Shown here: positions 1 to 47,692 of the stretch, piece after piece | Position numbering within the stretch: the first letter of the stretch is position 1 | Layout of the letters: every line of letters begins with the position of its first letter | Assembly: GCA_018056425.1 (NCBI GenBank) | Contig: JAGPFR010000017.1 | Coordinates: forward strand, 1 to 47,692 | From: Lachnospiraceae bacterium | Lineage (GTDB): Bacteria > Bacillota > Clostridia > Lachnospirales > Lachnospiraceae | Length of the DNA stretch: 47,692 bases | Reading direction: 5' to 3' | Translations under genes and position numbers: made by a program | The notes under the pieces: model-generated | Database searches by the model: none | Told to the model about the DNA's origin: nothing | What the model saw: the letters and a program-made list of their open reading frames with translations, nothing else

Positions 1-105
1 CCATAAGGTAATAAGACCCCTTAGAGAGTATGAGGTAGATAGGAATGGTGTGTAAGAGCAGTAATGCTCTCAGCTGACATTTACTAATAGGTCGAAGGCT
101 TATCC
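1..105 (+). rRNA. rrl: 23S ribosomal RNA, 3' end (partial)
   Basis: The first hundred bases match the conserved 3' terminus of bacterial 23S rRNA, including the helix around 'gtgtaagagcagtaatgctc' and the near-universal 'ttactaataggtcgaaggct' at 81-100. The gene begins outside the window, and its exact 3' end (about 103-107) cannot be fixed by eye. No 5S rRNA gene follows; the next RNA genes are tRNAs. Confidence 0.93.
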
Positions 106-177
106 TGTTGTTGCCAATAGATGGATGTTTGATTAGTTCGGATTCGGTTTTGAAGAAGCAAATTTCTTCGCAAGCGG

Positions 178-211
178 CGAATTCCCTGTTTACAGGGATT
201 TTGTTTTATAT
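178..211 (+). terminator. Terminator-like hairpin behind the rRNA genes
   Basis: A short stem pairs tccctg with caggga around a ttta loop, followed by a T-rich run (ttgtttta). It lies between the 23S end and the tRNA cluster and may end or attenuate rRNA transcription. The stem is only 6 to 8 pairs. Confidence 0.5.
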
Positions 212-234
212 TAAACTATTAAAGTCGTCGCAAG

Positions 235-265
235 TATTCCTCGATAGCTCAGTCGGTAGAGCATT
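235..265 (+). pseudogene. Orphan 5' half of tRNA-Asn (duplicated fragment)
   Basis: These 31 bases are identical to 310-340, the lead-in and 5' part of the intact tRNA-Asn: acceptor strand, D-arm and start of the anticodon stem. The match stops abruptly after 'gagcatt', and unrelated sequence follows with no anticodon or T-arm. That tail contains a stem-loop (ctagttca with tgagctag, 279-301). It looks like a partial tandem duplication or a recombination scar, not a working tRNA. Confidence 0.8.
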
Positions 266-312
266 GCGGCGCGTTCCCTAGTTCAGCGTAAGTGAGCTAG
301 AAAGTTTATTAT

Positions 313-385
313 TCCTCGATAGCTCAGTCGGTAGAGCATTCGGCTGTTAACCGAAGTGTCGTAGGTTCGAGTCCTACTCGGGGAG
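313..385 (+). tRNA. tRNA-Asn (anticodon GTT)
   Basis: A full cloverleaf can be drawn. The acceptor is tcctcga (313-319) with tcgggga (378-384), discriminator G385. The D-stem is gctc/gagc, the anticodon stem ttcgg/ccgaa with loop ctGTTaa (anticodon 346-348), and the T-arm gtagg-ttcgagt-cctac. The 3' CCA is not encoded. The gene directly follows a partial copy of its own 5' half. Confidence 0.95.
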
Positions 386-400
386 CTTTCAATTAAATAT

Positions 401-471
401 GGTGCCATAGCCAAGTGGTAAGGCGTGGGACTGCAACTCCCTGATCGGCGGTTCAAATCCGTCTGGCACCT
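401..471 (+). tRNA. tRNA-Cys (anticodon GCA)
   Basis: Acceptor ggtgcca (401-407) pairs with tggcacc (464-470), discriminator T471. The anticodon loop is ctGCAac with GCA at 433-435, and the T-loop is ttcaaat. The layout is that of Firmicute tRNA-Cys. CCA is not encoded. A strong terminator follows directly. Confidence 0.95.
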
Positions 472-477
472 CTCAAG

Positions 478-505
478 ATACACTCCAAGCGGAGTGTATT
501 TTTTT
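478..505 (+). terminator. Rho-independent terminator of the tRNA cluster
   Basis: A nine-base perfect stem (atacactcc / ggagtgtat) with an aagc loop is followed by seven Ts. It ends transcription just behind tRNA-Cys. Confidence 0.93.
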
Positions 506-592
506 AATTTTCATGTTACTGTTTATGTGACCGGAGATTTCTTATCATCGTCATTACAGATGTAACGGAAAAATTTTACTGAGGATTAAAAT

Positions 593-1606
593 ATGAAGAA
601 AATGTCTGTTTTCACAAAGATATTGATAATACTTTTTCTTCTTATCATTATCATTTTTATAGTTATTCCTTTATTTATGAAACATTTCCCAAATCATGAA
701 AATGTCAACGGTCAGGATCTTTATGATAATGAGACTGATGATATTTCAGGCGGGACTGTCGCCGGTAACCTTATTGAGTATACTGCACCGGCTGAGGTGC
801 CGGAACATATTGCAAACCGTGGAATCATCCTTCTCGGAACGGATTATGATTTCACCGATGGTAGATTACACAGCAGATACGATACCAAGGAAGAGTGGCT
901 TTGGGTTGACGGATACACCTGTGACTGTGACCTGAAGGTTGAATCTTCCGACGAAGAATTCCATGAATTCTGCAACCGTTTTTCTGAATTTGGAGAGATA
1001 AGGTATACAGATGACGGATACGGTGAAGTCTGTATTGTAAGGATTCCTTACTATGCTTATCCTGATGTCCATGAATGGGAGATAGATATAACCAGATCGT
1101 GCACCTACCCGTTCAATGCTTCTGAAGGAGGCATGTGGGTCACTGAGGAGGCTTCTTGTTTGGTGCCGATTTATTATGATCCCTCAGGAAAATATATCTT
1201 TGTGATAAGAAATTCTACTCTCGACAGTGAGTATTTTCTTTACTGTCTTGAACCCTGTATGACTTCAGTAGATATATATTCTACAGACTCCGGTAATGAA
1301 ATCGAGTATCATTCGGACGATGCCGAAGAGGTAAGAGTATTTGTGGATGCAATCCATGAACTGAGGCTTACGAAGGTTGAGGATGACCGATCGGAACTTG
1401 CAATGGCTGAAAACTATATCCTTCTTTCTTTTACGGATGTAAACGGATATACGAATGATTACAAAATAGTCGGGCAGTATCTGATTCATGGAGAAGATGT
1501 ATATTATGTGGATAATCCCGATGAACTGCAGGTGTTGAACGGATTTGTTGAAACTTTGCCCGAACCGGAAGAATCATCCGAATTACCTGAAAATGAAGAA
1601 GAATAA
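593..1606 (+). CDS. Membrane-anchored protein of unknown function
   Basis: The family of this 337-residue protein is not recognised. Residues 8-28 are a continuous hydrophobic segment behind a basic start (MKKMSVFTK), consistent with an uncleaved N-terminal anchor and an extracytoplasmic remainder. The rest is acidic and rich in Tyr, Asp and Glu, with a Cys pair in 'TCDCD', and ends in a Glu-rich tail. A gagg ribosome site lies 8 bases before the ATG. The gene stands alone between the tRNA terminator and its own terminator. A solute-sensing or wall-associated role is possible, but nothing in the sequence proves it. Confidence 0.75.
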   Translation: MKKMSVFTKILIILFLLIIIIFIVIPLFMKHFPNHENVNGQDLYDNETDDISGGTVAGNLIEYTAPAEVPEHIANRGIILLGTDYDFTDGRLHSRYDTKEEWLWVDGYTCDCDLKVESSDEEFHEFCNRFSEFGEIRYTDDGYGEVCIVRIPYYAYPDVHEWEIDITRSCTYPFNASEGGMWVTEEASCLVPIYYDPSGKYIFVIRNSTLDSEYFLYCLEPCMTSVDIYSTDSGNEIEYHSDDAEEVRVFVDAIHELRLTKVEDDRSELAMAENYILLSFTDVNGYTNDYKIVGQYLIHGEDVYYVDNPDELQVLNGFVETLPEPEESSELPENEEE

Positions 1607-1628
1607 TCGGTTATAACGTGTATTTCAA

Positions 1629-1658
1629 GACTCCCGGGGTTACTTCCGGGAGTTTTTA
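1629..1658 (+). terminator. Rho-independent terminator
   Basis: ctcccgg pairs with ccgggag, followed by five Ts. It separates the preceding unknown gene from the NUDIX/TIR pair. Confidence 0.9.
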
Positions 1659-1680
1659 GTCTATGAAAATCCCGAAAATA

Positions 1681-1689
1681 TGGTATAGT
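1681..1689 (+). promoter_or_regulatory. Extended -10 promoter for the NUDIX/TIR pair
   Basis: TGG-TATAGT is an extended -10 hexamer 26 bases before the NUDIX start codon, with no clear -35. The same TGnTATA(A/G)T pattern recurs before several other genes in the window. Confidence 0.5.
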
Positions 1690-1715
1690 AAATAAAGTTT
1701 GTTTGGGGACTCGCT

Positions 1716-2201
1716 ATGAAAACCATAAATATCGTCGGTGACAATTATTTCGGAAAATGGAATAAGACAAGGGCAGCCTGCAGATCGATTGTGATAAAAG
1801 ACGGAAAGATGCTTTTATCATATGAGACAGTGACAGACCAGTGGATGCTCCCCGGCGGCGGACTTGAAGCCGGTGAAGACGAGAAAGATTGCGTCATCAG
1901 GGAAACCACGGAAGAAACTGGTTATGTGATAAAACCTTCAGAATGTCTTCTTGAGATCGATGAGTATTATGAAGACTGGAAATGGGTCAACAAATATTTC
2001 TTCGGAGAGATCACGGGAGAGACGGAGCGCAATCTGACCGAGAGGGAAATCGAAGTGGGTATGGAACCCAGATGGATGCAGGTAGAGGAGATGCTTGAAA
2101 TCTTTTCGAAGCATGCGGATTACACGGATACGGATGAAATGAGGCGTGGTATGTATCTCAGAGAATATACTGCGCTTAAGGAAATATTACAGGAAATTTA
2201 A
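1716..2201 (+). CDS. NUDIX hydrolase
   Basis: This 161-residue protein is a NUDIX-fold pyrophosphohydrolase, a family that splits nucleoside diphosphates linked to another moiety with Mg2+. The NUDIX box GX5EX7REUXEEXGU is complete at about residues 49-72 (GGLEAGE, then RETTEETGY). It is preceded by WMLPGGG, which is typical of the fold. The substrate cannot be read from the sequence. It ends one base before the ATG of the TIR-domain gene, so the two are almost surely co-transcribed and translationally coupled. TIR enzymes release ADP-ribose-type products, which are classic NUDIX substrates. A functional link is an inference from this pairing only. Confidence 0.88.
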   Translation: MKTINIVGDNYFGKWNKTRAACRSIVIKDGKMLLSYETVTDQWMLPGGGLEAGEDEKDCVIRETTEETGYVIKPSECLLEIDEYYEDWKWVNKYFFGEITGETERNLTEREIEVGMEPRWMQVEEMLEIFSKHADYTDTDEMRRGMYLREYTALKEILQEI

Positions 2202-3338
2202 ATGAACGTAGAAGCATTAAGTTGTCAGTGTTGCGGAGCACCTCTTAAATTAGGTAATTCCGTTTGTACATGTGATTATTGCGGTACCACCAATATTGTC
2301 AGCGGAAGTACCGGCAAGTATATAGATCTGCTTAACAGAGCAAATAAGCTCAGACAGCAGTGTGAGTTTGACAGAGCTTTCCGTGTATATGATGAGATAC
2401 TTGCGGAGAACGGATCGTTCGTTGATGTTCTTTGGGCTCAGACTCTTTGTGAATACGGAATCGAATATGTTCAGGATCCCACATCCGGAAGATATATGCC
2501 CACACTTCACAGAATTAAGGATGAAAGTATCTTGAATTCCGATTCCTTTAATGAAGCTGTAAGTATGGCAGATGATGCCCAGAAGGCCGAATTGAAAAAT
2601 GCCGCAATGGAGATTGCAAAGATTCAGGATGATTATCTGAACATTGCCGCAGGCGAGAAGCCTTATGATGTTTTCATTTGTTATAAGGAAACCGATGATG
2701 AAACTGAAAAGCGTACCGAAGACAGCGATATTGCTCTTAAGCTTTATAAGAAGCTTGAAAGCTACGGTTTGAAGGTTTTCTTTTCCAGGATTACTCTGCA
2801 GGATAAGCTGGGAGTGAATTACGAGCCTTATATATTCGCCGCATTAAAGAGAGCTACGGTAATGACGGTTATCGGTACAAAGCCCGAATATTTCAGTGCA
2901 GTATGGGTTAGGAACGAATGGTCCAGATTCTATAAATTAAGAGAACTCAATGACCGTAAGCTGATGCTCTTTGCATGTAACGATGTAGATGATCTTCCTC
3001 CCGTGTTCAGGCAGAAGCAGGCGCAGCTCCTTACAGAGCCCGATGCAATAGAGAATCTTTCCGAGAACATCAGGGATTACGTATTTAAGATCATGGGTGG
3101 AAATAAGAGCATGGTCCAAGCTGCGTGTCCCAATTGCGCAAGTGTATTTCCCGTGGATCCTTCTATGCAGGCAGCCATATGTCCTAAATGCAAAAAGCCT
3201 TTTATCGTGGCAGATGCGCTTTTGATGTCTGCAGCGGATCTGTTTACCAAAAACAGGATCAAATGTCCTTTCTGCGGCAAAGAGCAGGAGAAGAATAAAT
3301 ACGGATGTATCTACTGTCATAAGGAAATACCGGTATAA
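2202..3338 (+). CDS. TIR-domain protein flanked by zinc ribbons
   Basis: In 378 residues the order is: N-terminal zinc ribbon (C8/C11 and C24/C27), a helical linker (about 40-150), a TIR domain (about 151-295) starting YDVFICYKE, and two C-terminal zinc ribbons (C309/C312 with C327/C330; C355/C358 with C369/C372). The TIR core is recognisable from KLYKKLESYGLKVFFSR and from WVRNEW. In the latter, E239 sits where TIR NADases keep their catalytic glutamate. Bacterial TIR proteins often cleave NAD+ in anti-phage defence, and others are scaffolds; which applies here is unknown. There is no signal peptide or membrane segment. The start abuts the NUDIX stop with an aggaaa ribosome site inside that gene. 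A strong terminator follows. Confidence 0.85.
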   Translation: MNVEALSCQCCGAPLKLGNSVCTCDYCGTTNIVSGSTGKYIDLLNRANKLRQQCEFDRAFRVYDEILAENGSFVDVLWAQTLCEYGIEYVQDPTSGRYMPTLHRIKDESILNSDSFNEAVSMADDAQKAELKNAAMEIAKIQDDYLNIAAGEKPYDVFICYKETDDETEKRTEDSDIALKLYKKLESYGLKVFFSRITLQDKLGVNYEPYIFAALKRATVMTVIGTKPEYFSAVWVRNEWSRFYKLRELNDRKLMLFACNDVDDLPPVFRQKQAQLLTEPDAIENLSENIRDYVFKIMGGNKSMVQAACPNCASVFPVDPSMQAAICPKCKKPFIVADALLMSAADLFTKNRIKCPFCGKEQEKNKYGCIYCHKEIPV

Positions 3339-3346
3339 ATATAAAG

Positions 3347-3376
3347 AAAGCCCCTGAGCTGCTCAGGGGCTTTGTT
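3347..3376 (+). terminator. Rho-independent terminator
   Basis: aaagcccctgag pairs with ctcaggggcttt around a three-base loop. It closes the NUDIX/TIR unit. Confidence 0.9.
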
Positions 3377-3508
3377 ATATCAAACGAATTATACAATATC
3401 CTATAAAAATTAAATGATCATGCGATAAATATGCCACGTGATAATTGTATGAAATATATCCGGAAATGATACAAAATTGCCAAAAACTTAGTGAAAACGC
3501 GTCTTTTA

Positions 3509-3538
3509 TTGTGAAAGATTACCCATTTGTGATAAAAT
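3509..3538 (+). promoter_or_regulatory. Candidate promoter of glgCD
   Basis: TTGTGA (3509-3514) and TAAAAT (3533-3538) are 18 bases apart, 43 bases before the glgC start. Read by eye only. Confidence 0.55.
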
Positions 3539-3544
3539 AATTAC

Positions 3545-3577
3545 GTCTTTTAAAGACAAAATCTTTTAAAGGAGATA
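3545..3577 (+). promoter_or_regulatory. Repeated CTTTTAAAG element in the glgC leader
   Basis: The leader carries the near-palindrome GTCTTTTAAAGAC (3545-3557). A second copy of CTTTTAAAG follows (from 3563), and its AAAG begins the aaaggag ribosome site. Either upstream CTTT could pair with the ribosome site, so a simple translational switch is possible but unproven. Confidence 0.35.
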
Positions 3578-3581
3578 CGTA

Positions 3582-4790
3582 ATGGCTAAGGAAATGGTAG
3601 CTATGATCCTCGCCGGCGGGCAGGGATCAAGACTTTATGCGCTGACTGATAAGCTGGCTAAACCGGCTGTTCCTTTCGGCGGAAAGTATCGAATCATTGA
3701 TTTCCCGCTTTCAAACTGTGTAAATTCCGGCATTGATACGGTCGGTATTCTCACACAGTATCAGCCCCTCGTTCTTAATGAATATATCGGACACGGACAG
3801 CCCTGGGATCTCGACCGACTCCATGGCGGTGTTCACGTACTTCCTCCATATCAGAAAGCACAGGGTTCCGACTGGTACAAGGGAACTGCAAATGCTATCT
3901 ATCAGAATCTTTCTTTCCTTCGCAGATATGATCCCGAGTATGTGATCATTCTCTCCGGTGACCAGATCTGTAAGCAGGATTACAATGACTTCCTGGAGTT
4001 CCACAAAGCAAAGGGAGCAGACTTTTCCGTAGCCGTTATGGAAGTGCCCTGGGATGAAGCAAGCCGCTTCGGCCTGATGGTTACTGACTCGGACGGACGC
4101 ATAAGCGAATTTCAGGAGAAACCCAAGGAGCCCAAGAGTAATCTGGCTTCAATGGGTATCTATATTTTCAATTTCGATGTTCTTGAGAAGTATCTTGAAG
4201 CTGATGAAGCAAATCCGGAATCATCCAATGATTTCGGAAATGACATTCTGCCCGCACTTTTACGCGACGGAAAGAAGATGTTTGCATATCGCTTCAACGG
4301 ATATTGGAAGGATGTAGGAACCATCTCATCTCTCTGGGAAGCAAACATGGAGGTTCTTAATCCCGAGAGCAGCGGAATCAATCTTTTCGATGATGACTGG
4401 AAGATCTATTCAAGATCTTCGGGTAAGGCCGCCCAGTATATTGCGGATGGAGCCGTTGTTGATAATGCGATGATAACAAACGGATGCCGTATCTTCGGTA
4501 ACGTCAAGCATTCGATATTGTTTGCGGGCGTTGAAGTTGAAGAAGGAGCCGTTGTGGAAGATGCCGTTGTTATGGGCAACGTTAAGATAGGTGCGGGTGC
4601 AAAGGTCTATCACTGTATAGTCGGTGAAGATGCTGTCATCGGTGAGGGTGCCGTTGTCGGTGAACATCCCGAACCCGGTAACGAGAAGAATGTTGCAACG
4701 GTAGGCCCGGGCGTTAAGGTAGGAAAGAACGCATGTGTAGGCGGAACCGCCATGGTTAAGGAAGATGTCGAGGAGGGCGGAAAATGCTGA
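3582..4790 (+). CDS. glgC: Glucose-1-phosphate adenylyltransferase, catalytic subunit
   Basis: This enzyme makes ADP-glucose from ATP and glucose-1-phosphate, the committed step of bacterial glycogen synthesis. The 402-residue protein has the nucleotidyltransferase signature at its start ([14 protein letters not shown]), the [11 protein letters not shown] substrate loop, and a C-terminal left-handed beta-helix of hexapeptide repeats (from about residue 290). An aaaggag ribosome site lies 7 bases before the ATG. Its last 7 bases overlap glgD, so the two subunits are translationally coupled. In Firmicutes GlgC and GlgD form a mixed enzyme, GlgC being catalytic. Confidence 0.96.
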
Positions 4791-5932
4791 AGAATAAACA
4801 TGATGCGATGGCAATAATTTTTGCCAACAGTTACGATAATGAAGTTCCCTCACTTGTTAATGAACGTCTGATGGCATCGATTCCTTTTGCGGGAAGATAC
4901 AGGCTGATCGACTTTACTCTTTCATCACTGGTTGAATGCGGTATCGATAATGTATCGATCATCGTTAAGAAGAATTACAGATCTCTTATGAGACATCTGG
5001 GAAGCGGAAGACCCTGGGATCTTGTTAGGAAGAACGGCGGTCTTAATATCGTTCCTCCTTATGCGGAAAAAGGAATAAAGGTTTACAACGGCCGTGTAGA
5101 GGCGGTTGCAAGCATAGTAGAATTCCTCAAGGCCTGCAAAGAGCAGTATGTCTTCATGACAGATTCAAACATCGCTTACAATTTTGATTTTGCGGATATG
5201 ATCCGTGCACATCAGGAGAGCGGTGCGGATGTCACGATCGCTTATAAGAACGAACCGATCCCCTACGGATTTATGAATCTGCAGACAACGCAGACAACGG
5301 ATCTGTATTACACATTTGATCTCGACGGTGATAAGATCACTCAGATCAATACTAATTCCAAAGAGTACGGCCCGCAGAATCTTTCAATGAACCTTTATCT
5401 TATTGAGAGAGAAAAGCTTATCGCACAGATTGAAAGAGCCTACGCTCAGGGTCATGTATTCTACGAGAGAGATGTACTTGCTCCCATGCTCGGAACCGAT
5501 AAGATCTGCGGTTATGAGTTCAAGGGTTACTCGGCAAGAATTACCGATATGGTAAGTTACTTCGATGAGAACATGAAGCTTCTCAATCCGGAGAATCTTA
5601 ATGCACTCTTTGACGGTTTCAATGTTTATACGACCGTAAGAGATGATAACCCCGCCAGATATTGTTCGGGATCAAAGGTTTCCAATTCACTTATCGCAGA
5701 CGGATGTGTTATCGAAGGAGAAGTAGATAACTGTGTACTCTTCAGAGGCGTCCATGTCGGCAAGGGGACGCGGATCAAGAACAGCATAATAATGCAGGAT
5801 ACCGAGATCGCAGGAAATTGCGACATCGAATATTGCATAATGGATAAGGAAGTAAACTTAGTTTCCGGCAAGTCCATAAGGGGCGATAAGACATTCCCCG
5901 TATTTGTACCTGCGTACAAGAAGATCCTTTGA
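4784..5932 (+). CDS. glgD: Glucose-1-phosphate adenylyltransferase, GlgD subunit
   Basis: This 382-residue paralogue of GlgC has lost the GGxGxR nucleotide loop: its N-terminus reads [15 protein letters not shown] where GlgC has [10 protein letters not shown]. That loss is the hallmark of the non-catalytic GlgD subunit, which in Firmicutes raises GlgC activity. The substrate-binding region ([15 protein letters not shown]) and the C-terminal beta-helix ([18 protein letters not shown]) remain. It begins inside the end of glgC and is followed by a terminator. No glycogen synthase or branching gene lies nearby, so the rest of the pathway must be elsewhere. Confidence 0.94.
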
Positions 5933-5949
5933 TAAGTTAATAAGGACTT

Positions 5950-5979
5950 ACGGGTCTTCCCCCCGGGAAGACCCGTTTT
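5950..5979 (+). terminator. Rho-independent terminator of glgCD
   Basis: cgggtcttcc pairs with ggaagacccg around a C-rich loop, followed by tttt. Confidence 0.9.
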
Positions 5980-6007
5980 GTTAGGAATAGCTGATAAGGA
6001 GGTAAGC

Positions 6008-6751
6008 ATGTCTGAAAGAGACTGTACGAAAGAGATAGCCGAATTAAATGAGATAGTTTCAAAATATGACAATATTGTCTTTTTTGGAGGAGCCGGTGTT
6101 TCCACGGAAAGCGGCATACCGGATTTCAGAAGCGTTGACGGTCTGTATAATCAGAAATATGATTATCCTCCCGAGACGATCCTGTCCCATACTTTCTATG
6201 TAAGGCATACTGCGGAGTTCTATAAATTTTACAGGGATAAGCTGATCGTAAAAGGAGTGCAGCCCAATGCGGCGCACATTAAATTAGCCGAGCTTGAAAA
6301 GGCGGGCAAGGTAAGAGCGGTGATCACTCAGAATATCGACGGTCTTCATCAGGCCGCAGGTTCTAAGACCGTTCTTGAACTTCACGGATCGACCCTCAGG
6401 AATTACTGCATCAAGTGCGGTGAGTTTTATGATATCGATTACATCGCAGATTCCCCGGATCCTGTTCCGAAGTGCTCAAAGTGCGGAGGAGATATCAAGC
6501 CCGATGTCGTACTCTATGAAGAAGGACTCGATATGGATACAATGCAATCCGCAGTGCATTACATTTCGAATGCACAGGTTTTGATAATAGGCGGAACATC
6601 GCTTGCGGTTTATCCTGCGGCAGGGCTGATAGATTATTTCAAGGGTGATAAACTTGTAGTCATCAACATGGCACCTACAGCCAGGGACTCCGGAGCGGAT
6701 CTTGTAATACCCGCGCCGATAGGAAAAGTTTTTTCACAGATCAAGGTCTGA
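6008..6751 (+). CDS. cobB: NAD-dependent protein deacylase, sirtuin family
   Basis: Sirtuins remove acyl groups from lysines, consuming NAD+ and releasing nicotinamide and O-acyl-ADP-ribose. The 247-residue protein has the NAD motif GAGVSTESGIPDFRS, the TQNIDGLHQAAGS segment, the catalytic His in LELHGS, and a four-cysteine zinc site (CIKCG and CSKCGG). The ATG at 6008 is chosen because an aaggagg site stands 5 bases before it; an upstream TTG in frame lies inside the preceding terminator. The SGNH hydrolase gene follows 29 bases on, probably in the same transcript. Confidence 0.95.
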   Translation: MSERDCTKEIAELNEIVSKYDNIVFFGGAGVSTESGIPDFRSVDGLYNQKYDYPPETILSHTFYVRHTAEFYKFYRDKLIVKGVQPNAAHIKLAELEKAGKVRAVITQNIDGLHQAAGSKTVLELHGSTLRNYCIKCGEFYDIDYIADSPDPVPKCSKCGGDIKPDVVLYEEGLDMDTMQSAVHYISNAQVLIIGGTSLAVYPAAGLIDYFKGDKLVVINMAPTARDSGADLVIPAPIGKVFSQIKV

Positions 6752-6780
6752 TCTGAATAAATGTTTTGGAGGAAGTTTTA

Positions 6781-8496
6781 ATGTCTGAATCACGCGGACC
6801 TGTGGCCCCTAAGGACCCTACAGCCAAAAGACCGTTCTATTACGTAATGAGGGATAAGGATATCTGCGCATCTCCCATGCCTGACGGAAAAGGTATCCAG
6901 CACATCTTTGAAAGCGACGGAAGGCTTAAGGCAAGTGCAAAGCTTGTCGGAAGCATAGAAGATGAGGATATGCTTAAAGAACTTGATACCGTAACCGGAT
7001 TCCGCAAACAGGTTCATAGCATAGGTGTTTCCGTACAGAAGTCGGGAGAGCCTGTTAAAGTAAAGTTCTGTTTTCAGATGTACGGACATAAGGATCCTTA
7101 CAATTCGGGAACCACTCTTACAATGGATCTTGATTCCGACGGAATGGAACTGGTCATGGATCTGTCGCAATATGACTGGTCCGACGATGATAACGTTCCC
7201 GGACAGATAAGATTTGAATTCCCCGAAGGCGGGATCACCGCGAAGGTTTCGGTTTGTTTTTACTTAAATGACGGCTATACGGCGCCCGAACAGAAGGACG
7301 ACAGGGAAGTAGATACAGGCAGCGAAGACTATAAGAAGATGATCGGAAAATCCCTGATGCAGCTTGGCAATGTGCACCGCGTCAAGAAGGCTCTCGAAAA
7401 AGCACGTAAGGGTGAGAGAACCGAAGTCGCTTTTATCGGAGGATCGATCACTCAGGGAGCGGGAGCTATTCCCATCAATGTCAACTGCTATGCATATAAT
7501 GCGTTCAAGGGATTCTGTGACTTAGCCGGAAGAGGATACGAAGACAATGTCGGATATACGAAAGCGGGCGTTGGCGGTACTCCTTCCGAGGTAGGAATAC
7601 TTCGTTACGAGCATGACGTGCTTGATGACGGTAAGAAGAGTCCCGATGTTGTTATCGTGGAGTTTGCGGTTAATGATGAGGGCGATGAGACGAAGGGAGA
7701 ATTCTTTGATTCTCTTGTAAGGAAAATTTACAATTCGCCTCAGAAGCCGGCTGTGATACTTCTTTATTCGGTATTTGTAGACGGATATAATCTTCAGGAC
7801 AGACTTAAGTGCGTGGGCGAGGCTTATAACCTTCCCATGGTCAGCATCAAGGATGCGGTTTACGATCAGTTCTATTTAAGCTCGGAAGAAGGCGGTGTCG
7901 TAAGTAAGAACAGATTCTTCTATGACATGTATCATCCCACAAGTGTAGGCCACCGCATTATGGCGGACGGACTTATCAATCTGTTTAAGGCGGCAGATGC
8001 AGCCGAAGATCCGGGCGATGCGGATATTACGAATATTACACCTCCCAAGGGCGGAGAGTTTGAAAATGTTTATCTCGTAAACAGATTCAACATTGATTCA
8101 TGCCCTGCAGTTATAAGCTATGACTGCGGTAAATTTGACGGCCACAGCAAAGAGCTTCAGTTTGTTGAAAGAGATCTTGATCTGAAAACAACACCGGAAT
8201 TCGAAGGCGACTGGTTTTATCCCGGAGAGGGAGAAGGCGAAGCGGTATTTAAAGCGCGCATCAGGTCATCGGTAATCTTGGTCGGATATATGGACTCGGC
8301 AGATCCCGGAGTGGGAGTGGCAGAGGTTTATATAGACGGAGAAAAAGCACTTACGATAGATCCTCACATAATCGGATGGCAGCACTGCAACGTGCTCATT
8401 GCTCATCGCGGCGGCCCCGTCCTGGAAAGAGATATTGAGATCAGAGTAACCGATCCTGCAAAGAGATTTACATTCCTGGGATTCGGAATAGTGTAG
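6781..8496 (+). CDS. SGNH/GDSL-family hydrolase, cytosolic
   Basis: This 571-residue protein has a C-terminal-half SGNH esterase domain. The nucleophile Ser is in FIGGSITQG (S222), the oxyanion Gly in AGVGGTPSE, the Asn in EFAVNDEG (N298), and the Asp/His pair in DMYHPTSVGH (D382/H385). About 200 residues before the domain form a beta-rich module, and another follows it, as in some carbohydrate esterases. There is no signal peptide, so it probably removes acetyl or acyl groups from intracellular sugars or oligosaccharides; the substrate is unknown. The ATG at 6781 is preferred over a TTG at 6766 because ggagg lies 9 bases before it. Confidence 0.85.
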   Translation: MSESRGPVAPKDPTAKRPFYYVMRDKDICASPMPDGKGIQHIFESDGRLKASAKLVGSIEDEDMLKELDTVTGFRKQVHSIGVSVQKSGEPVKVKFCFQMYGHKDPYNSGTTLTMDLDSDGMELVMDLSQYDWSDDDNVPGQIRFEFPEGGITAKVSVCFYLNDGYTAPEQKDDREVDTGSEDYKKMIGKSLMQLGNVHRVKKALEKARKGERTEVAFIGGSITQGAGAIPINVNCYAYNAFKGFCDLAGRGYEDNVGYTKAGVGGTPSEVGILRYEHDVLDDGKKSPDVVIVEFAVNDEGDETKGEFFDSLVRKIYNSPQKPAVILLYSVFVDGYNLQDRLKCVGEAYNLPMVSIKDAVYDQFYLSSEEGGVVSKNRFFYDMYHPTSVGHRIMADGLINLFKAADAAEDPGDADITNITPPKGGEFENVYLVNRFNIDSCPAVISYDCGKFDGHSKELQFVERDLDLKTTPEFEGDWFYPGEGEGEAVFKARIRSSVILVGYMDSADPGVGVAEVYIDGEKALTIDPHIIGWQHCNVLIAHRGGPVLERDIEIRVTDPAKRFTFLGFGIV

Positions 8497-8501
8497 ATAA
8501 C

Positions 8502-8534
8502 AAAATCCCCCGGCATCTTGCCGGGGGATTTTTA
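8502..8534 (+). terminator. Rho-independent terminator
   Basis: aaaatcccccggca pairs with the matching tgccgggggatttt arm. It closes the cobB-SGNH unit and lies between convergent genes. Confidence 0.92.
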
Positions 8535-8536
8535 TA

Positions 8537-8571
8537 CAGTGACAGGTGACAGTAGAAACGTCCCCGTGTCA
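8537..8571 (-). repeat. Short REP-like element, copy 1
   Basis: Read on the minus strand, this is TGACACGGGGACGTTTCT followed by ACTGTCACC and TGTCAC. It matches 34146-34173 at about 19 of 27 positions (TGACAyGGGGwCG, then ACTGyCAC). It overlaps the stop codon of the minus-strand DUF4173 gene and directly follows a plus-strand terminator. Similar short palindromic GTGACA/TGTCAC units are scattered in many clostridial genomes and resemble REP elements mobilised by tyrosine (RAYT-type) transposases. Confidence 0.55.
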
Positions 8572-10035
8572 TAATTCTTTGCAGATCATTTTGATTCCTG
8601 CATCTTCGAAGAAGTTGTATTCGCGGATGTGTTCAATGATGTTCTTTTCATCATATTCGGTAATGACGTCTGAGGTGTATTTTCTATATATGTGCCAAAT
8701 TTCCTCATCACCGTATTGATATACGATATCTGCCGCATCCGGATAGTCCTCATAGCAGATGTCGTTGGGAGGGGTGGTCAGGCTTAAGTCGTATGAAACG
8801 ATCCATCTGTCGGGGAATGAGAAAGCAAAGATCAGATACCATACGGTAACAAATACGGTGATGATCCTGAAGTAGTGAATGCCTTCCTTAAAGATACCGA
8901 CAATAAGAAGTGTGGTCCATACGGTAAGTACTACAAGAAGCCAGAGAACATATACCCTTAAATGAGACAAACCATAAACACCGACATAGAGGTACATTCT
9001 GAGTGCGGATGATGCGATCATTACATAAGTACAAATGCTGATGATGACAAGGATGGTCTTAAGGACTTTGTTATCCGCAAAGTGTTTCTTACAAAATGAT
9101 ACGAGTGCGAGGTTTAAGATGGTTACGGCAAGGAGCTGGTAGAAACCTTCGTGTGCATATTCTGCGTAAGCGTATCCTCCGGGAAGTTCCATCTTGCCTA
9201 CGAGGTATACGAACTGGATTCCGCTGAAGAGGAGGTATACCAGTGCGATAAGGCTGTTAAAGGTTATTGCAACAACCGCATCGAGCTTCTTTCCTTCTTT
9301 TTTCTGATAGAAATTCTCTGCGGGGAGGCATGCGGTCCAGGTGTAAAAAGCAAGGAATGAAAGGAAGAACTTGAAGGGTACTCCAATCCAGTCTTCATCG
9401 AGCTCGGGAAGTTTGATGCATTTGAGAATGTCATCAACCATGTTGCCGAAAACCATGTCCGCGGATGCGAGAAGTGCGATGATGATCCAGAGAAGAGGGA
9501 TTGCGATCAGGATACCTATCATTACGCTTTTGAAAGTCTTCTTGCCGGAATCGTCCCTGACAGTTTCAACTCCTGTGGCAGCCGCCATGGCCTTAGCTTG
9601 TTTTGCAGCCGCTGAATCGGTAAAGGGCTTTGCAATGTTTGCAAGAGGAACAATGAAGAAATCCGCAAGCTTGATGAGCATGGTCGTGATGTCATTGTCT
9701 TCCTGGTTTGCATAAAGCTTAAGAAGCAGACATGAGAAGAGGAGAAGGATTCCCAGTCCGTTTCCCCACTGCAGACCGACGGATGCGGTTATACATTTGT
9801 TGATCGACAGAAGGATAAGAGCGATGCAGTAGAAAAACTTGATATCAAGTTTGCCTTCGATGTTCTTGATGAGGCTCTTTCCCATGCTCTTGGCATCCCA
9901 TGCAAGGATTGCAAGTGTTGAGAGCATAAAGACGGGATAAGCTAACGAGTTTCGGTTCCTGTAAATGGTCACTATTGCGACGATGGCCCATAAAAGGGCT
10001 TTTTTAAACGATCGTTTATATCTGAAAAGTTCCAT
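8569..10035 (-). CDS. DUF4173 (DUF4153-like) polytopic membrane protein
   Basis: This 488-residue integral membrane protein has about ten or more hydrophobic segments and a soluble C-terminal stretch of about 80 residues. The N-terminal pattern YRNRNSLAYPVFMLSTLAIL and the loop with NFYQKKEGKKLDAVVAITFN are typical of this family. Its biochemical role is unknown. Its ATG has ggag 6 bases upstream. It is the third gene of a unit starting with a DUF2975 protein and an XRE regulator, 17 bases behind the regulator. That order is frequent in clostridia, which suggests a regulated envelope function. Confidence 0.8.
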   Translation of the reverse strand: MELFRYKRSFKKALLWAIVAIVTIYRNRNSLAYPVFMLSTLAILAWDAKSMGKSLIKNIEGKLDIKFFYCIALILLSINKCITASVGLQWGNGLGILLLFSCLLLKLYANQEDNDITTMLIKLADFFIVPLANIAKPFTDSAAAKQAKAMAAATGVETVRDDSGKKTFKSVMIGILIAIPLLWIIIALLASADMVFGNMVDDILKCIKLPELDEDWIGVPFKFFLSFLAFYTWTACLPAENFYQKKEGKKLDAVVAITFNSLIALVYLLFSGIQFVYLVGKMELPGGYAYAEYAHEGFYQLLAVTILNLALVSFCKKHFADNKVLKTILVIISICTYVMIASSALRMYLYVGVYGLSHLRVYVLWLLVVLTVWTTLLIVGIFKEGIHYFRIITVFVTVWYLIFAFSFPDRWIVSYDLSLTTPPNDICYEDYPDAADIVYQYGDEEIWHIYRKYTSDVITEYDEKNIIEHIREYNFFEDAGIKMICKEL

Positions 10036-10052
10036 ACCTGATCTCCTTTACC

Positions 10053-10271
10053 TTAATCACCTTTTTGATACTCGAGAAGGTCTCCGGGCTGACAGTCCAG
10101 TGCCTTACACAGTTTACAGAGTGTGTCCACCTTGATGGCTTTTGCCTTGCCTGTTTTAAGGATCGACATGTTTGCGAGCGTAATACCTACTTTATCCGCA
10201 AGCTCGCTTACGCTCATTTTTCTCCGGGCGAGCATTACGTCTATGTTGAATATTATCCTGTCTTCTTCCAT
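10053..10271 (-). CDS. XRE-family helix-turn-helix regulator (YozG-like)
   Basis: This 72-residue Cro/C1-type DNA-binding protein consists of little more than the five-helix HTH: SVSELADKVGITLANMS is the recognition region and DTLCKLCKALDCQPGDLLEY the closing helix pair. Such small regulators are commonly paired with a DUF2975 membrane protein, as here (11 bases upstream). It probably controls its own operon. The partner may act as a membrane-bound sensor, but this is inference from the pairing. Confidence 0.9.
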   Translation of the reverse strand: MEEDRIIFNIDVMLARRKMSVSELADKVGITLANMSILKTGKAKAIKVDTLCKLCKALDCQPGDLLEYQKGD

Positions 10272-10282
10272 AGCGTGCCCTC

Positions 10283-10777
10283 CTAGATTGTCAGTTCATT
10301 CTCGGCCTGAATCTCAGATGCCTTATGTACCAGATGGGACAGTGCCGCACATCCGACCGAGACCGAGACGCCGAGGAAATCGATCACAAGAGATCCCAGA
10401 AGCATTCCCGGATGACTCATTTTAAGGAATAAAAGAATGATGTTACCGAGGAAGAAAAATATCGTATCACCGAGAGCCAGGTAAGCCATCTTTGTAAGAT
10501 ATGACGCGTTCTCTTCACAGAACGATCTGTCGCTTTCGATGTTATTTGCTATTTTCCATCCCATGACCAGAAAGATGTAACAGGGAATTGCAGTTATCAG
10601 CAGGAATATCATCCAGGGCGTGAACATGTCCGAAACTTCCGACATGTCAGCATAGATGTCTCTGCCGAAAAGAGGGATGACGCCGAAGTATATGATACAT
10701 ATACAGAAGATCATCCCGAAGATCCCGAATCCGAGCAGGATTCCTTTGATCCATCTGGCCAAACTTTTCTGACTCAT
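10283..10777 (-). CDS. DUF2975 membrane protein
   Basis: This 164-residue protein has four transmembrane segments in the DUF2975 layout. The soluble stretch between segments 2 and 3 carries NNIESDRSFCEENASYL. The start at 10777 is chosen over a longer reading from 10828 for two reasons: ggagg lies 6 bases before it, and the upstream ATG would sit before the -10 box of the promoter at 10816-10844. It is the first gene of the three-gene minus-strand unit. Confidence 0.85.
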   Translation of the reverse strand: MSQKSLARWIKGILLGFGIFGMIFCICIIYFGVIPLFGRDIYADMSEVSDMFTPWMIFLLITAIPCYIFLVMGWKIANNIESDRSFCEENASYLTKMAYLALGDTIFFFLGNIILLFLKMSHPGMLLGSLVIDFLGVSVSVGCAALSHLVHKASEIQAENELTI

Positions 10778-10815
10778 AAAGTACCTCCCTGAAGGCTTAT
10801 TGCCTTTCCTCGGAC

Positions 10816-10844
10816 AATATAAACCCAAAATTATCGGATGTCAA
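10816..10844 (-). promoter_or_regulatory. Promoter of the DUF2975/XRE/DUF4173 unit
   Basis: On the minus strand a perfect TTGACA (10844-10839) and TATATT (10821-10816) are spaced by 17 bases. Transcription would begin near 10809, giving a leader of about 30 bases before the ATG at 10777. Confidence 0.8.
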
Positions 10845-10970
10845 CACAAATTTATTGTAACACGATAAAAGAATATCAAAACACGAGAAGAATATATCGT
10901 GAAAATATTACAAACCGGGCATAAAAAGGGCGAATCTTCTTAATAAATGTTTTATTGGATTAAAAAACGC

Positions 10971-10999
10971 TTGATTTACATTCGGCGGGATGATATATT
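10971..10999 (+). promoter_or_regulatory. Promoter of rpsF-ssb-rpsR
   Basis: TTGATT (10971-10976) and TATATT (10994-10999) have 17-base spacing. It is divergent from the promoter at 10816-10844. Confidence 0.65.
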
Positions 11000-11025
11000 G
11001 AAACTCCGTGATATATTTTCCTTGT

Positions 11026-11042
11026 TCGCACCATGAGTGCGA
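11026..11042 (+). promoter_or_regulatory. Hairpin in the rpsF leader, possible S6:S18 site
   Basis: tcgcac pairs with gtgcga around a five-base loop, ending 11 bases before the ribosome site of rpsF. In many bacteria an S6:S18 complex binds the rpsF leader and represses the operon. The position fits, but the known binding motif was not confirmed. Confidence 0.35.
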
Positions 11043-11068
11043 GCCAGAGACCAAAAGGAGGTAACAGC

Positions 11069-11359
11069 ATGAAAAAGTATGAATTAGCTGTCGTTGTCAG
11101 CGCTATGATCGAAGACGACGCACGCACCGCTGTAGTTGATAAGTGCAAGGCACTTGTTGAGAGACTCGGCGGAAAAATCGCGGATGTAGAAGAGTGGGGC
11201 AAGAAAAAGCTCGCTTACGAAATCCAGAAGATGACCGAAGGCTACTACTACTTCATTCACTTTGAAGCAGAAGGCGATCAGAATTCCGAGATCGAGAGCC
11301 GCATGAGAATTATGGACGGCGTCATCAGATACTTATGCGTAAGACAGGACGAAGCATAA
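11069..11359 (+). CDS. rpsF: Small ribosomal subunit protein bS6
   Basis: This 96-residue S6 binds 16S rRNA together with S18 in the platform of the 30S subunit. It matches the family from the first residues (MKKYELAVVVSAMIEDD) through EEWGKKKLAYEIQKMTEGYY. The ATG at 11069 has aaaggaggt 6 bases upstream, so the longer reading from 11033 is rejected. ssb follows 12 bases on and then rpsR, the classic operon order. Confidence 0.97.
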   Translation: MKKYELAVVVSAMIEDDARTAVVDKCKALVERLGGKIADVEEWGKKKLAYEIQKMTEGYYYFIHFEAEGDQNSEIESRMRIMDGVIRYLCVRQDEA

Positions 11360-11371
11360 GGAGATAAACTT

Positions 11372-11800
11372 ATGAATAAAGTTATTTTAATGGGCAGACT
11401 CACCAGAGACCCCGAGGTAAGCAGTTCAACTTCAGGCACGACTTTTGCCAGGTACAGTATCGCGGTGGACCGCAGGTTTAAGCGTGAAGGCGAGCCTGAT
11501 GCGGATTTCTTCAATTGCACATCCTTCGGCAAGCAGGCCGAGTTCGTAGAGAGATATTTGAAGAAGGGCACCAAAGTTGTTGTGTCCGGAAGACTTCAGA
11601 ATAACAACTATACGAATAAGGATGGTCAGAAGGTTTACGACGTTCGTATCATGGTTGAAGATGTTGAATTTGCCGAGAGTAAGAATGCTTCATCTGAAGG
11701 ATCTTACAACTCAGGTTCCCAGTCCCAGGGTTCCGCAGCGGGCGGAAATGATTTCCTGAACATTCCCGACGGACTTGTAGAAGAGCTCCCATTCAGCTAA
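11372..11800 (+). CDS. ssb: Single-stranded DNA-binding protein
   Basis: This 142-residue SSB has an OB-fold N-terminal domain (MNKVILMGRLTRDPEV to about residue 105), a Ser/Gly-rich linker and the acidic tail ending ELPFS. The tail is the docking peptide for replication and repair partners; most family members end in DxPF, so ELPFS is a mild variant. It coats single-stranded DNA during replication. Its place between rpsF and rpsR is typical of Firmicutes. Confidence 0.97.
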   Translation: MNKVILMGRLTRDPEVSSSTSGTTFARYSIAVDRRFKREGEPDADFFNCTSFGKQAEFVERYLKKGTKVVVSGRLQNNNYTNKDGQKVYDVRIMVEDVEFAESKNASSEGSYNSGSQSQGSAAGGNDFLNIPDGLVEELPFS

Positions 11801-11827
11801 CACGTTTTTAGTTTGCAGGAGGCAATC

Positions 11828-12094
11828 ATGGCATATACCAAATCTGAGAGACCGGAAGGACCGGCCAGAAGAAGGGGCGGAATGCACGCAAGACGTAGAA
11901 AGGTGTGCGTTTTCTGCGGTAAGGACAACGTAATCGATTACAAGGATGCTAACAAGCTTCGTAAGTATATCTCTGAGGGAGGAAAGATTCTTCCCCGCCG
12001 TATCACCGGCAACTGTGCTAAGCACCAGAGAGAGCTTACCACCGCTATCAAGCGTGCTCGTCAGATGGCAATCCTTCCTTACACACAGGATTGA
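11828..12094 (+). CDS. rpsR: Small ribosomal subunit protein bS18
   Basis: This 88-residue S18 partners S6 on the 30S platform. The core [23 protein letters not shown] is diagnostic. It is the zinc-binding (C+) form: CVFCG plus a later C..H pair (NCAKHQR). The ATG at 11828 is preceded by ggaggc at 7 bases, so a reading from 11813 is rejected. A terminator follows. Confidence 0.97.
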
Positions 12095-12118
12095 TCCCTT
12101 TGATCAAATAGTGAGCTT

Positions 12119-12153
12119 AAAAAGACCGGATCGTATGATCCGGTCTTTTTTTA
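12119..12153 (+). terminator. Rho-independent terminator of rpsF-ssb-rpsR
   Basis: aaaagaccggatc pairs with gatccggtctttt, followed by further Ts. Confidence 0.93.
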
Positions 12154-12336
12154 TGTCTGAATAATATCATTACTAAATTGCAAGAATACTATTGAAGTTA
12201 TATAATCAAAAATAAGAATATTTCACAAATGCACAGAGATTTTAGCCATTTATTTTGGATAATTATACTATAAAACGGAGGATTAACCGGAGGCTGCCGG
12301 TTGATATAGATATTAATTTAACGGAGGTGAAGTGTT

Positions 12337-14793
12337 ATGGCGGCAAACAGTACTAAGTCGCTGAAGAGCGAGGGCAAGCTTACGTTTATTCACAAAATGA
12401 GTACTAAGATTGCTCTTGCATCCAGTATTATTGTGCTTGTTGCGATAGTTATACAGGTGGTCGTTGCTACAAACAGATCATCTAAAGAGCTGGAAACTAC
12501 ATATCTCAACTATGCACAGAATCTTGCGGAAGAAGCGGCAATAGGAGTCGATTTCGCAACCGAATTCGGAGAGCAGGCTTACGGCGGATATGCAATGAAT
12601 CTAGCACAGGAAGCTGCCATCTCGATCAATTTCTCCAGAGAGTTTGGCGAAACTGTTTACAAGTCCTATGCGCAGAATCTCGCCGAGGAAGCTGCTAAGG
12701 CAGTTGATCTGGCAGGCGGTGCAGGCCTTACGACAGCACAGCTCGATGCAGTACTTAAGGAAGTTGCCATCAAGGACGTGGCAGGTTCTTACGCATACAT
12801 GGTATCTCCTTCAGGTGAGATGCTCTGGCATCCCAATCCGGAGAAGATCGGTAATCCCGTAGAAAATGCTGCAGTTAAGGGGATCGTCGAAGATCTTCAG
12901 GCAGGCAAGACTGTCGAGGACGGCTCCGTACTGTATGAATATAAGGATGCACTTAAGCTTGCAGGATATGCATTTACCGATGCGGGTAACATCCTTATCG
13001 TAACAGCCAATTATGATGAGTTCATGAAGATCGATTATGATACTCTTCTCGGAAATATCGAGATCGACGGCGTTGAGGGATCTTATGCATACATGGTATC
13101 TCCCGACGGAACAATGCTTTGGCACACCAATCCCGACAAGATCGGACAGCCCGTAGAAAATGCTGCAGTTAAGGGAATCGTTGCAGATATTCAGGCAGGC
13201 AAAACAGTAAGTGACGGTTATGTCATTTATGAGTATAAGGATGCACTTAAGCTTGCCGGTTATTCGTTCACAGATACCGGTAATATAGTTCTTGTAACAG
13301 CGGATTATGATAAGCTCATCAGGATCGACTATGATACTTTGATCGGTAAGATCGAGATGTCCGGTGTTGAGGGATCTTATGCATACATGGTATCTCCCGA
13401 CGGAACCATGCTTTACCATACCAATCCCGAGAAGATCGGACAGCCTGTTGAGAACGAAGCCGTTAAAGGCATCGTCAGCGATCTTCAGCAGGGTAAGACC
13501 GTAGAAAACGGATCATGTACTTATGAGTACAAAGGATCGTTTAAAGTTGCAGGATATGCATTTACCAGAGACGGTAACATCGTAATCGTTACCGCTGACA
13601 GAGATAAGATGATGGCAGGCGTTGATTCGATGAAGCACAGCCTTATCATCCTCTGCATAATCGGAGTTATCGCTGCGATCGCGCTTATTGCGGTATTCTC
13701 GATGTTCCTGCTCAAAGCCCTTGAGCAGCTCGTGCCCATCATCAACAAGACTGCAGACTATGACTTCACCGCAGATGCATCTTCCGCAGCTCTTGAGAAG
13801 AGAAAGGATGAGGTCGGCATCATTGCAAGAGCTCTCGGAAGAACGAGAGACAATCTCAGGGAAATGGTCGGATCCATCTCAGAGGCGGGAGGCAATATCA
13901 ATTCGAATGTTGACGTTCTTAAGGCTACGATCGATAAAGTCGGAAATATCTGTGAAGATAATTCCGCTACCACCGAAGAGCTTGCTGCAGGAATGCAGGA
14001 GACTGCGGCATCTACCACGACCATTGCACAGAATGTTTCCAATGTACGTGAAAGTGCACGCGGCATAGACAATCTTGCAGGTGAAGGAACCAAACTTTCC
14101 GACGAGGTTCTCAGCCGTGCCGGAGAACTTGCATCCACCACCGAAAAGGCCAGCAAGAAGACCATCGAGATCTATGAGTCCGTTAAAGTCAAATCCGAAG
14201 AAGCGATCGTTGCTTCCCAGGCGGTTAACAAGATCAATGAACTTACCGGAACCATCATGGCTATCTCTTCACAGACCGGACTCCTTGCTCTCAACGCTTC
14301 CATCGAGGCAGCAAGAGCAGGAGAAGCAGGAAGAGGATTCGCGGTTGTTGCAACCGAAATATCCAACCTCGCTACCCAGACTTCCGAAGCGGTCAAGAAT
14401 ATCGGAAGCATCGTTGATGAAGTTAACAGTGCCGTTGGACAGATGTCGGATTGTCTGACCCAGACAACAAATTTCCTCGAGACCAATGTTCTTGCGGATT
14501 ATCAGGAATTCGGCAAAGTCAGCGAACAGTACAGGGTTGATGCCGATACTTTCGGAAGCAGCATGAACGAGATCAGAACCAGCATCCAGGAACTTGCCAA
14601 GGATATGGATATGATCGTATCTTCCATCGAGGGAATCGACACCACGGTTACCGAAGCCTCCCACGGTGTTGTTGATATCGCCGAGAAGACATCCGAAATG
14701 TCCACTGAAACCGCAGACAGTATCGATAAGGTTAATGAGACCAAGCAGGTCGTATCGGACCTTACCGACATCATCGGAAAGTTCAGACTGTAA
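12337..14793 (+). CDS. Methyl-accepting chemotaxis protein with three tandem Cache-like modules
   Basis: This 818-residue transmembrane chemoreceptor starts with TM1 (about 24-45), then three 26-residue repeats (56-133; YAxNLAxEAA and FGE signatures). Three near-identical 98-residue Cache-like sensor modules follow, each beginning GSYAYMVSP (150, 248, 346). TM2 (about 434-458), a HAMP region and the cytoplasmic signalling hairpin complete it; the hairpin tip is near 644-679 ([20 protein letters not shown]). The tip would bind CheA/CheW and control flagellar rotation. No C-terminal NWETF-type methylation tether is seen. It is monocistronic, with its own ggaggt site and a leader hairpin (aaccgg/ccggtt, 12285-12302). 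The ligand is unknown. Confidence 0.95.
12502..12735 (+). repeat. Three 78-bp coding repeats (26 residues each)
   Basis: Three head-to-tail units in the chemoreceptor encode YxxYAxNLAxEAAxxx(V/I)(D/N)(F/L), mostly followed by xxEFGE. Units 1 and 2 keep the EFGE part; unit 3 diverges there. The segment lies between TM1 and the first sensor module and would lengthen a helical stalk. Confidence 0.85.
12784..13632 (+). repeat. Three tandem 294-bp sensor-module repeats
   Basis: Units start at 12784, 13078 and 13372, each encoding GSYAYMVSP(S/D)G at the front. SP(S/D)G is followed by [12 protein letters not shown] or a close variant, and the units end with (N/D)(Y/R)D and a linker. Long stretches are almost identical between units, so this is recent duplication or ongoing gene conversion. 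Confidence 0.9.
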
Positions 14794-14817
14794 TGCAGAT
14801 GAAAGCTTAAAACATGA

Positions 14818-14852
14818 TAAAAGCCCGGCCGGAAGATCCGGTCGGGCTTTTT
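14818..14852 (+). terminator. Rho-independent terminator
   Basis: aaaagcccggccgg pairs with ccggtcgggcttttt. It lies between the convergent chemoreceptor and DUF1858 genes. Confidence 0.92.
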
Positions 14853-14865
14853 AATGCGGTATGAA

Positions 14866-15165
14866 TCATGCTTCCTCGGGCTTTGCGTCTCTTTCGAGGC
14901 GCTCTTTGATGTAGTCCATGAGTTCGTCGATGATGATCCCGTGTACGATGGCTGCCTCCTCAAGGGTTTCCATCATGGCTGCGGGACAGCTTACACAGTG
15001 CATTCCTGCTTCCATGAGGATGGGGATGACTTCGGGTTTCTTGGCCATGATGTCTCCGAGAGTCATGTCGGATCTGATTCCGCAGACTTCTCTTACGGGC
15101 TCGCCATCCATGGAAACGGTGTCTTCTTTTTCCATATCAAGTTTTTCTTTTAATTCGGTATCCAT
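14866..15165 (-). CDS. DUF1858 / redox-disulfide domain protein
   Basis: In this 99-residue protein, residues from about 32 onward form the DUF1858 domain also described as the hybrid-cluster-protein-associated redox disulfide domain. DMTLGDIMAKKPEVIPIL leads to GMHCVSCPAAMMETLEEAA with its CxxC pair. The N-terminal 30 residues are charged and unassigned (one extra Cys in VCGI). A ggag site precedes the ATG. The gene diverges from the pyruvate formate-lyase genes across a 325-base control region, so shared anaerobic or redox control is plausible. The molecular function is unknown. Confidence 0.88.
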   Translation of the reverse strand: MDTELKEKLDMEKEDTVSMDGEPVREVCGIRSDMTLGDIMAKKPEVIPILMEAGMHCVSCPAAMMETLEEAAIVHGIIIDELMDYIKERLERDAKPEEA

Positions 15166-15289
15166 AATCTGCTCCGTACAGAAATAATTACACTAAATGA
15201 CTTGTTACGAAAAGACAGTATATCTCATAAAAACCAATTTGACCAATATGTTTTTGATTTTAATGAAAAATTTATCTTCCGTGAAACAT

Positions 15290-15366
15290 TGTATACACAA
15301 AAAAGTCAGGTTTCATGGGACTTGTACGTAAAAAAGTACACGGCATTACCTTGACTTATGTATACA
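15290..15366. promoter_or_regulatory. Cluster of TGTA/TACA dyads between DUF1858 and pflB
   Basis: Three perfect dyads lie in 77 bases: TGTATACA (15290-15297), TGTAC-N8-GTACA (15323-15340) and TGTATACA (15359-15366). The last sits in the spacer of the pflB promoter, where a bound repressor would block polymerase. The regulator is unknown. The pattern is compatible with GntR-type operators but does not match Rex or FNR consensus sites. The remainder of 15166-15490 is AT-rich and holds no gene. Confidence 0.5.
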
Positions 15367-15380
15367 ATCTTAACTATAAT
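15351..15380 (+). promoter_or_regulatory. Promoter of the split pyruvate formate-lyase operon
   Basis: TTGACT (15351-15356) and a perfect TATAAT (15375-15380) are 18 bases apart. The start would be near 15387, leaving a leader of about 100 bases before pflB. Confidence 0.75.
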
Positions 15381-15490
15381 TGAATCACTCACGAAGCGGT
15401 TTAGGAGTCATTTTGTAATGCCGAAAAAAACTCCGTGAACACAGATCTTCGTAACAATTAATTCTATATTTCAATAGGAGGAACTACTAA

Positions 15491-17533
15491 ATGGAAAGAC
15501 CTGAATGGCAGGATTTCAAAACAGGTAAGTGGGACAGAGAAGTAAATGTCCGTGACTTCATCCAGAGAAACTATCATCCCTATGACGGAGATGAGAGCTT
15601 CCTTGCAGGACCTACACAGGCTACCAAGGATCTTTGGGCACAGGTTCTCGATCTTCAGAAGAAGGAGAGAGAAGCAGGCGGCGTTCTTGATATGGACACC
15701 AAGGTTGTTTCAACAATCGTTTCACACGGCCCCGGATACCTTGACAAGAGCAAGGAGAAGATCGTCGGATTCCAGACCGACAAGCCTTTCAAGCGTTCAC
15801 TTCAGCCTTGGGGCGGACTCAGAATGGCTGAGAAAGCTTGCCAGGACAACGGATATGAAGTTGATCCCGAGGTTTCCGCTTTCTTCGCAGTAAACCGTAA
15901 GACTCACAACGAGGGATGCTTCGATGCATATACCCCCGAGATGAGAGCTTGCCGTTCTTCACACATCATTACCGGTCTTCCCGATGCATACGGAAGAGGA
16001 CGTATCATCGGTGACTATCGTAGAGTAGCTCTCTATGGTATCGACAGACTTATCGAGGACAAGGAAGAGCAGAAGCTCTCCACCGATTACGTTATGACTG
16101 ATGATGTAATCCGTCTTCGTGAAGAGCTCAGCGAGCAGATCAAGGCTCTTAAGATGATGAAAGAGATGGCTGCATCTTACGGATGCGATATCTCCAAGCC
16201 CGCAGCTAACGTTCAGGAAGCTATCCAGTGGACCTACTTCGGATATCTTTCATCCGTTAAGGAGCAGAACGGTGCAGCTATGTCCCTTGGACGTACTTCC
16301 ACCTTCATCGACATCTATGCAGAGCGTGACCTCGCAAACGGAACCTTCACCGAGGAGCAGATCCAGGAATTCGTAGATCACTTCATCATGAAGCTTCGTT
16401 GCGTAAAGTTCGCTAGAACTCCCGAGTACAACCAGATCTTCGCAGGCGATCCCGTTTGGGTTACCGAGTCTCTCGGCGGCGTAGGCGTTGACGGAAGACA
16501 CATGGTTACCAAGACCTCTTTCCGTTATCTCCACACCCTTGAGAACCTTGGTGCAGCTCCCGAGCCCAACCTTACCGTTCTCTGGTCAACCAGACTTCCT
16601 CAGAACTGGAAGAAGTACTGCGCTAAGATCTCTATCACCACTTCTTCAATCCAGTACGAGAACGACGATCTCATGAGAGTTGTTCACGGTGATGACTATG
16701 GTATCGCTTGCTGCGTATCCTCCATGGTTATCGGTAAAGAGATGCAGTTCTTCGGAGCACGTGCTAACCTTGCTAAGTGTCTCCTTTATGCTCTTAACGG
16801 TGGTATCGATGAAGTTACCAAGAAGCAGGTTGGTCCTAAGTATCGCCCTGTTACCGGTGACGTACTTGACTATGATGATGTTATGGACAAGTTCATCGAC
16901 ATGATGGAGTGGCAGGCTGAGGTATACGTTAACACCCTCAACATCATCCACTACATGCACGACAAGTATTGCTATGAGAGAGCAGAGATGGCTCTTCATG
17001 ACAAGAACGTTAAGAGATATTTCGCAACCGGTATTGCAGGTCTTTCAATCGTTGCTGACTCACTTTCAGCTATCAAGTATGCTAAGGTTGAAGTTATCCG
17101 CGATGAGGACGGTATCATCACCGACTTCAAGACCACCGGTGAGTTCCCTAAGTATGGTAACGACGATGACCGTGTAGACGATATCGCTCAGATGATCGTT
17201 CACAAGTTCATGACCGCTGTACGTCGTCATCACACCTACAGAGATGGTGTTCCTACCACCTCAATCCTTACCATCACTTCAAACGTTACCTATGGTAAGG
17301 CAACCGGAAACACTCCTGACGGACGTAAGAAGGGAATGCCTTTCGCTCCCGGAGCCAACCCTATGCATGGTCGTGATACTCACGGTGCTGTCGCTTCACT
17401 TTCTTCCGTATCCAAGCTTCCTTTCAATGATGCTCAGGACGGAATCTCCAATACCTTCACCATCATCCCCGGTGCGCTCGGAAAGGATGACAAGGTATTT
17501 GCCGGCGACATCGATCTTGACCTCAGCAAGTAA
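15491..17533 (+). CDS. pflB: Pyruvate formate-lyase core without glycyl-radical domain
   Basis: PFL converts pyruvate and CoA to acetyl-CoA and formate in anaerobic fermentation. The 680-residue protein aligns with the family from its start and holds the catalytic cysteine pair in GIACCVSSM (C407/C408). The last recognisable family segment is [18 protein letters not shown], followed by a short acidic end and a genuine TAA. The usual last ~80 residues, with the RVSGYAV glycyl-radical loop, are missing; family members are about 740-760 long. That domain is encoded separately at 17859-18104. The two are not joined by a simple frameshift, since 325 bases and another gene lie between. aggagg precedes the ATG. 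Codon use is strongly biased, as expected for high expression. Confidence 0.96.
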
Positions 17534-17555
17534 TCAAATGCTTCGAAGCTCCGAA

Positions 17556-17586
17556 GGCCACGTACCGGGTTCCCGGTACCTTGGCC
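17556..17586 (+). promoter_or_regulatory. Strong intercistronic hairpin behind pflB
   Basis: ggcca pairs with tggcc outside, and gtaccgg with ccggtac inside, around a gttc loop. There is no T-run, so it is not a classic terminator. In this 95-base gap it could protect the pflB mRNA end or mark a processing point that sets the ratio of core to small subunits. Confidence 0.6.
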
Positions 17587-17628
17587 GGAAGGGCCGGATA
17601 TAAATAAATAAACGGAAAGGATACCACT

Positions 17629-17832
17629 ATGGATCAGAAAGACATGATAGATGATCTTGTAAAGATGCTCGATGATGGATTCGCAAACGGCACCGGACAT
17701 GTCAATGTAGACACGTCGGAAGATCAGTCAGATGTTAAGGATGTTACGACCATGGGTTGCACGGATTGTTCCAGAACCCCGTTGGCTTGCAGCGTTCCTA
17801 CACTCCATCAGGGTATCGACGATTATCAGTAA
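17629..17832 (+). CDS. Small protein resembling half of a glycyl-radical domain, with cysteine tail
   Basis: The product has 67 residues. Residues 10-28 ([19 protein letters not shown]) align with the opening of the neighbouring radical-domain protein ([19 protein letters not shown]), allowing one gap. The RVSGYAV loop and the C-terminal helix are absent; instead there is a tail with C44, C47 and C54 (GCTDC, PLACS). It has its own ribosome site (acggaaagg), no signal peptide and no membrane segment. It sits between the enzyme core and its radical domain, 26 bases before the latter. It may occupy the same pocket on the core as a chaperone, inhibitor or redox sensor; that is inference. No established family is recognised. 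Confidence 0.85.
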
Positions 17833-17858
17833 ACAAATCTTACCAGGAGGAAAAAATC

Positions 17859-18104
17859 ATGGCAGAAGCATCTACCGCACAGGTTAGTAACCTTGTGAAT
17901 CTTCTCGATGGTTATGCTACCAAGGGTGGTCACCATCTTAATGTAAACGTTCTCAACAGAGAAACTCTTCTCGATGCTCAGCAGCATCCCGAGAATTATC
18001 CCCAGCTCACTATCCGCGTATCCGGATATGCAGTAAACTTCATTAAGCTTACTCCCGAGCAGCAGGCAGACGTTATCTCTCGTACTTTCCACGAGTCTTT
18101 CTGA
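17859..18104 (+). CDS. grcA: Free-standing glycyl-radical domain of pyruvate formate-lyase (GrcA/YfiD-like)
   Basis: This 81-residue protein matches the C-terminal domain of [23 protein letters not shown], then [10 protein letters not shown] with radical glycine G56, then [15 protein letters not shown]. coli YfiD is a similar spare part that replaces an oxygen-broken radical domain, but there the main enzyme keeps its own. Here the core at 15491-17533 has none, so this protein should be an obligatory subunit. The start at 17859 follows an aggagg site 9 bases upstream; a longer in-frame reading from 17757 overlaps the preceding gene and is rejected. A strong terminator follows. Confidence 0.95.
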
Positions 18105-18160
18105 TGCAACGGGGAAGCAATCATCGGCCGTTCACGCTTGCGTGAAAAAGACAATAAGAA

Positions 18161-18191
18161 GGGCTGTCGCAAATGCGGCAGCCCTTTTTTT
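18161..18191 (+). terminator. Rho-independent terminator of the pfl operon
   Basis: A ten-pair stem, gggctgtcgc with gcggcagccc, is followed by seven Ts. It separates the enzyme genes from pflA. Confidence 0.93.
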
Positions 18192-18213
18192 ATGCCATAA
18201 AGAGTCATAAATG

Positions 18214-18222
18214 TGTTAAGAT
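18214..18222 (+). promoter_or_regulatory. Possible extended -10 promoter of pflA
   Basis: TGT-TAAGAT lies 23 bases before the pflA start, just behind the terminator. No convincing -35 was seen. Confidence 0.4.
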
Positions 18223-18245
18223 AAACAGGTAACGGAGGTGAGAAT

Positions 18246-19028
18246 ATGATAGGAAAAATCCATTCTCTTGAAAGCTTCGGAACCGTTGACGGTCCCGGTA
18301 CAAGATTTGTCGTATTCACAAAAGGCTGTCCGATGAGGTGCCTCTATTGCCACAACCCGGATACCTGGGATCAGACGGGCGCAACCGAGATGGACACTAA
18401 GTATATATTGGAGCAGTATCACAGAAACGAGAGCTTTTACATGAACGGCGGCGGTATTACGGTCACCGGCGGAGAGCCTCTTGTTCAGATTGATTTTGTT
18501 ACGGAGCTCTTCGAAGAGTGTAAGAAAGAGGGGATCCATACCTGCCTCGATACATCGGGGATTATGTTCAATCCCGACAACCCTGAGATGATGGCCAAGC
18601 ATGACAGGCTTATGAAGGTAACGGATCTTGTTATGCTGGATATCAAGCATATAGATAATGAGCATCATAAGAAGCTCACATCCCAGCCGAATACGAATAT
18701 TTTAAAGTTCGCATTCTATCTTCAGGAGAAGGGCGTTGATATGTGGATCCGTCACGTAGTCGTCCCCGGCATCACGGATGATGATAAGTATCTCTACGAT
18801 CTGGGATACTTCCTCGGACAGTTCCATAACCTCAGAGCTTTGGATGCGCTTCCTTATCACGATATGGGTAAGGTTAAGTACGAGAAGCTGGGAATCGATT
18901 ATCCTCTCAAGGATGTTAAGCCCATGGATCTCAAGATCCTGGTTGAGAAGAAGAAGGTTATCATCGACGGAATCAAGAAGAGAAGGGCTGAACTTACCGA
19001 AGCAGGCGAGGATTTCAGTCACAAATGA
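18246..19028 (+). CDS. pflA: Pyruvate formate-lyase activating enzyme
   Basis: This 260-residue radical-SAM enzyme removes a hydrogen from the glycine of PFL to make the catalytic radical. The cluster motif CxxxCxxC is in GCPMRCLYCHNP (C28, C32, C35), followed by GGGITVTGGEPL, which binds S-adenosylmethionine. Length and sequence are standard. Its partner glycine is on the separate protein at 17859-18104, so the activase must act on a two-chain substrate. ggaggt lies 8 bases before the ATG. Confidence 0.96.
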   Translation: MIGKIHSLESFGTVDGPGTRFVVFTKGCPMRCLYCHNPDTWDQTGATEMDTKYILEQYHRNESFYMNGGGITVTGGEPLVQIDFVTELFEECKKEGIHTCLDTSGIMFNPDNPEMMAKHDRLMKVTDLVMLDIKHIDNEHHKKLTSQPNTNILKFAFYLQEKGVDMWIRHVVVPGITDDDKYLYDLGYFLGQFHNLRALDALPYHDMGKVKYEKLGIDYPLKDVKPMDLKILVEKKKVIIDGIKKRRAELTEAGEDFSHK

Positions 19029-19064
19029 CAAATAAGAATTAGTTCTGACTAACTCGCTATTTTC

Positions 19065-19093
19065 TTGTAATTGTCAGACTATTAGTTTAAAAT
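19065..19093 (+). promoter_or_regulatory. Promoter of the ferredoxin gene
   Basis: TTGTAA (19065-19070) and TAAAAT (19088-19093) have 17-base spacing. The start would be near 19100, 35 bases before the gene. Confidence 0.6.
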
Positions 19094-19134
19094 ATCTCGT
19101 GTAGGGTTAGAAGTTTTTAAGGAGGAAATGTATT

Positions 19135-19305
19135 ATGGCTTATCAGATTGGCGAAGGATGCATTTGCTGTGGCGGATGTGAAGCAGCTTGTCCTGTAGGC
19201 GCTATCTCCATGGGAGACGGCAAGTATGAGATCGATAAAGAGAAGTGCATTGATTGCGGTTCTTGCGCAGGTCAGTGCCCCGTAGGCGCTATCGAGCAGG
19301 CTTAA
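19135..19305 (+). CDS. 2[4Fe-4S] ferredoxin
   Basis: This 56-residue clostridial-type ferredoxin is a small soluble electron carrier. Two CxxCxxCxxxCP motifs are present: C9/C12/C15/C19 and C38/C41/C44/C48. An extra cysteine, C11, stands inside the first motif. taaggagg lies 8 bases before the ATG. It is transcribed alone from its own promoter and closed by a bidirectional terminator. Its place beside pflA suggests it could supply electrons to the activase, but clostridial ferredoxins serve many enzymes. Confidence 0.96.
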   Translation: MAYQIGEGCICCGGCEAACPVGAISMGDGKYEIDKEKCIDCGSCAGQCPVGAIEQA

Positions 19306-19318
19306 TTAGTCAGCAAAA

Positions 19319-19352
19319 AGAAAAACGCAGGTCTTAGGACCTGCGTTTTTTT
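19319..19352. terminator. Bidirectional terminator between ferredoxin and dnaB
   Basis: aaaaacgcaggtc pairs with gacctgcgttttt. Both strands end in T-runs, so it serves the plus-strand ferredoxin gene and the minus-strand gdpP-rplI-dnaB unit. Confidence 0.92.
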
Positions 19353-20736
19353 ATTCATCCCCCGAATGGGATTTGAGTTTTTCTTTTTCATCCTTGCTCA
19401 TATTGGCGAACTTGGTGTACTCGGGCAGCCATACGAGAGGGAATTCATCGACCGGGCCGTTTCTTTGCTTGGCGATGATGATATCGGATACATTCTTACG
19501 CTTGGTGTCTTTGTTGTAGTAGTCCTCACGGTAGATGAACATAACTACGTCGGCATCCTGCTCGATCGCACCGGATTCACGAAGGTCGGAAAGCATGGGC
19601 TTGGGAGGTTTTCTGCTCTCTACGGTACGGGAGAGCTGCGAAAGTGCAACTACGGGAATGTCGAGCTCTCTGGCAAGTCCCTTTAACTCTCTCGAGATCT
19701 GGGAGACTTCCTGCTGTCTGCTCTCTGCTTTGCCCGAACCTGTCATCAGCTGGAGGTAGTCGATAAAGATTATGTCCAGCTTGCCTGCGCTCTTTAATCT
19801 GCGGCACTTGGATCTGAGTTCCGCTACGCTGATTCCGGGAGTGTCGTCAATGAAGAGTCCGCTTCGCCCGAAAAGAGTACCGCTGTCGGTGATCTTCTGA
19901 TAATCGTCACCTGAGATCTTACCGTTTCTGAGGAGCGATACGCTGACTCTCGAGTTCATGGCCATAAGTCTGTTTGCAAGCTGGGTCGAGCTCATTTCCA
20001 GCGAGAATATGCCTACGCCGTTGCCGTTTTTAAGGGCCATATGCTCTGCGATATTAAGTGCGAACGCGGTCTTACCCATTGAAGGTCTTGCTGCGATAAG
20101 TATGAAGTCGGATCTCTGGAATCCCGATGTGAAATAATCAAGATCCGAGAATCCGGTAGCAAGTCCGGTAATGTTGCCCTGCATTCTGTATGCGTTGGAT
20201 ACATTGGTCAGGGCATCGAAGAAGACCTCATCGATAGGTCTTATGTCTCTTACGATCCTGGACTGGGTCGCATCATAGATCTTCTTTTCAGCGGTGTTAA
20301 AAAGTTCCGCTACATCCGAGTCGTCACGGTAGCCTTCTTCTGCGATTGATTCGGCTGCTTTGATAAGGCTTCTGGATTCGGCCTTTTTATGCACGATCTG
20401 TGCATAGTAGGTGACATTTGCACTGGTGCTTGAAGTTGAATCCTTCATGATCTCCATGAGATAGGTAAGGCTTGCAACTTCTGGAGGAAGCTCCTTCTCG
20501 CCGAGCTTGTCTTTGAGAGTTACGGGATCGACCTTTGAACCGTTATTTTCCATTTCAACGATCGTATCGTAAATGATTCCGTATACACGGTTAAAGAATT
20601 CATCGCCGCTCTTTATGATCTCCTGAGCCTCGGCTATCGCCTTTGAGGACATGAGCATACTGGTAAGAACGGCTCTTTCCGCATCGTCGTCATGGGGCAT
20701 TATTTTCTTGATGACTTTTTCGCTGTATCCGTCCAT
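19351..20736 (-). CDS. dnaB: Replicative DNA helicase
   Basis: This 461-residue hexameric helicase unwinds DNA at the replication fork. It has the N-terminal DnaB domain (AERAVLTSML), the RecA-like core with Walker A ARPSMGKTAFALN at about 216-228, Walker B (LDIIFIDYLQLM) and the DRESGAIEQDADVV segment. It starts 2 bases behind the rplI stop, in the common Firmicute order gdpP-rplI-dnaB. Confidence 0.97.
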   Translation of the reverse strand: MDGYSEKVIKKIMPHDDDAERAVLTSMLMSSKAIAEAQEIIKSGDEFFNRVYGIIYDTIVEMENNGSKVDPVTLKDKLGEKELPPEVASLTYLMEIMKDSTSSTSANVTYYAQIVHKKAESRSLIKAAESIAEEGYRDDSDVAELFNTAEKKIYDATQSRIVRDIRPIDEVFFDALTNVSNAYRMQGNITGLATGFSDLDYFTSGFQRSDFILIAARPSMGKTAFALNIAEHMALKNGNGVGIFSLEMSSTQLANRLMAMNSRVSVSLLRNGKISGDDYQKITDSGTLFGRSGLFIDDTPGISVAELRSKCRRLKSAGKLDIIFIDYLQLMTGSGKAESRQQEVSQISRELKGLARELDIPVVALSQLSRTVESRKPPKPMLSDLRESGAIEQDADVVMFIYREDYYNKDTKRKNVSDIIIAKQRNGPVDEFPLVWLPEYTKFANMSKDEKEKLKSHSGDE

Positions 20737-20738
20737 TA

Positions 20739-21185
20739 TTAAGCCTCTTCGACTTTGACGCTTAAAGTACCGGTAACTTCGGGATGGATCTTGACGGAAA
20801 CATTGTATGTTCCGGGAGCTTTGATCGCATCATCCAGAACGATCTTTTTCTTATCGAGTTCAATACCGTGCTGGGCCTTGCATTCCTCGGCGATTTCCTT
20901 GGAAGAGACGGAACCGAAAGCACGTCCGCCTGCACCGGTCTTGATGGTGGTCTTAACAGTAATGGTTGAAAGCTTCTCTGCAAGAGCCTTGGCATCTTCG
21001 AGTTTTTCCTCGGCAACTTTCTGTGCGTTTGCCTTCTGAAGCTTAAGGGTATTCATATTGGCGGGAGTTGCCTCAACGCCCACTCCCTTGGGGAGAATAT
21101 AGTTTCTTGCGTATCCGTCGCTTGCTTCGATGATATCGCCCTTCTTGCCTAATTTCTTTTCATCTTTGAGTAAAATAATCTTCAT
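20739..21185 (-). CDS. rplI: Large ribosomal subunit protein bL9
   Basis: This 148-residue L9 binds 23S rRNA at the base of the L1 stalk and helps keep the reading frame. The N-terminal domain MKIILLKDEKKLGKKGDII with the GYARNYILPKG segment is diagnostic, followed by the long connecting helix and the C-terminal domain. Its ATG overlaps the gdpP stop by one base (TGATG), so it is translationally coupled. Confidence 0.97.
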   Translation of the reverse strand: MKIILLKDEKKLGKKGDIIEASDGYARNYILPKGVGVEATPANMNTLKLQKANAQKVAEEKLEDAKALAEKLSTITVKTTIKTGAGGRAFGSVSSKEIAEECKAQHGIELDKKKIVLDDAIKAPGTYNVSVKIHPEVTGTLSVKVEEA

Positions 21186-23242
21186 CAGATCTCACCGCTT
21201 TCCATCATAGAATCTATTGTATTTTTCAGTTCACCGATAGCTTCTTCTATCTGTGTTCCTTCAAGCTGACATGCCGCAACGGAGAGGTGGCCTCCTCCGC
21301 CCATACGCTCCATTATGAGCTGTACGTTTACCTCGTCTATCGATCTTGCGCTTATATGGATCTTGCCGCCATACTCCGTAAGTACGAAGCTTGCCTTGAT
21401 GCCTCTGATATTGAGGAGCTCGTTGGCAGCCTGTGCGCCGATGACGGTGGGGCTGGGGCAATCGTCTGCGGTACAGATACTTATCGCATATGAACCGCGG
21501 TATATCTCTGCCTGTGAAACGGCATCTGCTTTTGCTTTGTATTCGGATGCGTCCGCTCTGAACATCTTGCGGACTCTTGTTACGTCGGCACCGCATCTTC
21601 TGAGGAATGCGGCAGCTTCGAATGTTCTTACACCGGCCTTGCTCTGGAAGTTGTTGGAGTCGACCATGATACCGGAGTACATGCAGTCTGCTTCTTCGGG
21701 ACGTATCTTAACGTTATCCGCTGCATACTGGAGGATCTCGGAGATCATCTCGCAGGCACTTGATGCGTAAGGCTCGATATAGGAGAGGGTAGCGTTTTCG
21801 ATGACTTCGTTACCTGCTCTGTGGTGATCGAGAACAACGATGGTCTTGCAATACTTGATAAGGTCGGGGCACTCGGTGATCGAAGGCTTGTTAACATCTA
21901 CGACTACGAGTACGGAACCGGTTGATGCGAAATCTATTGCCTGCTGGGAAGTGATAAGCACATCTTCGAATTCTTCACTGCCGTTTACGAATGTATCGAC
22001 GATGGGCTGTATATCGGAGTTGGGGTTATCCATTACGATATAGGCGTTCTTGCCGAGGACTTTGGAGATACAGTAGATACCCACGGCTGCACCGAAAGCG
22101 TCGGCATCGGGATTTCTGTGTCCCATGATGAGGACGTTTTCCTTGGCGGTGATGATCTCCCTGAGCGCCTGAGCCTTGACTCTTGCCTTGACTCTCGTAC
22201 TCTTTTCAACCGTCTGTGATTTACCGCCGTAATAGGTAACCTGGTCCTTGGTCTTGATAACTGCCTGATCGCCGCCTCGGCCGAGTGCAAGGTCAATGGC
22301 GTTGCGGGCATATTCATAGTTCTGGGCATATGTGAGGCCGTCGGTTCCGAGTCCGATACTGGTTGTTACGGGCATGCTGTTTTCACCGATCTTGACCGTC
22401 TTGATATCGCTGAGGAGTTCGAAGTGCTTGTCCTGCATCTCGGCGATGGCTTTCTTTCTCAGGATGATAAGGTATTTATCCTTTTCCATCTTGCGGCAGA
22501 TGCCGTCAACGCTTGAGATGTACTTGTTGACCTTACGGTCGATGAGTGCCGCAAGAAGACTCTGCTTGACTTCCTCAACACTTTCCATTGCTTCGTCAAA
22601 GTTATCGAGATAGATCATTCCGACGCAGAGAGACTGGTCGTCGAGTTCCTGGAGGGCGATGTTGAGTGCGGTCTTATCGAACATGAACATCGCGATCAGG
22701 TAGCCGTTGTATCCTTCCGCCTCGATGATGGCGCTGTTTTCTGCCATTTCCTTGAGGGGGATCCTCTTAAGCTTGATGGTATAGTCCTTGCCGGAGTGCT
22801 CGATGTCGAACTCGGCTTCTACGGAATCCTCATCCCTCGGAAGCTTATCGCCCGTGATCACGGGGAAAAGAGAGGTGATGGACTTGTTATATTTTCCCTC
22901 GATCTCGGTGACCTGCTCGAAAGCGTAGTTGGTCCACATTACTTTGCCGTCTTCGTCGAGAAGAGCGTAAGGTATGTCGAGTTCCCTGAGGAGTTTGCGC
23001 TGGATCTGTCCGTACTCTGTTGCGAAACTTACAAGCTCATTCATGATCATGGGCTTGTTGTTGTAATAGAGGGTGAGCGTTACCGCAAAATAGAAAATGG
23101 TAAAAGCGCTCAGAAGTGCGCCTGCCTGAATACTTACCAGGAATATTGCTGCGTTTAAGGCAAGGAGCAGGAAACCGAGATAAATGCTAAAACGCATATA
23201 AGATCTCAGGTGCCCCTTAATTTTCAAGCGGGTTTTTATCAT
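21185..23242 (-). CDS. gdpP: Cyclic-di-AMP phosphodiesterase, GdpP family
   Basis: This 685-residue membrane enzyme hydrolyses c-di-AMP to pApA and so affects potassium balance and wall stress. The order is two N-terminal transmembrane segments (about 17-60), a PAS-like domain (about 85-190), a degenerate GGDEF domain (about 200-330), and a DHH/DHHA1 phosphoesterase. The latter has RNPDADAFG (377-384), LDHHR (471-475) and GGGGHLS near 640. The GGDEF signature is lost, as is usual in GdpP. It is first in the gdpP-rplI-dnaB unit. Confidence 0.95.
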   Translation of the reverse strand: MIKTRLKIKGHLRSYMRFSIYLGFLLLALNAAIFLVSIQAGALLSAFTIFYFAVTLTLYYNNKPMIMNELVSFATEYGQIQRKLLRELDIPYALLDEDGKVMWTNYAFEQVTEIEGKYNKSITSLFPVITGDKLPRDEDSVEAEFDIEHSGKDYTIKLKRIPLKEMAENSAIIEAEGYNGYLIAMFMFDKTALNIALQELDDQSLCVGMIYLDNFDEAMESVEEVKQSLLAALIDRKVNKYISSVDGICRKMEKDKYLIILRKKAIAEMQDKHFELLSDIKTVKIGENSMPVTTSIGLGTDGLTYAQNYEYARNAIDLALGRGGDQAVIKTKDQVTYYGGKSQTVEKSTRVKARVKAQALREIITAKENVLIMGHRNPDADAFGAAVGIYCISKVLGKNAYIVMDNPNSDIQPIVDTFVNGSEEFEDVLITSQQAIDFASTGSVLVVVDVNKPSITECPDLIKYCKTIVVLDHHRAGNEVIENATLSYIEPYASSACEMISEILQYAADNVKIRPEEADCMYSGIMVDSNNFQSKAGVRTFEAAAFLRRCGADVTRVRKMFRADASEYKAKADAVSQAEIYRGSYAISICTADDCPSPTVIGAQAANELLNIRGIKASFVLTEYGGKIHISARSIDEVNVQLIMERMGGGGHLSVAACQLEGTQIEEAIGELKNTIDSMMESGEI

Positions 23243-23281
23243 TGCCTTTACCTTTCTGAACAGAAGAAAAAGATCCTACAT

Positions 23282-23290
23282 ATTATAGCA
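23282..23290 (-). promoter_or_regulatory. Extended -10 promoter of gdpP-rplI-dnaB
   Basis: Minus-strand TGC-TATAAT is a consensus extended -10, about 40 bases before gdpP. Confidence 0.65.
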
Positions 23291-23301
23291 TAAAAGGGTA
23301 T

Positions 23302-23340
23302 AAAAAACAGCAGGCCGGAAAACCTGTTCCGACCTGCAGA
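23302..23340 (-). terminator. Rho-independent terminator of mecA
   Basis: On the minus strand gcaggtcggaa pairs with ttccggcctgc, followed by tgtttttta. It lies just behind mecA and upstream of the gdpP promoter. Confidence 0.85.
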
Positions 23341-23355
23341 GTTTACATAAAGTGT

Positions 23356-24135
23356 TTATACTGACAGCTTTTGAAGGGCTTTTGTCGCAATTATCACATC
23401 GTAGCCGTTATCAAGGAATCCTGCGTCAGCTTTGGGGATAAGCCTGGTGGCTCCGAACTCGGTTGCCTGTTCCGCAAAATTCATGACTTTGGCGAAATCG
23501 TCCGAAGAAGCGGAGATGACGAGCAGATATTTTCCATCGGCCCTGTTCTTGTATACGGAAGTCTCACCTTCGTATTTAAGACTTGAGGAAGCAAGCTCTA
23601 TCAGGTCGCTGAGCCTGTTGAAACTTACGGTCAGGATGCAGCCTTTGCTTCGGATGTTTTCTTTTTCCTGCTCGAGAAGGTCAAAGAAGGACTTTCCGTA
23701 GGCGGGAGCGGTCTTTTTAACGACGGGCTTGTCGGGCTTCGAGAAGGGTCTGAAGCCTGCGAGTGCGTCCTCGTCCTCTTCGTCATCGAAGAAATCATCG
23801 TCATCGCTTTCGCCGGGGGTGATTCCTCCGGAGAGAGGCTTGGGCAGGAACCTGGAGAATCTGGTGTCGAGCTCGTCGATATCCTCTGCCTTGCTGATGT
23901 AGACCACAAGAGAATCTTCTCCCATGGGGACAGCCTCGATCATCACGGGGTGGTTTTCCTTTGCCTGAAAATCAATCCCGAAACGGGCCTTGGTCTCTTC
24001 GATTATATCTCTGAACAGCTCCGTGGCTGCGTAGTTTCCGTAAGCAAGATCTTTTAAACTGATCCAGCGGGATTCAAGATATTCTTTTGTAAGGGTGCAT
24101 TTGATGCGAAGATTGCCTAGTACTTCAATTTCCAT
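23356..24135 (-). CDS. mecA: Adaptor protein MecA
   Basis: This 259-residue MecA family adaptor, known in Firmicutes, hands proteins to the ClpC ATPase for degradation by ClpP and limits competence in Bacillus. The N-terminal domain is MEIEVLGNLRIKCTLTKEYL to about residue 85. An acidic low-complexity linker follows (about 110-125, SDDDDFFDDEEDEDA). The C-terminal Clp-binding domain has LLVISASSDDFAKVMNFAEQ. A ggagg site lies 8 bases before the ATG. It is monocistronic with its own promoter and terminator. Confidence 0.93.
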   Translation of the reverse strand: MEIEVLGNLRIKCTLTKEYLESRWISLKDLAYGNYAATELFRDIIEETKARFGIDFQAKENHPVMIEAVPMGEDSLVVYISKAEDIDELDTRFSRFLPKPLSGGITPGESDDDDFFDDEEDEDALAGFRPFSKPDKPVVKKTAPAYGKSFFDLLEQEKENIRSKGCILTVSFNRLSDLIELASSSLKYEGETSVYKNRADGKYLLVISASSDDFAKVMNFAEQATEFGATRLIPKADAGFLDNGYDVIIATKALQKLSV

Positions 24136-24167
24136 AGGTTTTCCTCCCCTTTTTTAGAATTTTTCCT

Positions 24168-24196
24168 ATAATAGCTTTATTTCATATACCCGTCAA
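24168..24196 (-). promoter_or_regulatory. Promoter of mecA
   Basis: Minus strand TTGACG (24196-24191) and TATTAT (24173-24168) have 17-base spacing. The start is near 24161, 26 bases before the ATG. Confidence 0.75.
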
Positions 24197-24379
24197 CAGG
24201 ATTTTTGGTATATTTATACACTATTTCGGTTAAGGTAATAAACTTTAGAAAAAAATAATCACCAAATGAATTAATTTCAATATATATCGTACTTTTCGAC
24301 ACTTTTGTAAAGGTTTATGACGGGGATGTCATTGAAAAATCGGTAATTTTTACCATTGAAGGGGTTTTGCGGGGACGGG

Positions 24380-24530
24380 ATAATAAATGTGCATCTTCCG
24401 CCAAACATGTGACGGAAAGGAGCTGAAACGGAAATTTGGCCGGCAAAGCGACCGGCAATCCCAATATCTGCTGCCCGCAGCCTCTGTCTGAGGGCAAAAA
24501 AGAACCGCAGGCAAATTCACATTGCATGAC
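24380..24530. ncRNA. Structured block 1 in a gene-free region (candidate ncRNA)
   Basis: An outer stem ATGTG (24387-24391) with CACAT (24518-24522) and the stem AAATTTG (24432-24438) with CAAATTC (24512-24518) enclose several hairpins. These are TTCCG/CGGAA (24396-24417), GCCGG/CCGGC (24439-24456), and CTGC-TGCCC with GGGCA...GCAG (24468-24510). The block is GC-rich inside an AT-rich gap. No open frame on either strand has a convincing start, ribosome site or family match. It fits none of the RNA classes compared by eye (tmRNA, RNase P, SRP, glmS, TPP, c-di-AMP). The strand is uncertain. Confidence 0.4.
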
Positions 24531-24619
24531 GGGCTTATCTTTTACGGAATCGATCAATTCCCCCTGATGGCTTCATCAGAAATAATCCGATTTAAGTTCT
24601 CCACAAAATAACAAAATAT

Positions 24620-24870
24620 AATATGCGCCCGAACTGATGGCGCAGTCGTCTGTCGAATGGGACAGATAATGCGTAAGACGGCCCGAAGGGTCGAAGCCAC
24701 AGCGTAAGATGCCGGAACCATGGGAAAGTATTTCACGGGAATTCTTTTAGTGCCTTTTGGCGGTTCCGATACCCTGATTTTACTTAATTGATTAAGTCAG
24801 CGGTGAAAAACGGTATATGCTAAAAATGAGAGGCGGGGCCTGCGTTGTCATCGGGCTCCGCAGTCTTTTA
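24620..24870 (+). ncRNA. Structured block 2 in a gene-free region (candidate ncRNA)
   Basis: Consecutive pairings are GCGCC/GGCGC (24625-24643), CGTCTGTC with GACAG...AGACG (24647-24680), and GGCCC/GGGTC (24680-24692). A long-range CGGAACC (24713-24719) pairs with GGTTCCG (24762-24768). GCGTAAGA occurs twice, 31 bases apart. A TATAAT stands at 24617-24622, and a terminator-like hairpin with tctttt ends the block. This could be a transcript of about 240 bases, or a leader to the GH18 gene that stops at 24870. The RNA class is not recognised. Confidence 0.45.
24833..24870 (+). terminator. Terminator-like hairpin ending the structured region
   Basis: gcggggcc (24833-24840) pairs with ggctccgc (24854-24861), followed by agtctttt. 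A competing ctgcg/cgcag stem overlaps it, so it could act as a switchable terminator before the GH18 gene. Confidence 0.6.
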
Positions 24871-24905
24871 AAGAAGCAAATTTATATGACGAAAATGTGA
24901 TGGTA

Positions 24906-24914
24906 TGGTAAAAT
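24906..24914 (+). promoter_or_regulatory. Extended -10 promoter of the GH18 gene
   Basis: TGG-TAAAAT with no clear -35. The start would be near 24921, which supports the ATG at 24969 rather than the TTG at 24930. Confidence 0.5.
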
Positions 24915-24968
24915 AACTTTGTATGTTATTTGAGCATACTATTTTTATTGATCGGAACTTATATTTAT

Positions 24969-26690
24969 ATGAAAAGAAGAAAAAAACGTTTTTTGGTGGT
25001 TCTTATTCCACTGGTACTTATTATTATTGTTGCTGCTGTTTCCGTAGGCATACCTTTATATAAGAAATATTCGTACGGCAAAGAAATGGCCGATCTGAGC
25101 GAGCATTACGGCGTATCCGGTGAAATGTCCGCCATTATCCTTCAAAACACCCAGATTCCCGATCAGGCACTTATCCGTGACGGAAGATGTTATTTTACCA
25201 AGTCGACGGTTGAGACTTATCTGACCAGTGGTTTCTTTTACGATCCGGCATATAACGGCGGAACTCTGATGTACACCACCGCTAGAGAGACATATGAGGT
25301 TTCGGACGGAGCAACTTCCTACTCCGTTTCCGGTGTTTCAACGGATCTGGGTTATCCTCTTACTTTCAGGGAAAACGATACTTTATATATCGCCGCAGAC
25401 TATCTGAGAATGTTTGCGACCTTTACGGTGGATATCTATGACAGGCATATCCAACTCTATACTCAGTGGGGTCAGACCCATGAGATGAGAAATATCATCA
25501 AGGACACTTGGATCCGCGAAAAGGGCGGCATCAAGAGTCCTATCTTGCGTGAAGTTGAAGAGGGCGAGACCGTTGAGCTCATCGAGGCAATGGAAGACTG
25601 GAGCAAGGTCAAGACATCGGACGGTTTCATCGGATATATCGAGAACAAGAGAATGAGTTCCGCCGAGAGCTACACGGACATTGCTCCCATGGCACCCGCT
25701 CTTCCCGAGTACACCACCGTCAGGCTGGATACCAAGGTTGACCTCGGATTCCATGCGATCTACGGACCCGGAGGAAACGATACTCTCGGAGAAGCAATAA
25801 ACGAAGCATTCGGAATGAACGTAATTGCTCCCAGCTGGATCTCACTTACCGATGAAAACGGCGGTTTCAGAAGCTTTGCATCTGCCGATTATGTCGCAAG
25901 AGCCCATAACAACGGAATCAAGGTTTGGGTTGTTGCCGATAATTTCAACTATGCCAACGAAAACAGCATCGACATAGATGAGACACTCCTTTTGTCCGAT
26001 ACTCCCCGCAGAAGAAAGCTTGCCGAAGATCTTGTTGCGGCGGTTATGGCGGTTGGCGCTGACGGACTTAATTTCGACTTTGAGGGACTTCCTTCGGAGT
26101 GCAGTGATTACTATATTCAGTTCCTCAGAGAAGTATCGGTTCTCTGCAGACTGAACAGTATATGTCTCTCCACGGATAACTACGTTCCTTATGATTACAA
26201 CAATCACTACAGGCTGGATCTTCAGGGACAGTTTGTGGACTATGTTCTGATAATGGGTTACGACGAGCATTATCCGAGCGGAGGAGTTGCCGGAAGCGTG
26301 GCGAGCCTCGGATATGTACAGAACGGACTTAATGCAACTATCGAAAAGGTTCCTTCACAGAAGGTTATCAATGCACTTCCTTTCTATACGGTCGTATGGA
26401 CCACTCAGGACGGAGTAACATCCGGTAAGTATCTGACGCTTGTAAATCAGGCTGACTATATCGATCAGATCGGACAGACTCCCGTCTGGGATGATGCGAC
26501 CGGACAGAATTATATCGAGTGGAGAGAAGGGACGACCCTTTATCAGGTTTGGCTTGAAGATACCATGTCCATCACCGCCAAGCTCAATGTGATGAACACG
26601 ATGGATCTCGGAGGCGTAGGTGTCTGGAGAATAGGATACGGAACTTCCGATGCATGGAATCTTCTTCGCCTGTACACTTACGGACAGTGA
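24969..26690 (+). CDS. GH18-family glycosidase with SH3 domain (YaaH/SleL-like wall enzyme)
   Basis: This 573-residue protein has an N-terminal membrane anchor (about 8-28) behind MKRRKKR, so it acts outside the cell. A module of about 100 residues resembling the copper-amine-oxidase N-terminal fold follows. Next is a bacterial SH3 domain (about 180-225; SPILREVEEGETVELI, DGFIGYIENKRM). The catalytic GH18 barrel has the signature GADGLNFDFEGL, whose final Glu is the acid catalyst. Relatives cut peptidoglycan aminosugar bonds, including in spore germination. The ATG at 24969 was chosen over a TTG at 24930; its ribosome site is weak. Confidence 0.88.
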   Translation: MKRRKKRFLVVLIPLVLIIIVAAVSVGIPLYKKYSYGKEMADLSEHYGVSGEMSAIILQNTQIPDQALIRDGRCYFTKSTVETYLTSGFFYDPAYNGGTLMYTTARETYEVSDGATSYSVSGVSTDLGYPLTFRENDTLYIAADYLRMFATFTVDIYDRHIQLYTQWGQTHEMRNIIKDTWIREKGGIKSPILREVEEGETVELIEAMEDWSKVKTSDGFIGYIENKRMSSAESYTDIAPMAPALPEYTTVRLDTKVDLGFHAIYGPGGNDTLGEAINEAFGMNVIAPSWISLTDENGGFRSFASADYVARAHNNGIKVWVVADNFNYANENSIDIDETLLLSDTPRRRKLAEDLVAAVMAVGADGLNFDFEGLPSECSDYYIQFLREVSVLCRLNSICLSTDNYVPYDYNNHYRLDLQGQFVDYVLIMGYDEHYPSGGVAGSVASLGYVQNGLNATIEKVPSQKVINALPFYTVVWTTQDGVTSGKYLTLVNQADYIDQIGQTPVWDDATGQNYIEWREGTTLYQVWLEDTMSITAKLNVMNTMDLGGVGVWRIGYGTSDAWNLLRLYTYGQ

Positions 26691-26705
26691 TCAGGGTTAA
26701 GCGAT

Positions 26706-27770
26706 TTGGATACCAGAGTTTACACAATTAAAAACCCCGCATCTCCGGATGAAGAAGATCTCAAAATGATCACAGAGTGCGGTGATATCATAAAAAGAGG
26801 CGGCCTTGTGGCATTTCCGACAGAGACTGTATACGGACTCGGCGGAGATGCACTGAACGAAGAGTCATCGGGAAAAATCTACGCAGCAAAGGGACGACCT
26901 TCCGATAATCCGCTGATAGTACATATATGCGAGATATCGTCCCTTGAGAAGATAGCCCGGGATATACCCGAAGAAGCATATATACTTGCGGATAAGTTCT
27001 GGCCCGGACCTCTTACAATGATACTTAAGTCCTCGGGAGAGGTTCCTCTTAAGACGACCGGCGGACTGGATACGGTAGCTGTCAGGATGCCTTCCGATAA
27101 GGTGGCATTGGCGCTTATAAAAGCATCGGGCGGTTTTATCGCGGCACCGAGTGCAAATATCTCGGGCAGGCCATCACCTACGAGAGCAAGGTATGTTCTG
27201 GAAGATATGAACGGACGGATCGATGCGGTGATAGACGGCGGAGATAATGCGATAGGACTTGAATCCACGATAATAGATCTTACCGATAAGACGATGCAGG
27301 TCTTAAGACCCGGATATATCACAAACGAGATGCTTGGCGAAGCACTCGGACAGGAGATTGAGACCGATCCCGCACTATTGGATCCTTCGTGCAAAGAAAG
27401 ACCCAAGGCGCCCGGGATGAGATACAGACATTACGCACCCAGAGGAGAGGTCCATCCTGTCAAGGGTGAGCCTGCTAAGGTTTTCGAACATATCCGCGAC
27501 GAGCTGCATAAAGCGAAGGAAGCCGGAAAAAAGACCGGAGTTTTCTGCAGTAAGGATAATGCGGATAAATATGACGCAGATGTCATAAGATATGCCGGGG
27601 CACTTAACGATGCCGAAACGGCAGCACATCATTTCTATTCCGCATTAAGGGATATGGATGATGAGAACGTTGATATCATATTTGTTGAAAATTTTACGGA
27701 ACGCGGATTCGGGGAAGCTTTCTGGAACAGATTGCTTAAGTCTGCAGGTTCCGAGTGGGAGGACGCATAA
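26706..27770 (+). CDS. sua5: L-threonylcarbamoyladenylate synthase
   Basis: This 354-residue enzyme makes the threonylcarbamoyl-AMP intermediate for the universal t6A37 modification of ANN-decoding tRNAs. The YrdC domain carries GGLVAFPTETVYGLGGDA and KGRPSDNPLIVHI. The linker KAPGMRYRHYAPRG and the C-terminal Rossmann-like Sua5 domain make it the long form. The start is a TTG; no ATG is available before the conserved core, and the N-terminal length then matches the family. It is the first of a run of tightly packed genes: rpiB begins on the base after its stop. Confidence 0.94.
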   Translation: MDTRVYTIKNPASPDEEDLKMITECGDIIKRGGLVAFPTETVYGLGGDALNEESSGKIYAAKGRPSDNPLIVHICEISSLEKIARDIPEEAYILADKFWPGPLTMILKSSGEVPLKTTGGLDTVAVRMPSDKVALALIKASGGFIAAPSANISGRPSPTRARYVLEDMNGRIDAVIDGGDNAIGLESTIIDLTDKTMQVLRPGYITNEMLGEALGQEIETDPALLDPSCKERPKAPGMRYRHYAPRGEVHPVKGEPAKVFEHIRDELHKAKEAGKKTGVFCSKDNADKYDADVIRYAGALNDAETAAHHFYSALRDMDDENVDIIFVENFTERGFGEAFWNRLLKSAGSEWEDA

Positions 27771-28205
27771 ATGAAAATAGCAATCGGTTGTGATCACGGC
27801 GGATACGATCTCAAGGAGCATCTTAAGGCTTACCTTGAGGAAAAGGGACATGAGGTCGAAGATGTGGGTACATATTCGAACGATTCCTGCGATTATCCCA
27901 AGTATGCACATGCTGCCGCAAGACTTGTTGCGGACGGCACATGTGAGAAGGGCATCGTAGTATGTACTACCGGAATCGGTGTCAGCATCTGCGCAAACAA
28001 GGAGAAGGGAATCAGATGTGCACTTTGCTCCGATCCTTTGAGCGCTAAGATGACAAGACTTCACAATGACGCTAATATGCTCGCTCTCGGTGCGGGAATT
28101 GTCGGAACAAATCTTGCCGAGGCGATTACCGATGCATTCGTTGATACCGAGTTTTCCGGTGCACAGCGCCACGAGAGAAGAATCAGACAGATAGAGAACG
28201 TATAG
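27771..28205 (+). CDS. rpiB: Ribose-5-phosphate isomerase B
   Basis: This 144-residue RpiB interconverts ribose-5-phosphate and ribulose-5-phosphate in the pentose phosphate pathway. The N-terminus MKIAIGCDHGGYDLKEHLK, the catalytic-Cys segment VVCTTGIGVSICANK, and ALGAGIVG are diagnostic. Its ATG abuts the sua5 stop with ggagg 7 bases before it. Confidence 0.96.
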   Translation: MKIAIGCDHGGYDLKEHLKAYLEEKGHEVEDVGTYSNDSCDYPKYAHAAARLVADGTCEKGIVVCTTGIGVSICANKEKGIRCALCSDPLSAKMTRLHNDANMLALGAGIVGTNLAEAITDAFVDTEFSGAQRHERRIRQIENV

Positions 28206-28234
28206 AATTTTGTTTTTGAACAAGGAGAAGCATT

Positions 28235-28864
28235 ATGGGAAAAATAGTGGTAATGGATCACCCTCTGATAGGACACAAGATCGGATTTATCAGAAGAAAG
28301 GAAACCGGAACCAAGGAATTCCGCGAGACCATCAGTGAGATCGCAATGCTCATCTGCTATGAGGCAACACGTGATCTTAAACTTGAGGATGTCGAGATCG
28401 AAACTCCCATTTGCAAGACTACCGTTAAGCAGCTTGCAGGAAAGAAACTTGCGGTCATTCCCATTTTAAGAGCGGGACTCGGCATGGTGGACGGAATGCT
28501 TTCCATGATCCCCACCGCTAAGGTTGGACATATCGGACTTTACAGAGATCCCGATACATCCAAGCCCGTAGAGTATTATTGCAAGATACCCGCTGACTGT
28601 GCAGAGCGCGAGATCTTTGTCGTGGATCCCATGCTTGCTACCGGCGGATCCGCAGTAGAGGCTATTTCAATGCTCAAGCTCAGAGGATGCAAGAACATTC
28701 ACTTCCTCTGCATCATCGCAGCACCCAAGGGAATCGAGGTTCTCAAGGAGGCTCATCCCGATGTTGATATCTTCATCGGTGCGGTTGATGAGAAGCTAAA
28801 TGACCATAATTACATTGTTCCCGGTCTCGGTGATGCCGGTGACAGAATTTTCGGTACCAAATAA
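28235..28864 (+). CDS. upp: Uracil phosphoribosyltransferase
   Basis: This 209-residue enzyme salvages uracil to UMP with PRPP. The PRPP loop [15 protein letters not shown] and the uracil-binding end [16 protein letters not shown] are conserved. aaggag precedes the ATG. Its stop overlaps the start of the deaminase gene (TAATG). Both act on pyrimidines, which fits a salvage unit. Confidence 0.97.
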
Positions 28865-29352
28865 TGGAAGATAAGAAAAGAGAAGATTATATCAGCTGGG
28901 ACGAATATTTCATGGGAGTCGCACATCTCTCCGGTTTCAGGAGCAAGGACCCCAATACCCAGGTAGGCTGCTGTATAGTAAGCCGTGATCATAAGATTCT
29001 TTCGATGGGATATAACGGACTTCCCAAGGGATGCAGCGATGACGAATTCCCCTGGAGCAGGGAAGGAAATCCCGGTACAAACAAATATGCATATGTAACT
29101 CACAGCGAGCTGAATGCGATACTTAATTATAGGGGCGGATCTTTGGAAGACACGATCCTGTATGTATCGCTGTTCCCTTGCAATGAGTGTGCCAAGGCCA
29201 TAATTCAGGCGGGTATCAAGGAAGTTGTTTACCACAGTGATAAATACAACGGAACCGATACCAATCTGGCTGCAAAGAGAATGTTTGATGCAGCAGGCGT
29301 CAAATATACTCAGTATAAAGAGACCGGCAGGAACATAAGCATTTCACTATGA
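28864..29352 (+). CDS. Deoxycytidylate deaminase family (ComEB-like)
   Basis: This 162-residue zinc deaminase probably converts dCMP to dUMP, supplying thymidylate synthesis. The zinc/catalytic motifs are HSELNAI (an HxE variant with Ser in place of Ala) and PCNECAK. The N-terminal WDEYFMGVAHLSGFRSKDPNTQVG is typical of dCMP deaminases. It overlaps upp at its start and the SleB-type gene at its end by 4 bases. Activity on another cytidine substrate cannot be ruled out. Confidence 0.92.
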   Translation: MEDKKREDYISWDEYFMGVAHLSGFRSKDPNTQVGCCIVSRDHKILSMGYNGLPKGCSDDEFPWSREGNPGTNKYAYVTHSELNAILNYRGGSLEDTILYVSLFPCNECAKAIIQAGIKEVVYHSDKYNGTDTNLAAKRMFDAAGVKYTQYKETGRNISISL

Positions 29353-30557
29353 TCAAAAAGCGCAGATACAATTGCATATTCGGATTTTGCAGGCGAAGAA
29401 GTGTCGGTAATGCCATTGCAAGCTGTGTGACGACCCTTGCGCTTGTGCTTGCTTTACTGGTCGTTCCCGAGCAAAGAGTTTATGCCACGACTCAGCAGCA
29501 GATAGATCAGGCACAGGCAGAAAAGGAACTTCTCGAAGCTCAGCAGAGAGAAAATGAGCAGGCACTTAACGAACTCAGGACTCAGCACGGCGAGCTTATG
29601 ACAAGAGTCGGGGAACTCAGCGGAGAGCTCGAGAACATCAGTGATAATCTGTCCGATCTTGAAGCAATGATGGTCGAAAAACAGGCTGAGATAGAAGCAA
29701 CCAGGATAGCGCTTGATGAAGCGATCGCAACCGAAGAATGGCAGTATCAATGTATGGTAATCCGGGTGCGCGATATGTACGAAAGAGGAGATCAGGATTT
29801 TATCTCCGCACTTTTGTGTGCAAAGTCGTTATCCGAGATGCTTACCGTTGCGGACTTTTTCGAGAAGATCGAACAGTACGATCAGAGAAAGCTTCAGGAG
29901 TTCAAAGACAACAGAGCTTTCATAGCGGATGAAAAAACGCGTCTCGAGATGGAAGAGGCGGAGCTTGAAGAACTTGTTGCACAGGCTGAAGCGGAACAGG
30001 ACAGAGTTAACGATATCATCTCCCAGACAAGGGATACGATAAATGTTTATTCCGGACAGATAGAAGACGGAGAAGCAGCCGCACTTGCTTATGAAGCTGC
30101 GATCAAGGCCAAAGAAGCGGATCTTGCATATCTCAGGGCAAAGCTTGCCGAGGAAATGGCAATGTCCAGGGCTGCGGCCAACGGAGTGTGGAGAGATATC
30201 TCCCAGGTTACTTTTGAAGAAAACGACAGATACCTTCTTGCCAACCTGATCTATTGTGAGGCGGGAGGAGAGCCTTACGAAGGACAGGTTGCCGTAGGCG
30301 CCGTTGTTATCAACAGACTGCTCAGTGCAAGATATCCCGATACGATCACGGGAGTAATATATCAGAGAAGCCAGTTCTCTCCGGCGGGTAGCGGAAGACT
30401 GGCGATCGCCCTTGCTCAGAATAAAGCGACATCCAGCTGTTATGCGGCTGCCGATGAAGCGATGAGGGGCGTAACAAATGTTGGGACCTGTGTCTATTTC
30501 AGAACGCCGATCGAGGGACTTACCGGCATTCAGATAGGCGGTCATATCTTTTACTGA
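29349..30557 (+). CDS. Secreted coiled-coil protein with SleB-type wall hydrolase domain
   Basis: In 402 residues it has a signal peptide (basic start, hydrophobic 21-40, cleavage probably after VYA), then a long coiled coil (about 48-270; QQQIDQAQAEKELLEAQQRE onward). The C-terminal SleB/CwlJ-type hydrolase domain has ANLIYCEAGGEPYEGQVAVG with the catalytic Glu, and SQFSPAGSGR. The coiled-coil front resembles PcsB/EnvC-like proteins that are controlled by FtsEX, so a role in division or growth is possible. SleB domains also act in spore germination. It begins with an ATGA overlap on the deaminase gene. Confidence 0.9.
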   Translation: MIKKRRYNCIFGFCRRRSVGNAIASCVTTLALVLALLVVPEQRVYATTQQQIDQAQAEKELLEAQQRENEQALNELRTQHGELMTRVGELSGELENISDNLSDLEAMMVEKQAEIEATRIALDEAIATEEWQYQCMVIRVRDMYERGDQDFISALLCAKSLSEMLTVADFFEKIEQYDQRKLQEFKDNRAFIADEKTRLEMEEAELEELVAQAEAEQDRVNDIISQTRDTINVYSGQIEDGEAAALAYEAAIKAKEADLAYLRAKLAEEMAMSRAAANGVWRDISQVTFEENDRYLLANLIYCEAGGEPYEGQVAVGAVVINRLLSARYPDTITGVIYQRSQFSPAGSGRLAIALAQNKATSSCYAAADEAMRGVTNVGTCVYFRTPIEGLTGIQIGGHIFY

Positions 30558-30612
30558 TACGACAGCTTTTCGCGGGAGGCGAAAGGCTCGGATATAGGAA
30601 AGGAAGAGGGGT

Positions 30613-31725
30613 ATGAAAATTATTCACCTGGCGGATGCCCATCTTGATTCCAAAATGGAATCCAAGCTGGACAAGTCAAAAGCTGCGTTAAGAAGGGACG
30701 AAATCCTGGATACGTTCTGTAATATCGCAGATTATGCAGATGAAAACGGGGTCAGAGCCGTTATTATTGCGGGAGATCTGTTTGATACAAGTCGTGCGAG
30801 AGTAGGTGCGGTCAACAGAGTCCGCGATGCGTTCGAGAAGCATCCCGGCGTTTTATTCTATTATCTTAAGGGCAACCATGATGAGACCGGATATTTCGAA
30901 TCCGGTAACATTCCTGCCAATCTGAAGATCTTTGATAAAGAGGGGATCCAGAATTACTCTCTTACCATTCCCGGCGGAAAGAAGATAACCATCACAGGGA
31001 TCGTTCCCGGAGAAGATGGATTCGATAAAGCTTATACCGAGCTTAATCTTGAGTATGATTCGATGAACATCGTTATCATGCACGGATGTGCCGATAAGTA
31101 TCAGGGCAAGGACAAGGCTGACAGCATTGACCTTGGCAGACTCAAAAACAGAAATATAGATTATCTTGCGCTCGGCCACTATCACACTTTTGCCGAAGGC
31201 GAACTTCCTTCAAGAGGAAAATATTGCTATTCGGGATGTATCGAGGGACGCGGATTCGATGAGTGCGGCGAACACGGATTTGTACTTATCGATATCGATG
31301 AAGACAATCTTACTTTTGATTCAAAATTCGTTCCTTTTGCAAAGAGAAATATCTACGAGATCAAAGCAGATATCTCCGAATGTATGACAACTCCCGAGAT
31401 CGATAAGTGTATAAGCGATGCGATCAAGGCATCCGATGCGACCTCCGAGGATCTTGTAAGGATCATCCTTACCGGTGAGGCGGATGTTAATATCGAAAAA
31501 GATTTCGAGCACATCAGGAGAAATGCCGTCGACAGATTTTTCTATGCGGAAGTTAAGGACAACAGCAAGATCGCTATCGACTATGATGAATATCTCCACG
31601 AAGCTTCCCTCAAGGGAGAACTCGTAAGACTTCTTCAGTCCGAGGAAGGATTAAGCGAGGAGGAGAAAGGACGTATAGTCAGATGCGCCGTTCAGGTGCT
31701 TAAGGGGGAGGAAATCAGTTTATGA
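30613..31725 (+). CDS. yhaO: Metallophosphoesterase, SbcD/YhaO-like
   Basis: This 370-residue calcineurin-type phosphoesterase has metal motifs ADAHLDSK (D8, H10), AGDLFDTS, KGNHDETG, MHGC and ALGHYHTF. It is the presumed nuclease partner of the ATPase encoded next, like SbcD-SbcC or Mre11-Rad50, trimming DNA ends or hairpins. It overlaps the ATPase gene by 4 bases (ATGA). A hairpin (cttttcgc/gcgaaagg) stands in the 55-base gap upstream. The name follows Bacillus YhaO; activity has not been shown. Confidence 0.9.
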   Translation: MKIIHLADAHLDSKMESKLDKSKAALRRDEILDTFCNIADYADENGVRAVIIAGDLFDTSRARVGAVNRVRDAFEKHPGVLFYYLKGNHDETGYFESGNIPANLKIFDKEGIQNYSLTIPGGKKITITGIVPGEDGFDKAYTELNLEYDSMNIVIMHGCADKYQGKDKADSIDLGRLKNRNIDYLALGHYHTFAEGELPSRGKYCYSGCIEGRGFDECGEHGFVLIDIDEDNLTFDSKFVPFAKRNIYEIKADISECMTTPEIDKCISDAIKASDATSEDLVRIILTGEADVNIEKDFEHIRRNAVDRFFYAEVKDNSKIAIDYDEYLHEASLKGELVRLLQSEEGLSEEEKGRIVRCAVQVLKGEEISL

Positions 31726-34091
31726 AGCTCGTTTCTTGTCATATAGAGAATTTCGGTAAGCTGAGCGGTGTCGACAAGGATTTTACTGACGGGCTCAACA
31801 CTTTTGCAGGCGATAACGGAAGCGGTAAATCCACTCTTGCTGCATTTATCAGGATCATGTTCTACGGTTTCTCGAATGAGAAATCCAGATCCGAGATCGA
31901 AAATGAGAGAAAGTTCTTCAAACCCTGGCAGGGAGGAAGCTACGGCGGAAACCTTACTTTCGAAAAAGACGGTGTAAAGTACTGCATCTACAGAACTTTC
32001 GGAACCAAAGAATCAGAGGATGTTGCAAAGATCATGAATGTCGAGACCGGAATGGCATCACATGATTTTGAGCCCATTCCCGGAATAGCACTTTTCGGCA
32101 TTGATTCGGATTCTTTTGAAAAAACGGCATTCGTGTCACAACAGGATTGTGCTACCAGTGTAACCAGCGACATCAGTGCGCGCATCGGCGGAGTCTCCGA
32201 AAAAGACGACGATATGAGAAACTTTGCCGCAGCGGATGAAGCACTTAAGAAAGAATGCGACAGACTGAACCCCAACAGGGCAACAGGCCTTATCAACAAG
32301 GAAGAGACCGAACTTTCCAAGTTAAAGGATCTGTTCAGAAATGTGGAATCCCAGAAGAGCCTTTGCGAGGAACTTACCTATAAGAACGAACAGGCTTCCG
32401 AGAAAGCCAAGGCTGACAGCAAGAGATCTTCGGAACTCCGAGCCCGTCTTGATGCTCTCAGAAAGTATCTCGATCTTAAAGAGCAGAAAAATAATTACGA
32501 AAATCTCAAGGAAGCAAAACTCAAGGCAGAAGATGACTTAAGAGCTGCAAAGAGCGTATTTGAGGGAGAGATCCCCGATGCCGAAACCGCCAAGAAGTGG
32601 GTTGAGGATGCTACAAAGCTCAGAGAAGACGAGAAGGAACTCAGAACTCACAATCTCACTCCCGCAGAAGAAGAGAGACTTGAGGAAGAGACCAAGAGAT
32701 TCAGCAAGAAGATCCCCGATTCCAAGGAGATCGACAAGCTCATCCATCAGTGGAACATGATCCAGGAACTTAAGGATGAACTTCCCGACAGAAGAGATGA
32801 GGCGGAGCTTATCAAGAACCAGGCTCTTGAAGCTCAGAGGGAAAAGTATAAGCCGTTTATCGCAATGCTCATCGGAGGAATCGTTATCATCCTCGCAGCA
32901 CTTGCAGCGGCAATCATTACCAAGATTTATTTCATCGCCGCAGCTGCGGTACTCGGTGTTGCTCTCATCGTCTACGGTGCGATCCTTAACAAGAAACACA
33001 ATGATGAGACCAGAACGAGCGGAGAAGGCGTAGCCCGTAAGTATAACGAGCTGATGACCAAGATTGCCGAGGACGAGGAACTCGTCGAAGGAACCGAGAT
33101 GGATGCACAGGATCTTCTCGGAACCGTAGGAATCAGGCTGGTAGGAAGATCGGCTACCGGCGATCTGATGAACCTCAGAAACCAGGTAAGGGAATATGAG
33201 GCTCTCGGAGAAAAGAAAAAGAAGTACGAAGAGATGATCAAGGAGATCGACTACGAAGGCAGGCTCTCTGCGGTCAAGGAATATGTCAAGAAGTGCTCGG
33301 TTATGGGTACCAGATCTTCGATCCCTGAGTCCGACGCTGCCGAGATCTCAATCCCTGTAAGCGAGATCGCAACCAGAGTCGAACAGATTGCGGGAAGAGA
33401 AAGCGACTTAAGGGATGCTGCAAAGAGAGTAAGCGTATTTGAGGCAGATCACGATGTTTCCAAATATGATTCGCTCGAGTGCCCCGAAGAGTCGGTTATC
33501 ACCATTGAAGATCTTGAAGATGCTCTTTCAAAGAGCGAGCAGGCAGTCAAGGATGATGAGAAACTCATGGATGCCTGCAAGAAAGAGCTTGCGGAGGCGG
33601 AGGAAATCTTCACTGCGATGGACAATGCGCGTGAAGAGTATGAGACCCGTGACGAAGCTCTCAAGATCCTTAAGGTCAGATACGAGACCGTCAGCAAGAC
33701 AAGAGAGTATCTCGCAACGGCAAGGGATAACTTCAATACCAGATATATCAAGGATATTCAGGCAGCATTTGATAAGTATTATGCGATGCTGACCGGAAGC
33801 GATGAGAAGAAATATACCATCGATGCCAACCTGAACGTAACTTATCTTGAGCAGGGACAGCCCAGGATTCCCGATACTCTTTCAGAAGGTTACAAGGATC
33901 TGGTCGGACTTTGCAGAAGAGTTGCGATGGCTGATGCGATGTACAGCGCGGAGAAGCCTTTCCTCATACTCGACGATCCTTTCGTAAATCTCGATGATGC
34001 CAAGCTCAAAGGAGCTTCGGAATTTATCAAGACTCTTTCAAACGAGTATCAGGTAGTTTACTTTACCTGCCAGCAGGCAAGAAAATTTTAA
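31722..34091 (+). CDS. yhaN: SbcC/YhaN-like AAA ATPase with internal membrane segments
   Basis: This 789-residue SMC/Rad50-type ATPase has Walker A GDNGSGKST (30-38) near the start and Walker B FLILDDPFVNLDD near the end, with long coiled coils between. Two adjacent hydrophobic segments (about 383-425, FIAMLIGGIVIILAALAAAI) interrupt the coil. Their position predicts a membrane-tethered complex, as in the YhaN family rather than classical SbcC. It works with the phosphoesterase encoded immediately upstream. A terminator follows. Confidence 0.92.
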   Translation: MKLVSCHIENFGKLSGVDKDFTDGLNTFAGDNGSGKSTLAAFIRIMFYGFSNEKSRSEIENERKFFKPWQGGSYGGNLTFEKDGVKYCIYRTFGTKESEDVAKIMNVETGMASHDFEPIPGIALFGIDSDSFEKTAFVSQQDCATSVTSDISARIGGVSEKDDDMRNFAAADEALKKECDRLNPNRATGLINKEETELSKLKDLFRNVESQKSLCEELTYKNEQASEKAKADSKRSSELRARLDALRKYLDLKEQKNNYENLKEAKLKAEDDLRAAKSVFEGEIPDAETAKKWVEDATKLREDEKELRTHNLTPAEEERLEEETKRFSKKIPDSKEIDKLIHQWNMIQELKDELPDRRDEAELIKNQALEAQREKYKPFIAMLIGGIVIILAALAAAIITKIYFIAAAAVLGVALIVYGAILNKKHNDETRTSGEGVARKYNELMTKIAEDEELVEGTEMDAQDLLGTVGIRLVGRSATGDLMNLRNQVREYEALGEKKKKYEEMIKEIDYEGRLSAVKEYVKKCSVMGTRSSIPESDAAEISIPVSEIATRVEQIAGRESDLRDAAKRVSVFEADHDVSKYDSLECPEESVITIEDLEDALSKSEQAVKDDEKLMDACKKELAEAEEIFTAMDNAREEYETRDEALKILKVRYETVSKTREYLATARDNFNTRYIKDIQAAFDKYYAMLTGSDEKKYTIDANLNVTYLEQGQPRIPDTLSEGYKDLVGLCRRVAMADAMYSAEKPFLILDDPFVNLDDAKLKGASEFIKTLSNEYQVVYFTCQQARKF

Positions 34092-34100
34092 AAGGAAGCA

Positions 34101-34135
34101 AAAAAGTCAGGGAGATAATTCTCCCTGACTTTTTT
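34101..34135 (+). terminator. Rho-independent terminator of the sua5-to-yhaN run
   Basis: aaaaagtcagggag pairs with ctccctgacttttt. Confidence 0.93.
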
Positions 34136-34145
34136 AATTTCATAT

Positions 34146-34173
34146 GTGGCAGTGGGTCCGACCCCATGTCACC
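34146..34173 (-). repeat. Short REP-like element, copy 2
   Basis: The minus strand reads GGTGACATGGGGTCGGACCC, then ACTGCCAC. It is related to 8537-8571. Like copy 1, it lies between a plus-strand terminator and the stop codon of a minus-strand gene, here touching the DUF402 stop. Confidence 0.5.
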
Positions 34174-34653
34174 TCAAAGCCCTCTTGAATCGAGGGGCTC
34201 TGTCAAAGTATCGAATTTATCCCTGTAAATAAGGGTGAGAAGATCGTTTAACTGCTTCATGCAGTTGATCGTCTGCTCCTGGGTGATGAGGCCTTTTTCG
34301 AGGACTTCCGCGAGCTCGTCGAGGTCGACAACCTTTATCCTGCCGGTGGGTGAAATGATGACATCTGCAAGAAGGTCGGTTACGATCAGTTCTGTTTTGT
34401 CGGAACCGGTAGTGAATTCGACAATGTCGATGTACCAGTACAGGAGGGAATCATCATCCCTGTAGAACTTGCTTACCTTAATGCCTTTTTCGTAGTCGTA
34501 GACACTGGATCCGTGGGAAAATTCCGTTTTGGGGTTGAGCGTTTTCCATTTGGTCACGAGGATGGATTCGTCGGAATAGACGATTTCGTCATCTTCGAGA
34601 AGCCTGCACTCTGAGGGGATTATCCTTTTACGGAATAGTTTTTCGATACCCAT
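34174..34653 (-). CDS. DUF402 domain protein
   Basis: The 159-residue protein carries a DUF402 domain: YWYIDIVEF, VTDLLADVIISPTGRIKVVD, then LDELAEVLEKGLIT. Some DUF402 proteins are nucleoside di/triphosphatases or part of larger enzymes; the substrate here is unknown. The start at 34653 follows ggagg at 5 bases; the longer reading from 34671 is rejected because it would contain that ribosome site. Confidence 0.82.
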   Translation of the reverse strand: MGIEKLFRKRIIPSECRLLEDDEIVYSDESILVTKWKTLNPKTEFSHGSSVYDYEKGIKVSKFYRDDDSLLYWYIDIVEFTTGSDKTELIVTDLLADVIISPTGRIKVVDLDELAEVLEKGLITQEQTINCMKQLNDLLTLIYRDKFDTLTEPLDSRGL

Positions 34654-34721
34654 GGGTCCTCCTTTTTTCAATTATCGGTAATATGTTATGCCACTTTCGG
34701 AAACATCACCAAGTTGCATTG

Positions 34722-34730
34722 ACTATAGCA
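34722..34730 (-). promoter_or_regulatory. Extended -10 promoter of the DUF402 gene
   Basis: Minus strand TGC-TATAGT, about 70 bases before the gene. It is back to back with the atp promoter. Confidence 0.45.
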
Positions 34731-34749
34731 TAAATCTATACTGAATTAA

Positions 34750-34778
34750 TAGACTTTTCCGCAAATTAGCGGTATAAT
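34750..34778 (+). promoter_or_regulatory. Promoter of the ATP synthase operon
   Basis: TAGACT (34750-34755) and a perfect TATAAT (34773-34778) have 17-base spacing. Only nine bases separate the -10 box from the GTG start of the first gene, so its message may be leaderless. Confidence 0.65.
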
Positions 34779-34787
34779 TTCCCTGTT

Positions 34788-35057
34788 GTGAAAAGGGATA
34801 ATGACCGCAAAGTGATCCGGGCGCTGTCCATGATGTTTCAGTTCACCCTTTTTCTGCTTGTGCCGATAATCGGTATGGGTGCTCTGGGATTTTTTCTGGA
34901 CAGAAAGTTGGGAACAAAATGGATAGCCATATTGTTCTTCTTTATAGGTGCTTTGGCGGGTTTCAGGAATATATACCGTTTTGCGATGAACATTACGGAT
35001 GATAAGAAGGATCCCGGTAGGAATGAGTCTGAAGGCGGTTCTGAAAAAAAGAAATAG
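34788..35057 (+). CDS. AtpZ/AtpI-like small membrane protein
   Basis: This 89-residue protein has two transmembrane helices (about 17-38 and 45-63), MGALGFFLDRKLGTKW between them and a charged tail. It matches the AtpZ-like first genes of F-ATPase operons, which in some bacteria aid assembly or Mg2+/Ca2+ supply. The start is GTG with no ribosome site. A later ATG pair (34830) would cut into the first helix. It overlaps the next gene. Confidence 0.82.
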   Translation: MKRDNDRKVIRALSMMFQFTLFLLVPIIGMGALGFFLDRKLGTKWIAILFFFIGALAGFRNIYRFAMNITDDKKDPGRNESEGGSEKKK

Positions 35058-35538
35058 AACGCTTTTGGAGCTTGTCAGCGGGATAGTGTTTTTAGGTCTC
35101 ACAGGAATTGCAGTAGTACTTATAATAGTTCTATGCGGGAAGTTCAAGGTATTCCCCCCGGTGTTTTCCTGGATCTTCGGAATACTGACCGCAATTGTCT
35201 CGGCGCTCGATATGTACAGGACCCTTGATAAGGCATTGGACCTTCCTGAGGGAGATGCACGAAAGAAGATTTACTTCGGATATTTGAAGAGGTATGTGAT
35301 CCTCGGAATACTGATTGCAATCTTCTGTATGTCCGACAGACTTAATCCCATTGCTTTTTTTGCGGCTTATATGTGCCTTAAGATCGCAGCGTATATTCAG
35401 CCGCTCACACATAAGATCTACAATGCATTTTTTGGCGAGAAGGATCCGGTTCCTTTAAGCCAGGAAGAATACGACGCACTGCATCCGGAACTTGTGCCGG
35501 ATGATGAAAAGCCGAAAGATAAAGAACACGGAGGGTGA
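34999..35538 (+). CDS. atpI: ATP synthase subunit I-like membrane protein
   Basis: This 179-residue protein has four hydrophobic helices (about 24-45, 50-66, 94-112, 116-135) and an acidic tail. Length, topology and position before the a subunit match the F-type AtpI/UncI family, an assembly helper for the c-ring. Sequence conservation in this family is low, so the call rests mainly on context. The start is uncertain: ATG 34999 or ATG 35023, both inside the preceding gene and both with weak ribosome sites. Confidence 0.72.
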   Translation: MIRRIPVGMSLKAVLKKRNRTLLELVSGIVFLGLTGIAVVLIIVLCGKFKVFPPVFSWIFGILTAIVSALDMYRTLDKALDLPEGDARKKIYFGYLKRYVILGILIAIFCMSDRLNPIAFFAAYMCLKIAAYIQPLTHKIYNAFFGEKDPVPLSQEEYDALHPELVPDDEKPKDKEHGG

Positions 35539-35543
35539 AGGAT

Positions 35544-36287
35544 TTGGGATACGGATTACTGCTGTCAGCAGATAATATCGATTTCATGGTCCACGGACTG
35601 TTTGATTACTCGTTCTTCGGACACACTGTATACATCACAAATACTCATGTAAGTATTTTGATCGTGATGCTTATACTGATGTGCTTTTCGGTGATTGCGG
35701 GTCACGGATTCAAGAAGGCTCTTGCCGAGGAAAACTTTGCTCCGGGGAGCGGATTTATGAACGGAGTCGAACTCCTTGTCGAGTTTCTCGTGAACACCGT
35801 TAACGGCGGAATGGGAAAGGGAGCTCCGGTATTTTTCAATTACATCGCAACTCTTTTCTGCTTCATATTACTGTCCAATATTTCCGGACTTCTGGGACTG
35901 AGACCGCCTACGGCCGATTACGGCGTAACGCTTCCTCTGGCCCTCATTACTTTCACGATCATTCATTACAGCGAGGTCAGATTCTCCAAGCCTTCGCAGC
36001 TCTGGAAGGATAAGTGTTCGCCCCTTCCTCCCTGGCTTCCCATCTGGCTTCCCATCAACATCATTTCCGATATAGCGGTTCCCATTTCGCTCAGCTTGCG
36101 TCTCTTCGCAAACGTCCTTTCGGGAACGGTCATGATGGCTCTGATCTACGGACTGCTGGGCTGGATAGCTACCGGATGGCCCGCAGCACTCCACGTTTAC
36201 TTCGATCTCTTTTCCGGTGCGATCCAGACATACGTTTTCTGCATGCTGACGATGACTTACATCTCAAGTGCAAGAGGCGACAATTAA
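35544..36287 (+). CDS. atpB: ATP synthase Fo subunit a
   Basis: This 247-residue membrane stator forms the ion half-channels. The essential Arg is in ISLSLRLFANVLSG, followed by the conserved C-terminal helices. A TTG at 35544 is chosen because cggagg sits 8 bases before it. A GTG at 35535 overlaps the atpI stop but has no room for a ribosome site. Confidence 0.93.
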   Translation: MGYGLLLSADNIDFMVHGLFDYSFFGHTVYITNTHVSILIVMLILMCFSVIAGHGFKKALAEENFAPGSGFMNGVELLVEFLVNTVNGGMGKGAPVFFNYIATLFCFILLSNISGLLGLRPPTADYGVTLPLALITFTIIHYSEVRFSKPSQLWKDKCSPLPPWLPIWLPINIISDIAVPISLSLRLFANVLSGTVMMALIYGLLGWIATGWPAALHVYFDLFSGAIQTYVFCMLTMTYISSARGDN

Positions 36288-36305
36288 TCAGGTATTTGGG
36301 ACTGA

Positions 36306-36602
<297 letters not shown>

Positions 36603-36652
36603 AAAACAAGTATAGGGATAATCATCATTTTTAGAAGAAAGGAGGCAAGTAA

Positions 36653-37179
36653 ATGCTGTTGATGACTGAAACTATGCAGCCAAGACTTTTTGGTCTGGAC
36701 TTCCAGCTCATTGCCGATTCTTGCCTGATGATCATCGCCATATTTGTTCTCTTTCTGTTCATGAGCTATTTTCTCTGGAACCCTGCCAAGAAATATCTGG
36801 AGGCCAGAAAGAAAGCCATTGAAGATTCCATTAAGTCCGCAGCCGACAACGAGAAGAAGGCTGAGGAACTTAAGGAGCAGTATGAGGCCAAGATGAAGGA
36901 GGCTGATACCGAAGCCGAAGCCATTTTGTCCGATGCTCATAAGCGCGGAATCGAAAATGAAAAGCAGATCGTTAAGCGTGCTCATGAGGAGGCCGACAGG
37001 ATTGTTGAACATGCAACCAGAGAGGCCGAGCTCGAGAAACAGAAAGTGGCTGATGATGTTAAGAAGGAAATGGTCGTGCTTGCATCAATGATCGCAGGCA
37101 AGGTCGTTTCGGCATCCATCGATACTAAGGTGCAGGACCAGCTTGTTGACGAAGCACTGAAGGAAATAGGTGAGAGCAC

Positions 37180-37192
<13 letters not shown>
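36653..37192 (+). CDS. atpF: ATP synthase Fo subunit b
   Basis: This 179-residue peripheral stalk has one N-terminal transmembrane helix (about 20-40) and then a long charged helix (EARKKAIEDSIKSAADNEKK onward), the b-dimer that holds the stator. FLWNPAKKYLEARK is typical. A gaaaggagg ribosome site precedes it. It overlaps atpH by 13 bases. Confidence 0.95.
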
Positions 37193-39275
<2,083 letters not shown>

Positions 39276-39290
39276 CATGAGGTAAGTGCA

Positions 39291-41569
<2,279 letters not shown>

Positions 41570-41588
41570 TTAGGAGATCATCAGTCTC

Positions 41589-41984
41589 ATGGAAAAATTC
41601 AAACTTAGGATCGTCACCCCCGAAAGAGTCTTCTATGAGGGCGAGGCGGACATGGTAGAAATGAATACGACAGAGGGTGAGATAGGATGCTATCCCGGAC
41701 ATATTCCTCTTACGGTTATCTGTAAGCCCGGAATCCTTGCCATCCATGAAGGCGATGAGATTAAGACAGCAGCTCTTCATGCGGGATTTGCAGAAATCCT
41801 TCCCGATTCCTTCAACATTCTTGCAGAGGCCGTTGAGTGGCCCGACGAGATTGATGAAGAGAGAGCTAAGGCTGCACTTGAAAGAGCCAAGGCGAGACTC
41901 GAGAGCAAGACCGATGATATCGACGTGAGCCGTGCCGAAGTCGCGCTCCAGAGAGCCATCACCAGAATCAATGCTCTGAAATAA
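41589..41984 (+). CDS. atpC: ATP synthase F1 subunit epsilon
   Basis: This 131-residue last subunit of the operon has an N-terminal beta-sandwich (FKLRIVTPERVFYEGEADMV) and a C-terminal two-helix hairpin that in many bacteria inhibits ATP hydrolysis. An aggag site lies upstream. A terminator follows at once. Confidence 0.96.
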   Translation: MEKFKLRIVTPERVFYEGEADMVEMNTTEGEIGCYPGHIPLTVICKPGILAIHEGDEIKTAALHAGFAEILPDSFNILAEAVEWPDEIDEERAKAALERAKARLESKTDDIDVSRAEVALQRAITRINALK

Positions 41985-41998
41985 TATGTAAAATATTG

Positions 41999-42034
41999 AT
42001 CCTGCGGCCTTTGATAGACCGCAGGATCTTTTTA
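41999..42034 (+). terminator. Rho-independent terminator of the atp operon
   Basis: gatcctgcgg pairs with ccgcaggatc, followed by five Ts. Confidence 0.95.
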
Positions 42035-42037
42035 TTC

Positions 42038-42043
42038 TATAAT
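42038..42043 (+). promoter_or_regulatory. -10 box just before the next gene
   Basis: A perfect TATAAT ends nine bases before the ATG at 42053, with a weak TAGACC 17 bases upstream (42015-42020) inside the terminator. There is no ribosome site between it and the ATG, so a leaderless message is likely if this promoter is real. Confidence 0.5.
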
Positions 42044-42052
42044 AGATCTGTT

Positions 42053-44605
42053 ATGAAGAAAATCCTGATAAAAGCAGTGGTATACATATTTGTCTTTATA
42101 TCATCGGTATTGATATTCGGACATATATTCAGCCGCAAACAGGTGAATATGACAGTGGATATGGATCCGGCATCTCAGCCGGTTATTTACATGTCCATGG
42201 GGGACATTACATACAACCCTCTGTTCGGTTATTCCGGTCAGAGGGATATTTCCTATGACAGGGATACCCTTACCTATATGGATGAAAACAGAAGGGTTTC
42301 GCTTGTCATCACAACGCTCGGTGAAAAGGTCGCATCGGCATCCTATGAGATGAGAAATATCGAAGATAACAGACTCATCGAAGAGGGCGAGGCAGAGCTT
42401 CTGCTCAACAACATAGGTAACATGACTTCGAAGATATCGCTCAAGGACCTGTATAAACCCGGTGCCGAGTATTCGATGTCGATAAAGCTTTCCATGGAAG
42501 ACGGAAGGGATATTTATTACTATACCCGCGTGATCTCGGGAGATGCGGAGCTTGCCTACAATAAGGTGGCATATGCGAAGTATTTTCACGATTGCCTGTT
42601 TGATAAGCATGAGGCAGAGAATATCAAGAAGCATCTCGAGACGAATTCTTCCCTCAGTGATAATTCAACCTTTGCATACGTTGATATCCATTCATCATTC
42701 TCACAGATAACATACGGAGATCTGGAGGTTATTCCTTACGGAGATCCTCTTATAAGCCTGCGTGAAGACTGCGGTCCCAATGCGACCATATGCATCGATT
42801 ATATGCTAAGAAGCGGATACGGAATGTCCCTGACCGCATATAAAGCGCATGAAGCGATAACTGTCAGATACACGGATAAGGGTATCTATATCATGGCCTA
42901 TGAAAGGACCATGGAAGAGATCACCAATCCGACCGATATGTGTGTAAACGATAAGATAGTCCTTGGAATCGCAGATGAAGATCCGGAGATGATGGAGAGC
43001 GAGGAAGGCGGATGCGTTGCGTTTGTATCCGGCGGAAGACTGTTCCTCTACAATGAAGGTTCCGGTAAACTTGCATCCGTTTACAGCTTCTATGATTACG
43101 GCGTATTTGATGTAAGAAACATCAATTCCAGACATGATATAAGGATCCTCAGGGTTGAGGATGACGGAAATATGGTATTTGCGGTTTACGGATACATGAA
43201 CCGCGGAAATCATGAGGGCGATGTCGGAATATGTATATATTCTTATGAAGATAAGATCAACTCAATCCGTGAAGTGCTCTACATCCCCTATGAGAAATCT
43301 CCCGATATCCTTCTTGAGGAAGCGGGAAGACTCCTGTATATGAACGATAATTCCCATCTTTATTTTACGATGGAAAATTCCGTATTCAGAGTCGATCTTA
43401 ATGAAAAGAAGATCATAACGACGGGAATGTACTGGTCGGGAGATGTTCTGCAGACGAGTGAAGATCAAAGATACATCGTTACTATCGGCGAGAATACAAA
43501 TGAACTCTCAAGAGATCTTGCGGTTACGGATCTGAATTCCGAAACTTCGGTTACCGTATCTGCAGGAACGGGCGAATACATCAGATTCCTCGGATTTATC
43601 GGCGAGGATATGATATACGGTGTTGCAAGGCAGGAAGATCTTCAGACAGAGACGAGCGGAAATCTGTTATTCCCGATGTACAGGATCTGTATCTGTGACG
43701 GAACGGGAAAACTTCTTACGTATTATGAAAAAGAAGGATTCTACGTAACGGAGGCGGATGTAAACGGAAATATGATCATGCTCGCAAGGCTGTCGGGTAC
43801 TACCGGCTCCTATGCTCCCGCAAGCGAAGACAGCATAACTGCAATGACCGAAGATTCCGCAGGACGAAATTATCTCTCCGTTGCGGTCATCGATAAGTAT
43901 GAAAGATACGTTCAGATCCAGACGAGAAATCCCATTAAAGTAAATACTTTAAAGGTAACAACTCCCGGAGAAATACTCTCTGAGGAGGTGGCTGTACTCA
44001 ATCCCAATCTATCCGAAGATCTCAGAAGATTCTATGTATATGACGCAAAGGGCGGATGCAGGATCTATCTGTCCGAGAGTGCCGCTGTTGAAGCTGCCTA
44101 CGAATGCGGCGGAACCGCAACCGAAGAAAACGGAAATGTTATCTGGAAGTATTCTTCGAAAAAAACCGTTAATCAGATCCTTGAGATTGTCGCGACCGAA
44201 ATTGAAGAGGGAGAGAACTCACTCAGCGTATGTATGGATATCATGATGGAGCATGAGGGAGTTATCAGAAATTCCGAACTTCTGCTCCAGAGCGGAAATG
44301 CGGTAAGCGATATCCTTCAGGAGAATATGGATAATGTCACAGTCCTTGACCTTACGGGCTGCACGCTCGATCAGCTCTACTATTATTTGGACAGGGATAT
44401 TCCCGTAATAGCCATGATGCAGGGCGGAGGAGCCGTTCTTATCACGGGCCATAATGAGAAGGAACTCGTTATCATGGATCCTGCCACGGGTGAATTATAT
44501 AAGAGGGACATCACCAAGATGGCCGATCTGTTTGAAAACAACGGAAACCAGTTTATAACATATGCTTATGCGGGCTCTGAAATATGGGCCGATAAGGCAT
44601 ACTGA
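42053..44605 (+). CDS. Large anchored extracytoplasmic protein with degenerate C39-peptidase-like end
   Basis: This 850-residue protein has a signal anchor at about 3-25 (ILIKAVVYIFVFISSVLIFG). About 650 beta-rich residues follow, including alternating hydrophobic strands such as NSVFRVDLNEKKIITTGM that suggest a propeller-like fold. The last ~140 residues resemble a papain-like C39 domain (LYYYLDRDIPVIAMM, LITGHNEKELVIMDPATG). The catalytic positions look lost: Ser where Cys is expected (before VCMDIMMEHEG) and Gly where His is expected (QGGGAVLI). It may bind peptide rather than cut it. The ATG at 42053 replaces a longer reading from 41996 that runs through the terminator. The function is unknown. 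Confidence 0.72.
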   Translation: MKKILIKAVVYIFVFISSVLIFGHIFSRKQVNMTVDMDPASQPVIYMSMGDITYNPLFGYSGQRDISYDRDTLTYMDENRRVSLVITTLGEKVASASYEMRNIEDNRLIEEGEAELLLNNIGNMTSKISLKDLYKPGAEYSMSIKLSMEDGRDIYYYTRVISGDAELAYNKVAYAKYFHDCLFDKHEAENIKKHLETNSSLSDNSTFAYVDIHSSFSQITYGDLEVIPYGDPLISLREDCGPNATICIDYMLRSGYGMSLTAYKAHEAITVRYTDKGIYIMAYERTMEEITNPTDMCVNDKIVLGIADEDPEMMESEEGGCVAFVSGGRLFLYNEGSGKLASVYSFYDYGVFDVRNINSRHDIRILRVEDDGNMVFAVYGYMNRGNHEGDVGICIYSYEDKINSIREVLYIPYEKSPDILLEEAGRLLYMNDNSHLYFTMENSVFRVDLNEKKIITTGMYWSGDVLQTSEDQRYIVTIGENTNELSRDLAVTDLNSETSVTVSAGTGEYIRFLGFIGEDMIYGVARQEDLQTETSGNLLFPMYRICICDGTGKLLTYYEKEGFYVTEADVNGNMIMLARLSGTTGSYAPASEDSITAMTEDSAGRNYLSVAVIDKYERYVQIQTRNPIKVNTLKVTTPGEILSEEVAVLNPNLSEDLRRFYVYDAKGGCRIYLSESAAVEAAYECGGTATEENGNVIWKYSSKKTVNQILEIVATEIEEGENSLSVCMDIMMEHEGVIRNSELLLQSGNAVSDILQENMDNVTVLDLTGCTLDQLYYYLDRDIPVIAMMQGGGAVLITGHNEKELVIMDPATGELYKRDITKMADLFENNGNQFITYAYAGSEIWADKAY

Positions 44606-44621
44606 TAAGAAAGGATGAATT

Positions 44622-45320
44622 ATGAAAAGAAAGATTGTCATAGCACTTATGCTCGCTTCGATTGCGGCTTTCGGAGTATCAGGATGTGCTTTTAATATCG
44701 GAAATATCGCCGGAAATGATACGGAGATCGAAGAGGAAGATCCGGACCGTGACGATGATACGGACGACGAGGATGAAGACGAAGACGAGGATGAGTCTGA
44801 AGAAAGGGATGAGTCCGAAGATCCCAAAGAGTCAGATGATGAAAAACCCGAAAAGCCCGAAGAGCCCGAAAAGCCGGAAGTACAGCGCGAGGAAGGATAC
44901 GAAGAGGGAAATATTATTCCCGATTTCGAATTCTATGATGAAAACGGTAAAAAGCATACGATTTCCGAATTCCGCGGACAGGCAGTATATATCAATTTCT
45001 TCACCACATGGTGCACTTATTGTTTCTATGAGCTTCCCGATATGGAAGAAGTAAATGATAAGTACTCGGGCGATGTTCAGTTTATTATGATCGATCTTGA
45101 TGAAGGTCCGGACCTCGGAACGCAGTATGCGAAGGACTATGATGTGACGATCCCCATTTATTATGTGGACGGATGGGAGATCGACGGACTTGAGATAAAT
45201 GCAGTTCCTCTGAGCATTGTGATCGACGGAAACGGAGTTGTTTGCGGTAATCAGCTCGGACAGGCATCATATGACTGGATGGAAGATACCGTTGAGGATG
45301 CCATCAATTCCGCTAAGTAA
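44622..45320 (+). CDS. TlpA-like thioredoxin-fold lipoprotein
   Basis: In 232 residues it has a lipoprotein signal with lipobox VSGC (Cys22), an extreme acidic and then Pro-Glu-Lys linker (about 34-90, runs of DEDED and KPEKPEEPEKPE), and a thioredoxin-like domain. The active site is FFTTWCTYCFYELP (WCxxC) and the cis-Pro is in INAVPLSIVID. It would reduce or exchange disulfides on the outer face of the membrane. It is the first of a three-gene unit with a CxxC peptide and a NapH-like ferredoxin that could feed it electrons. Confidence 0.92.
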   Translation: MKRKIVIALMLASIAAFGVSGCAFNIGNIAGNDTEIEEEDPDRDDDTDDEDEDEDEDESEERDESEDPKESDDEKPEKPEEPEKPEVQREEGYEEGNIIPDFEFYDENGKKHTISEFRGQAVYINFFTTWCTYCFYELPDMEEVNDKYSGDVQFIMIDLDEGPDLGTQYAKDYDVTIPIYYVDGWEIDGLEINAVPLSIVIDGNGVVCGNQLGQASYDWMEDTVEDAINSAK

Positions 45321-45344
45321 GAGTGTAAGATTCGGAGTCTGAAT

Positions 45345-45494
45345 ATGGATAAAAAGAAAACGATGAATCTTCTCACCGTGATCCTGTTGATACTTTCGAT
45401 CATCATGATAGCCTCAGGGGCGTATACAGGCAAGATCAAAGAGACCGAGAGAAAAGGAAATGCTCTTTGTCTGGAGTGTATCGGACTTGGATAA
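45345..45494 (+). CDS. Small membrane CxxC protein (CD1871A-like)
   Basis: This 49-residue protein has a basic start, one transmembrane helix (about 9-26), a short charged stretch and a C-terminal CLEC motif (C42, C45). It resembles the small CXXC proteins labelled CD1871A-family in clostridia, which occur beside thioredoxin and 4Fe-4S membrane genes as here. It may relay electrons between the NapH-like protein and the TlpA-like lipoprotein; that is inference. Its last 8 bases overlap the next gene. Confidence 0.8.
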   Translation: MDKKKTMNLLTVILLILSIIMIASGAYTGKIKETERKGNALCLECIGLG

Positions 45495-46308
45495 ACGAAG
45501 GAAGATAACACAATTTATTACGACGCTTTTGTACAATCCCTTTATAACAAACCTGTTTAAGGGAAGGCTCCATACGGGTGCGAGCAAGGGGGTGTGCGTT
45601 CCGGGACTTAATTGTTATTCCTGTCCCGCAGCTGCAGGATCATGCCCTCTGGGTTCGCTTCAGCAGAATCTCGGAAACCTGAAGAAGGGTGTAAACACTT
45701 ATGTGATCGGATCGATACTGCTGTTTGCGGCTCTTTTCGGAAGATTTGTATGCGGATGGCTGTGCCCTTTCGGACTTTTGCAGGAGCTTTTGTACAAGAT
45801 TCCCGTCCCCAAATGCGTGAAAAGATTGAAATGGCTCGGATGGCTTAAATATGTGATGCTGGTTGTTCTGGTGATCGCACTTCCCATAGTCATATCGATC
45901 GAAAAAGGAATGGGATATCCCGCATTTTGCAAATACATCTGCCCCCAGGGAACGATAGGCGGTCTTTTTTTGACGGGATTTAATGAAACGCTCAGGAATC
46001 AGGCGGGACTTACATTCCTGTTAAAGGTTGCGATCCTTATCGGTATACTCCTGTGCTCTGCTGCGATATTCAGACCGTTTTGCAGATTCATCTGCCCACT
46101 GGGCGCGATATACGGACTGTTTAACAAGATAGCACTCATCAGGATAAAACATGATGGGGGCACGTGCACGAATTGCGGAGCATGCTCTAAGGTATGTCCC
46201 ATGAGATTGAATCCCGTAACGGAATGCAATCATGCGGACTGCATCAGATGCGGAAAGTGTATCGGCAAATGTCCGGAGAAGTCGCTTTCATTTACATGTA
46301 AGAGGTAA
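45487..46308 (+). CDS. NapH-like membrane 4Fe-4S protein
   Basis: This 273-residue integral membrane ferredoxin starts with the conserved cytoplasmic motif CVPGLNCYSCPAAAGSCPLG. About four transmembrane helices follow, with CGWLCPFG and CRFICPLG loops. It ends with two 4Fe-4S motifs (CTNCGACSKVCPM and CIRCGKCIGKCP). NapH/YccM-type proteins pass electrons across or along the membrane. A TTG at 45487 is chosen because MDKRRKITQF matches family starts; an ATG at 45460 would overlap the previous gene more deeply. A terminator follows. Confidence 0.9.
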   Translation: MDKRRKITQFITTLLYNPFITNLFKGRLHTGASKGVCVPGLNCYSCPAAAGSCPLGSLQQNLGNLKKGVNTYVIGSILLFAALFGRFVCGWLCPFGLLQELLYKIPVPKCVKRLKWLGWLKYVMLVVLVIALPIVISIEKGMGYPAFCKYICPQGTIGGLFLTGFNETLRNQAGLTFLLKVAILIGILLCSAAIFRPFCRFICPLGAIYGLFNKIALIRIKHDGGTCTNCGACSKVCPMRLNPVTECNHADCIRCGKCIGKCPEKSLSFTCKR

Positions 46309-46310
46309 AA

Positions 46311-46342
46311 AAAAGAGATTGGCATATGGCCAATCTCTTTTA
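46311..46342 (+). terminator. Rho-independent terminator
   Basis: aaagagattggc pairs with gccaatctcttt; Ts on the plus strand and As before the stem make it potentially bidirectional. Confidence 0.9.
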
Positions 46343-46347
46343 TCGTT

Positions 46348-46437
46348 TTAAGCGGCATAGTGGAATTCTTTTACTTCATCATCAGTGTAACTGTGGTAGA
46401 TCACGATATCATTTTCAGTATCCCTTACGGAGAAAAT
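46348..46437 (-). pseudogene. Possible C-terminal gene remnant behind queT
   Basis: In one minus-strand frame this stretch reads IFSVRDTENDIVIYHSY, then TDDEVKEFHYAA and a stop, which has a natural protein-like composition. The frame continues into queT in a different phase, without any ATG, GTG or TTG start or ribosome site. It may be the leftover end of a lost gene, or chance. No family is recognised. Confidence 0.3.
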
Positions 46438-46964
46438 TAAGCCTTGAAGATATGCTCTCTGCGTGGCAGAAGCGCGTTGTAAAGAACCAGTCCCAGGAGG
46501 TAGCAGCTGAGGATCTCGCCGGCGCCGACGGTTACCATGAAGAAAGGGATCGAGCCTTCAAACTGATATACATATGAGAGAATGAAGGGAACAATGATGG
46601 TGTTTGCAAGCACGGGAGGAAGGGGAGCAAGCATCATGCTTACCTTTCCGGGCTTGAATACGATGTTGTTATCTTTTTTCGTATGAGTAAGAAGATAGGT
46701 TCCTACGCCGCCGATGAGGGTAGCGAGTGATCCGAAGATTACATCGAGGTAATGGCAGCCTGTGAGGATATTACTGATGATACAGCCTACAGTAAGTCCG
46801 GGGATCGCTGCGGGAGTGAATGCTGCAAGGATTGTAAGAGCTTCTGAGAATCTTACCTGGATAACCCCGTTTGCGAGGTTGAGTGAACCGGCGAGCATAG
46901 TCAGCACGGTGTAGAGTGCTGCGATAACAGCACCGTAAGTTAAGAACAGTACATTTTTTTTCAT
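46437..46964 (-). CDS. queT: Queuosine precursor ECF transporter, substrate-binding subunit
   Basis: This 175-residue membrane protein has about six hydrophobic helices, with GAVIAALYTVLTML, IQVRFSEALTILA and PGLTVGCIISNIL. This is the QueT family, the S component of an ECF transporter for queuosine precursors (preQ0/preQ1 or queuine). The energising EcfA/EcfT subunits must be encoded elsewhere. agagg precedes the ATG, and a hairpin leader resembling a preQ1 riboswitch stands just upstream. Confidence 0.9.
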   Translation of the reverse strand: MKKNVLFLTYGAVIAALYTVLTMLAGSLNLANGVIQVRFSEALTILAAFTPAAIPGLTVGCIISNILTGCHYLDVIFGSLATLIGGVGTYLLTHTKKDNNIVFKPGKVSMMLAPLPPVLANTIIVPFILSYVYQFEGSIPFFMVTVGAGEILSCYLLGLVLYNALLPRREHIFKA

Positions 46965-46971
46965 TTTTCTT

Positions 46972-47014
46972 TTCCTCTAGTTTTATTTTAGGTCAGGAAG
47001 GTTTCGAACTGACC
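46972..47014 (-). promoter_or_regulatory. Candidate preQ1 riboswitch before queT
   Basis: On the minus strand a six-pair stem GGTCAG/CTGACC with a 12-base loop (ttcgaaaccttc) is followed by an A-rich tail (taaaataaaactag) running into the ribosome site. This is the size and order of class I preQ1 aptamers (stem, C-containing loop, A-rich tail, ribosome site). The pseudoknot pairing with the tail could not be confirmed. Confidence 0.45.
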
Positions 47015-47051
47015 GGGTTACGTGTCCAAAGATGCAGACTTTTGCGATAAA

Positions 47052-47060
47052 TGCTATAAT
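47052..47060 (+). promoter_or_regulatory. Extended -10 promoter of murC
   Basis: TGC-TATAAT, identical to the extended -10 before gdpP. It gives a leader of about 75 bases. Confidence 0.6.
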
Positions 47061-47140
47061 GTCTGATTAGGACACAAAGGAGATAATATATTATTATCCG
47101 AATTATGTCTACTGCTTTTTAAGCAATTAGGAGGCATGAA

Positions 47141-47692
47141 ATGTATAATATCGATTTTTCCAAGCCTGTGAAGGTTTATTTTGTGGGAATCGGCGGCATA
47201 AGTATGAGCGGACTGGCCACTATACTTAAGCGTGAGGGCTTTGATGTATCAGGCTCGGACAGGGCTCCTTCGGAGGTCACGGATCTTCTCGAAAAAGAGG
47301 GCATAAAGGTTTTCTACGGTCAGAAGACCGAAAATATTACGGATGACATAGAGGTTGCCGTATTTACCGCAGCCATTCACCCCGATAATCCCGAATATGT
47401 CGAGATCAAGAGGCTCCAAATCCCTTCCCTTACCCGCGCACAGCTTGTCGGCCAGCTGATGAAGAACTATAAGACATCTGTTGCGATAAGCGGAACGCAC
47501 GGCAAGACCACAACGACTTCAATGATAAGCGAGATCCTCATGGCTCAGGAAACGGATCCCACCATTACCGTAGGAGGAATGCTTCCTTCGATCGGCGGTA
47601 ACATCAGGGTTGGCGGACGTACATACTTCGTTACCGAAGCATGCGAATACACCAACAGCTTCCTGGACTTTTTCCCGGATATCGCACTTATC
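47141..47692 (+). CDS. murC: UDP-N-acetylmuramate--L-alanine ligase (5' part)
   Basis: The first 184 residues of MurC, which adds L-alanine to UDP-MurNAc in peptidoglycan precursor synthesis, run off the window end. The N-terminal Rossmann motif VYFVGIGGISMSGLA and the ATP loop AISGTHGKTTTTSM are diagnostic, followed by VTEACEYTNSFLDF. The ATG at 47141 is preceded by ttaggagg; an overlapping ATG at 47136 is out of frame. Confidence 0.96.
   Translation, partial: MYNIDFSKPVKVYFVGIGGISMSGLATILKREGFDVSGSDRAPSEVTDLLEKEGIKVFYGQKTENITDDIEVAVFTAAIHPDNPEYVEIKRLQIPSLTRAQLVGQLMKNYKTSVAISGTHGKTTTTSMISEILMAQETDPTITVGGMLPSIGGNIRVGGRTYFVTEACEYTNSFLDFFPDIALI

Follow-up and report, generated by a model that had tools for sequence, protein, structure and literature searches.

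The split PFL locus

Pyruvate formate-lyase (PFL) has a central place in anaerobic sugar fermentation and is the textbook case of a radical enzyme killed by oxygen. In the window, by which we mean the whole 47,692-nt stretch of DNA analysed here, a PFL catalytic core is followed by a small third gene, a separate glycyl-radical gene and the gene of the activating enzyme PflA (Table 1).

Table 1 Features of the split PFL locus
Feature	Position in the window	Strand	Basis
PFL catalytic core, 680 aa, Cys407/Cys408	15491..17533	+	TIGR01255; alignment to E. coli PFL
C-terminal extension of the core (12 residues), where full-length PFL enters the radical domain	17495..17530	+	
Structured RNA in the spacer between core and third gene: CTCYGAAGGCYACG - variable hairpin - CCTTGGCCGGARGRG	17544..17597	+	
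Third gene, 67 aa, radical-domain-like N-terminal half and cysteine tail (25 residues)	17629..17832	+	
Separate glycyl-radical subunit, GrcA3-like, 81 aa, RVSGYAV	17859..18104	+	NF038360, PF01228
Intrinsic terminator 3' of the radical gene	about 18157..18191	+	G+C-rich hairpin, then seven T
PflA, PFL-activating radical-SAM enzyme, 260 aa	18246..19028	+	TIGR02493, 288.6 bits (cut-off 231.75)

The core matches TIGR01255 with 1091.3 bits (cut-off 994.2). Residues 6-669 of the protein cover positions 2-665 of the 744 positions of the model. In a separate alignment, the core spans residues 10-681 of E. coli PFL (PDB 1h16). The adjacent cysteine pair, C407/C408, sits in an IACCVSS motif. The match stops at 665 of 744, and a glycyl radical domain is absent from this chain. 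The radical subunit covers positions 663-743 of the same model and aligns to residues 681-758 of E. coli PFL. The original prediction had described a PFL cut exactly at a domain border, with its cysteine pair in a 680-residue core and its RVSGYAV loop in an 81-residue gene with a ribosome site of its own. Each of these points is borne out: core and radical subunit end and start at residue 681 of the E. coli enzyme, IACCVSS lies in the 680-aa ORF at the predicted coordinates, and AGGAGG (17845-17850) precedes the ATG of the radical gene by 8 nt. The third gene has its own Shine-Dalgarno sequence, GGAAAGGA, at 17614-17621.

The radical subunit is GrcA3-like. It is about 80 residues long, carries RVSGYAV and aligns with positions 2-77 of the 78 of NF038360 (autonomous glycyl radical cofactor GrcA3). 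Its score of 157.8 bits is 0.2 bits under the cut-off of 158 (156.7 bits in the genome search). It also matches positions 50-106 of PF01228. With TIGR04365 (GrcA/YfiD), the score is 101.2 bits for a cut-off of 170, and the match is limited to positions 65-125 of the model, leaving out the N-terminal half of about 60 residues.

The spacer between the core and the third gene contains a structured RNA, for which no match was found in Rfam. A pattern search of the host genome (G000) gave one match. The element is present in the window and in L235-L244, and absent from the 14 other sources searched.

Distribution of the split

A GrcA3 search in a draw of 299 genomes of the family (Lachnospiraceae) identified at least 135 stand-alone radical genes, in frames shorter than 250 aa, in at least 114 genomes; both figures are lower bounds, taken from a list of best matches with a floor of 131.7 bits. 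Fused frames of about 750 aa were also matched and were counted apart. NF038360 itself gave a match over its cut-off in 100 of the 299 genomes, a few of them in fused frames. All but one of the 135 stand-alone proteins carry R[VI]SGYAV, L183 being without a match to the pattern. Among the 134 stand-alone loci that were fetched, taken together with the window, 112 have a core upstream on the same fragment, 20 are unlinked and three are cut by a contig end (L154, L173 and L198). The cores of the 112 loci also resemble each other around the cysteine pair, with I[AS]CCVS in 111.

Split PFLs are also found outside the family. The third gene accompanies them in a genome of the same order (L343) and in three of the same class (L344, L345 and L346), with the gene order core, GrcA3, third gene in L344. 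A fifth locus, L348, encodes a split core with a cysteine tail. A frameshift or an assembly error as the cause of the split is ruled out by the 112 loci with core and radical gene and by these five. At the locus itself, the ORFs of core and radical subunit lie in different frames with 325 bp between them, in agreement with the prediction that the split is not a frameshift. The split is not peculiar to this genome.

We then asked how often a full-length PFL accompanies the split. Among the TIGR01255 matches listed, which are ordered by score, six of the 114 split genomes have one (G284, G132, G265, G085, G296 and G119) and 108 have none. The remaining matches listed for the 114 genomes are pieces of split genes or score below 200 bits. 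In five of the 108 (G022, G060, G128, G129 and G187), the only cores are broken ones at contig ends. For most split genomes, then, no PFL radical other than that of the detached piece was found. In the host genome, PF02901 matches only the core described here, and no intact PFL was found with it elsewhere in this assembly of 84 contigs, which is 90.8% complete and may therefore miss a PFL gene. PF01228 matches only the two ORFs of the split and one 758-aa frame on contig C16, which is without a PF02901 match and is presumably NrdD. The two checks proposed with the original prediction, a search of the genome for a full-length PFL and a survey of related genomes for the same split, thus gave no full-length PFL by PF02901 and 112 split loci, the window included. 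As had been expected, the host genome showed no PFL radical source besides the radical subunit.

Twenty genomes carry an extra, unlinked radical gene, and all 20 also have a split locus. Some of the unlinked genes have as neighbours a Crp-type regulator (L105, L167), rubrerythrin (L178, L194) or desulfoferrodoxin (L185); these five proteins were checked by Pfam. The neighbours of the other unlinked genes look unrelated. The unlinked copies, and possibly the neighbours linked to oxygen defence, give indirect support to a radical part that may be replaceable.

A third gene or a cysteine tail

The original prediction described a two-part enzyme. The division into core and radical subunit stands. 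The two-part description is incomplete: for 111 of the 112 loci, a third module was found at the locus or elsewhere in the genome. In 71 loci it is a third gene. In 36 others, the tail of the core contains at least two cysteines. Both forms never occur in the same locus, and five loci have neither. The mutual exclusion of the third gene and the cysteine-tailed core is highly significant (Fisher p 2.7e-24, 112 loci). A pattern script identified 68 of the third genes in core-bearing loci, and three (L137, L141 and L146) were added after inspection. Three of the five genomes with neither form at the locus carry the third gene elsewhere (G002, G282 and G297), and G130 carries a divergent copy elsewhere (E 3e-6). 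Neither third gene nor tail was found in G288.

In most third proteins, the tail reads C-x(n)-AC-x-[VI]-P-T-L-x-x-G-x-D; the proteins of L075 and L114 stop short of the AC.VP part. In 32 of the 36 cysteine-tailed cores, the tail contains C-x(0-2)-P, as in CGNMACNIPNIEESIDRE or DCACCEPN, and the four others (L087, L107, L126 and L138) have at least two cysteines without a Cys-Pro context. MAFFT placed the core tails onto the tail of the third protein (alignment A4, in which the arm is misplaced in three of 13 joined rows, L098, L116 and L071); an earlier alignment, A3, scattered the short rows over the core and was discarded. More generally, a loose pattern for the C-terminal extension fits 91 of the 112 split cores and none of 30 fetched full-length PFLs. 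This pattern was written after the tails had been seen, and the full-length PFLs were compared by script for 19 and by eye for 11.

The third protein is well conserved. In an alignment of 34 of the 70 third proteins (A1), G23, C47, A53, C54 and P57 are invariant and D15, H24, N26, T58, L59, G62 and D64 nearly so. The protein of the window has three cysteines, two of which are the conserved ones. Its dN/dS is 0.057 with respect to a copy from the same genus. Two further copies of the same length, set side by side unaligned, gave 0.15 and 0.13. The unaligned median over 13 same-length third proteins is 0.52 (20 usable pairs); at face value this contradicts strong constraint, and it was not used.

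The arm of the third protein and the start of the radical domain are homologous. Comparison of its profile with that of GrcA3 in hhalign gave 96.9% (E 1.6e-10) over the first 35 columns. Positions 3-32, approximately, of the third-protein profile also match the starts of GrcA frames and the interior of frames of about 750 aa, with E values from 1e-6 to 1e-3; the long frames matched in G252, G175 and G257 are PFLs. The matching stretch contains a GH.NV segment that we take to correspond to GGQHLNVNV of E. coli PFL and YfiD. The strand at GGQHLNVNV is beta-10 of PFL, as described in the accessible part of PMC8683613. Because its arm matches the start of the radical domain of GrcA3 and PFL, the third protein resembles the half of a radical domain that docks, the glycyl loop being replaced by a cysteine tail.

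We could not find a family for the third protein in Pfam, NCBIfam or PHROGs. Its best partial matches in NCBIfam fall on the N-terminal portion of GrcA3. No third protein was found in the plasmid collection, and a PDB search with a made-up composite of the tail motifs gave no match. Strong matches (E below 1e-10) were counted by eye in 77 of the 299 genomes: 76 belong to the split set, and the last one is G006, which is 67% complete and in which no PFL was found. G012 and G026 match the profile over its first 50-54 positions only. Matches occur outside the family too. A scan of named genomes gave 390 relatives of the third protein; among the best 80 of the 390, a GrcA3-like frame accompanies all 80 and a core, whole or cut, 79. 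The nearest named records with a third gene come from Lachnospiraceae bacterium P6A3 and from Lachnospiraceae MAGs, many of them from rumen, and on this basis the host genome is assigned to the same family.

The history of the two forms was followed on a quick LG+G4 tree of 126 cores. In this tree, 45 of the 123 inner branches are open, and short cores as well as 12 of the 30 distinct full-length PFLs (motif filter) are left out. A starred branch separates the split cores and seven full-length PFLs from the rest. With L141 relabelled, parsimony on this tree gives at least 11 changes between the three-gene and the tail-bearing forms; the starred branches force eight changes of the three-gene label and six of the tail label, as counted before L141 was relabelled. 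Six of the seven nested full-length PFLs have no cysteine tail. In the seventh (L029/L200, from G096), the radical domain is preceded by a cysteine-rich linker, TCGCEEVTCAV, as might result from a new fusion of a tail-bearing core to its radical part. Among the 30 fetched full-length PFLs, only this member of the split clade has at least two cysteines before the radical loop. The seven nested proteins may be read as re-fusions, in a tree that does not fix the direction of change.

Proposed mechanism and known systems

We propose a three-part PFL in which the third protein would dock on a core without GrcA3 and guard the active site with its thiol tail until displaced. We give this reading a probability of roughly 45%. 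The core supplies the catalytic cysteines and no radical domain. The GrcA3-like subunit would contribute the glycyl loop and the barrel strand that the core lacks, with PflA making the radical on this subunit; so far, the scheme follows from the sequences and from known PFL and YfiD biochemistry. The third protein would be a cysteine tail carried by a docking arm that comes from the radical domain (a helix and the GH.NV segment, equivalent to beta-10). On core protomers without GrcA3, the arm may occupy the seat of the radical domain. The tail, with the AC.VP cysteine and the second cysteine, would then sit at the position of the glycyl loop and, until the third protein gives way to GrcA3, cap the exposed active site or quench it. 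In sister lineages, such a tail is fused to the C-terminus of the core itself and the arm would not be needed. Because the tail is shared by the two forms and the arm is not, we take the tail as the probable working part and the arm as a tether. Holding the place of the strand cannot be the whole function, since the core-fused form has the tail without the arm. The layout of the parts, the homology of the arm, the conservation and the mutual exclusion of the two forms are observed; we infer the docking site, the competition with GrcA3 and the thiol chemistry.

Work on E. coli PFL provides a background to this proposal. According to the accessible part of PMC8683613, YfiD replaces the radical domain of PFL cleaved by O2, and its copy of the strand takes the place of the PFL strand. 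Residues 696-733 of PFL, including beta-10, remain after the cleavage and matter for binding of YfiD and activation. PFL truncated before residue 696 is poorly activated by YfiD and, once activated, is as active as the wild type (same source). With its end at the equivalent of residue 681, before 696, the split core resembles the poorly activated truncated PFL. A third protein that brings back a segment of the 696-733 kind and adds a thiol tail would fit this gap. In another glycyl radical enzyme (GRE), BSS-beta has been proposed to gate the movement of the radical domain (PMC12358834, accessible part).

Several observations argue against the proposal. AlphaFold2 did not dock the third protein. 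In a model of the in-frame read-through of core and third protein of L147 (106-row alignment), the core blocks up to residue 590 are mostly above 85, the helix of the third protein reaches about 75 at best and its strand and tail stay below 50. A first job with core and third protein was poor overall (pLDDT 71.6). A fold search retrieved known PFL and GRE folds and those of anaerobic RNR, with alignments ending at or before residue 688 of the model, so that it bears on the core and not on the third-protein part. The early ends of the L075 and L114 proteins, the four tails without Cys-Pro and G288, with neither form, also count against the model, as do the three genomes and G130, with its divergent copy, that keep the third gene away from the core.

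A broader version of the proposal would be a cassette enzyme of Lachnospiraceae, with a permanent core, a disposable GrcA3-like cartridge that has unlinked spares, and the thiol-tailed protein, derived from the radical domain, as a dummy that keeps the seat and protects the active site during exchange of the cartridge after oxygen damage. We consider this version tentative, and somewhat less probable than guarding of the active site as such.

Other explanations of the third protein were considered. The cysteine tail may be a redox switch or a sacrificial H-atom donor, its oxidation leading to a disulfide or to quenching of the radical and to release of GrcA3 under air; the arm would only deliver the tail. 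Two conserved cysteines at variable spacing are consistent with this, as is the company that the tail keeps: it goes with a detachable radical part, is matched by at least two cysteines in L029 alone of the 30 full-length PFLs, and some unlinked GrcA3 copies lie near oxygen-defence genes. Redox activity cannot, however, be read from sequence, and some core tails are of the CACC type, a spacing far from the C-x6-C seen in the third protein. We regard such a switch as unlikely.

A still less probable alternative starts from the half-site reactivity that has been described, as hypothetical, for PFL (PMC12338860, accessible part). One protomer would take GrcA3 and the other the third protein as a permanent dummy, giving a core2-GrcA3-dummy complex. 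The third protein shares the docking half of the radical domain without the glycyl loop, and the genes are adjacent in 71 of the 112 loci. However, a tail fused to the core would be present on both protomers, and the third gene is unlinked in four genomes.

We give slightly less credit again to an HPAD-gamma- or BSS-gamma-like accessory subunit that would serve folding or solubility and might bind metal. Small Fe- or FeS-binding subunits are indeed known in multisubunit GREs (PMC12358834, accessible part), but the third protein has three cysteines, two of them conserved, to set against the ligands of a HiPIP-like [4Fe-4S] cluster; neither Pfam nor NCBIfam links it to a family of that kind, and it is homologous to the radical domain instead. 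Finally, the third ORF might be a chance frame or a degenerating copy of the radical gene. A second half that is no longer GrcA3-like, the lack of a family model and the two of 71 in-locus copies that end early (L075, L114) might point that way. This reading is rejected as very improbable on conservation (a glycine, an alanine, a proline and two cysteines unchanged in all 34 rows), on spread (the 77 genomes, matches outside the family and no frame-disrupting changes seen in relatives) and on the dN/dS of 0.057.

If PFL in a major gut and rumen family does work with an exchangeable radical subunit and a dedicated placeholder on its core, the spare-part idea known from E. coli would be the normal working state there. 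Testable questions would be how many radicals a dimer carries, how the radical part is exchanged and whether the arrangement helps strict anaerobes in brief air. The third protein represents a small family, found in no family library searched and with an almost obligatory link to the split.

Proteins of a split PFL have been met before. Since the GrcA3 model exists, as do PDB entries 38la and 38lb ('Formate acetyltransferase', 2026), the split is not wholly new and is a variant already encountered. Of the solved chains, these two come nearest to the core (1100 and 1151 bits); they are absent from the fold-search list. They are not among the 34 PDB matches to the radical domain and hence are without it, either as natural split cores or as constructs. 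For the GrcA3-like subunit, the PDB search gave no chain nearer than YfiD (6owr), and no paper on a split PFL or on GrcA3 was found among open-licence papers. Within the literature and family libraries searched, the third module appears undescribed.

E. coli YfiD/GrcA has 127 residues, with a disordered N-terminal half, and acts as a spare for O2-cleaved PFL (PMC8683613, accessible part). The radical piece described here has 81 residues and lacks this half, which helps YfiD to bind (same source). Moreover, the core lacks its own radical domain from the start, and there is a third module. Small extra subunits are also found in other GREs, namely X-succinate synthases (BSS-beta/gamma, MASS-beta/delta) and 4-hydroxyphenylacetate decarboxylase (HPAD-gamma), and some are proposed to gate the radical domain (PMC12358834, accessible part). 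The subunits of X-succinate synthases and HPAD bind [4Fe-4S] or Fe and have HiPIP- or rubredoxin-like folds, whereas the third protein of the split PFL appears to derive from the radical domain itself.

Surroundings of the split PFL locus

The spacer between the PFL core gene and the third gene holds a structured RNA, in which two constant segments flank a hairpin of variable length. Its unpaired bases are conserved in the window and in 10 close relatives (L235-L244). A model built from 8 of these 11 sequences matched, under strict filters, two of the 299 family genomes, both from the same genus as the window. Rfam contained nothing matching this RNA. Among third-gene loci with long spacers, 14 of 20 showed a hairpin with z <= -3.5 against plain shuffles. 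The small ferredoxin encoded after pflA is a possible electron donor.

Features in and around the split PFL locus, and a member of the second small-protein family
Feature	Position	Strand	Location	Description
Structured RNA	window 17544-17597		core/third-gene spacer	CTCYGAAGGCYACG - variable-length hairpin - CCTTGGCCGGARGRG
Two-cluster ferredoxin, 56 aa	window 19135-19305		directly downstream of pflA	NF058577
DUF1858 protein	window 14866-15165	minus	upstream of core, opposite strand	hybrid-cluster-protein-associated redox disulfide domain
Second-family member L329	G000:C10, about 6333-6443			

Gene order and the third protein

The arrangement of the genes varies. In a split locus from outside the family (L344, genome G445), the last two genes are swapped, giving the order core, radical gene, third gene. 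In genomes G297 and G282, pflA sits between the core and radical genes, and the third gene lies away from the split locus (L333 and L334, respectively). There it adjoins or lies near genes that we take, from their appearance, to encode glutamate 5-kinase and the next enzyme of proline synthesis.

A second family of small proteins has an N-terminal arm similar to that of the third protein and carries instead a tail like YHHGRCDVGSPWAKG. Besides L329, its members are L330-L332 and L338-L342, and their gene contexts are scattered. Three of these proteins were scanned against Pfam and NCBIfam, and none scored above any cut-off.

Radical genes away from the split locus

Unlinked extra GrcA3-like genes were found close to genes for a Crp-type regulator (L105, L167), rubrerythrin (L178, L194) or desulfoferrodoxin (L185).

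GrcA3-like frames also occur on 14 putative viral contigs of IMG/VR (L315-L328), standing alone in 12 of them. In L317, the gene is flanked by NrdD and an NrdG-like radical-SAM gene. L320, which comes from a putative viral contig of 110 kb, carries a split PFL core together with the radical gene; a fused PFL is present in L323 and L325, and a core interrupted by an internal stop in L321 and L328. In INPHARED, 1,539 of 50,697 phage records matched the radical protein, mostly phages of Enterobacteriaceae, as judged by their names. A spare part of this kind carried by a phage is known from T4.
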